Shown here: positions 1 to 40,335 of the stretch, one piece after another
How the letters are laid out: each line of letters starts with the position of its first letter
Position numbering within the stretch: position 1 is the stretch's first letter
DNA from: Kiritimatiellia bacterium
GTDB taxonomy: Bacteria; Verrucomicrobiota; Kiritimatiellia; RFP12; UBA1067
DNA: 40,335 nt
NCBI GenBank assembly: GCA_017563185.1
Contig: JAFXIL010000125.1
Location: 1 to 40,335 of the forward strand
Direction of reading: 5' to 3'
Notes under the pieces: model-generated
Seen by the model: only the letters and a program-made list of their open reading frames with translations
What the model was told of the DNA's origin: nothing
Database searches by the model: none
Translations under genes and position numbers: made by a program

Positions 1-1
1 A

Positions 2-2161
2 GATATCGTGCCGGAGACGCCGCTGGGGGCGTCCGCATGGAACCAGAGCGAGGCATGGGCCGCCGCTGCGTTCCCGTCGAACGCGGCCGAGATGACGGCG
101 GCGGGCGGCTATGCCGCATGGGCGACCCTGCGGGCGTCCGATCCTAACCGGCGTCTCGTCGGCCTTCAGATCGCATCTCCGGACGGCAGATGGCCGATAT
201 GCGTGGAGGTGGGCGGCGTGCCGGTGATGGCGGACGGCAGAGCCGAACTGCTGTACGCCCTCGACTGCGGCGCGCAGGTTCCGTTCTCGCTCTCCGACGG
301 CGGGCTCGGCGCAGTTACTGTCAGCTGCGCACCGCCGGACTTTCAAACCTTCACACTTTCAAACCTTCAGACCTTTTCCTTCCCATGCGAGTGCATGATG
401 GGCGACGTCACGCTCCATCTCGACACTCCTCGCACGGGATGGCTGCGCCGCATCGCCGAAGTGAGCGTGGACGCGCCAGAACTCGTGCACCTCCATCCCG
501 GCGACACCGCGCAGCTCGCCGCCGTCGTCACCAACTGCCATGCCGACGCCTACCTCGGCTGCACCTGGCACGGCGGCGCGGGAATCTCGTTCTCAAACGC
601 GCACTCGCTCACCACGACTGTCGCATACGCATCCTCAAGCCAGGTGCAGTGGGCCACCAACAATGCGTTCCTCGTGACGAGCTACACGGGCGACTATTGC
701 GTCACCAACGCAAGCTGGTTCACGGTGGGAATGGAGAACGAACCCACGCCGTCGTTCACAATCGACTGCCAGGATGTGTTCTTCCTCAACGATGCCGACG
801 TGCTGGACGGCGGCGCGACGAACCGGCCGGAGCGCATACGCCCCGTTACGCTGAACCTTCTGGGGCCGTATGGAACAAGCGGCACCGTGAAGCTGTCGTC
901 GCAGGGGGCGGCCTCGCCTGTGATGTTCTACATCGACAATGGCGTGACCAATTTGATAACAGAGACCACGGAAATCCCGCTTGAGGTGACAGATTCTTTC
1001 ACGCGCACGGGAACAAACACATTCTATGTGTCGTGTCCCCAGAAAGGCACGGGAACGATCAGCGCCACGCTGACGCTGGACGGAGGCGAAACGCTTGCGG
1101 CCACGTCAAGCTTCAAGTGCATGGAACCTCTGCGTAAGCTAGTAACGACGAAGAAGATTGACGGACGCTTCATCAACCCTTCGCGGCTCGTGATGGGCAC
1201 GAACGCCGTGCTGCAGGTCGGCGTGAACGGAGACTTCGACGCCACGAACGTCCACTGGTGTATTGTCTCAGGGGCGGCAAGTCTTTCGCCCGCCAGCGGC
1301 TTCACCACAACTGTCACGCCAACAGGCACGAACGAGGACGTCGTGGTGGAGGCGCGCTTCAACGGTGACGAGATACAGCCGAGATTTGTGATGCCTGTTG
1401 TGATACCGCGCACGATACCAGTGAGGTTCTTTGTTGTGGAGCCACCTGTTGGCGATGGTCTAGGAGAATGGAAAGACGCTGACATGAGTGGAATGCTTGA
1501 TAAAGCTAATGAGATATACGCTCAGGTCGGCATCCGTTTTGAACTTCTGGGAACGCCTGCATATGTGGGAACGACCAATGACTGGAATATAGTGCTTGGC
1601 ACCAACTATGTAAACAGATTTGGCATGAAGAGGTGGAAATATTCTTCTGAATGTAGAACCCTGTTAGACAACTATACAGCTGCAGACTGCGTTGAAGTCT
1701 ACTTCATAGGGTCAATCCTATATCCCAAATATTATGTTGCCGCGACTCCACCTTATGGTGTCGTCGTCAGTAAACAAGCAAGCATTACAACGTTGGCACA
1801 CGAACTCGGTCATGTCCTTGGGCTGGAAGACTGCTATGTACGTTTTAACCGCAGGGACGGGATGGTGGCCTCAATCATCAGGGCAGACGAGCCTGTGGAC
1901 GGAGGGTTCTTCATGTTCGGCGCTTGTGACTGGGGAATGGAGCGCGGCCGTGGGTTCTATGGCAAAGACGACTCCAGGCTTGTGACGATGCGCAGAATGC
2001 TCATGCACGGTACCGGGACAAACGAACGCATGGACATCCCAGCTGGCAATGTGATCAGCCTTTCCCTTGATGCAAGAACGGAACTAGAGTTCGGCACATG
2101 CAACCCGAAGGTCGGAGCGGATCATATCAAGCAAGAAAACCAGGAGGTCTATTCGCGATGA
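2..2161 (+). CDS. Secreted/surface metalloprotease with HExxHxxGxxD zinc site (5' partial)
   Basis: The reading frame is open at the left edge, so the true start lies outside the window; GTG at 8 is only the first possible in-window start. About 500 residues of Thr/Asn/Ser-rich, beta-looking sequence precede a compact C-terminal metalloprotease-like region. HELGHVLGLED is the clear signature: His598, Glu599, His602 and Asp608 (counted from position 8) fit the HExxHxxGxxH/D site of metzincin-type zincins, with Asp in place of the usual third His. A downstream Met-rich stretch (RRMLMHG) could supply the Met-turn. The long N-terminal part resembles Ig-like or adhesive regions of PVC surface proteins, so a secreted protein is inferred; no signal peptide is visible because the start is missing. 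Its TGA overlaps the ATG of the next gene, implying coupled translation. Substrate unknown. Confidence 0.75.
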   Translation, partial: DIVPETPLGASAWNQSEAWAAAAFPSNAAEMTAAGGYAAWATLRASDPNRRLVGLQIASPDGRWPICVEVGGVPVMADGRAELLYALDCGAQVPFSLSDGGLGAVTVSCAPPDFQTFTLSNLQTFSFPCECMMGDVTLHLDTPRTGWLRRIAEVSVDAPELVHLHPGDTAQLAAVVTNCHADAYLGCTWHGGAGISFSNAHSLTTTVAYASSSQVQWATNNAFLVTSYTGDYCVTNASWFTVGMENEPTPSFTIDCQDVFFLNDADVLDGGATNRPERIRPVTLNLLGPYGTSGTVKLSSQGAASPVMFYIDNGVTNLITETTEIPLEVTDSFTRTGTNTFYVSCPQKGTGTISATLTLDGGETLAATSSFKCMEPLRKLVTTKKIDGRFINPSRLVMGTNAVLQVGVNGDFDATNVHWCIVSGAASLSPASGFTTTVTPTGTNEDVVVEARFNGDEIQPRFVMPVVIPRTIPVRFFVVEPPVGDGLGEWKDADMSGMLDKANEIYAQVGIRFELLGTPAYVGTTNDWNIVLGTNYVNRFGMKRWKYSSECRTLLDNYTAADCVEVYFIGSILYPKYYVAATPPYGVVVSKQASITTLAHELGHVLGLEDCYVRFNRRDGMVASIIRADEPVDGGFFMFGACDWGMERGRGFYGKDDSRLVTMRRMLMHGTGTNERMDIPAGNVISLSLDARTELEFGTCNPKVGADHIKQENQEVYSR
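340..378 (+). repeat. TTTCAAACCTT-type short tandem repeat inside the metalloprotease gene
   Basis: CTTTCAAACCTTC occurs twice with an 18-19-nt period, with degenerate extensions (TTCAGACCTTTTCC). It is read in frame as Phe/Gln/Thr/Leu/Ser-rich peptide (FQTFTLSNLQTFSF), quite unlike the flanking protein. Similar low-complexity words occur between genes at 11971-12011 and 30519-30550. It is either a simple in-frame expansion or an inserted short repeat. Confidence 0.5.
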
Positions 2162-2997
2162 AAGCGGTTCTCGTCATCATGGTTTCATTGGCGACGGCAT
2201 CGACATTGGTGGCGTTAGGGCATACCACTGCCGAGTCGAATGCGGTTGTGAGGGCTGCGCTCAACCGTGCATTGGTGTTCTATCCCTGCGACTTGGAGAA
2301 CTTTGAAATTCCCGCCGACATTGAAGAGCCCAATACATGGCATGGTTTTTTGGGCGGCGACACAAACGGATGGACGTTTGCCGAGAAGAAGGCCGCTTTC
2401 GACTGGTATCTTTCAACGCTTGGCACTAAGGACTGCAAGAACCTTGACTGTGACGAGCAGGAGGAGATCCGCATTGCCGTGGGCAAATGCGACGAGTTCA
2501 ACTACACGAACTCGGCATCGGCCATGAAAGCTTTGGCATTGAATCCGCGAGGAGTATGCAGGGGCGAGGCGATTGATTTGACGATCAGATTCAGTCTTAT
2601 AGACGATTCAATGAATTATTTCGTGGAATCAATCATGACAAATTCTACAGGTTATAGCCTTGCTGAGAGAGGCGTGGCAAGTTGTCGATATGCTTCTAGA
2701 TTACTGGCCTACGATGCGACAAACAATGTACAGCAGGCATTTCGAGATCGTGCGGTAAATATGTTCTATAGGAATCGCATGTTGTCATCCAATGCTTTTC
2801 TGATTGTTGACGGACTCTTTGTTCAATGCATCAATGGGTATGAAGTAAGTTCCAATAGGCTGGAACATGCGCTTAATGCAATATCACTCCCAAGTAGTGG
2901 TCCAATAACAATCCGCAGATTCACCTCCGTGACTAACCAGCTGCTCTCTTCCGGGCAGCCGCTTGTGCAGCTGGACATCGGAGAGGGCGGCGACTGA
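2158..2997 (+). CDS. Secreted protein of unknown function coupled to the metalloprotease
   Basis: Start chosen at ATG 2158: it forms an ATGA overlap with the upstream stop, has CAGGAGGTC a few bases upstream, and opens directly with a signal peptide (Met-Lys-Ala then a hydrophobic run to about residue 20). An upstream in-frame ATG at 2098 would bury that signal in the neighbouring gene. The 279-aa product has several Cys (for example a CKNLDC pair), which suits an exported, possibly disulphide-containing protein. I recognise no domain. Coupling to the HExxH protease suggests the two are made together, perhaps as a partner, inhibitor or substrate, but that is inference only. The second half is more AT-rich than the first. 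Confidence 0.7.
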   Translation: MKAVLVIMVSLATASTLVALGHTTAESNAVVRAALNRALVFYPCDLENFEIPADIEEPNTWHGFLGGDTNGWTFAEKKAAFDWYLSTLGTKDCKNLDCDEQEEIRIAVGKCDEFNYTNSASAMKALALNPRGVCRGEAIDLTIRFSLIDDSMNYFVESIMTNSTGYSLAERGVASCRYASRLLAYDATNNVQQAFRDRAVNMFYRNRMLSSNAFLIVDGLFVQCINGYEVSSNRLEHALNAISLPSSGPITIRRFTSVTNQLLSSGQPLVQLDIGEGGD

Positions 2998-3007
2998 GGC
3001 CAGCCGC

Positions 3008-3434
3008 TCACCCCTGCTCCGCCAGCCATTTCCTGAACGCCTCGCGCTCGTCCGCCGAGAGCGCGCCGTAAGCCGCCTTAGCCGCGTCCAGGGCGCTCGG
3101 AGCTGGAAGCGCCACATTGTCCGCGCCGATGGCCGGAAGCGCTCCTACGGCGCGGGAGAGCGTCTCCTGGTTGGCGTGGAAACACCGCTCTGTCATGGCT
3201 GTACTGACGTGCCCCACGATGGACTGGACGAGGGCGAGAGGAACGCCAGCGTTGCCGCACAAACTCACAAACGAGCGCCGAAGGCTGTGGAAGCCAACGT
3301 CAATCGCCGCCCTCTTGGCCCCCTTTGGCCTTGCTGGTAGTTTTGATCCCAGCCGCCTCAAACACGCGCTGGACATCCAGCGACAGATAGGAGCTGTACG
3401 CGCGGTAACGGGCCGCCAAGCTCGGAAGCACCAA
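3008..3434 (-). pseudogene. Tyrosine recombinase (integrase) C-terminal remnant, truncated, frameshifted, active-site Tyr lost
   Basis: Only the C-terminal ~140 residues of a phage-type tyrosine recombinase remain. HSLRRSF gives the HxxR box, and VGHVSTAMTERCFH aligns with the usual VGHxxxxMTExYxH block. Where the nucleophilic Tyr belongs there is Cys (TGT, complement of 3182-3184), one transition away from TAT. Upstream sequence (VLPSLAARYRAYSSYLSLDV...FEAAGIKTTSKAKG) lies in a different frame; a one-base difference in a five-G run on the minus strand (about 3318-3325) would rejoin it to AKRAAIDVGFHSLRR. The N-terminal half is missing, and the homology stops where the 187-bp repeat begins (3435). 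Nothing like the missing half is seen beyond the second repeat copy. It could not be an active recombinase as it stands. A sequencing indel could explain the frameshift but not the truncation. Confidence 0.75.
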
Positions 3435-3622
3435 GCCGCGCCGTGCACGGCCCTGCGCCGACCCTGGTAGGGTCGCGCGTCCCGCGCGACCGCCATATCG
3501 CTTCCCGCCACGTGGTAGGGCGGTCGCGGGGCGACCGCCGCCACACCCCGCCAATGCACCGACAACGCCCCGTCCGCCACGCGGCGAAACACAACGCGGC
3601 GATGGGTGCGACAGGGCGCGAA
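3435..3622 (+). repeat. Long direct repeat, copy 1 (contains two palindromic modules)
   Basis: Starts GCCGCGCCGTGCACGG and ends near GGCGCGAA; copy 2 is at 4959-5144 in the same orientation. The first ~105 bases are nearly identical between copies; the remainder is clearly related but diverged. It contains module I (3466-3494, GGTAGGGTC-GCGCG-TCC-CGCGCGACC) and module II (3514-3539, GGTAGGGCGGTCG-cgggg-CGACCGCC), both near-perfect palindromes. These modules also occur inside the kinase and sigma-factor genes. The left boundary coincides with the truncation point of the integrase. Confidence 0.85.
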
Positions 3623-3689
3623 TTTGCAAGTTAAAGGGGTATTTTTCAATCCCTCCACAACATCTACCCCCTTAACTTGCGATTTCGCG
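3617..3689. repeat. 25-nt-arm inverted repeat in front of the ATPase gene
   Basis: Left arm 3617-3641 (CGCGAATTTGCAAGTTAAAG then GGGTA) and right arm 3665-3689 pair at 22 of 25 positions across a 23-nt spacer. The right arm contains the TTGCGA -35 hexamer of the ATPase promoter, so it could be an operator. It could also be a recombination end or a large hairpin. The left arm overlaps the end of direct-repeat copy 1. Confidence 0.7.
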
Positions 3690-3705
3690 GTGAATATGTT
3701 ATACT
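3677..3705 (+). promoter_or_regulatory. Promoter of the AAA ATPase, predicted leaderless
   Basis: TTGCGA (3677-3682), 17-bp spacer, TATACT (3700-3705) preceded by TGT, which makes an extended -10. Transcription should begin about 3711-3713, at the ATG (3713), leaving no room for a ribosome binding site. Confidence 0.6.
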
Positions 3706-3712
3706 GTCGGCC

Positions 3713-4942
3713 ATGAACTTCTACAGAAGAGAAAACTACCTCCGCAAAATTCGCGGCTTTTATGAAGACACTGGACTCATAAAAGTAATTACTGGCGTCA
3801 GACGCTGCGGCAAATCCTGTCTGATGGAAACAATTGCCAACGAACTTCGGGAACACGGCATAGACGATGCACACATTGTCTATCTTGATCTTGACCGCCG
3901 ACCGTACAAAAGCATCAAAACCACGGATCACCTTGAACAGCTCATCGATGAAAGGACGCCTTCCTCTGGAACGACCTATCTCTTCATAGATGAAATCCAG
4001 AATGTAAAGGGTTTTGAGGAAATGCTTAATGCCTTCCGCGTCGAAGGCAGACATTCCATTTTCATCACCGGCTCCAACTCCTACCTTTTGAGCGGCGAGC
4101 TTGTCACGAAATTGACCGGACGATACCTTGAATTTGAAATGTTCCCTCTCACCTTCGACGAGTTCCTTGGCATGAAATGCTTTCTCGGCAAGACCATTTC
4201 TGCCAACCTCGTAGATGAGTTCGACCAGTACCTGCGTGACGGCGGATTTCCCAAGGCTGTTCAATACGATTCCGCCGACGACCGCCGGACATACATAGCG
4301 GGTGTTGTCGCAGAGATATTCGAGAAGGACATCCGCCGCCGCATAAAGATCCGTAATCTGTCCGCATTCCAAAAGGTTCAGACATACCTTATCAACAATT
4401 TCGGCGCAACCACAAGTCTCGACAACCTTCTTGAAGACCTTGGCAAGACTGGGGTACACATCAAGCGCGAAACGTTGAACCGATACATCGGCATTCTGAA
4501 AGACGCCAAGATCCTCTACGAATGCAACCGCTTTGACCTTAAATCCCGCAGATCCATCCGCGGCAAGCAGAAGTACTATCTCTCTGACCTCGGTTTCTAC
4601 TTCTCCACCAACACCGACAATCGGATCAACTACGGTCCGGCGATTGAAAACGTGATATACACCTACGCCCGCTCCCACGGCTATGCGGCAAGCGTAGGGC
4701 GAATCGGTACGCTGGAATGCGATTTCATCCTTCGCAATGGTGACTCCAGCTACGCGTACGTGCAGGCGTGCATGACAATGATGAACGAGCGAAGGACTGA
4801 AGACCGCGAATACGCTCCGCTGGAGAAGATTCGCGACAACTACCCAAAATACATCCTCACGCGCAACGATCCAATCCAGCAGCGCAACGGCATCATCCAC
4901 CGGAATCTCCCTGAGTTCATGCGCGACAACGCAGCGTTCTGA
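3713..4942 (+). CDS. AAA-family ATPase with DUF4143 C-terminal domain
   Basis: A 409-residue P-loop ATPase of the AAA_14/DUF4143 type. Walker A is GVRRCGKS (Gly28-Ser35) and Walker B is YLFIDE with Asp93 and Glu94. A sensor-1-like FITGSNS lies near 118-124, and TGRYLEFEMFPLTFDEF (about 135-151) is the family hallmark. The C-terminal half (about 190-380) fits DUF4143, including the YYLSDLGFYFS segment. Members are abundant in gut anaerobes and often in variable regions; their cellular role is not settled, with proposals around DNA or defence-related functions. ATG 3713 is chosen because the promoter -10 ends seven bases upstream; an in-frame start at 3677 would lie in the promoter. The gene is lower in GC than the surrounding repeats and sits between two direct repeats, which suggests it arrived as a cassette. 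Confidence 0.88.
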   Translation: MNFYRRENYLRKIRGFYEDTGLIKVITGVRRCGKSCLMETIANELREHGIDDAHIVYLDLDRRPYKSIKTTDHLEQLIDERTPSSGTTYLFIDEIQNVKGFEEMLNAFRVEGRHSIFITGSNSYLLSGELVTKLTGRYLEFEMFPLTFDEFLGMKCFLGKTISANLVDEFDQYLRDGGFPKAVQYDSADDRRTYIAGVVAEIFEKDIRRRIKIRNLSAFQKVQTYLINNFGATTSLDNLLEDLGKTGVHIKRETLNRYIGILKDAKILYECNRFDLKSRRSIRGKQKYYLSDLGFYFSTNTDNRINYGPAIENVIYTYARSHGYAASVGRIGTLECDFILRNGDSSYAYVQACMTMMNERRTEDREYAPLEKIRDNYPKYILTRNDPIQQRNGIIHRNLPEFMRDNAAF

Positions 4943-4958
4943 ACCACAGGCCGACACG

Positions 4959-5144
4959 GCCGCGCCGTGCACGGCCCTGCGCCTACCCTGGTAGGGTCGC
5001 GCGTCCCGCGCGACCGCCGTATCGCTTCCCGCCACGTGGTAGGGCGGTCGCCCCGCGATCGCCGCTCCACCCCGCCCGCGCTTGGGCAACGCCTCATCCG
5101 CCACGACGAAACGCAGCGCGGCGATGGGTACGACATGGCGCGAA
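4959..5144 (+). repeat. Long direct repeat, copy 2
   Basis: Same orientation as copy 1 (3435-3622). Module I lies at 4990-5018 and module II at 5038-5063. In module II the right arm reads CGATCGCC rather than CGACCGCC, a change that still allows a G-U pair in RNA. The copy starts 16 bases after the ATPase stop codon, so the gene is enclosed almost exactly by the two copies. Confidence 0.85.
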
Positions 5145-5190
5145 CCCCATCGCCACTTTCAACTTTGGCGGAACAGCCACACCTCTGCTG

Positions 5191-5309
5191 ATTGTTGCCA
5201 ATGTGAAAATGTTGCCAATTCCAGTGTTGCCAATGGTCAGTTCCAATCCAACCACCATTTAATTGGGAATTGGAATTGGCACTGGCAACACTTCCACATT
5301 GGCAACATT
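5191..5309. mobile_element. Short TTGCCAAT inverted-repeat element (MITE-like), 119 bp
   Basis: The left end reads ATTGTTGCCAATGTGAAAAT and the right end, reverse complemented, reads AATGTTGCCAATGTGGAAGT, so the element has terminal inverted repeats of about 30 bp. The interior also holds ATTGGCA/TGCCAAT words. The same terminus recurs at 11356 (left-type) and 12209 (right-type). No ORF inside. A MITE-like or REP-like element is inferred from structure; no transposase is visible. Together with direct-repeat copy 2 it fills the gap between the ATPase and the next gene. Confidence 0.65.
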
Positions 5310-5346
5310 AAGCTGCACGCCTAAGGCGAACAGAAATACTATAGCG

Positions 5347-5961
5347 CTACTTCCAGGCCTTCACAATCTCCACCCAATCATCATTGCAGCCAAGAAGTTT
5401 TTCCATCTTACTTGTGACGTTTTCATAAAGTTCATCTGATTCCAAGCCGCAATCATAGCACATGAAGACAAACTCTCCTGGATACGTATCAGTTTCGTAG
5501 TTGAATCGCTCACTACAACGCTGGTCAACGAGCAGTGCTTGACAGAATCGATGTCCCTCCCAAGAGATGAATCCTCCTCTCCTTCCCGGTTTGTCGTCAG
5601 AACGATTGAGCGCGACAATTCCCTTTTTCGTAAACAGTATCCCAAACTGCCCTGGCTTTTCCTTGTGCCTGCCGAATAATTTGAACCCCTTTGAGTCAGA
5701 GTCATCCAGCATCATGAGAACATCAGAACGGCTTATCGTCACACGCTTCAGTTCGTCTCCATTAACCAGATGTGTGTTATCCATAACGGCGAATGCGTCA
5801 GGAACATCATCTGGATCGTTAAAGCACTCTCTTGCCGAGGTACGAAAGTTTACAAACAATCCATCCATTTCGGGTGAATCGCCCATTACCACACGAGAGT
5901 TGCTCGTATGCTCAGCCTTGAAATCAGCCAGTATTCTGGCAATGGCATCTACATCGATCAT
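5347..5961 (-). CDS. Protein of unknown function, paralogue of its upstream neighbour
   Basis: A 204-aa, acidic, probably cytoplasmic protein with no signal peptide or membrane segment. Its central part (about 75-140) has the pattern TISRSDVLMMLDD, then GILFTKKGIVALNRSDD, then GGFISWEGH. The neighbouring protein shows the same order: VSVDEDDVIAVLDD, GTIVTTKGILVYRKGDD, SGFVTWPSI. The 'TKGI(V/L)' strand followed by 'I/TW' resembles small beta-barrel modules such as bacterial PH-like domains, but I cannot assign a family. The start has a good AAGGAG six bases before ATG. It is last in the six-gene cluster, 17 bp after its paralogue. Cys-rich C-terminal half (MCYDCG). Confidence 0.75.
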   Translation of the reverse strand: MIDVDAIARILADFKAEHTSNSRVVMGDSPEMDGLFVNFRTSARECFNDPDDVPDAFAVMDNTHLVNGDELKRVTISRSDVLMMLDDSDSKGFKLFGRHKEKPGQFGILFTKKGIVALNRSDDKPGRRGGFISWEGHRFCQALLVDQRCSERFNYETDTYPGEFVFMCYDCGLESDELYENVTSKMEKLLGCNDDWVEIVKAWK

Positions 5962-5978
5962 TGTTTTCTCCTTTTCAA

Positions 5979-6689
5979 TTAGTCTTCTTCTAACTCTCCA
6001 GCAGGCTCAGGACAGAAATCGTCATAATCAAATTCGGCACCTTTCCCTTGCGCTATGTAAACGAAGTGTATCCCCAATTCATCACGGCTTTCACTTAGCC
6101 TCTTTGTAGGCATATTCAAAAAGGAGGGACAAATCACAGGGCCGTGAGGGAAATTCCCCCTTCCTTCACCGCGGAGTGTCCCTTCGGCACGAAAAAGTAT
6201 ACACCCTTCCCCATATTCAGGTGAAACCGCAATCGATGGCCATGTGACAAATCCCGACCCCCACGTATTGCCATCGTCTCCTTTTCGATAAACCAGAATT
6301 CCCTTTGTGGTCACTATCGTGCCACACGAACACTCTTTCTTTGCCAGACTTCCGAACAACCCCTTTTTCGTGTCGTCCAGCACCGCGATGACGTCATCTT
6401 CGTCAACAGACACCATCTTCGGCTGATCATCTTCTGTGTACAACGTCTTGTCTGTCGCTGTAAACGATCTGCCTGACGCAGATAATCCTTCGATATCGTG
6501 CGCCGCATTCTTCAGCAACGTCTCGCACTTCATCGCAAATGGCGCATCTCCAGGAAAGAATACCCTCCCTGCCTTCAAATTTCGTTCGAACTTCTTCAAC
6601 GCGTCGCGAACCTCGTCCACGTTTACCATGACCTCGGAGAATTCGTTCATCCCCGGAAACTCACTGCCACAGTGTTTGTTGTTCTTCAT
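5979..6689 (-). CDS. Protein of unknown function, tandem paralogue
   Basis: A 236-aa soluble protein, paralogous to the downstream 204-aa protein over its central 'DDVIAVLDD...TTKGILVYRKGDD...GFVTWP' block (about 95-155). The N-terminal part (VNVDEVRDALKKFERNLKAGRVFFPGDAPF) also parallels the neighbour's IDVDAIARILADFKAEHTS. A very acidic C-terminus (GELEED). The ribosome binding site is AAAGGAAAAG, as in the other genes of the cluster. Presumably arose by tandem duplication, followed by divergence. Function not recognised. Confidence 0.75.
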   Translation of the reverse strand: MKNNKHCGSEFPGMNEFSEVMVNVDEVRDALKKFERNLKAGRVFFPGDAPFAMKCETLLKNAAHDIEGLSASGRSFTATDKTLYTEDDQPKMVSVDEDDVIAVLDDTKKGLFGSLAKKECSCGTIVTTKGILVYRKGDDGNTWGSGFVTWPSIAVSPEYGEGCILFRAEGTLRGEGRGNFPHGPVICPSFLNMPTKRLSESRDELGIHFVYIAQGKGAEFDYDDFCPEPAGELEED

Positions 6690-6711
6690 TGTCTTTTCCT
6701 TTGATTTTGGA

Positions 6712-7785
6712 TTATTTGTGCTTTAAAATCCTATCCGCTGCGTCAATAGCGATGCGGGAACATTCATCAACCGCCTTTCGCGTTCTCGCATGCGCCTCTG
6801 CGCTTTCGTAAAGCACAGCGTTTTTACTGGCGGCAAGATAGGCGTTCTCAAGGCTCTTGAATATCTGTACAAGTGCGCTCCGCGCCGCATCATACTCGCC
6901 TTTGCATTTGATGTAATCCGCATCTTCATCCGGCTTTCTTCCAAAGCCCCTGATTGCATCGCTCAACATCTGCAAACGATTCTTGCGAATGGATATTTCC
7001 GCACGGAAAGACACGATAACATCCCAAAGCCCCGTCGTTTCCTTGACTGCAAAGTCCCTTAGCGTCGATTCCTGCGGCCATCCGCGCTCAGCCATCCGCA
7101 AGACATTCTCCCTATGGTTCGCCTCTTCTGCAATCTTCTTTTTACGAGCATTATTCGCAAGTTCCTTCATGTAAGCATCATAACGCGCTTTTGTCAGTGT
7201 GGAGATCACAGTCTTGGCAACGGCATTAATCGTTGCCTTAGTCCATGCCACTTTTTTATCGTCGCTCCATGTATCCATTAAATCCCCGCCAGTATAATCA
7301 TAACCATCCAACGGATAAGCGAAAGGCATCCAGCCGAGCGGTGTCCAGCAAACCGTTTCTCGCCCTACAATATTTATGCCAATGTCATGTTTCCCTAATG
7401 GACTGGAAATGCTGACCGTATGGCTTCTGCTCTCCTCCATCAATGAAGGAAACGTGCAAAGAGTCAGTAGCCCAGGAAGAAACTGTACGGACGACGTGGT
7501 ATACTTTTCTTCAATAATGTCCGAAACGCAAACTTCCAACGGTATGGAATCGAGAGTATCGTCCACTGTGAATACAATACTTGGAGGTGCCTGCCTCATC
7601 AATGCCTCACTCAGTTGAGGTTCTACATTTTTTATAGAGTATTTTCCTCCCAATGGGCCTTTCGCTATCGCTCCCCCTATCTCATGTGTCAACGAAAGTG
7701 AAAAACACCCACACATCATTGCGGCGAGCAGTGCCGCGCAGAGTTGCGCGGCACATGCCCGTACAGAAGTGAAAACCTCTACCAT
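6712..7785 (-). CDS. Putative lipoprotein, unknown function
   Basis: Start placed at ATG 7785, one base after the upstream TAA and with GGAG properly spaced. An in-frame ATG at 7806 would overlap the preceding gene and put a charged stretch before the signal. The N-terminus has a hydrophobic run ending LLAAMMCGC; Cys27 (preceded by Met-Cys-Gly) is the likely lipidated residue. The mature part has a beta-rich N-terminal half with aromatic 'PLGWMPFAYPLDGYDYTGG' and a long charged helical C-terminal half (about 190-355, many Ala/Lys/Glu) that may form a coiled coil. No family recognised. Between the membrane-anchored coiled-coil gene and the tandem paralogues, it could be the envelope-exposed part of the cluster's system. 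Confidence 0.7.
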   Translation of the reverse strand: MVEVFTSVRACAAQLCAALLAAMMCGCFSLSLTHEIGGAIAKGPLGGKYSIKNVEPQLSEALMRQAPPSIVFTVDDTLDSIPLEVCVSDIIEEKYTTSSVQFLPGLLTLCTFPSLMEESRSHTVSISSPLGKHDIGINIVGRETVCWTPLGWMPFAYPLDGYDYTGGDLMDTWSDDKKVAWTKATINAVAKTVISTLTKARYDAYMKELANNARKKKIAEEANHRENVLRMAERGWPQESTLRDFAVKETTGLWDVIVSFRAEISIRKNRLQMLSDAIRGFGRKPDEDADYIKCKGEYDAARSALVQIFKSLENAYLAASKNAVLYESAEAHARTRKAVDECSRIAIDAADRILKHK

Positions 7786-7786
7786 G

Positions 7787-8590
7787 TTACTCCGCCATGA
7801 TTGCATCGAAGGACACCTTTATCGTCGACGACTTGTCGGGTACAAGCATATCGTCAATTGAGGGATCCTCATAGTTTGTTCCAAGTGCCCCGAGAGAGTC
7901 GTTGATGGCGTTCAATACATCGGTTATGCTATCATCTCCTTCCACGACCTTTTTTAGGTTGAGGTCGTTGAGAACAATCTGAATCCGTTCTTTTGTCTTG
8001 ATTATTTTCTTCTGTTCCTCGACAACACGAACAGCCTTTTTCTCCAACGTGGCTAGCAAGACACGATTCCGCGCTATCGCACTTTGAAGTGTTGGACGCT
8101 TTTCAGCAGCCGCAACAATCTTCTCCTGCGCTTTCTCTTTTGAAAGGGCAAATCCGCGAATCGTCACGGGCCATTTCCCCGCAGCATCAGCTTCCCTGTA
8201 GGCACTTTTAGCCTCTTTTAGGAATTGCGCAATGTCTGAGAGTTGAGCCTCCGAATCTGCGATCACACGTTGCGCCTGATTCTTCGCGACAGCGTACTTG
8301 TGAGCCTGAACATCAAGACGGCTGGCGTTCTCGGACAACTTCTCAAGCTGCGCCTGACAATACTCGATTGGATGAAGCGCCCTGTTTTCGGGCGTCCATG
8401 TGTTGTCCTGCCTGATGCGCTCCTTGCGTTGCTGCTCCCTGACGATTCGCGGTGTTTTTTCACCGCCCGACAACTCGCCAATTGTCGCCACTCTATCAAG
8501 CATCGCTATGCGCTGTTCGCGCGGAGCGATGAAAAAGTACGCGGCAACCGCCACCACAATTGCGCCAAGTAGTATTAGTATGCTTTTCAT
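7787..8590 (-). CDS. Single-span membrane protein with long coiled coil
   Basis: A 267-aa protein. Residues 3-22 form one membrane segment (ILILLGAIVVAVAAYFFIA). Most of the rest (about 75-225) is heptad-rich with Gln/Lys/Glu/Ala and little Pro or Gly, as expected of a coiled coil (QAQLEKLSENASRL, AVRVVEEQKKIIKTKERIQIVLNDL). The acidic C-terminal ~45 residues are variable. The shape recalls PspA/IM30-type helical proteins, but with an N-terminal anchor; I see no diagnostic motif. The start has AAAGGAAAG before ATG. It overlaps nothing and lies 21 bp after the TM2-like gene. Confidence 0.7.
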   Translation of the reverse strand: MKSILILLGAIVVAVAAYFFIAPREQRIAMLDRVATIGELSGGEKTPRIVREQQRKERIRQDNTWTPENRALHPIEYCQAQLEKLSENASRLDVQAHKYAVAKNQAQRVIADSEAQLSDIAQFLKEAKSAYREADAAGKWPVTIRGFALSKEKAQEKIVAAAEKRPTLQSAIARNRVLLATLEKKAVRVVEEQKKIIKTKERIQIVLNDLNLKKVVEGDDSITDVLNAINDSLGALGTNYEDPSIDDMLVPDKSSTIKVSFDAIMAE

Positions 8591-8611
8591 TGTTCTTTCC
8601 TTTCTCTTTGA

Positions 8612-10429
8612 TTAGTCTATGTTTCTCGGCACGCGGAGTTTACTGCCCTGCACACTACCTGTTTGATATTGAACAGTTCTATATTCACCTCCTCTTATGA
8701 ATTTCATTGCAATTCTGGCCGAAATGACAAACCATACGAGATATATGACTGCAGCACCCAATGCATATTTCCAACCAAAACCAATAATATTAACTGTTTC
8801 CGCGAGAATCACAAAGACTAGATTTATATAAAACAAATTCCGTCTCCCAGCATACAGCAGATGAATTCCAAAAGCTGCAGGAAGCATACTTCTCAATAGA
8901 ATAATCGGCACCATTTGAATGATTGTCATGACGATAAACATTCTTCCTGTCGGCCAATCATCCCTTACTTTTAGATTTGCACCGTCCTTTCTCACGAATC
9001 CCACGCCTATTATCCACCATATCACCGCCACTAACAATACTGGATACCGGGCAGCATATCCCAGCCACTGGAGCCCTATATCATTCAACTTTGAGCAAAC
9101 CGGCATCATCAAGTTAAAAACATACGCGTCCCACGACGACACGAAAAATTGAACCAATCCACACATCGTCAATGTCAATTGAATCAACGTCATGCGCCAC
9201 CGCCGTATATATGCGTAGTTCACTCCAAACAAACCAAGAGTCATTCCAAGGACAAATAAACGATCGCGTTTTTTATCAGACGGTTTACTTACCTTTTTTT
9301 TTGCGGCATCCCATGTTTTTTTCTCGCAATCTGGGCACACCGTAACTCCCTTGCCGGAACATCTATAGCAGTTTTTCTTCCCAGATCCATCACAGCTTGA
9401 ACAGCGCACCTTTCTCGTACCATGGCATTCCTCGCATTCCATCTTTCCAGTCCCTGAACAAACTAAACAAGTATGCTTCCCTTTAAACCCTTTCCAATCT
9501 CCATGACAATTAGGGCAAATCTCTCGGTATATCTCTTTTACCTGTCCACGCCCCTGGCAGTCACCACACATTAAACGATTCCCATTAACATAGCTATACC
9601 CTTTACCAAAACATCTTGCACAATTAATCCACCGCTCCTTTTTTATCTTTCCTCCTCTACAAACCGGACAATCCCATAGCTCTTTCCCCGTTCCTCCACA
9701 AGCTGTACATTTTTGCTTTCCGTCATCACACTTAGAGCATTTTACTCGCCCGGTTCCATTACACCTATCACACTTGAACGTCTTCTTTCCTCCGCATTTT
9801 CTGCATACGACAACCCCTTTCCCATAACATGTCCTACACTTTTTTCTGTGCTTTTCAATTTCCTTCGTCCAAAGCGTACCTGCCTTTGCTTTCTCGTAGT
9901 CTGCTATCAAGAAATCGGGCAGCGGACTTGTGTCCGCTTTGCCGGTGTATCCAGAGATTACACTACTATCCGAGCAAGACTGTTCGAATGCACGAGGGTA
10001 CTTCTTGATTACATCCTGTGCCATTTTCGAACCCTTTTCGACAGCCTTCGCAAAAAGGAATCTCGCCGCATCTAGATTTGTAGTGACACCAAAGCCTCTA
10101 AAATAATTTATCCCTAACCAATAAAGTCCTGCAGGACTCCCCGCATTTGCGCTTCGAAGAAAGAGTTCGTTTGCTTTTTCGTAATCACGTGCAACAAAGT
10201 CGCCCCTTTGATAAAACAGTCCAAGCACGGCAAATGTACGAGACTTCCCCCCCTTTTCGATTGCCTCATAAGAAAGAACAAATGCACGATTAATATCAAG
10301 AGGAACACCTTTCCCGTCCCGGTATAGTATGGCAAGATCAAGCATTGCGCCAACACTGCCCTCTCCACACTTCTCACAGTACTTCACTCCTTCAGGAAGT
10401 TCCACGCCACATTTAATACATTTTTCCAT
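8612..10429 (-). CDS. Zinc-ribbon / Sel1-repeat / DnaJ-type zinc-finger / TM2-like membrane protein
   Basis: A 605-aa multidomain protein. (1) Residues 1-22: a CxxC...CxxC zinc ribbon (MEKCIKCG...YCEKCG). (2) About 25-145: three to four Sel1-like TPR repeats (AMLDLAILYRDGKGVPLD, YWLGINYFRGFGV...). (3) About 198-375: fourteen CxxC motifs, many as CxxCxGxG, like DnaJ/HSP40 cysteine-rich fingers but far more than DnaJ's four. (4) About 385-430: LFVLGMTLGLFGVNYAYIRRW, resembling a TM2 domain. (5) Further hydrophobic segments to the C-terminus, giving perhaps six to eight spans. There is no J domain, so it is not a DnaJ. The zinc fingers probably bind partner or unfolded protein on the cytoplasmic face of the membrane; this is inferred. 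It is the second gene of the cluster. Confidence 0.8.
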   Translation of the reverse strand: MEKCIKCGVELPEGVKYCEKCGEGSVGAMLDLAILYRDGKGVPLDINRAFVLSYEAIEKGGKSRTFAVLGLFYQRGDFVARDYEKANELFLRSANAGSPAGLYWLGINYFRGFGVTTNLDAARFLFAKAVEKGSKMAQDVIKKYPRAFEQSCSDSSVISGYTGKADTSPLPDFLIADYEKAKAGTLWTKEIEKHRKKCRTCYGKGVVVCRKCGGKKTFKCDRCNGTGRVKCSKCDDGKQKCTACGGTGKELWDCPVCRGGKIKKERWINCARCFGKGYSYVNGNRLMCGDCQGRGQVKEIYREICPNCHGDWKGFKGKHTCLVCSGTGKMECEECHGTRKVRCSSCDGSGKKNCYRCSGKGVTVCPDCEKKTWDAAKKKVSKPSDKKRDRLFVLGMTLGLFGVNYAYIRRWRMTLIQLTLTMCGLVQFFVSSWDAYVFNLMMPVCSKLNDIGLQWLGYAARYPVLLVAVIWWIIGVGFVRKDGANLKVRDDWPTGRMFIVMTIIQMVPIILLRSMLPAAFGIHLLYAGRRNLFYINLVFVILAETVNIIGFGWKYALGAAVIYLVWFVISARIAMKFIRGGEYRTVQYQTGSVQGSKLRVPRNID

Positions 10430-10465
10430 TTTAGTTCCTTTCTCTTCTTGATTGTCATCAACAAA

Positions 10466-11113
10466 TTATACATGGTCATCGTGACCATACAATGCCCGCA
10501 TATAATGCCGAAGAGCAACTTTGCAATTGGCTGCAACATCACCATTGGCAACATAATCGCCAATGTTCTCTATCATGGCGACCAGTTCATCCGCAGTCGG
10601 CTGGCTGTGCATATGGTGTGCAGCGCGAAGGACTCTCTGAACACGACACCAGATGCAGCGAGCATTGTCCGTAATACGCCCATATTTGTTGAGAAGAAAC
10701 GCTTTGAACACGTCGCCTCCGGGCAACGATTCAGCCGGGATATCGATGCCGTCAAGATAATTGCGGATTTTATCATAGGTGTTCAAGCGTGGTTTGTCTG
10801 ACAACCATGTTATGAACGCAAGGAAATTTGGCATTCCGTACTTATTTCGCCCTTCGTGATAATGTCCCCTGTCCAGATATTCTTTGATGGCTCGTACATG
10901 GTTCACCAAAGCCTTCAAATCTTTCACGACATTTCCGGCGAAATCAAAAACGGTCACACCTTTCGCCAACGACAGAAACCGCAATTCGTTGTTCACGGCC
11001 GTGACACGATCTTCAGCAGTGCCTTGTGCGCAAGAACGATCGTTGCCTGTCCTGCGAATGTCCTCGTTGGTCATCCACTTCTTGAACACCTCGCTTGTGC
11101 GTCTTTCCATCAT
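10466..11113 (-). CDS. Soluble protein of unknown function, first gene of the six-gene cluster
   Basis: Start placed at ATG 11113 (a second ATG follows at 11110), preceded by AAAGGAAAAG as in the other cluster genes. The open frame continues upstream to 11248, but that part lacks a binding site and would overlap the likely promoter. The 215-aa product is mainly helical and basic-to-neutral, with His/Trp-rich patches (DRGHYHEGRNKYG, RAAHHMHSQ, RCIWCRVQRVLRAAHHM). No membrane segment, no recognised domain. It is separated by 36 bp from the large zinc-finger protein gene, so probably co-transcribed with the rest. Confidence 0.65.
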   Translation of the reverse strand: MMERRTSEVFKKWMTNEDIRRTGNDRSCAQGTAEDRVTAVNNELRFLSLAKGVTVFDFAGNVVKDLKALVNHVRAIKEYLDRGHYHEGRNKYGMPNFLAFITWLSDKPRLNTYDKIRNYLDGIDIPAESLPGGDVFKAFLLNKYGRITDNARCIWCRVQRVLRAAHHMHSQPTADELVAMIENIGDYVANGDVAANCKVALRHYMRALYGHDDHV

Positions 11114-11147
11114 TCCTCTTTTCCTTTCCTTGTTTCCTTGTGCCTCT

Positions 11148-11153
11148 ATTATC
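11148..11153 (-). promoter_or_regulatory. Possible -10 of the six-gene cluster
   Basis: Minus-strand GATAAT lies about 35 bases upstream of the 11113 start, giving a leader long enough for the AAAGGAAAAG binding site. No convincing -35 is seen. Confidence 0.3.
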
Positions 11154-11866
11154 GTTTCACGGCAAAAGAAAGAGGGCGCGATTCCTTGCCGTGTTTCTGG
11201 TGAGGCTGTAGGATGCCCAGTAAGATCCACGGAAGAAAAAGCGCCCATAGAACAGGCGCATCCTCCACTCCGTTAAGGCTCCTACTGGTCGAAACTTCCT
11301 AGCCTTTATTCAATACTTCACGGTCCACGCCAAAATCTTACGCGGAGAGTTGAAGAATGTTGCCAATGTGGAAGTGTTGCCAGTTCCAGTGTTGCCAGTG
11401 GCCAATGTTCCTAAACTCATTGTTTGGATTTTACTGCTGAGACCTCCGGAAAGATCAGATAGCTAATTGCAAAACCTCTGCCATTGACGCACGTTCATTG
11501 CTTTCGCTGCTTGGAGTCTCGGAGTCCTGGAGGCATTGAGAGTTTTTGAAGATTCTTCTAAATCTCCCAAACTCCTAAACTCCCAGCAGCGAAAGCAAGA
11601 AAGGTCTTGCAACTGGTTCAATATGTTTCTACGTACTCCGTGTCGGCGGGCGTAATTCACCGCCGAGCCTTCTGATGATTGGAAACAACTATTTAAAACA
11701 ACTTGCCTTTGGCGCACGGGCGCGGGGCCTTGCGGCTGCTTCGCAGTTCGCGCTTCGCGCTCACCCAACCTGATCGCTTCGCGACAGGCGCATCAACTCG
11801 CCCGTGCCACTCGGTTAATCTAAAACGATGTAATCATATCAAATTTCTTGTGAAAACAGATAAGAA

Positions 11867-11888
11867 GTGCGGGCGAGTTAGCCCGCAC
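11867..11888. other. GC-rich hairpin inside the gene-less element
   Basis: GTGCGGGC-GAGTTA-GCCCGCAC: a perfect 8-bp stem with a 6-nt loop. On the plus strand TTGTTTTT follows only about 12 bases later, so it is a poor intrinsic terminator; it may still serve as one or belong to the element. Confidence 0.45.
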
Positions 11889-11970
11889 ACCTCTTCAAAG
11901 TTGTTTTTACCTGTTGTTCTGGTTGTTTTCAATCTCAGAACGCATGGGTAGAAAACGCCCGACGACACAG

Positions 11971-12011
11971 CACTCTGAACTTTGAACTTCGAACTCTAAA
12001 CTTTGAACTCC
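11971..12011. repeat. GAACTTTGAACTTCGAACT-type low-complexity repeat
   Basis: Four to five imperfect copies of a ~10-nt word (CTTTGAACTC / CTCTGAACTT) in tandem. Resembles, in opposite sense, the TTTCAAACCTT words at 340-378 and the AGTTTCGGAGTTTC words at 30519-30550. Confidence 0.5.
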
Positions 12012-12208
12012 ATTAAGGCCGAGGCGGCCTTGCCACATCATGCACATCTGTTTTGCAATTACCACACAGGAGAATAAAGCAGAAAATGAAACGGCATTCT
12101 TTCTCTGCACCCCTGCGTCTCTGCGTTAGGAAATACTTGTGTTCACAGAGTTTTAAGTTCAATTGGCAATTGGAATTGGCACTGGCAACACTTCCACATT
12201 GGCAACAT

Positions 12209-13222
12209 TCACCAGCCCGACCCGGGCAGCACGAGCACACCATTCGTCACGAATGGCCTGGACCGAATGGCGCCGCGGTCCGAAGCGGCAGGAGTGCCGC
12301 TTCCCCGAAATGCCAAAGCGGCCAACGCCAACACCGCAAGGAGCGCGCACACGACGAGAAGACGTCGCACAAGATGCCGATGGCGAATCGCCCTGACGAA
12401 ATGGGCTACGGAAGAATACCGCTGCGCGGGAATCGCGGCAGTGGCCCTGCGGACAATCCGCGCCCACGCCCCAGATGGTCTGCCGCCAAAGCACTCGTTG
12501 GCCAGCATGCCAAGCGCATAGACGTCCACCAACGGCGTGATCTCGCCGCCGTTCAGCTGCTCTGGCGCGGCATAGCGCGGCGTTCCCACGGCAACGGCCC
12601 TGCCATCGACGACGGAAAGAGCGCCGCCGGTTGGCCCGGCGGGGATAGTCCCCGTATCCTTGAGAAGGCCCAGATCGGTCAGAACCGGCATGCGGTCACG
12701 CGGGACGCGTGACCCTACCAGCGTGTGCGATCCTACCACACGCCAAAGGATGTTGCCGGGCTTGATGTCGCGGTGGACGAGTCCGAGCGAGTGCAGATGG
12801 CCAACACCATCCGCCACGCCCAGCAGAAACTCTGCCACATCGCCGTCGCGCGAAGGAAGATCGCACGACTCCAGCAGCTCCATCGCGTACCAGGGGCGTC
12901 CGTTCCATTCTCCCGAACCGAGAAACCGCGGAAAGGCGGGATGCGAGTTCTGGACAAGAAACCTGGTTTCGCGGAGAAAGCGGGCGCGCGCCGCAGCGTC
13001 GTGCGATGCGTTCTCGCCCGTTCGAGGAACATACACCTTGAGAGCAGCCGAAACGTCCAAGGCGTCGTTCACCACGCGATACACTTCGCCGCATCCGCCC
13101 TTCCCAAGAAACGCCGCGACGCGCCAGTCGTCGAACATCTCGCCGTCGGGAACCGATGCGCCGGTCGGCATCCGTCCATGCGCGGCAAGGAAGTCTTCTA
13201 TCTCATTCGCGCCGATGCTCAT
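12209..13222 (-). CDS. Membrane-anchored Ser/Thr protein kinase (Hanks type)
   Basis: A 337-aa eukaryotic-like kinase. P-loop GKGGCGEVY begins at Gly40; Lys62 (ALKVY) is the ATP-binding Lys; the catalytic loop is HRDIKPGN with Asp152 and Asn157. The metal-binding motif is DLG (Asp183), followed by the APE motif at 219-221. A basic juxtamembrane stretch precedes one transmembrane helix (about 287-305), leaving only ~32 residues outside. Residues about 161-178 (VVGSHTLVGSRVPRDR) are encoded by a palindromic repeat inserted between the catalytic loop and DLG. The TGA stop straddles the boundary of the TTGCCAAT element, so the extracytoplasmic part may have been cut short. The ATG overlaps the sigma-factor stop by four bases. 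Kinase-coupled ECF sigma factors are common in PVC bacteria, which suggests that the kinase acts on or with this sigma factor. Confidence 0.88.
   Translation of the reverse strand: MSIGANEIEDFLAAHGRMPTGASVPDGEMFDDWRVAAFLGKGGCGEVYRVVNDALDVSAALKVYVPRTGENASHDAAARARFLRETRFLVQNSHPAFPRFLGSGEWNGRPWYAMELLESCDLPSRDGDVAEFLLGVADGVGHLHSLGLVHRDIKPGNILWRVVGSHTLVGSRVPRDRMPVLTDLGLLKDTGTIPAGPTGGALSVVDGRAVAVGTPRYAAPEQLNGGEITPLVDVYALGMLANECFGGRPSGAWARIVRRATAAIPAQRYSSVAHFVRAIRHRHLVRRLLVVCALLAVLALAALAFRGSGTPAASDRGAIRSRPFVTNGVLVLPGSGW
12692..12737 (-). repeat. Palindromic repeat (module I) inside the kinase gene
   Basis: In gene orientation: GGTAGGATCGCACACGCT, then GGTAGGGTCACGCG-TCC-CGCGTGACCGC. Compared with the intergenic copies (GGTCGCGCG/CGCGCGACC), both arms changed in a complementary way (GGTCACGCG/CGCGTGACC), so the palindrome is preserved. 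It is read in frame without a stop. Confidence 0.85.
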
Positions 13223-13842
13223 TCCCCGTCCACCTTTTCAAGAGCCGCCACCAGCGAACGCAGGCTGACCATCATGCGGGACCTGATCTGGTCAACCGCG
13301 TTGCGCTTCATGCCAAACGCCGCCGCCACCTCTTCCGGCTTCTCGCCGTTCACCGCCACACGCAGAAACACCTGCCGGGTCTGCTGCCTGATGGACTCGT
13401 TGCCCAGGAGCTGCTGAAGCGCGATCTCGAGAATCGCTTCACGCCAAGACGACTCGTCGTCGGCCATCATGCCGGACGGCGGTCGCGGGGCGACCGCCCT
13501 ACCGTCGCGGCCACTCGAAACGCGCACCCCAACCGCGTCGGCAATCTCCGTCTGCCGCTTTTCCCTGTGGAGATGACGAAGCGCCTTGTTGCGGAGGATA
13601 CCGGTAAGGTAGTTGTGAAAATGTCCCTTCTCGTCCGGCACGTAGTGGTAGGATGGCAACGCCGCACACAGGGCGACGAGAGTTTCCTGGATTACGTCGT
13701 CCGCATCGATCGTAGGAAAACGTTCACGCAGAAAAGCCTCCATCATCGGACGATACCGCGCCACGAACTCGCTCCAACGGGCGTGATGCGAATCATGCGC
13801 AATCTCACGAAGCAGCGTTGTCGATGTCGTGGGAATATGCAT
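13219..13842 (-). CDS. ECF-type sigma-70 factor
   Basis: A 207-aa sigma factor. Region 2 covers about 20-95 (ARWSEFVARYRPMMEAFL, DADDVIQETLVALCAALPSYHY, FHNYLTGILRNKALRHLHR). Region 4 with its helix-turn-helix is at about 150-203 (RQVFLRVAVNGEKPEEVAAAFGMKRNAVDQIRSRM). The linker holds GRDGRAVAPRPP (about 112-122), encoded by an inserted palindromic repeat. The type, with a long helical region 2 and a following kinase gene, fits sigma factors expanded in Planctomycetes/Verrucomicrobia relatives. ATG 13842 lies 26 bp after the proA stop; no strong ribosome binding site is seen there. The stop overlaps the kinase start (ATGA). Target promoters unknown. Confidence 0.88.
   Translation of the reverse strand: MHIPTTSTTLLREIAHDSHHARWSEFVARYRPMMEAFLRERFPTIDADDVIQETLVALCAALPSYHYVPDEKGHFHNYLTGILRNKALRHLHREKRQTEIADAVGVRVSSGRDGRAVAPRPPSGMMADDESSWREAILEIALQQLLGNESIRQQTRQVFLRVAVNGEKPEEVAAAFGMKRNAVDQIRSRMMVSLRSLVAALEKVDGE
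13477..13503 (-). repeat. Palindromic repeat (module II) inside the sigma-factor gene
   Basis: In gene orientation GGTAGGGCGGTCGC-cccg-CGACCGCCG; 27 bp, exactly nine codons. Matches module II of the two intergenic direct repeats. It sits in the flexible linker between regions 2 and 4. Confidence 0.85.
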
Positions 13843-13868
13843 GGCGAGGAGTGCCTGGCGCCGAGTGC

Positions 13869-15101
13869 CTAGTGGCGGAGGGCGCCGTCGCCCGTGACCA
13901 CGTACTTGTAGGTGGTGAGCTCCTCGAGGCCCATAGGGCCGCGGGCGTGGAGCTTGTCGGTGGAGATGCCGATCTCGGCACCCATGCCGAACTCGCCGCC
14001 GTCGGTGAAGCGAGTTGACGCGTTGTGATAGACGGCCGCGGAATCGACAAGGCGCAGGAAACGCGCCGCACGCGCCTCGTCGCGCGTGACGATGGCGTCC
14101 GAATGGTGCGAACCGTACGCGTTGATGTGCGCGATCGCCTCGTCAACATCCATTACGATGCCCACGTTGAGGTCGAGCGAAAGGAACTCCCTGCCCCAGT
14201 CGACGTCCTTCTCGTGCAGGGTCACGCCCTTCTCCTTCGCCCATGCTTCGACCATGGGCATGAATGCGGAGGCGATGCGCGAGTTGACGAGCAGGCACTC
14301 GGCCGCGTTGCACGTGCCGGGACGCTGCGTCTTGGCGTTGTCGAGGATTGCGAGGGCCATGTCGAGGTCAGCCCCTTCGTCCACATACACGTGGCACACG
14401 CCCTTGTAGTGCTTGAGAACAGGCACGAGCGCGGCCTCGCACATCGCGCGGATCAGGCGCTCGCCGCCGCGGGGGATGGCCACGTCCACGTACTCCGGCA
14501 TGCGCACAAGCGCGCGCACGCCCTCGTGGTCAGTGGTGCGCACAAGCTGGATGGCGTCGAGAAGCGCAAGCGGACGCTCCGTGCCGCACCAGCGGGCGAG
14601 CCCCTTCTGCACGGCATCCGCGAGCGCGACGTTCGAGCGAAGCGCCTCCTTGCCGCCGCGCAGGATGATGGCGTTCGACGTCTTGAAGCAGAGCGCGGCC
14701 GTGTCCACGAAGACGTTCGGACGCGACTCGAACACCACTGCCACAACGCCCAGAGGCTCGCGCACCTTGCGGATGTGGATGCCGCTGGGGCGGTCCCGCT
14801 CAAGAAGCGTTTCGCCCACAGGATCCGGCAGCGCCACAACGGTGCGCAGTCCATCGACCATCGCCTCGAAGCGCGCGGGCGTGAGCGTGAGCCGGTCCAC
14901 AAGCGAAGGCGCAAGCCCGGCGGCCTTCGCCGCCGCCACGTCCTCCGCGTTCGCCGCCTCTATCGCGGGCCTCGCCGCCTCAAGCGCCTCCGCCACCGCA
15001 AGCAGCGCGGCGTTCTTCGCCGCAGTGTCTAGCGCGCGCATCGCGTGCGCAGCCGCCCGGGCCTTCTTGCCGAGCGCCTTGATCTCTTCTTCGACTGTCA
15101 T
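13869..15101 (-). CDS. proA: Glutamate-5-semialdehyde dehydrogenase (gamma-glutamyl phosphate reductase)
   Basis: Reduces gamma-glutamyl phosphate to glutamate-5-semialdehyde with NADPH, the second step of proline synthesis, in the cytoplasm. The 410-aa length is normal. Family signatures: PLGVVAVVFESRPNV, FKTSNAIILRGGKEA, the catalytic-Cys segment QRPGTCNAAE, and the C-terminal GEFGMGAEIGISTDKLHARGPMGLEELTTYKYVV. ATG 15101 overlaps the upstream stop by four bases (ATGA), so it is translationally coupled to the metallophosphoesterase. With proB two genes upstream this completes the route to the semialdehyde; proC is not in the window. Confidence 0.96.
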   Translation of the reverse strand: MTVEEEIKALGKKARAAAHAMRALDTAAKNAALLAVAEALEAARPAIEAANAEDVAAAKAAGLAPSLVDRLTLTPARFEAMVDGLRTVVALPDPVGETLLERDRPSGIHIRKVREPLGVVAVVFESRPNVFVDTAALCFKTSNAIILRGGKEALRSNVALADAVQKGLARWCGTERPLALLDAIQLVRTTDHEGVRALVRMPEYVDVAIPRGGERLIRAMCEAALVPVLKHYKGVCHVYVDEGADLDMALAILDNAKTQRPGTCNAAECLLVNSRIASAFMPMVEAWAKEKGVTLHEKDVDWGREFLSLDLNVGIVMDVDEAIAHINAYGSHHSDAIVTRDEARAARFLRLVDSAAVYHNASTRFTDGGEFGMGAEIGISTDKLHARGPMGLEELTTYKYVVTGDGALRH

Positions 15102-16702
15102 TTTCTTCTCCTCGATGATCTCCTCTTCGACGCCGGCTTTGGCGGCGCAGGCGGCTTAACCTGCGGCGCGCGCGGGTTGGACAAAAAATACGGCACTTCC
15201 ATGTCGTATGTTCCAGCGCACGCGCAGTCCACCTCCATCGTCGCACGCACCGCTCCGGACGGCACCGTCTCGTGCTTGTCCTGCGCAGATCGCTTTGCAG
15301 TAGCGCTGCACCTTCCCAGCAACGCGCCGTCCTTTCCGAAGAACTTCACCTTCACGTCGAACTCGAACGGCAGCGCCTTTCCGGAAGATGGCTTAACTAG
15401 CTTCACCGACCAGTACACCTTCTGCTGTTTCTCGGAAAGCGGAATGCTCTTCACAAGCCGCACCGTACCATGCGGGTTGGATGCCACACGGAAGAGTCCC
15501 TGCACACGCTCCGCACTCTGCCCCTCAGAACGCTCGAACGATGCCATCCATCCCTCGGCCAGCGAACGCGACGTCGTGAAGCCGATCTCGTTCGCCGATT
15601 GATTCTGCGCCGGTCGTTCCTGCGCTGGTCTATTAGCGGCCACCTGCGCCGGTTCCTGATCTCGCGGCTTACGCGCCGAATGGACGCCCCACGCAATCAC
15701 GAAAACCAACACAAGCAGAAGCGCAGCCGCCAAAGCCACAACCTGCATCTTCACGCGCGAAGCGCCCCTCGCCTCGCCTGCGCCAGTCGCTACAAGCGGC
15801 TTCGGCTGCCGGGCCGCAGCCTCGGTGGCGCCGTTCTGACGCGGCTTTACAACAAGTCGTCTCTTTGCGCCGACCGCCTGATGTCCAGCCCCCTGCCGAG
15901 GAGTCTCGTTTGCGAAGTTCGTCGCCCTGCGCACCTCGTGGCCCTGGCGCTCCTTCTCTCTTGCGCGCATCCACGGCGCCTCGTCGAGTCCCTTGCCGTG
16001 CATCTTTTCGCTATATGCCTCAAGGTCGAACGGGAGCGAGCGGAAGAAAACCGTACGCGAGCAGTCGTCGTATATGCAGTAGAAGCTGCGGCACACGCCG
16101 GTGCGCGGATAGCCCACGCTGCCCACGTTCACGAGGTAGCGCTTGCCGGGCTCGACCATGAAGTCGGCAGGCTCAAGTGCGTGCGGCACGCCGCTTTCGC
16201 CGAGAACGAATATGCCCGGCTTGTGCGAGTGGCCCACGAAGAGAAGCTGCTCGGTGCGCTCCTTCCACGAGGGAAGCGCATCCTCGGCCTCAAGCACGTA
16301 GCCGAAGTTCTTCGGGTCGGAGAACTCGCCGTGGGCGCAGGCGAAGGCGCCCACCGACGGATCGGGACCTCCCCCGCCGAATTCGCACACGTGCGGCAGA
16401 TGGCGCAGCCAGTCTATCGCCTCCTGCGAGAGGGCGGCGCGGTGGCGAGCGACGGCAGCTGCGGCGAATGACGAAAAGTCGTCCACTGGGAAGCGGTTCG
16501 ACACCGCGTCGTCGTGGTTTCCGGCAAGGCACACGTGCGCCCTGCGGTACACAAGCTCAAGAGTGGAGACTGGATCGGGACCGTATCCCAGCACGTCGCC
16601 GAGGCAGATGATCCGTTCGGCATGCGCGTCTGCGGCGTCCGTGAGGACCGCCCGCAGGGCGGCCTCGTTGGCGTGGACGTCGGAGATGATCGCGTAGCGC
16701 AC
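15098..16702 (-). CDS. Metallophosphoesterase fused to a membrane segment and C-terminal domain
   Basis: A 534-aa protein. Residues 1 to ~215 are a calcineurin-like phosphoesterase of the YfcE/MJ0936 type, with the metal ligands visible: SDVHAN (Asp8, His10), GDVLGYGPDP, GNHDD, and GHSHKPG. A basic, low-complexity linker leads to one transmembrane helix at about 318-340 (VVALAAALLLVLVFVIAW). Beyond it is a ~190-aa region of beta character with a Pro/Lys/Arg-rich tail (KPPAPPKPASKRRSSRRRK). With no N-terminal signal, the phosphoesterase should be cytoplasmic and the C-terminal part outside. It sits between proB and proA, 20 bp after proB and overlapping proA. Substrate unknown; a link with proline metabolism is only suggested by position. 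Confidence 0.85.
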   Translation of the reverse strand: MRYAIISDVHANEAALRAVLTDAADAHAERIICLGDVLGYGPDPVSTLELVYRRAHVCLAGNHDDAVSNRFPVDDFSSFAAAAVARHRAALSQEAIDWLRHLPHVCEFGGGGPDPSVGAFACAHGEFSDPKNFGYVLEAEDALPSWKERTEQLLFVGHSHKPGIFVLGESGVPHALEPADFMVEPGKRYLVNVGSVGYPRTGVCRSFYCIYDDCSRTVFFRSLPFDLEAYSEKMHGKGLDEAPWMRAREKERQGHEVRRATNFANETPRQGAGHQAVGAKRRLVVKPRQNGATEAAARQPKPLVATGAGEARGASRVKMQVVALAAALLLVLVFVIAWGVHSARKPRDQEPAQVAANRPAQERPAQNQSANEIGFTTSRSLAEGWMASFERSEGQSAERVQGLFRVASNPHGTVRLVKSIPLSEKQQKVYWSVKLVKPSSGKALPFEFDVKVKFFGKDGALLGRCSATAKRSAQDKHETVPSGAVRATMEVDCACAGTYDMEVPYFLSNPRAPQVKPPAPPKPASKRRSSRRRK

Positions 16703-16722
16703 GGACGTTGCCTCCTATGCCG

Positions 16723-17532
16723 TCAGAGCGCGCTGCCCGGCACGAACGTTCCCACGTCGCGCCCTGAGAATATGGCGGTGAGCACGTGCGGACGCGAAGC
16801 GTTGGCTATCACCACGTTCGCGCCGCCCTTCGCGGCGTTCGCCACTGCCTTGAGCTTCGAATCCATGCCGCCGCGAGAGAGGCTGCCCTTTTCGTCCGCC
16901 TTCACGAGCTTTAGAGCGTCGCGCACCTTGCCAATCGCGGGCACGCGGCGCCCTTCGGCGTCGAGAAGGCCATCCACCGTGGTGAGCAGCACCAGCGCGT
17001 CGGCATGCACCAGCTTGACGATGAGGGACGACAACCAGTCGTTGTCGCCGAAGGTGAGATCCTTCACCTCCTCGTCGGCAACGATGTCGTTCTCGTTTAT
17101 CACGGGCACGATGCCGGCGCGCACCAGATGGTCGAGCGAGCGGCGCAGGTTCGCCACGCGCCTGCGGTCGGCGAAGTCGGAGTGCGTGAGCAGCACCTGG
17201 CCCACCTGCACGCCGCGCGCGGCGAATAGCTTCTCGTACTCCGAGATGAACCGCGCCTGCCCAACGGCCGCGCACATCTGCACGTCGGCGACGTCGGCCG
17301 GACGCGCCTTGAGGCCAAGCGCCTCCACGCCTGCGGCCACGGCGCCTGACGACACGAAGAGCACCTCCATGCCTAGAGCGCGCAGTTCGCAAACGCCGTT
17401 CACCACGCGCCTGAGCGCTCCGTAGTCGGGCCGTCCGGACTTCTTGGCGATGGAGTGCGTTCCCACCTTCACCACCACGCGCCGGGCGTCCTTCAGCACC
17501 GCGCGCTCCTTTATCAGGCTAGAACCTTTCAT
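16723..17532 (-). CDS. proB: Glutamate 5-kinase (short form without PUA domain)
   Basis: Phosphorylates glutamate to gamma-glutamyl phosphate, the first and usually feedback-controlled step of proline synthesis. A 269-aa amino-acid-kinase fold: RVVVKVGTHSI at the N-terminus, VSSGAVAAG (about 60-68), PVINENDIV, FGDNDWLSSLIVKLVHADALVLLTTVDGL, and GGMDSKLKAV near the C-terminus. It lacks the C-terminal PUA domain of E. coli-type enzymes; such short forms are known in other bacteria. Thirty bases separate it from the upstream glycosidase gene, so it may lie in the same transcript. Confidence 0.94.
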   Translation of the reverse strand: MKGSSLIKERAVLKDARRVVVKVGTHSIAKKSGRPDYGALRRVVNGVCELRALGMEVLFVSSGAVAAGVEALGLKARPADVADVQMCAAVGQARFISEYEKLFAARGVQVGQVLLTHSDFADRRRVANLRRSLDHLVRAGIVPVINENDIVADEEVKDLTFGDNDWLSSLIVKLVHADALVLLTTVDGLLDAEGRRVPAIGKVRDALKLVKADEKGSLSRGGMDSKLKAVANAAKGGANVVIANASRPHVLTAIFSGRDVGTFVPGSAL

Positions 17533-17562
17533 TGCGTCTTGTCCCGTTCCGGGCCGCCTCCG

Positions 17563-19953
17563 TCAAATCTCGTTCACGCCCGCGGCGAGCGGACGCGACT
17601 TGCCTCCGAACACGAACTCGCCCGGAACCGGCGTGACCACGCGCCCGCGCGCCTTGCCGTCCTTGAAAGTGAGATCGACTTCGATCATCTTGCCGCTCGG
17701 ATGCGGGTACGACGCCTTCACGCTCTTGAGCGCGCCCGGCTGAGGCGCCACTCGCACCTTCTCGAAGAACGGCGCCGCGCTGCGGATTCCAGCCACGCCA
17801 GTGCGCAGGAACCAGAGCGGATGCGCGCCCCATGCATGACAGTCGCTGCGCGCGTCGTGCCCGGGATACTCGGGCGACTCCAGCGTCGTGGTGGCGCCGA
17901 TCTTCACGTAGCCCTTCCAGAGGTCGAGGCGCTTGAGGAAGAGGTCCGGCCGGCCGAACTTGAAGTACGTCTCGAAGAGGTAGTACGAGAAGTAAACAGT
18001 CGTGCGATGGAGGTTCTTCTCGGTGATGAGACGCTCGAAGAGGGCCTTGGCGCGCTCGCCCTCAAAGACGTCCGTGAGGAGCGCGAGGCACTGCGCGTGC
18101 TCGGCGAACGACTTGCGCGCGGCATCGGAGGCGAAGAGGCCGCGTCCCTCGTCGAAGAACGCCTTGACGATGGCGGGCTTGAGACGCTCGGCCTTCTCGC
18201 GCCAGTGCGCGGCGAGGTGGCGATTGCCGAACGCATCTTCGACGCGGGCGGCGCCCTGGAGGGCGGCGAGATAGAAGAGGTTCATCTCGGCGTTGGCGCC
18301 GCCGTTGCGCGAGCCGGGGGCCCAGCCGCCGGCCCAGTCGCGGTGCGTCACCCAGTCCATGAACGACCAGCCTGGAAGCTTCTCGAGGATGCCGTCGGGG
18401 CGCTCGTAGAGCTCGAAGCCGCTCAGCGTGTCGCGCATGCCGGGTAGCCGCGCGCGCAGCCATTCGCGATTGGAGTGGTTCATGATGTAGTCGGCGTACA
18501 TGCCGAGGTAGCAGAGCGTGTACGCGGCGCCCTCCTGCGTGCCGACGGTGGGGAAGTTGAACGGCACGTTGCCGTCGTCGCGGCGGTTGATGTCGTAGAT
18601 CTCGATGGCGCGGCGGATGATCGCATCGTCCGCAGTCATGGCGGATATCACGTTCAGCTGCACGCGCGTGTCGCCGGGGTACATCTGCTGCTCGTAGAAC
18701 GGGCAGTCGAAGAGCATCTCGTGGCAGCACATCTGCATGGCGCGCGCGCAGATCGCCTGCACGTCGGCGAGGTCGGGATCCTCGGGAGACTCAAAGCGCG
18801 TCTCGCACTCGAGCGGATAGCGCGACTCGATGAGCGAAAGGTCCTGCAGCTCCACCGGCTCCTCGCCCGCCTCGACGATGATCTCGCACCAGCGGCCGCA
18901 GCGGAACCACGGCGGCTGGAACACGGCGCGTTCGCGCCCGTCGAAGACGAACCTGTCGCCGAATCCGCTGAAGGACTTGCCCTGCCATTCGGAGCGGTTG
19001 CCCTTGAAGCTGCCCCGGATCTTGGGGTCCTTCGACGGGCCGCGCAGGGCCTCGGCCCACTGCCAGCTCATCTTGCCGCCCTTGCCGCCCTTCACGACCG
19101 CCTCGGGATAGGCGCAGATGTAGCGGTCGAGGTCCCAGAGGATGCGCTTCTTCTCGCCGGGCTTGACGATGATGGGGAACTTCATCTCGCCGCCGTCCAC
19201 GAACTTGCCGGGGCGCACGCGGTATTCCGTCTGGTCGGGCAGCTGCGAAGGGAAGAGCATCCATCCCTTCTGGCGAATGCCGTAGCGGCTGCCGCCGCCG
19301 AGAGCCCCCCTCACGACCGCCGGCTTGAGCCATTTCTGAAAGACGCCGTCGTAGATGCCGGAGCCGCGTATCTCGAATCCGTCGCCGCCGCCCCACGCGC
19401 CGCCGGACTTGCCGATGTTCCTCACGCCGGTTATGGGCGCGCACTGCCATGCGCCCCTGCCGGTGGTGAGCACGGCGTCGTACTTCCCCTCCGCCTTCAG
19501 GCAGAAGCCGAGCTGGTACGAGAGCTGAGCGAGCGGCGACGCCCTGTACGGCATGCGCCACACGGTCGCCTCCATCACGTGCTTGCCTGGCTCCAGCTGC
19601 ACGCTGTAGCTCTGGCACATCCAGTTCTCGACAGTGCCGCGGTGGGGTCCGCGCGACACGAACTTGCCGTCGAGCGCAAGATAGTAGCGTTCGTCGCCAG
19701 TCACGTCGAATTCAAGCGGAGTGCCGTCGCTCTCGAACTCACATCTGAAGCGCACGATGCGCGGCATATGAGGATACGCCACCTCGTCCTTGATGTCTGG
19801 ATGCGAAAGCCAGGCAGCCTGGTCAATCGGCTGCACCGGCAGAATGGCGGTGTTGCCGCGCGTGAATCGCGCGGGCTTTATCACGTGCTTGACCGTGGCG
19901 CCGTGCGCCATTGCAGCCGCGCACGCGATGGCGGCGATCATCTCCAATTTCAT
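17563..19953 (-). CDS. Secreted GH78-like alpha-L-rhamnosidase
   Basis: A 796-aa glycoside hydrolase with an N-terminal signal peptide (MKLEMIAAIACAAAMAHG, probable cleavage near AHG-A). The N-terminal ~400 residues are beta-sandwich-like. An (alpha/alpha)6 barrel follows, with signatures of the bacterial alpha-L-rhamnosidase family: DCPFYEQQMYPGD (about 414-426), VPFNFPTVGTQEGAAYTL, RPDGILEKLPGWSFMDWV, and CHAWGAHPLWFL (about 704-715). It should release terminal rhamnose (or a related sugar) from plant or microbial glycans outside the cytoplasm, in keeping with a gut or rumen polysaccharide degrader. Exact specificity cannot be told. It has its own promoter (20011-20039) and may read into proB. 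Confidence 0.85.
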   Translation of the reverse strand: MKLEMIAAIACAAAMAHGATVKHVIKPARFTRGNTAILPVQPIDQAAWLSHPDIKDEVAYPHMPRIVRFRCEFESDGTPLEFDVTGDERYYLALDGKFVSRGPHRGTVENWMCQSYSVQLEPGKHVMEATVWRMPYRASPLAQLSYQLGFCLKAEGKYDAVLTTGRGAWQCAPITGVRNIGKSGGAWGGGDGFEIRGSGIYDGVFQKWLKPAVVRGALGGGSRYGIRQKGWMLFPSQLPDQTEYRVRPGKFVDGGEMKFPIIVKPGEKKRILWDLDRYICAYPEAVVKGGKGGKMSWQWAEALRGPSKDPKIRGSFKGNRSEWQGKSFSGFGDRFVFDGRERAVFQPPWFRCGRWCEIIVEAGEEPVELQDLSLIESRYPLECETRFESPEDPDLADVQAICARAMQMCCHEMLFDCPFYEQQMYPGDTRVQLNVISAMTADDAIIRRAIEIYDINRRDDGNVPFNFPTVGTQEGAAYTLCYLGMYADYIMNHSNREWLRARLPGMRDTLSGFELYERPDGILEKLPGWSFMDWVTHRDWAGGWAPGSRNGGANAEMNLFYLAALQGAARVEDAFGNRHLAAHWREKAERLKPAIVKAFFDEGRGLFASDAARKSFAEHAQCLALLTDVFEGERAKALFERLITEKNLHRTTVYFSYYLFETYFKFGRPDLFLKRLDLWKGYVKIGATTTLESPEYPGHDARSDCHAWGAHPLWFLRTGVAGIRSAAPFFEKVRVAPQPGALKSVKASYPHPSGKMIEVDLTFKDGKARGRVVTPVPGEFVFGGKSRPLAAGVNEI

Positions 19954-20010
19954 TTTTTCCTCGCGGTATAAGGTGAAAGACGGCGGATCTCAAATCCCCC
20001 GAGCGCTAAT

Positions 20011-20039
20011 ATTCTAGCAAAACGCACCCGTTCTTGCAA
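20011..20039 (-). promoter_or_regulatory. Promoter of the rhamnosidase gene
   Basis: Minus strand: TTGCAA (20039-20034), 17-bp spacer, TAGAAT (20016-20011) preceded by TGC (extended -10). It leaves a leader of about 50 bases with GCGAGGAAAAA before the ATG. Confidence 0.6.
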
Positions 20040-20070
20040 ATCGCGGATTCGGACGGAGCGAAACTGCCCC

Positions 20071-20099
20071 TTGTCCCAAATGAAAGGAAATGATATAAT
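20071..20099 (+). promoter_or_regulatory. Promoter of grpE-dnaJ-rsmE
   Basis: TTGTCC (20071-20076), 17-bp spacer, TATAAT (20094-20099) with an upstream TGA (extended -10). Divergent from the rhamnosidase promoter. No CIRCE (TTAGCACTC-N9-GAGTGCTAA) is present, so HrcA control is not indicated. Confidence 0.65.
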
Positions 20100-20110
20100 T
20101 TAATTTCAAC

Positions 20111-20124
20111 GGTGCAATGGCACC
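20111..20124 (+). promoter_or_regulatory. Small hairpin in the grpE leader
   Basis: GGTGC-AATG-GCACC, a perfect 5-bp inverted repeat ending six bases before the ATG at 20131, where a ribosome binding site would be expected. It could affect translation or be a short operator; too small to be decisive. Confidence 0.35.
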
Positions 20125-20130
20125 ATAAGT

Positions 20131-20826
20131 ATGAAAGAGACAAAAATGGATACGGACAAGGAAACCAAGTCAGAAGCAAAGACCCCTGAAGCAGAGGCCG
20201 TAGAAAACGCTGCCCCCGCGCAGCCGGAAGATACTCACGCAGCCGACCAAAACGTCGCAAAGCCCACAGAGGAAACCCAGGTAGAGGCCGAAAGCGCCAA
20301 GTCTGCAGAAGACAAGTCGGCCGAAGATAAGCAAACGGAGGACAACACGGCCACCGAAAACAGGCCTGCAGAAAACAAGCCGACCGAGGCACCCGCGCAG
20401 CCAGACTGGAAGGACCGCTACGCGCGCACTATGGCCGACTTCGACAACTTCCGCAAGCGCACAGAACGCGACCGCGAGGATCTCGTGAAGTTCGCCGCGT
20501 CAGATGTCATCAAGGCAATGCTCCCCACGGTCGACAATCTTTCCCTCGCCCTTGAGAAGGCCAAAGACAAAGCCGACGATCCCTTCGTTGCCGGCGTGAA
20601 GCTCGTGTACGACGGTCTTGTCAAGGCCCTCGCCGATCAGGGCGCGACGCCCCTCGACTCCGTGGGAGAGCCGTTCGACGCGAATTTCCATGACGCCCTC
20701 GCCCAGCTTCCCTCCCCCGATGTGGAAGAGGGCGTGGTGATGAACGAGGTCAAGCGCGGATGGCTGCTGCACGGCAAGCTGCTGCGTCCCGCCCAGGTTG
20801 TGGTGAGCGCCGGCAAGGGCGCCTAG
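20131..20826 (+). CDS. grpE: GrpE, nucleotide exchange factor of DnaK
   Basis: Releases ADP from DnaK in the DnaK-DnaJ-GrpE chaperone cycle. A 231-aa protein with a long, acidic, repetitive N-terminal tail (about 1-90, rich in Glu/Lys/Ala/Thr/Asp). The conserved GrpE part follows: DWKDRYARTMADFDNFRKRTERD, the helical section, and the C-terminal beta part (GEPFDANFHDALAQLPSPDVEEGVVMNEVKRGWLLHGKLLRPAQVVVS). ATG 20131 has no clear ribosome binding site; an in-frame ATG at 20146, after AAAGAGA, is a possible alternative and costs only five residues. Seventeen bases separate it from dnaJ. dnaK is not in the window. Confidence 0.95.
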   Translation: MKETKMDTDKETKSEAKTPEAEAVENAAPAQPEDTHAADQNVAKPTEETQVEAESAKSAEDKSAEDKQTEDNTATENRPAENKPTEAPAQPDWKDRYARTMADFDNFRKRTERDREDLVKFAASDVIKAMLPTVDNLSLALEKAKDKADDPFVAGVKLVYDGLVKALADQGATPLDSVGEPFDANFHDALAQLPSPDVEEGVVMNEVKRGWLLHGKLLRPAQVVVSAGKGA

Positions 20827-20843
20827 ACTGAGGAGACGCAGCT

Positions 20844-22028
20844 ATGGCCGATAAAAGAGACTACTACGAGGTGCTGGGCGTGCCGAAGGACGCCTCAGCC
20901 GACCAGATCAAGAGCGCCTACCGCAAGCTCGCGATGAAGTGGCATCCGGACCGCAATCCGGACAACCCAGAGGCTAAGGCTAAGTTCCAGGAGGCATCCG
21001 AAGCGTACGAGGTGCTGTCCAATCCCGAGAAGCGCCAGCGCTACGACCAGTTTGGCCACGAAGGCGTGAACTTCGGCCCCGGAGGATTCGACTTCAGCCG
21101 CGACTTCTCGCACGGCGCCGACTTCCGGGACATCTTCGAGACGCTCTTCGGCGGCGGCGGCGGATTCGGCGACATGTTCGGCGGGATGTTCGGGGGCGGT
21201 GGACGCCGCAGGCATGCGGACCCCAACGGCCCCGAACCCGGCGAAGACATGACCATGACGCTCGAGATCGACTTCGACGAGGCCATCTTCGGCAGCCAGC
21301 GCACGATGGAGCTCACCCTTCCTGAACAGTGCCCCGAATGCGGCGGCACCGGCGCAGCGCGCGGCGCGAAGCGCGTAACCTGCCCCACATGCCACGGCAA
21401 CGGGCAGGTCATCGCAGGAGGCGGCTTCTTCCAGATCCGCCAGACGTGCCCCAAGTGCGGCGGCTCTGGCACCGTGGTGGAGAAGCCCTGCTCAAAGTGC
21501 CGCGGCTCCGGCCAGGTGCGTTCGCCCCGCAGCATCTCGCTGCGCATTCCGCGCGGAGTGGACACCGGCTCTCGCCTGCGCCTGAGCGGCAAGGGGGCAG
21601 GCGGCCTGCGAGGCGGTCCTCCCGGCGACCTCTATGTGGTGCTGAACGTGCGCCCCAGCGACATCTTCCAGCGCGAAGAGCTTGATCTCTACGTGGACGT
21701 GCCTGTGTCGCCCGTTCTCGCGGCGCTTGGCGGCGACGTGGAGATTCCCACGCCCTCCGGCATCGCCACGGCCCATCTCGGCTCCGGCACTCCTAACGGC
21801 AAACTGCTGCGTCTGCGCGGCAAGGGCGTGCCTGATCTGCGCGGCGGCCAGACAGGCGATCTGATCGCCCGCGTCGTCTTCGAAGTGCCCACACGCCTCA
21901 CGACGAAGCAGCGTGGAATGTTTGAAGACCTCTCGAAGTCGCTTGACTCGTCAAACTTCCCAGAAAGTCAGCGCTTCGCCTCGAAGGTCAAGGTGTTCTT
22001 CCAGCACAAGGAAAAGCTCGGCGGCTAG
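20844..22028 (+). CDS. dnaJ: DnaJ co-chaperone
   Basis: Stimulates DnaK ATPase and delivers unfolded substrates. A 394-aa class A DnaJ: J domain with HPD at residues 34-36; Gly/Phe-rich linker (about 75-125, [18 protein letters not shown]); zinc-finger region (about 163-222) with all four CxxCxGxG motifs ([32 protein letters not shown]); and a C-terminal substrate-binding region. GAGGAG lies upstream of the ATG. Cotranscribed with grpE and rsmE. Confidence 0.97.
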
Positions 22029-22030
22029 AA

Positions 22031-22771
22031 ATGCACCGTCTGCTCGTCGAACCGTCCCTTCTGGACGCCCAGGCAGTCGTGCCGCCCAAAGACGCGGCGC
22101 GACACCTAAAGGTGCTGCGTCCGAAGCCAAACGAGGAAATCGAGCTCTTCGACGGGCATGGCCGTACGCGAGTCTTTCATTGGCGCGCCGCTGACGGAAC
22201 GCTCGCAGATCCCGGCGCGACAACCGCGCATCCCGCACCCGCCCAGCCGCTCACTCTATTCGCGTGCGTCACAAAGGGCTCGCGATGGGACTGGACAATC
22301 GAGAAGGCTGTGGAGCTGGGCACCTCCCGAATCGTGCCCGTGATGTCGGCGCGGTGCATCGTTCGCCTCGCGCCTGGCGAGCGCGAGACGAAGGCGGAGC
22401 GCTGGCGGCGCGTTGCGGAAGACGCCGCCCGGCAGAGCGATGCAGTGTGGCTGCCAGAGATTCTGGCGCCAGTGGATTTCCCGGCTGCGCTCGCGCTTGT
22501 AAAGACATGCCGGCGTGTGTTCGTGGGCGCGCTTGTGAAGCCGCCCGCCCCGCCGCTGCGCGTCGCCATAGACGCCTCTTGCGAGGCAGATGGCGCAACC
22601 GCCTCTGGCGGACTCGGACTCTTTGTCGGCCCTGAGGGCGACTTCACCCCGGAGGAGCTTTCGTCGCTTCTGGCGATCGCCACGCCCGCCTCCTTCGGCC
22701 CAACGATCCTCCGCGCCGAGACGGCAGCCATATTCGGCCTCTCGGTGCTTGCCGCGCTCACTTCTCGATGA
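22031..22771 (+). CDS. rsmE: 16S rRNA m3U1498 methyltransferase
   Basis: Methylates N3 of U1498 of 16S rRNA using S-adenosylmethionine. A 246-aa SPOUT-fold protein: an N-terminal PUA-like part (MHRLLVEPS, HLKVLRPKPNEEIELFDGHG), KGSRWDWTIEKAVELGTSRIVPV, and the C-terminal knot signatures FVGPEGDFTPEE and FGPTILRAETAA. It starts two bases after the dnaJ stop; the grpE-dnaJ-rsmE order resembles the dnaJ-prmA-rsmE neighbourhoods known from other bacteria. Its 3' end overlaps the convergent L,D-transpeptidase gene by 14 bases. Confidence 0.93.
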   Translation: MHRLLVEPSLLDAQAVVPPKDAARHLKVLRPKPNEEIELFDGHGRTRVFHWRAADGTLADPGATTAHPAPAQPLTLFACVTKGSRWDWTIEKAVELGTSRIVPVMSARCIVRLAPGERETKAERWRRVAEDAARQSDAVWLPEILAPVDFPAALALVKTCRRVFVGALVKPPAPPLRVAIDASCEADGATASGGLGLFVGPEGDFTPEELSSLLAIATPASFGPTILRAETAAIFGLSVLAALTSR

Positions 22772-23762
22772 CGATGCTGGTGCCGACGCTGCACATGCTG
22801 TGAAGTTTCACGGCGTTCCAGTTGGCGAGCCTGAAGCAGCCATGCGACTCGGCACGGCCAATGCGTTCGGGGAAAGGCGTGCCGTGTATTCCGTACGTGG
22901 GAATCGTAAGGCCGATCCACGCCGAGCCGACGGGGTTGTTGGGACCTGGCGGATAGATGTGGCGCACGATGCGGCCGCCTTTGCCGACATGGTCCGCGGT
23001 GTAAGTGTAGTTGGGGTCCCTGATGAGCGTCTTCACGTGTATCTCGCCGGGAGAGGGAAGCTTGTTCTTGTCGGCGGCGATCGAACACGGGAAGAGGCCG
23101 ATGAGCCTGCCCGAAACGTCGAACACCGTTATCTCCAGGCGCGAAAGCGAGACGCGCAGAACGTCCGCCCGGCCGTACGGGAACTTGGGCGCCGGCCCGC
23201 GCGTCCATTCGGGCCAGACGGCGAGCGGCACGACTATCCGCGAGCCAGGAGGCGGATTGGGCCAGGCCGCAGAGGGATTGAGCTTCTCCAGAAGCCTGGT
23301 GGAGCAATGCCCTAGCTCGGCAAACCGCTCGAGTATCGTCTCGTAGCCCATTGAAGGGAGTCTGGCCTTATCGGCGGGCGCGGAGGGAATCCGCACGAGG
23401 GCCGCATGGTCCGCAGCCCTTACCTCAAGCGTCCTGAAGAGCTCCGTCTCGCCCGGGAAGTACATCTCCCACGCCTTCTCCTCAAGCCCGGGCAGATACG
23501 GCCTGCCGTTCACCGCGCACCATGTGGCGAGGGCGATCTTCGTGCGCCGGCCGCACTGCCCGTCTATAACGTTGCATGAGAAGCCGCGCCTTTCGAGGCA
23601 GATCTGCAGGGCGAGGATGTGGCCCGGCGCGTAGTCCTGCCCGCGCCACGTCCTATTCAGCCGCGCCGCCGGTTCTGGCAGCGCCGCGCCGCGGCAGCAC
23701 GCCGCGCAGAGGAGCGCAAGCGCAGCCGCGAACCGGAAACGCGCTGGATGCGTCGAAGTAAT
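22758..23762 (-). CDS. L,D-transpeptidase (YkuD) with peptidoglycan-binding domain; probable ATT start
   Basis: A 334-aa exported enzyme that would form or remodel L,D-cross-links or anchor proteins in peptidoglycan. Signal peptide about 8-26 (RFRFAAALALLCAACCRGAA); a peptidoglycan-binding-type helical domain near 38-85 (GHILALQICLERRGFSCNVIDGQCGRRTKIALATW). The YkuD domain includes IHVKTLIRDPNYTY, GLTIPTYGIHGTPFPERIG, and the catalytic SHGCFRL with Cys309. No ATG, GTG or TTG exists in frame between the signal peptide and the overlap with aspS. The open frame continues upstream only as antisense-like or out-of-frame aspS sequence. An ATT at 23762-23760 is preceded by GGGGAGG at good spacing, and I take it as the start. 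It follows aspS by 47 bp. Confidence 0.85.
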   Translation of the reverse strand: MTSTHPARFRFAAALALLCAACCRGAALPEPAARLNRTWRGQDYAPGHILALQICLERRGFSCNVIDGQCGRRTKIALATWCAVNGRPYLPGLEEKAWEMYFPGETELFRTLEVRAADHAALVRIPSAPADKARLPSMGYETILERFAELGHCSTRLLEKLNPSAAWPNPPPGSRIVVPLAVWPEWTRGPAPKFPYGRADVLRVSLSRLEITVFDVSGRLIGLFPCSIAADKNKLPSPGEIHVKTLIRDPNYTYTADHVGKGGRIVRHIYPPGPNNPVGSAWIGLTIPTYGIHGTPFPERIGRAESHGCFRLANWNAVKLHSMCSVGTSIVIEK

Positions 23763-23809
23763 GGCTCTATCCTCCCCGCCGCCGTGCCGCCGCGCGCCGC
23801 CGAAGCCCG

Positions 23810-25618
23810 CTACTGGGCCTGGGCGCCCTCGTTCGTCCCGCGTATCTTGATGTGGAGCTCGCGCAGCTGCTGCTCGGTGACGAAGTTCGGCGCGTTCATC
23901 ATGAGATCCTGCGCCTTCTGGTTCATCGGGAAGGCGATGACCTCGCGGATGTTGGGCGTGTCGGTGAGCAGCATCACCATGCGGTCGACGCCGGGCGCGA
24001 TGCCGCCGTGGGGCGGCGCTCCGAACTGGAAGGCGCTGTAGAGGCAGCCGAACTTCTGCTCCACCACCTCCCTGGGATAGCCGGCAATCTCGAACGCCTT
24101 CTCCATGATGTCGATGCGGTGGTTGCGGATTGCGCCGGACGACAGCTCGATGCCGTTGCACACCACGTCGTACTGGTATGCCTCGATCTCAAGCGGCGGC
24201 TTCGTGTTGAGCGCCTCGAGCCCGCCCTGCGGCATAGAGAATGGATTGTGCGAGAAGATGATCTTGCCGGTCTCGGGATCCTTCTCGAAGAACGAGAAGT
24301 CCACGATCCAGCAGAACTTGTAGCAGCCGTGCTCGCGGATGTCGTTCGTGAGGTTGTCTGCTATGTTCGTGCGCACGAGGCCGGAGAGGCGGTGGCATTC
24401 ATCGACGTCGGCGGCCATGAAGAAGAGGCAGTCGCCGGGCTCCATCTTGGCGAGGGACTTCATCTCCTCGAGCTGCTCGGGCGAAAGGAACTTGGCGATG
24501 GGGCCCTTGAGCTCGCCCTCCTTCGTCCAGGAGATGTAGCCCAGTCCCTTGCCGCCGTTCTCCTTGACGAACGCCTCGCGCTTGTCGAACCATGTGCGCG
24601 TTTCGACGCCCACGATGCCCTTCACGAGCAGGCCCTTGACGAGACCGCCGTTCGCGACGCACGCGGCGAACGCCTTGAAGTTGGCCTTGGCGAAGAAGTC
24701 GCTCATGTCGAACCACTTGAGGGGGTTGCGAAGGTCGGGCTTGTCGGAGCCGTAGATCATCATGGCGTCGCGGTACTTGATGCGCGGCCAGGGAGCGGCA
24801 TTGCAGGTCCAGGTGGAGAACTCCTTGAACGTGCGGCCCACGACGTCCTCGACGACGGCGAAGATCTCGTCCTGCGTGGCGTAGCTCATCTCGATGTCGA
24901 GCTGGTAGAACTCGCCGGGCGAGCGGTCGGCGCGGGCGGCCTCGTCGCGGAAACAGGGGGCGATCTGGAAGTAGCGGTCGAAGCCCGAGACCATCAGCAG
25001 CTGCTTGAACATCTGCGGCGCCTGCGGGAGGGCGTAGAACTGGCCGCGGTGGATGCGGCTAGGAACGAGATAGTCGCGCGCGCCCTCGGGCGACGATGCG
25101 GTGAGAATTGGCGTCTGGAACTCGTTGAAGCCCTTTGCCCACATCTGCTCGCGCAGGAACTTGATCACCTTGGAGCGGAGTATGATGTTGTTGTGCAGCT
25201 TCTCGCGGCGGAGGTCGAGGAAGCGGTACTTGAGGCGCATGTCCTCGCTCTCTTCCGCCTTTTCGTCGGGGATGTAGAGAGGCGTCACGGCGGAGGCGCC
25301 TTCCATCACCAGCTCGTTGGCCTCGATCTCGATCTCGCCGGTGGGAAGGTTGGGGTTGATCGTCTCGGGGTCGCGCAGCTTCACCTCGCCGGTGACGGTG
25401 ATCACGCTCTCGAGGTGGGCCTTCTCGACGAGCGAGAAGAAACTGCGCGATGGGTGCACCACCACCTGCGTGACGCCGTAGTGGTCGCGGAGGTCCACGA
25501 AGAGGATTCCGCCATGGTCGCGCAGGCGGAACATCCACCCGGAGAGGCGCACGGTCTTGCCGGCGTCTTCCTTGCGAAGCTGGTTGCATGTGTGGGTGCG
25601 GTAGGGATGCATTTCCAT
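23810..25618 (-). CDS. aspS: Aspartyl-tRNA synthetase
   Basis: Charges tRNA-Asp (class II). About 602 aa, normal for a bacterial enzyme with an inserted GAD domain. N-terminal anticodon-binding OB fold ([39 protein letters not shown]); motif 2 region ([24 protein letters not shown]); motif 3 ([27 protein letters not shown]). ATG 25618 gives an N-terminus matching the family. A longer form from ATG 25699 would overlap the upstream stop (ATGA) and add 27 atypical residues, so it is less likely though possible. Confidence 0.96.
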
Positions 25619-25695
25619 TTTTTGTTCTCTTGATTTTTCGTTGCTTGTCTTGAGCAGGTTCTTCTCCGCGCCGTCAGAAGGCGGGATGTTCCAGA

Positions 25696-26268
25696 TCATT
25701 TCCAGAGTTCTAGCTGCTTCGGGGAAAGTTCGGAGCGATTGAGCGTAAGCGCCTTGTTGCCGCGCCTGATCGTGACTGTGGAATGCGTGAAGGCGCTGAG
25801 CGTGACTTCGCGCGTCTCGCCCTTGTAGATGAAGGGAACGGTGCGGTTGACGTGGCGTTCAAGATAGTCGTCGGTCACAACGGCGGAAGTGCCTTCGGCG
25901 GACGCGCCCGCGGCGGGCTTCGGTCCGGCGTCTTTGCCTTTGACGTCATCTTCGGCAGGCGCGGAAGCAACGGCGTCGGCGTCGGACGATGCCGCGGCCG
26001 TGGCGTTCGCGCTCTTCGTGTTCGCACTCGCAGCTTCCTGCGCAGCGGCGCTCTTCGCCGTCCTGGCGGCAGGCGCGCCTGTGGCGACCTTCGCCTGAAC
26101 AGGCGTCGCCTTGGCGGCAGGCGCGGACGCGTTCCATTCAGGGTCGGTTACGGCAACGCGATACAGAAACACCGCCGCCACGACAAAGAAAAGAACCAGC
26201 ACGGGGAGGAATCTGTTCGGCGGATTCCTCTTGAGCTCTTCGATCTTCGAATTTGTTTTCTCGTCCAT
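25696..26268 (-). CDS. Single-pass membrane protein with Ala-rich linker, unknown function
   Basis: Start placed at ATG 26268; upstream in-frame sequence to 26481 looks non-coding and includes the promoter. The 190-aa protein has a short charged N-terminus, one membrane helix (about 23-42, [21 protein letters not shown]), and a long Ala/Ser/Asp linker (about 50-125). The folded C-terminal ~60 residues ([50 protein letters not shown]) look like a small beta domain of SHD1/SLA1-homology flavour. Function unknown; it is placed just before aspS. Confidence 0.75.
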
Positions 26269-26276
26269 GGCGCAAT

Positions 26277-26285
26277 AGTATATCA
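26277..26285 (-). promoter_or_regulatory. Extended -10 in front of the small membrane protein, predicted leaderless
   Basis: TGA-TATACT on the minus strand ends nine bases before the ATG (26268); transcription would start about two bases upstream of it. No -35 match at 16-18 bp. The remaining gap (26286-26487) shows two GC-rich stem-like pairs near 26390-26425 but no gene. Confidence 0.45.
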
Positions 26286-26487
26286 CATTTTCAGCCCAGA
26301 TGCCGCCACTAGGCGTAGAATTCGTCAACTTGAGGCGGATGAAAATCAGGGTGCCCCTGTCTTTCATCAAACCTATCGCCCGCATGTCCTCCCGGACTCT
26401 CTCAGCCGGGTGCCTGCCAAGCGGCACTGTGATATACGAGCGGGAACGGAAAATCTGACAACGGCAAAGAGTCGAAAACAAATCCTG

Positions 26488-26607
26488 CTATATGCCGAGA
26501 GCGTCCATCTCCTTGAGGATCTGTTCGGCCGTTTCGCGCAGCTTTGCGGTGAGGCGTTTGCGTATCTGATAGAGATTGTCGCTCGAAATGCCGTAGAGCC
26601 TCGTCAC
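26488..26607 (-). pseudogene. Remnant of a sigma-factor region 4 (39 codons)
   Basis: GTG at 26607 opens a 39-codon frame ending TAG at 26490-26488. The peptide begins MTRLYGISSDNLYQIRKRLT. It aligns with the C-terminus of the ECF sigma factor at 13219-13842 (FGMKRNAVDQIRSRMMVSLRSL...): the same Gly-x-x-x-x-x-x-x-QIR spacing followed by a charged helix. Upstream the frame is closed by a TAG inside the argS 3' end, so the rest of such a sigma factor is gone. It overlaps argS by no more than the intercistronic bases. Could instead be a tiny real gene. Confidence 0.5.
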
Positions 26608-26609
26608 GG

Positions 26610-28334
26610 CTAGATCCGGCTAGGCGTCTCGATGCCGAGGAGGGAAAGCCCCTTCGCGAGCACGCGCCCGAAGAGAGCGCATAGCGCAAGCCTGGCGTTG
26701 CGCACCGCCGGCTCGCTCTTGAGAATCGGGGAGCGCTGGTAGAACGAGCTGTAGAGCTGAGCGGTCTGGAAAAGATAGTCCGCAAGCACGCTGGGCTTGT
26801 AGTTCTCGGCGGCGCGCAGCACGGCGGGGCCGAACTGGAGCAGCTGGAGGGCGAGCTGCTTCTCGACGGGGGACGAGATGTCGAACGAGGCGGAAGGCGC
26901 GGCGCCGTCGACGGCGGAGGCCTTGTCGAGCAGCGAGCATACGCGCGCGTAGGCGTACTGCAGATACGGGCCGGAGTTGCCCTCGAGGGCGAGGGCCTTG
27001 TCCCAGTCGAAGTCGATCGCCGTCGCCGGATCGTGGCTGAGGTCGGCGTACTTCACGGCGCCGAAGCCTATCTGCTCGGCGAGGCGCATCTGTTCGGGGG
27101 TCGCCTCCCCGGCGGCTGATGCGTCGCGCGAGCGCACGATCTCGAGGCTGCGGCGCACGGCCTCGGCGAGGAGGTCGTCGAGCTTGATAAGGTTGCCCTC
27201 GCGGGTGGAGATCGCCTTGCCGCCGTAGCTCATCAGGCCGAACGGCACGTGCACGAGCTTCGTGGTGTAGCCGAGCTTCTCGCAGATGCGGAAGAACTGG
27301 CGGAAGTGGAGCTGCTGACGGTCGTCGGTGACGTAGATGATGCGCTCGGGATCATAGTCCCTCACGCGGCTTTCAACGCACGCGAGGTCGGAAGTGGTGT
27401 AGTTGAAGCCGCCGTCGCTCTTGCGCACGATGGCCACGCCCAGGCCGTCGGCCTCGAGGTTCACGATCGTGGCGCCTTCGCTCGGCTCGGATAGGCCGGC
27501 CTTCTCGAGACGGTCCAGCACGGCGGGCATCATGGAGTTGTAGTACGACTCGCCGCGGTACGTGTCGAACTTCACGCCGAGCTTCGCGTACATGCGGTCG
27601 AACTCGGCTATCGAGATGTCGATGAAGCGCTTCCAGAGGGCGATGTTCTCGGGGTCGCCCTGCTGCAGCTTCACAAGCTCGGCGCGGCAGGCGTCCTTCC
27701 ACACGCCGTCCTCCTCCTTCGCCCTGGCGGCGGAGAGCACGTAGCACTTCTCGAGGTTCGCGACGGTGAGGTTCGCGCGCTCCTCGTCGCTGAGGCACTC
27801 GCGGTATCCCTTGATGAGGATGCCGAACTGGGTGCCCCAGTCGCCGAGGTGGTTATCGGCCACCACGTCATATCCGAGCGCGCGGAAGATGCGGTCGATG
27901 GCGTTTCCGATCACGGTGGAGCGGATGTGGCCGATGTGCATCTGCTTCGCGGCGTTCGGCGAGGAGTAGTCGATGACCACCTTCCTGCCTGCGCCGGTCT
28001 GCGGGATGCCGAGGGTGGGCTGGGCCGCGAGCGCCGCGAGGCGTGCGGCCAGCCAGCCAGCCGAAACGGTGATGTTGAGAAAGCCCGGGCCGGCGAGCTC
28101 AACCTTCTCGACGAAGGCGGGGCGCGACTCCATGAGCTTCGCGAACACCGCCTCCGCGATCTTGCGCGGGGGCATGTGCAGCGTGCGGGCGCCCGCCAGC
28201 GCGTCGTTGCACTGGAAGTCGCCAAAGCGCGCGTCCGAAGCAGGGAGCGCGCGCACGTTCGCGAAGTCGTTTCCTGGAAAGGCGGACTCAAACCCGCCCC
28301 TGAGCCAGCTCTCGATGCTCTCCTCTTCCATCAC
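26610..28334 (-). CDS. argS: Arginyl-tRNA synthetase
   Basis: Charges tRNA-Arg (class I). A 574-aa protein, normal length. HIGH motif at His133-His136 (MHIGHIRST), preceded by VIDYSSPNAAKQ; the KMSK-region equivalent is GKAISTREGN, as usual for ArgRS, which lacks canonical KMSK. Helical anticodon-binding C-terminus with the YAYARVCSLL segment. Two adjacent ATGs begin the gene. It lies 21 bp after the thioredoxin-like gene. Confidence 0.96.
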   Translation of the reverse strand: MMEEESIESWLRGGFESAFPGNDFANVRALPASDARFGDFQCNDALAGARTLHMPPRKIAEAVFAKLMESRPAFVEKVELAGPGFLNITVSAGWLAARLAALAAQPTLGIPQTGAGRKVVIDYSSPNAAKQMHIGHIRSTVIGNAIDRIFRALGYDVVADNHLGDWGTQFGILIKGYRECLSDEERANLTVANLEKCYVLSAARAKEEDGVWKDACRAELVKLQQGDPENIALWKRFIDISIAEFDRMYAKLGVKFDTYRGESYYNSMMPAVLDRLEKAGLSEPSEGATIVNLEADGLGVAIVRKSDGGFNYTTSDLACVESRVRDYDPERIIYVTDDRQQLHFRQFFRICEKLGYTTKLVHVPFGLMSYGGKAISTREGNLIKLDDLLAEAVRRSLEIVRSRDASAAGEATPEQMRLAEQIGFGAVKYADLSHDPATAIDFDWDKALALEGNSGPYLQYAYARVCSLLDKASAVDGAAPSASFDISSPVEKQLALQLLQFGPAVLRAAENYKPSVLADYLFQTAQLYSSFYQRSPILKSEPAVRNARLALCALFGRVLAKGLSLLGIETPSRI

Positions 28335-28355
28335 CGTCGGCCTTCTGCAGATGTC

Positions 28356-29135
28356 TTACTTGGCCTTCTTCTCGGCCTTCTTCTCGGCGGGCTTGTCGGC
28401 CTTATCGAGCTGCTTGCGGATCATGTCGGCGATGCCATGGCCCTGCTTGGCCATCTGCTTCTGCGTGTCCTTGGCGATTTCCACGTCGGCGGGATCGATC
28501 TTGAGCTCCTCGATATCCTTGGCGATGGCGTCAAGCTTGTCGGCCGCCGCGCGGAGGTCCTCGGGCTTGGAGTCGCTGCGAAGGCCCCTGAGCGCGTCGC
28601 GGAAGCGCGCCTGGAATGGCTTGAAGTACTTGTCGTTCACTTCCTTTGCGCGCTTGTTCTTCGCGGCGCGCTGAGGACCGTCCTTGCGCACTTCGAGCAG
28701 GAAGTCGGCATACGCCTTTCCGCCGCCGCGGCGATAGCCGGTCTGCTCAATCGTCTCGCCGTCGCCGTTGAGGATGAGCGCCGTGGGGAAACCGCGGATC
28801 TTGTACTTCTTCGTCAGCTCGGGATTGCGCTTCTTGGCAGCCTCGGAAAGGAGGCCCTTGTCGTTCGGGCTGTCGATGTACACGAAGAGATAGTCCTTGG
28901 AGAGAGCGCCGATGAAGTCGAACTCCTTGTCGGAGAACACCTCCTTGTCGAGCCGCTTGCACCAGCCGCACCAGTCGCTGCCGGAGAAGCAGGCGTAGAC
29001 GTACTTGCCGGACTTCTTGGCTTCGGCGAGCGCGGCGTCAAGATCGTCAGTGAAGCCCTTCGGCGTGGAGGTGGCGGCGATGGCCGCGACCGACGCAATG
29101 CACACGGCAAGGGCGGTAAGCGATTTCAGGTTCAT
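28356..29135 (-). CDS. Exported thioredoxin-like protein
   Basis: A 259-aa protein with a signal peptide (about 1-21, ending AAIAA-T). A thioredoxin fold (Thioredoxin_7-like) contains the CGWC redox pair at Cys56 and Cys59 within ACFSGSDWCGWCKRLDKEVF, and the cis-Pro segment RGFPTALIL. A ~120-residue highly charged helical tail rich in Lys/Asp/Ala ends in EKKAEKKAK. Probably a periplasmic disulphide reductase or isomerase; the tail may mediate protein contacts. It has its own promoter (29195-29223) and AAAAGGACA before ATG. Confidence 0.85.
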   Translation of the reverse strand: MNLKSLTALAVCIASVAAIAATSTPKGFTDDLDAALAEAKKSGKYVYACFSGSDWCGWCKRLDKEVFSDKEFDFIGALSKDYLFVYIDSPNDKGLLSEAAKKRNPELTKKYKIRGFPTALILNGDGETIEQTGYRRGGGKAYADFLLEVRKDGPQRAAKNKRAKEVNDKYFKPFQARFRDALRGLRSDSKPEDLRAAADKLDAIAKDIEELKIDPADVEIAKDTQKQMAKQGHGIADMIRKQLDKADKPAEKKAEKKAK

Positions 29136-29194
29136 TTCAGATGTCCTTTTAGTTTCGGTTGACGACGGTGTCCATTCGCCATCGACAATCTACT

Positions 29195-29223
29195 ATTATA
29201 CTTTATTCGGACGCGGAAGGCAA
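29195..29223 (-). promoter_or_regulatory. Promoter of the thioredoxin-like gene (and probably argS)
   Basis: Minus strand TTGCCT (29223-29218), 17-bp spacer, TATAAT (29200-29195); leader of about 55 bases with a ribosome binding site. Confidence 0.6.
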
Positions 29224-29261
29224 TGCGCATGAGGGCAAAACAGCATCCGCGCCCAATTGCG

Positions 29262-30443
29262 CTATAGCACCATGGCCGCCGCGGCCTTGGCCCTGCGCTT
29301 CTTGATCAGCAGCACGATCCCCGCCACGGCCAGCACGAGCAGCGTGATGCCAAGCACGGGACGGTACGTTATCCACGCGATCGCGATTGTGACGACTGCG
29401 CAAACGAACGCGATCAGGCCGGCCACGATTCCGGTGCCGATGCCCACTATGTCGCCGAGGATCGGCAGCACGTCGGCAAGCACGCTGAGCGGCTTGAACA
29501 CCATCCCGAGACCGATGTACATCGCAAGGAACCCGACAAGGCGGAGGAGCCATGTGAGCATGGCGTTGTTCTTGCGCGCGGTTGCGAACATCGCCGTTGC
29601 GTCCTCCACGCCGTCCACGAGGTAGTTCAGCTTCTTGCCGGTCTTGGCGGTGTAGTCGATGAAGCTGTCGCCCTTCTGCTTGGCGATGATGGAGATGTCG
29701 TGGGGAAGCACCACCTTGAACGTCACGCGCATGTCGCCCACGCGGGGCTGGGACGCCACGTCGCGGTTGTTCTTCTCGTTGCCGCGCGTGGCCGCGTTCG
29801 GCACGTATATGGTGCCGCCCTGCATCTGCACGCGCTCCACCTTGCACACGAAGTCGGTGGGGAAGGCGTACGCCTGGGCGGCGCCGATGCGGCGGATCTG
29901 GTCCTCGGAGAGGCGGTACGCGCCGAACGAGACGTTCGCGGCGAGCTTCTGATCGCTCTGGAACTCCATCGTGCCGGGATTGTCGTGGCCGGCCTCCTTG
30001 AAGCCGCTAGAGTTGATCGCCGTGGGCGCCCAGTCCTGCTTGTACGTGTAGGTGGTGGTCTTCTCGACCTTGCCGCCCATCTTCTTCTTCTCGGTGGTGC
30101 GGCTCTCCTCGATCCACTGGTACATCTCAACCTTGCGCTCGAGGCGTATCGCTGTTGCGGAGACGCCGAACGCGTCGTCCTTCAGCACGTCCTTCGTGTC
30201 GGCCTTGCCGGTGAGGTGCACCAGCTTGCCCTCCATCTCGGCGTCCACTTTCGCGTTGGATTCGAGCGAAACACATGCTCCCTCGCCTTCGTCGATGGCC
30301 TTCGCCGTCTTCACGGCATTGCCCTCGTTCCAGAAGAGCAGCGGAAAACCGGCCGCAAAGAGGGCCAGCCCCACAAGCACTCCCTTGATGGAACTGCCGA
30401 GGCGCGAGCCCCAGCCTTCCGTAGTCGTTTCAGTCACCGCCAT
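29262..30443 (-). CDS. TMEM43-family membrane protein
   Basis: A 393-aa protein with the architecture of the TMEM43/LUMA family: one N-terminal membrane helix (about 20-40, GVLVGLALFAAGFPLLFWNEG). A large extracytoplasmic domain follows, with family-type patches (LVHLTGKADTKDVLKDDAFGVSATAIRLERKVEMYQWIEE, KQDWAPTAINSSGF). Then four closely spaced membrane helices (about 295-385) and a basic tail. Bacterial members are of unknown function. AAAGGAGATT precedes the ATG, and a promoter is at 30479-30487. Confidence 0.88.
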   Translation of the reverse strand: MAVTETTTEGWGSRLGSSIKGVLVGLALFAAGFPLLFWNEGNAVKTAKAIDEGEGACVSLESNAKVDAEMEGKLVHLTGKADTKDVLKDDAFGVSATAIRLERKVEMYQWIEESRTTEKKKMGGKVEKTTTYTYKQDWAPTAINSSGFKEAGHDNPGTMEFQSDQKLAANVSFGAYRLSEDQIRRIGAAQAYAFPTDFVCKVERVQMQGGTIYVPNAATRGNEKNNRDVASQPRVGDMRVTFKVVLPHDISIIAKQKGDSFIDYTAKTGKKLNYLVDGVEDATAMFATARKNNAMLTWLLRLVGFLAMYIGLGMVFKPLSVLADVLPILGDIVGIGTGIVAGLIAFVCAVVTIAIAWITYRPVLGITLLVLAVAGIVLLIKKRRAKAAAAMVL

Positions 30444-30478
30444 TTTGAATCTCCTTTCGTTTGCTTTGAAATGTTCAC

Positions 30479-30487
30479 ATTATACCA
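30479..30487 (-). promoter_or_regulatory. Extended -10 promoter of the TMEM43-like gene
   Basis: TGG-TATAAT on the minus strand, about 36 bases before the ATG. No strong -35. Confidence 0.55.
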
Positions 30488-30518
30488 TATTAAACGACAG
30501 GAGAAAACCCGCGAGATG

Positions 30519-30550
30519 CAAAGTTTCGAAGTTTCGGAGTTTCGGGGTTG
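30519..30550. repeat. AGTTTCGAAGTTTCGGAGTTTC tandem repeat
   Basis: Four imperfect copies of an 8-nt word (AAGTTTCG/GAGTTTCG) directly after the stop of the radical SAM gene. Similar words occur at 340-378, 11505-11585 and 11971-12011. Confidence 0.55.
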
Positions 30551-30555
30551 ATGAA

Positions 30556-31650
30556 TCACATAAGCGCCGACATCACGGCGTCGCAAACTTCGAAGCCGCG
30601 CGAAGTGGGGGCGAAGACGCGGGGAGACGTCTCGCGGAGGATGCCTTCACCCGCGAGGGCGCAGAGCGTGTCGAGCCACGAGGGGATGCGGGGGGCGAGG
30701 ACGGGCCAGCGGCGCGCGGCGGCGGAGAGGTCGAGACCGCTGGCGGTGCGCAGCGAGAGAAGAGCGCGCTCCACGGCGTCCTCCTCGGCGGTGACGGTGC
30801 GGCGCCCGTATCCGGCGGCCAGGCCCACGGTGCGCGCCAGGCCTTCGCGTCCATGCGCGCCTTCGCCGATTCCAACATAGTCCTCGCCGCGCCACACGGC
30901 GAGATTGTGGCGGCATTCGAAGCCGGGGAGGGCGTAGTTCGACACCTCGTACCGCGCGAGGCCGGCGGAGGAGAAGGCCTCGCGCGCCTCGTCGATCTGC
31001 GCAAGCGCGGCGTCGTCGCCAGGAATCGCGACTTCGCCGCGGCGCGCCATGAGGTCAAGGCGCGTCTTTGGCTCGCGGATGAGCGTGTAGCAGCTCACGT
31101 GCACTGGCTCGAGGGCGAGCGCGCGCCCGAGGGTGGCGCGCCATGCGGCGGCGGAGACGCCAGGCCAGCCTGCGATGAGGTCAAGCCCGGCGTTCGGGAA
31201 AGCGCGGCGCGCGCGGCGGAACGCAGCCTCGGCTTCTGCCGCCGTGTGCAGGCGGCCCATCGCGGCGAGCGCGGCGTCGTCCAGGCTCTGGACGCCCATG
31301 GAGATGCGGTTCACACCCAGGCGGCGCAGCGCGTCGAGAGTGCGGGGCGTCGCGTCGAGAGGATGCAGCTCCACCGTGAACTCCATCTCGTCCGCCGCCC
31401 CCGCGAGCGGCGCAAGCGCCCCCGCGAGCGGCGCGAGGTCGCAGAGGGCCGGCGAGCCGCCGCCGAAATAGACGGTGAGCGGCCCGCCTTCGCGCGCGGG
31501 CAACGAGGCCACTTCGCCGCGCACGCGCCCAACGTATGCGGCGCGCGCCGCCGGCGTGGCGCCGGCGCGCGAGAGAAGCGCGCAGTATGCGCACTTAGCC
31601 CTGCAGAAAGGGAAGTGAACGTAGAGATTCATAGAGCCATGCGAAGACAT
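30556..31650 (-). CDS. HemW-like radical SAM protein
   Basis: A 364-aa radical S-adenosylmethionine protein of the HemN/HemW group. The [4Fe-4S] motif is CRAKCAYC (Cys16, Cys20, Cys23) in NLYVHFPFCRAKCAYC, followed by YFGGGSPALC (SAM-binding GGGSP), GVNRISMGVQSLDDAALAAMGR and GLDLIAGWPG. HemW is regarded as a haem-delivery protein rather than a coproporphyrinogen oxidase; the single-Cys-cluster N-terminus and short length favour HemW. ATG 31650 overlaps the preceding gene by 56 bases; ATG 31632 (MNLYVHFPF) is an equally good start and fits the family better. Confidence 0.85.
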   Translation of the reverse strand: MSSHGSMNLYVHFPFCRAKCAYCALLSRAGATPAARAAYVGRVRGEVASLPAREGGPLTVYFGGGSPALCDLAPLAGALAPLAGAADEMEFTVELHPLDATPRTLDALRRLGVNRISMGVQSLDDAALAAMGRLHTAAEAEAAFRRARRAFPNAGLDLIAGWPGVSAAAWRATLGRALALEPVHVSCYTLIREPKTRLDLMARRGEVAIPGDDAALAQIDEAREAFSSAGLARYEVSNYALPGFECRHNLAVWRGEDYVGIGEGAHGREGLARTVGLAAGYGRRTVTAEEDAVERALLSLRTASGLDLSAAARRWPVLAPRIPSWLDTLCALAGEGILRETSPRVFAPTSRGFEVCDAVMSALM

Positions 31651-32305
31651 TGCCTGTAGATGCGTACGCCGACGCAGCGCGGTGCGCCATCACGCGCCCG
31701 AAGTCGCGCCACCTTACCTCGGTGGCGCACACCACCCACGCCGCCGCGCCAGCGACGTTCACGATCCAGATGAACACGTAGGAGAAAAGACGGCCGTATT
31801 CGTTCACGTCCGGCTGCGCCTGCATCAGCGCGCGCACCGTGAAGATGCAGTGGAAGCACCATGTGAAGCCAACAGCGAAGAGCCATGCCGACGGGCATGG
31901 CAGCGGCGAGACGAACGCGCGCGCCACGAGCGCCGCCAGCGCCACGAGCATCGTGTAGAACGGAAAGAAGTACGGCGCGAGGGTGATGAGCACGTTCGAC
32001 TTCGAAAGCGTGACGGAGCCGCCCTTGAGCCCCACCTTGAGGCGCGAGACGCGTGCGCCGAAGAGAAGACCCCACACGGCGTGGGTGAGCTCGTGGCCAA
32101 GCACGTAGAGGCGCACCGGGGAGGGAAGGAGCGCCAGCAGCACAAGGCAGAGCGCGAAGCCTGCGATTCCCGAAACAGCCCCGGCGGGAAGAATCGAATC
32201 GTCCGGCGAAGGGATGAGGCGCACGACGTCAAGAAACGCGCGCGTGACCGCCCATGCGAACGGCAGCCCCGCAAGCGCAAGCAGAAATCTAAGCGCGTTC
32301 GCCAT
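31595..32305 (-). CDS. Polytopic membrane protein with HELTH motif (M50-like candidate)
   Basis: A 236-aa protein with about five to six hydrophobic segments. VLGHELTHAVWGLLFG (about 69-84) carries an HExxH sequence at the end of a membrane segment, as in site-2-protease/M50-type membrane metallopeptidases. The second usual M50 motif (N/LDG) is not obvious; PDVNEYG (about 166-172) could be a degenerate counterpart. A membrane-embedded zinc peptidase is therefore a hypothesis. The gene lies between divIC-like and hemW-like genes, 30 bp from the former. Confidence 0.65.
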   Translation of the reverse strand: MANALRFLLALAGLPFAWAVTRAFLDVVRLIPSPDDSILPAGAVSGIAGFALCLVLLALLPSPVRLYVLGHELTHAVWGLLFGARVSRLKVGLKGGSVTLSKSNVLITLAPYFFPFYTMLVALAALVARAFVSPLPCPSAWLFAVGFTWCFHCIFTVRALMQAQPDVNEYGRLFSYVFIWIVNVAGAAAWVVCATEVRWRDFGRVMAHRAASAYASTGNVFAWLYESLRSLPFLQG

Positions 32306-32335
32306 GGGCAGCGGCAGACGGACTGCGGCGACCGG

Positions 32336-32620
32336 CTAGTCGTCGAACACGAACACAAGCTCGCCCGGAAACACGCGCCTGTTCTGGCGGGCAAGCGTCT
32401 CCACGAACTCGCGGTCGGTGTTGAAGCGGTGCTGCTTCGTCTTGATCTCGGCGATCGTGGCGCGTTTCTCGTCGATCGCCTTCATTATGCGCTCCTTCTG
32501 ATCCATCAAGCCGCGGGCATGGCGGTACTTGGGCAGCGCGATCACGAACGTGGCCACCACGATGGCCACGAACAGCACCACGAATAGGATCTTGAAGATG
32601 TTTGCCAGATACTTGTTCAT
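32336..32620 (-). CDS. DivIC/FtsB-like septum formation initiator
   Basis: A 94-aa bitopic protein: a short cytoplasmic N-terminus, a membrane helix (about 9-30), a coiled coil (about 33-66, YRHARGLMDQKERIMKAIDEKRATIAEIKTKQHRF), then the conserved end FVETLARQNRRVFPGELVFVF. This matches the size and order of FtsB/DivIC cell-division proteins, which bridge FtsL and FtsQ. Identification is from architecture and the C-terminal 'E...AR...PGE' block. Confidence 0.8.
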   Translation of the reverse strand: MNKYLANIFKILFVVLFVAIVVATFVIALPKYRHARGLMDQKERIMKAIDEKRATIAEIKTKQHRFNTDREFVETLARQNRRVFPGELVFVFDD

Positions 32621-32630
32621 TGCGGCATAT

Positions 32631-32660
32631 ATTTTATGATTATTTCCCTGCCAATGTCAA
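32631..32660 (-). promoter_or_regulatory. Promoter of the DivIC-like gene, predicted leaderless
   Basis: TTGACA (32660-32655), 18-bp spacer, TAAAAT (32636-32631); the predicted start falls about four bases before the ATG (32620). No ribosome binding site is present. Confidence 0.5.
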
Positions 32661-32667
32661 GGCGATT

Positions 32668-32676
32668 TGGTATAAT
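32668..32676 (+). promoter_or_regulatory. Extended -10 of the lipoprotein-hisC unit, predicted leaderless
   Basis: TGG-TATAAT; the ATG follows after nine bases (32686), so the mRNA should have a leader of about three bases. It overlaps the divergent DivIC promoter region. Confidence 0.55.
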
Positions 32677-32685
32677 TTACACGCC

Positions 32686-33249
32686 ATGGAAAAATCACCT
32701 CTCAGAAAAGCCCTTGCAACGGCATCTGCGGCGCTTCTTTTGCTCGCCGCGGGATGCTTCTCTCTCGAGACGGCCCCCTTCCCCGCGGATGCCGATTCGC
32801 GCATCCGCCTTCACGCCTCGTCCGGCGAGCCTGTGGAGCACATCGTGGTGGCGAACGACGGCTGGTTCCTCTTCAACGTGTGGCCGCTCGCAAGCGGCAA
32901 TCCGAACGCGAACTCGTGGTTCCCGTTCCGCCTCTTCAAGAACTGCGTGCACGAGGACATACTGCAGGACCGCCTCACCCACTACGCAAAGGCGTTCGGC
33001 TACACGGTCTCGGACCTCGTGCTGCTGAGCACCGAGCAGGTGTTCCTCTCGATCCCCGGCACCGAGCTGCCCGTGCCGATCCCATACGTCCTCACCTACC
33101 GCCGCAAGCAGTTCTCCGCCGTGCTCGTGAATCCATCCGCCACCCCAAAGCCGCAAGAGACCGAGGACCCTGAAGCCGCCCAACGCCGACGCCTCTCGCG
33201 CGAGATGAAGAACCTTCTAAACGAAATCCCCGACGGAGACGCGAAATGA
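32686..33249 (+). CDS. Putative lipoprotein, paralogue of the next gene
   Basis: 187 aa from ATG 32686, chosen over 32602 because the promoter lies between them and this start yields a proper signal peptide with lipobox LAAGC (Cys24). The mature part shares with the next product the pattern GWFLFNVWPLASGNPN...W...FKN, then a helix and a VSDL/VSNL motif followed by beta strands. A basic/acidic helical tail (EAAQRRRLSREMKNLLNEI). No known domain. Its stop overlaps the next start (ATGA). Confidence 0.78.
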   Translation: MEKSPLRKALATASAALLLLAAGCFSLETAPFPADADSRIRLHASSGEPVEHIVVANDGWFLFNVWPLASGNPNANSWFPFRLFKNCVHEDILQDRLTHYAKAFGYTVSDLVLLSTEQVFLSIPGTELPVPIPYVLTYRRKQFSAVLVNPSATPKPQETEDPEAAQRRRLSREMKNLLNEIPDGDAK

Positions 33250-33674
33250 AAAACTCCCCGCCCATCATCGCCGCCATCCTCGCCCTCCTCTGCGGCTGCA
33301 CCACGATCAACTCCACCGCCGCCTTCAACGGCATGAATGTGGACGGCGCGCGCACCCCAGTCGAGACGGTGGAGGTAGAGACCTCCGGCTGGTTCCTCTT
33401 CACCTGCATCCCGATCGCAAGCGGCAACCCGGCGCGTCCCAACGCCGTCTCATGCCGCTGGTTCACCAACACCGTGAAGCTCAAGAACAACATCGACGTG
33501 CTCCACGCCCGAATGAAGGAGCGCGGCGTGGACGAAGTGTCTAACCTCACCAGCCACCGCGAGGACGAGAAGTACCTCGTGTTCCTGCTCGCGCGCCGCT
33601 CATACCACACAAGCGCCGTGCTGCTCGCTCCCGAACCCGCATCCTCCAGCAAGAACGTGAACACCAAGAAATGA
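33246..33674 (+). CDS. Putative lipoprotein, smaller paralogue
   Basis: A 142-aa lipoprotein with lipobox LLCGC (Cys18). GWFLFTCIPIASGNPARPN...WFTNTVKLKNNIDVLHARMKERGVDEVSNL matches the preceding protein block for block, so the two arose by tandem duplication. Four-base overlaps at both ends (with the first lipoprotein and with hisC) imply coupled translation of all three. Function unknown; any connection with histidine synthesis is positional only. Confidence 0.78.
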   Translation: MKNSPPIIAAILALLCGCTTINSTAAFNGMNVDGARTPVETVEVETSGWFLFTCIPIASGNPARPNAVSCRWFTNTVKLKNNIDVLHARMKERGVDEVSNLTSHREDEKYLVFLLARRSYHTSAVLLAPEPASSSKNVNTKK

Positions 33675-34729
33675 GAATCGCAAAGTCCGTACAGTCCCTC
33701 GTGCCATACACCCCCGGCGAACAGCCGAAGGCAAGAGGCGTCATCAAGCTCAACACGAACGAAAACCCATACCCGCCCTCGCCGCTGATCGAGAAGGTCC
33801 TCGCGTCGTTCGACCTCGACAGCCTGCGCCGGTATCCCGATCCCGTCTTCCGCGAGCTGCGCGAGAAGATCGCCGAAATCTACCACACCTCCCCTTCGCG
33901 CGTCTTCGTGGGCAACGGCTCGGACGAGGTGCTCACCCTCGCCGCGCGCGCATTTGTCGACGACGACGAGGCCATAGGCTCGTTCGATCCCAGCTATTCG
34001 CTCTACAAGACGCTCGCCGCAATCCGCGACGTTCCGTTCGTTCCAAGCCCCCTCGCGGACGACTTCTCGTGGACCGAGCCCGTCACGCGCGGCCCAGACG
34101 GCCGCCCCGTTGCGCTCTTCCTTCTCACGAATCCCAACGCCCCCACCTCGACACTCTATCCCCCCGAACTCGTTCAGGCGTTCGCGCGCTCGTTCCCCGG
34201 GGTGGTGATCGTGGACGAGGCATACGCCGACTTTGCAGCTTCCAGCTGCGTTCCGCTCGCCGCGGATCCCTTAGACGCCAACGTCGTCGTGATGCGCACG
34301 CTCTCAAAGAGCTACTCGCTCGCCGGCCTGCGCCTCGGATTCTGCATTGGCCCCGAGGATCTCGTCGAGGCGCTCTACAAGGTGAAGGACTCTTACAACG
34401 TGGACGCCCTTGCGCAGGCATGCGCCCTCGCCGCGCTTTCCGACCAGCCCTGGATGCGGCGCAACACCTCCAAGGTGCTGAAGACGCGCGAGGAGACCGC
34501 AGCCGAACTGCGCCGCCGCGGCTGGGACGTGCCGCCCTCGCAGTCCAACTTCCTCTTCGCCCGCCCTGCGCATCGGTCTGCCGCCGAGCTTTTCGAGGCC
34601 CTTCGCGCACGAAACATCTTCGTGCGCTACTTCCCTGGGCCACGCACGGGAGATCGCCTGCGCATATCCGTTGGAACCGACGCCGACATGGTCTCGCTTC
34701 TCGCTGCCCTCCAGGAACTCGACGCCTAA
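33671..34729 (+). CDS. hisC: Histidinol-phosphate aminotransferase
   Basis: A PLP enzyme converting imidazole-acetol phosphate to histidinol phosphate in histidine synthesis. 352 aa, class I/II aminotransferase fold: KLNTNENPYPPSP at the N-terminus, VGNGSDEVL, NPNAPTST (the Asn contacting PLP), VDEAYADF, and the PLP Lys213 in RTLSKSYSLAGLRLG. The C-terminal Arg region is RLRISVGT. No other his genes are nearby. The ATG overlaps the lipoprotein stop. The gene converges on the CotH gene with a 40-bp gap holding a weak GCCCG-t-CGGGC hairpin. Confidence 0.93.
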   Translation: MRIAKSVQSLVPYTPGEQPKARGVIKLNTNENPYPPSPLIEKVLASFDLDSLRRYPDPVFRELREKIAEIYHTSPSRVFVGNGSDEVLTLAARAFVDDDEAIGSFDPSYSLYKTLAAIRDVPFVPSPLADDFSWTEPVTRGPDGRPVALFLLTNPNAPTSTLYPPELVQAFARSFPGVVIVDEAYADFAASSCVPLAADPLDANVVVMRTLSKSYSLAGLRLGFCIGPEDLVEALYKVKDSYNVDALAQACALAALSDQPWMRRNTSKVLKTREETAAELRRRGWDVPPSQSNFLFARPAHRSAAELFEALRARNIFVRYFPGPRTGDRLRISVGTDADMVSLLAALQELDA

Positions 34730-34769
34730 TGGGAACATTCGCCCGTCGGGCACATTTGCGGCGCGGTCG

Positions 34770-37700
34770 TCATCGTTCGGAGATGCGAAGGCGGAAGAAA
34801 TGCCGCTCGCCGTCGGCCGGACGCGTAAGCGTTCTCTTTTCAAGCGGCACAGGAACGACAGATCCAAGATCGACCGTATCCACGGATTCTCCTGAAAGCT
34901 CCGTGAGGTGCTCCAGCCGCAGGACTCCATTGAGCGCACGGTCGATCAATGCGCCGTGCTGGCGCAGCTCCACGCCGAACTCGAGTTTTCCCGCCGCGTC
35001 GAATGCAATTGCACTGAACGCAAGATCGATCTCCGGATCAGTCTCGGGCAGCGACGCCACAAGGTAGCAGGCGGCAAGCGTGGCAGCATCGCCACGAAAC
35101 GCGGCCACGGCCGCCGCGCCTTCTTCCGCAGTGGAGACGCCCGCAAGCCACGCCTGCAGCGCAGGCAAAGAGAGTATCGCATCCGCAACGGCCTGGCGCG
35201 TGGCCTTGTCGTCGATGTCGGGAATCGACGGCCGCCAGTCTTCCGGCGAAACCACTTCAGCCGCAAACGACGTAGCGCAGAACGCGCCTCCCTTCCCGTC
35301 GCACATCCGGAATACGTTGCCCGTCCACTTCGTCGAAAGATAGAGATGCTGGACTAGCGCCCCTCCGGCGTCAAAGAGACGAACGTCCACATTGCCGTCC
35401 GTGATCTTTCCATCCGGCCAGAAATCCGCCTTCTCGCAGCGGATGGACGCGCCCGGCGCGAGCGTGAGGCCAAGCGGCAGCGTGAATGCGCATTTCGCCA
35501 CGGCGTCGCCCGTCTTCGTGCAGGTCACCTGCACGCCGCCGATGTGCAGCGCGGCAGTCTGGGCGAGATTGGTCAGGACGATATACTCCTCGCCGTCGCT
35601 GCCGCCCAAGACCGGCACGCTCATAACCTCGGCGACGCGCAGCGACGAGGCGAGGTCCGAAGAAACCGGTTCAAGTCCACCTGCGAACCACTCCCCAGGT
35701 ACGCACACAACTGGCGCGGAGGCGGCCAGCACCTCAAGACTCGGCGAGCCGCCCGTGACGCCCACCACCGGCCCGCCCGCAAGCGCGCCACCAGAAGGAT
35801 AGTAGAAGCGTCCGTTCATCGACTCGTAGAGGCACACTACGCCGTTTTCGTCTCGTGCAGGCTCATAGTCGCGCGCAAGCGTTTCGCCTTCGTAGAACTT
35901 GAGCGAATAGACCGTGCCATAGCTGTGGCTTCCCGCAGAAGCGAGAGAAAAAAGATATGTGGCAGGCGCATAGTTCGCTGGGAACGCCGTCGCATTGCCC
36001 GAAAGCAGCACCTCGCCAGTCGCGGCGTCTTTCAGATAGAAGTTGCCGAACTCGTAGTCGTAGATCGTCGTGGAATCCTGAACGACCGCGCCAGAGATGC
36101 GTCTGTCGGACGGGAAGTCGAGATAGGTGACGTCACCTTTGTCTTTGTTTGAGAAGAAACGCCAGTCGTCGCGGTCGTTGCCCTTGTCGGTGCCAACGAA
36201 CACGCCGCCAGCGCCCATGTCCATCGCGAACTTCACCCTGCAGCGCGTAGATGCCGTCGGCGTGTAGTCTAGCGCCACGCGTTGCGTGCCGTCACCGCGC
36301 ACGTAGGCGAGCTTTTCGCGTCCGAACGAGACGATCGTCTCGACGAGAAATACGCGCAGGACGGCTTCGGCAGATGAATCAAAACCAGCCGGCGCGCCCA
36401 CGCGCAGCGCGCCCGTGCCAGCTGCGACCTCGCCGAGATCGGCCGTGTGGCTCCAATTGGACGGAGCCTCGCCAAGATCGGAGGAATCCCACGCCACCAG
36501 GAGACGCGCCGCGTGCGGAAGATTGGCGTATGCGACGGTGAGAGTCCCCGCGTCAAGCGTGGCCGTGAGAGCCACGGGAACGTATCCTGGCACGTCGATC
36601 TCTGAAAGCGCGCTCCATTCGCCGCCGGCAGAGCGGGCGCGCGCGCAGACGACGAAGCCATTCTCGTCAACTGCAATCGCCTCCGTGAACGTTTCGGCGG
36701 AAGCGCTCGTCACGCCGCCGAAGAGGCGAGGGTCGGAACCGTCGCGCGTGTAGTAGATCGTAGTGCCGGGAGACGAGACGAACGATGCGAGCGCGCCGTT
36801 CCGTGAGAGTTCGAGCGTGGGCGCATCGATGGAAGGATACCAGCCTTCGGTGCGGTAGTTGGCGAGAAGCAGCGGGAAGCGCCTTTCGATGAAGTCGGAG
36901 ATGATGTATTCGCAGGCGTTCGTCCAGGTGGCGTATGTCTGGCCATTGCGTCCCCATCGCGCCGCCTCGTTCACGATCGCGTCGTCGATCTCCGCCATGC
37001 GCGAGCGGAAGCGCAGCACGTTGTTCGTCGTCGAGAGAACGCCGCCCGGGAAGAAGTGGCGGTGGAAGAGATCCGCCCACACGATGCGGTACTCGGCGTT
37101 CTTCATGAGCTCGTGGTTGAGCCAGTTGGAGTTGAAGTTGTTGAGGCCGGAGAACACGCCCCAGGCGACCGGGTTGCACGTGGCGTCGGCTACGAGACCG
37201 TTGCGGCTCGCATACTGCGCGCCCATGCCAAGGGCATGCTCGCCGTCGTGGCAGAACCACTTGAAGCCGGTCGAGGCCTCGGTGTGGTCGTAGAGGGCGA
37301 AGTAGTTGTTGGGCATTCTGCTCCAGATGGAGCAGGGCGAATCGCCGTCGGCGCAGTAGTGACCGATCTGCGTGCGAAGGATGAGGTTCGTGACGTCGAT
37401 GTACACGGGATAGTCGGGGTTGCGGGTGCCGTCGGGGTTGCATCCGAGCGCGCGCAGATAGGCGGCGTTCGACGTGAAGCCAGCAATCATCTGGTTGTAG
37501 AGCGCCTGGCGCGCGTCGTCGCTTCCGGAATTGAGCTCGTTGACGTTGTACGCGTCGTAGTCTTCAGACTCGCCGCCGAGGTAGGTGGAGGCGAAGTGGT
37601 CGTCGGCGCGCTCCTGCGTCTGGTAGAGCCCCCAGTACACGCCGTTGATGAAGAGGTTGCAGTAGCGGCTGCGCGTGTAGGGCTGGCCCACGTCGCGCTG

Positions 37701-39860
37701 GGCGTCGCGCTCGAACGTCTCGGTGACGAACGCGTCGCGCATCCAGTTCCACGCCTCCGTGGGATTGTTGGCCCACGAATAGTTCTGCGAGCAGCGAAGG
37801 TCCATGCGGCGGAACGACGACGCCCCCTCGTCGCCGAAGAACGGGAACTCCACGCGCTTCATGCCGTATTCGCTGCGGAAGAAGAGGCGCAGGGAATGCT
37901 TGGGGTAGCCGGCCTGGCGGCTCGCCGCGCCGCGGATGCGCAGGCCCATCGGCGCGAAGAATTCGTTGACGGTCCCGTTTACAGGGTCGATCTGCTCCAC
38001 CATTCCCTGACGCTCCCAGGCCAGGCCGCGTCCTGAGACGTTCACGTAGATGCCAGTGGAGGCGTTGAAGAGATTCGCCGGATCGATCGCTATCGAGATC
38101 GTCACGATCGAATTCGTGAAGCCGTTCAGCATCTTCGCTCGCGCAACGGGATCGGACACTAGATCCGTACGCATTCCGTAGCGCATCGCCTGGTTGTTCA
38201 CGGCGCCGCTCGCGGGGAAGCCGCCGCCCGGAGAGGCGGTTGACGGTGCCTGGGAGAGCACCTGGTCGAGGAAGATGTACGAGGCCACGCCCTCGCGCTG
38301 GATGATGGCTGCGGGATTGACGGCCGCGGCGCGCACTACTGTGGTCGAGGAGATGGCCAGCGGCTGGGTGTAGCGCGCGCTGGCGGACGACGGGGCCTTG
38401 CCGTCGAGAGTGTAGCGGATCTCCGCCGCAGGGTCGTCCGGACAGGACAGCGCAAGCGCGAACGGCGCCGTCTTGTAGCCGTGCGCCTCGCTGAAGACAA
38501 TTGGCGCAGTTGGCCCCTCAAACCCCTCGGTGTCGTTCGGCGCGCCCGGCGTGGGCGTGCGGAAGTACCGCAGCGCCAGTTCACCGTTCACATCGACGTA
38601 GCCGTACGAAATGTCGTCGAGCTGCATGGGGTAGGCGAAAGAGGAAACGAGCGTGCCGTCAGGGCGCGCAATCGCCACCGCCTCGCCGGAGGAGGATAGG
38701 CCCATATCGACGTGCACCGCGCCGCTCGTGTAGGCGTCCACGCCGTCGGCATAGACCACGAGATAGCCATGCGCCGGCACGCTTGCGCCTGCGGGAAGCC
38801 GCTTCCATTTCTCGGGCTTCTTCGCGGGATCGTCGCTCACAAGCCAGTCCGTCAGATCCACCGGCAACGCGTTCGGATTGTAGAGTTCGAACCAGTCCAC
38901 GTCGGCCGCCGCGCATATCTCGTTCACGCGTACGGCGAGCGGCTCCTCGGTCGGCAGCGTGAAACGCCCTTCCACGACGCTCGAGACTTTCCCCAACGAG
39001 TTGGAGGCGAAGGCAGAATAGGCGTATACGGTGCCAGGCTGCAGGTTGTCCGCCACGAAGCGGTACAAGTCGCCGCGCACAAGGCCCGTCGCGACTTTCA
39101 CCGGCGCGGGCAATGACGCTGCAGCGGAACCGAAGGCGAGATAGACGTCGGCCGAAGCCGCGTTAAGCCCAACGAGCTCAAGCACGCCACCCACGGAAGC
39201 CCGGGTGGCCTCAGCGCCGAGAAGCGTCGCCGTTACGACGGGGTCGGGCGTCATGGAAGTTCCAACCGCCTCGATCTCCACGTAGCCCGCGCCGTTGTTG
39301 TCCTGCGCGCCGAAGGAGATTCTAATGCCCGTCACGTTCTGCGCGAGAAATCCCGTCGCCGCGTTGGCGAGCGTGGCGAAGGAGGCGCCTGTTCCTTCCC
39401 ATGCGGCGCTTGAGCCGCCTGTCGCGTATGAAAGCGCCGGCGCGTTGAGGTTCTGCCACTGGCTCGACGAGCCGTAGCGCAGCCGCACGCTCGTCACGCT
39501 TATGCCGTCGCGCCCGGCGTCTGCCCAGCGCGAGGATATTCTGATCTTCTCGAGCGCCATGGGCTCGTCGAAGGTCCACGTCAGCGTGGCGCCGTTCGCA
39601 AGGCCCACCACCTGCGACCAGTCGATCTCCGTGCCAGGGACGGCGCCGTCGGTGAGCAGGAGCAGCGACGCGCCGTTCACGCACCGGCCTGATTCCGCGT
39701 AGTAGTCGCCAGTCAGCGCCGCCTGGCGCCCGGCAAGAAGGTTATCGCCAGCAAGCGGGGTCCATGACTGCGGCGCATACGCGCCGGTCTCCCAGGCGAG
39801 CTCCGCCTGGAGAGTCCATGCAAGCCCAAGAAGGACTGCTAAAAAAACTTTTCTTGCCAT
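34770..39860 (-). CDS. Very large secreted CotH / lamin-tail-domain protein
   Basis: 1696 aa from ATG 39860. Signal peptide 1-20 (ARKVFLAVLLGLAWTLQA). Order of parts, positions approximate: discoidin/F5-8-like beta region 25-200; Fn3-like 210-300; lamin-tail domain 307-420 (VNEICAAADVDWFELYNP, LTDWLVSDD); chitobiase C-terminal-like domain 450-537 (EIRYTLDGKAPS). A CotH-like domain follows at 580-1000, starting TISIAIDPANLF and including GLRIRGAAS, KHSLRLFF and GVYWGLYQTQERADDHF. Then come a second chitobiase-like domain 1007-1093 (TTIYYTRDGSDPR), a jelly-roll-like region 1150-1350, and a lamin-tail-like region 1407-1510. CotH domains are atypical protein kinases; here an extracellular surface role is inferred. 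It is preceded by a 24-codon leader ORF and has no close ribosome binding site beyond GGTGAG. Confidence 0.88.
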   Translation of the reverse strand: MARKVFLAVLLGLAWTLQAELAWETGAYAPQSWTPLAGDNLLAGRQAALTGDYYAESGRCVNGASLLLLTDGAVPGTEIDWSQVVGLANGATLTWTFDEPMALEKIRISSRWADAGRDGISVTSVRLRYGSSSQWQNLNAPALSYATGGSSAAWEGTGASFATLANAATGFLAQNVTGIRISFGAQDNNGAGYVEIEAVGTSMTPDPVVTATLLGAEATRASVGGVLELVGLNAASADVYLAFGSAAASLPAPVKVATGLVRGDLYRFVADNLQPGTVYAYSAFASNSLGKVSSVVEGRFTLPTEEPLAVRVNEICAAADVDWFELYNPNALPVDLTDWLVSDDPAKKPEKWKRLPAGASVPAHGYLVVYADGVDAYTSGAVHVDMGLSSSGEAVAIARPDGTLVSSFAYPMQLDDISYGYVDVNGELALRYFRTPTPGAPNDTEGFEGPTAPIVFSEAHGYKTAPFALALSCPDDPAAEIRYTLDGKAPSSASARYTQPLAISSTTVVRAAAVNPAAIIQREGVASYIFLDQVLSQAPSTASPGGGFPASGAVNNQAMRYGMRTDLVSDPVARAKMLNGFTNSIVTISIAIDPANLFNASTGIYVNVSGRGLAWERQGMVEQIDPVNGTVNEFFAPMGLRIRGAASRQAGYPKHSLRLFFRSEYGMKRVEFPFFGDEGASSFRRMDLRCSQNYSWANNPTEAWNWMRDAFVTETFERDAQRDVGQPYTRSRYCNLFINGVYWGLYQTQERADDHFASTYLGGESEDYDAYNVNELNSGSDDARQALYNQMIAGFTSNAAYLRALGCNPDGTRNPDYPVYIDVTNLILRTQIGHYCADGDSPCSIWSRMPNNYFALYDHTEASTGFKWFCHDGEHALGMGAQYASRNGLVADATCNPVAWGVFSGLNNFNSNWLNHELMKNAEYRIVWADLFHRHFFPGGVLSTTNNVLRFRSRMAEIDDAIVNEAARWGRNGQTYATWTNACEYIISDFIERRFPLLLANYRTEGWYPSIDAPTLELSRNGALASFVSSPGTTIYYTRDGSDPRLFGGVTSASAETFTEAIAVDENGFVVCARARSAGGEWSALSEIDVPGYVPVALTATLDAGTLTVAYANLPHAARLLVAWDSSDLGEAPSNWSHTADLGEVAAGTGALRVGAPAGFDSSAEAVLRVFLVETIVSFGREKLAYVRGDGTQRVALDYTPTASTRCRVKFAMDMGAGGVFVGTDKGNDRDDWRFFSNKDKGDVTYLDFPSDRRISGAVVQDSTTIYDYEFGNFYLKDAATGEVLLSGNATAFPANYAPATYLFSLASAGSHSYGTVYSLKFYEGETLARDYEPARDENGVVCLYESMNGRFYYPSGGALAGGPVVGVTGGSPSLEVLAASAPVVCVPGEWFAGGLEPVSSDLASSLRVAEVMSVPVLGGSDGEEYIVLTNLAQTAALHIGGVQVTCTKTGDAVAKCAFTLPLGLTLAPGASIRCEKADFWPDGKITDGNVDVRLFDAGGALVQHLYLSTKWTGNVFRMCDGKGGAFCATSFAAEVVSPEDWRPSIPDIDDKATRQAVADAILSLPALQAWLAGVSTAEEGAAAVAAFRGDAATLAACYLVASLPETDPEIDLAFSAIAFDAAGKLEFGVELRQHGALIDRALNGVLRLEHLTELSGESVDTVDLGSVVPVPLEKRTLTRPADGERHFFRLRISER

Positions 39861-39934
39861 CAACTATGCTCACCGATACCGTGCGGAGACATCACGGGGG
39901 GCGTTGATGTTGCTGCTGAAACCATTGTCTCCAT
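39860..39934 (-). CDS. 24-codon leader ORF upstream of the CotH gene
   Basis: AGGAG (39944-39940) five bases before ATG 39934; the peptide begins METMVSAATSTPPVMSPHGI and ends at TGA 39862-39860, which overlaps the CotH ATG as TGATG. Ribosomes finishing this ORF would be placed on the CotH start. It is a leader or translational-coupling ORF by structure; no attenuation stem or run of regulatory codons is apparent. Confidence 0.5.
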   Translation of the reverse strand: METMVSAATSTPPVMSPHGIGEHS

Positions 39935-39962
39935 TTTTTCTCCTGTTGTTTTAGACGTTCCT

Positions 39963-39971
39963 AGTATAGCA
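39963..39971 (-). promoter_or_regulatory. Extended -10 promoter of the leader ORF-CotH unit
   Basis: TGC-TATACT on the minus strand, about 28 bases upstream of the leader ATG. -35 not clear. Confidence 0.5.
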
Positions 39972-40116
39972 TAAATTCATGGCGCTGACGCGCCAAAAAC
40001 GAAGTTCTTTGTCTTTCGACCGACAATTGTGATTATTTTGTAAACATCTGGGAAAGTCATGTCATTTTGCGCCGGTCTGCGCATATATTCTAATGGTAGG
40101 TGAAAGGGGGGTTGTC

Positions 40117-40335
40117 ATGTCTAAGCTGATGAGAAAATGGACGGGATGGTTCTTCGCCGCTCTCGCGGCCGCGGCGTTCGCCGTGGCCGCGTTTGAGGGC
40201 GTGGGCGAGGACGCGTCTGGCGAGGCGTCGGGCGCGGTCAGGGAATTTATATTCGCGGGTGGCGGAACCACGAACCGCCTGACGGGCACGGAGGCCGACA
40301 TGGCCGCCGTGCGCGCGCTCTACTCCGAGGAGGCC
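40117..40335 (+). CDS. Secreted or membrane-anchored protein, 3' end outside the window
   Basis: ATG 40117 is preceded by AAAGGGGGG. The visible 73 codons start MSKLMRKWTGWFFAALAAAA, a Lys/Arg-then-hydrophobic signal or anchor (about 9-27). An acidic Gly/Ala/Glu stretch follows, then REFIFAGGGTTNRLTGTEADMAAVRALYSEE. No stop before the edge. Divergent from the CotH gene across ~180 bp. Function not recognised. The promoter is uncertain (TATTCT at 40086-40091 lacks a well-placed -35). Confidence 0.65.
   Translation, partial: MSKLMRKWTGWFFAALAAAAFAVAAFEGVGEDASGEASGAVREFIFAGGGTTNRLTGTEADMAAVRALYSEEA

Follow-up and report, generated by a model that had tools for sequence, protein, structure and literature searches.

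GTAG-class REPs read in frame within a protein kinase gene and its sigma-factor partner in a rumen Kiritimatiellae lineage

We analysed a 40,335-nucleotide stretch of DNA (the window), namely contig C78 in a metagenome-assembled rumen Kiritimatiellae genome of 3.2 Mb (G000, the host genome). The closest named relatives of the host are Kiritimatiellae of the deer omasum and sheep rumen, and all genomes compared here are metagenome assemblies. The window contains a protein kinase gene and its operon partner, a sigma-factor gene, both of which carry palindromes in frame, as well as intergenic palindromes of the same kind:

12209-13222, minus strand: Ser/Thr protein kinase gene, 337 aa, bearing the insert (Pfam Pkinase, E 3.3e-21)
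12282-12306, minus strand: palindrome of another REP class, GGGGAAGCGGCACTCCTGCCGCTTC, in frame at the C-terminus of the kinase, reading FRGSGTPAASD (assigned from copy counts)
12694-12718, minus strand: GTAG-class REP GTAGGGTCACGCGTCCCGCGTGACC, 25 nt, read in frame as VGSRVPRD(R), with 9 of 9 stem positions paired
12720-12737, minus strand: truncated REP head GGTAGGATCGCACACGCT, 18 nt or six codons, upstream of the 25-nt hairpin (from the sequence)
13219-13842, minus strand: sigma-70 family factor gene, operon partner of the kinase gene, whose start it overlaps (Pfam Sigma70_r2, E 3.8e-10)
13478-13502, minus strand: GTAG-class REP in the sigma2-sigma4 linker, reading DGRAVAPRPPS (from the REP catalogue and linker comparison)
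13509-13534, minus strand: degenerate REP GGTTGGGGTGCGCGTTTCGAGTGGCC, adjoining the intact linker copy; an intact GGTAGGGTCACGCGTCCCGCGTGACC stands there in genomes G042 and G060
3467-3491, plus strand: intergenic GTAG REP, TCGCGCG subfamily (from the sequence)
3515-3539, plus strand: intergenic GTAG REP, CGGTCGC subfamily (from the sequence)
4991-5015, plus strand: intergenic GTAG REP, TCGCGCG subfamily (from the sequence)
5039-5063, plus strand: intergenic GTAG REP, CGGTCGC subfamily, one mismatch (from the sequence)

Other intergenic repeats, containing GTTGCCAATGTG / TTGGCAACATT, are found at 5190-5320, 11355-11404 and 12158-12219, and are unrelated to the REPs.

The kinase motifs HRDIKPGN, DLG and APEQ are all intact, and D152, N157, D183 and E85 are invariant among the 45 kinases compared. 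A first-pass annotation of the window had placed a palindrome in frame between HRDIKPGN and DLG, and its sequence, coordinates and frame proved correct; the insert follows NILWR and precedes PVLTDLG. Read along the minus strand, positions 12737-12692 consist of GGTAGGATCGCACACGCT followed by GGTAGGGTCACGCGTCCCGCGTGACCGC, with VVGSHTLVGSRVPRDRM as the in-frame translation. The insert lengthens the beta7-beta8 turn, as had been proposed, though by a net 14 residues (24 versus 10) rather than about 16. The AlphaFold model shows it as a coil of low confidence, flanked by strands 158-162 and 177-181, in keeping with its earlier assignment to a surface loop, and the rest of the kinase domain is modelled at high confidence (mean pLDDT 84.8). 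Folded as DNA, the REP has a free energy of -11.5 kcal/mol (z = -4.4) and its GTAG stays unpaired. The insert was found in three separately assembled genomes, and the truncated head GGTAGGATCGCACACGCT is retained in two relatives (94-95% identical). The GGGGAAGCGGCACTCCTGCCGCTTC palindrome at the C-terminus, which is found in L032 and L033 too, means that one kinase gene contains sequence from two REP classes. This palindrome, the sigma-factor copies and the re-use of the kinase loop by other REP classes (see below) go beyond the first-pass annotation.

Judged by its sequence, the kinase hairpin is a multi-copy GTAG-class REP whose usual location is intergenic. In the window, a perfect 9-bp stem with a 3-4-nt loop follows 5 of 181 GTAG sites, and none follows any of six control tetranucleotides. 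The two intergenic copies already noticed (TCGCGCG subfamily) were confirmed, and two more of the class (CGGTCGC subfamily) lie near them. There is also a genome-wide excess of copies, for which the first-pass annotation had proposed a search: a pattern that did not demand pairing (GGTAGGG-N8-CC-N7/8-CCGC) gave 47 copies in the host genome versus 1 for the reversed control. Of the 58 genomes of the family, 52 carry the class, and one relative has as many as 286 copies. We compiled a catalogue of 57 GTAG REPs from sites matching GGTAGGGYS and their surroundings, a rule that misses divergent heads and imposes the GTAGGG start by construction. Seven variable pairs covary in the 9-bp stems of the unique copies, a result that is partly circular since the copy finder itself required pairing. 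The repeats are single hairpins of 25-28 nt with alternative complementary stem subfamilies, and opposed dimers are frequent. They thus show an unpaired GTAG at one end, on the 5' side, a 6-9-bp stem with subfamilies and a high dispersed copy number, all of which characterize the GTAG class. A further trait, a RAYT gene flanked by the same REP, was not found among the Y1-transposase genes examined. A linked RAYT gene is frequent but not universal among REPs, and the GTAG class is assigned by its tag (Di Nocera et al. 2013, PMC3733652); the missing gene, therefore, weakens the claim of mobilisation and not that of class.

We compared the beta7-beta8 loop in the 84 related kinases whose motif could be read. 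The loop has 10-13 residues in 62 of them and 17-58 in the other 22, and 21 of these 22 long loops hold a palindrome (GTAG in 10, GGAG in 6 and GGGAC in 5). Orthologues L035, L037, L045 and L049 are without exactly the inserted segment, which was the outcome sought in the alignment suggested by the first-pass annotation. On a kinase tree built with the loop excluded, at least 14 class changes are needed, together with at least 8 gains or losses of a palindrome, 6 of them forced by strongly supported branches. L041 holds a GGAG palindrome and L039 a GTAG one, even though the two are 98% identical over the 150 nt 5' of the loop. A second shared site, the beta2-beta3 turn, holds GGAG palindromes in L042, L044 and L045, and GTAG palindromes in L054 and L058. 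Since related kinases hold different hairpins at the same spot, the kinase turn has been repeatedly reused. Different REP classes repeatedly re-use two kinase turns and one sigma linker, which we regard as the strongest new point of this work. The class swaps would fit insertion of each REP independently as well as replacement of one REP by another through recombination.

In relatives, the sigma2-sigma4 linker contains either two intact REP copies or a dimer. In the degenerate linker REP of G000 the hairpin is gone (z +0.24, no better than shuffles). G000 and G042 differ at 20 positions over 620 nt, and 8 of these lie inside one linker REP. Such clustering exceeds ordinary drift and suggests that one copy was replaced by another in one lineage.

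REPs in coding sequence are not confined to this operon. A codon-usage score, taken on both sides of each copy, places 22 of the 57 catalogued copies in 14 ORFs, though this count comes from heuristic ORF calls and a partial catalogue, and copies in a dimer are not independent of each other. The in-gene copies use five of the six frames (4, 6, 5, 5 and 2 copies), and the frame that reads TAG is never used among the 22, the pattern that blind insertion followed by removal of stop codons would produce. Several of the genes concerned are plainly real, with strong Pfam domains (GH127, GH123, alpha-L-rhamnosidase, NAGLU and a TPR protein). One GH123 glycosidase gene (L303:952-3999, contig C169 of G000) contains four GTAG REPs in frame, some of which are absent from relatives, and in both GH127 and GH123 orthologues the segment at the REP site is absent or of varying length. 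In the GH127 orthologues L331, L332 and L334, another repeated peptide, ETRNQKPETRNQKPETRN, lies in the loop that holds a REP dimer in G000, suggesting a further coding repeat type.

It is conceivable that the loop and linker sites are hotspots, where the transposase recognises a target motif in the DNA, and that structural tolerance does not decide the choice. Nearly all palindromes in the beta7-beta8 loop begin right after the NILWR codons (TGGCGN), in one frame, and this loop holds 15 of the 24 palindromes found in kinase genes, as a hotspot would predict. However, common descent of the first insertion also explains the shared start, and no obvious target is common to the sigma-factor, GH127, GH123 and beta2-beta3 sites; across the GTAG REP catalogue, the only trace of a shared insertion motif was a weak pyrimidine-G preceding GTAG. 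We consider a hotspot unlikely, although it deserves to be taken seriously, and favour structural tolerance.

Y1-transposase genes are present in 16 of 16 genomes of the genus. In the host, such a gene on contig C164 has nine flanking copies of GGGGAAGCG...CGCTTC, whose orientation alternates. This class, which includes the GGGGAAGCGGCACTCCTGCCGCTTC palindrome of the kinase C-terminus, has 38 copies in the genome versus 0 for the reversed control. Among 57 loci of the genus and family, no Y1-transposase gene was found flanked by GTAGGG REPs in the manner of a REPtron; the genes checked are flanked by other palindromes. Locus L087 has two GTAGGG palindromes within about 450 nt of a Y1-transposase gene, and was rejected as a GTAGGG-linked transposase, because this number is expected by chance at such a copy density. 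Since none of the 57 loci has a gene flanked by its own GTAGGG REPs, mobilisation of this class is proposed by analogy with studied REP transposases. Separately, at L079:1936-2531 (contig C146 of G000), a 60-nt tandem array of palindromic units continues in frame into the beginning of an ORF for a Y1 transposase.

We think it very probable that the insert is a GTAG REP that is spread by a transposase, is tolerated at flexible sites where the frame stays open, decays, and is overwritten by other REPs. The REP is probably a non-autonomous element that moves in single-stranded form via a REP-associated Y1 (HUH) transposase. Insertion of the 25-28-nt hairpin, often as a dimer, would be blind and single-stranded, and nearly all insertions into genes would be lost; the survivors would be those that keep the frame open and fall in a flexible turn or linker. 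Surviving copies, presumably neutral, would be translated as short Gly/Arg/Pro-rich peptides. Once inherited, an insert would decay and at times be overwritten or joined by a later REP arriving in that position, and such overwriting or re-insertion would account for the different palindromes in close orthologues. A single gene family thus offers a natural series of empty sites, single copies, dimers, decayed copies and class swaps, through which the entry, persistence and exit of 'extragenic' repeats in coding sequence can be traced by phylogeny.

The kinase turns and the sigma linker might, alternatively, reflect an ongoing, selected exchange of REPs, in which swappable peptide cassettes diversify the sigma factor-kinase signalling pair; we regard this as improbable. 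We view no more favourably, and if anything slightly less so, the proposal that the hairpin is kept by selection for itself, whether as an mRNA or DNA structure or as the peptide VGSRVPRD. The first-pass annotation had noted that, relative to the intergenic copies, both arms of the kinase hairpin had changed together (GGTCACGCG/CGCGTGACC versus GGTCGCGCG/CGCGCGACC), and had argued that the hairpin itself is maintained. It is true that G000 and G042 keep an intact stem and G060 an almost intact one, and that palindromes recur at the same place across kinases. However, the identical 25-mer exists at three other places in the host genome (contigs C42, C106 and C161), so that the paired difference predates the insertion. 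The 25-mer also recurs repeatedly in genome G006, and the TCACGCG/CGCGTGA variant forms a multi-copy subfamily of its own. Compensatory evolution at the kinase locus was, therefore, rejected, and in the simplest reading this subfamily would have inserted into the kinase as such. Maintenance of the hairpin is further contradicted by the decayed first REP of the sigma linker in G000, by the palindrome class and peptide, which differ wholly between close orthologues, and by the many orthologues that have no palindrome. Covariation of hairpin arms between copies is, thus, no proof of selection at one copy. The preferred reading remains tolerated insertion of a pre-existing REP followed by turnover.

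The insert had also been likened to the Rickettsia palindromic elements (RPE). As to behaviour the likeness stands: as with RPE, palindromes are in frame, multi-copy (22 copies in 14 ORFs here) and add short peptides in surface loops. As to family it does not, for the kinase repeat has a GTAG tag and a 9-bp stem, whereas RPE-4 and RPE-6 form a CGTC-tagged class (PMC3733652); the two are set apart by tag, as described. On this ground we rejected membership, and acquisition of an RPE by this lineage is barely credible; the repeat belongs with the GTAG-tagged REPs, which are known in genes of Verrucomicrobia (PMC3733652). A chance palindrome or an assembly artefact, for which nothing was found, is a negligible prospect given that three separately assembled genomes share the insert and that the genome count is 47 copies versus 1 for the control.

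REPs of the GTAG class have already been described in genes, most abundantly in the verrucomicrobium Opitutus (Opitutus terrae), and two Xanthomonas species carry different REPs at nearly the same position in recB (Di Nocera et al. 2013, PMC3733652). We found no paper on REPs in Kiritimatiellae in the literature searched. The GGGGAAGCG class around the host Y1-transposase gene resembles REPtrons and BIMEs, in which a RAYT gene is flanked by its REPs, whereas no gene flanked in this way was found for the GTAGGG class. Like the described GTAG REPs, the repeats studied here have an unpaired GTAG end, a 6-9-bp stem, complementary subfamilies, dimers and a high copy number, and, as in O. terrae, many copies lie within genes of a verrucomicrobium. 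The present results extend coding REPs to a rumen lineage in which more than one-third of the catalogued copies look intragenic. Unlike the described GTAG REPs, whose in-gene copies hit mainly DNA repair genes, those of this rumen Kiritimatiellae lineage have stems of their own and lie in kinase, sigma-factor and glycosidase genes, and a single kinase turn is used again and again by three palindrome classes, which swap between close orthologues.
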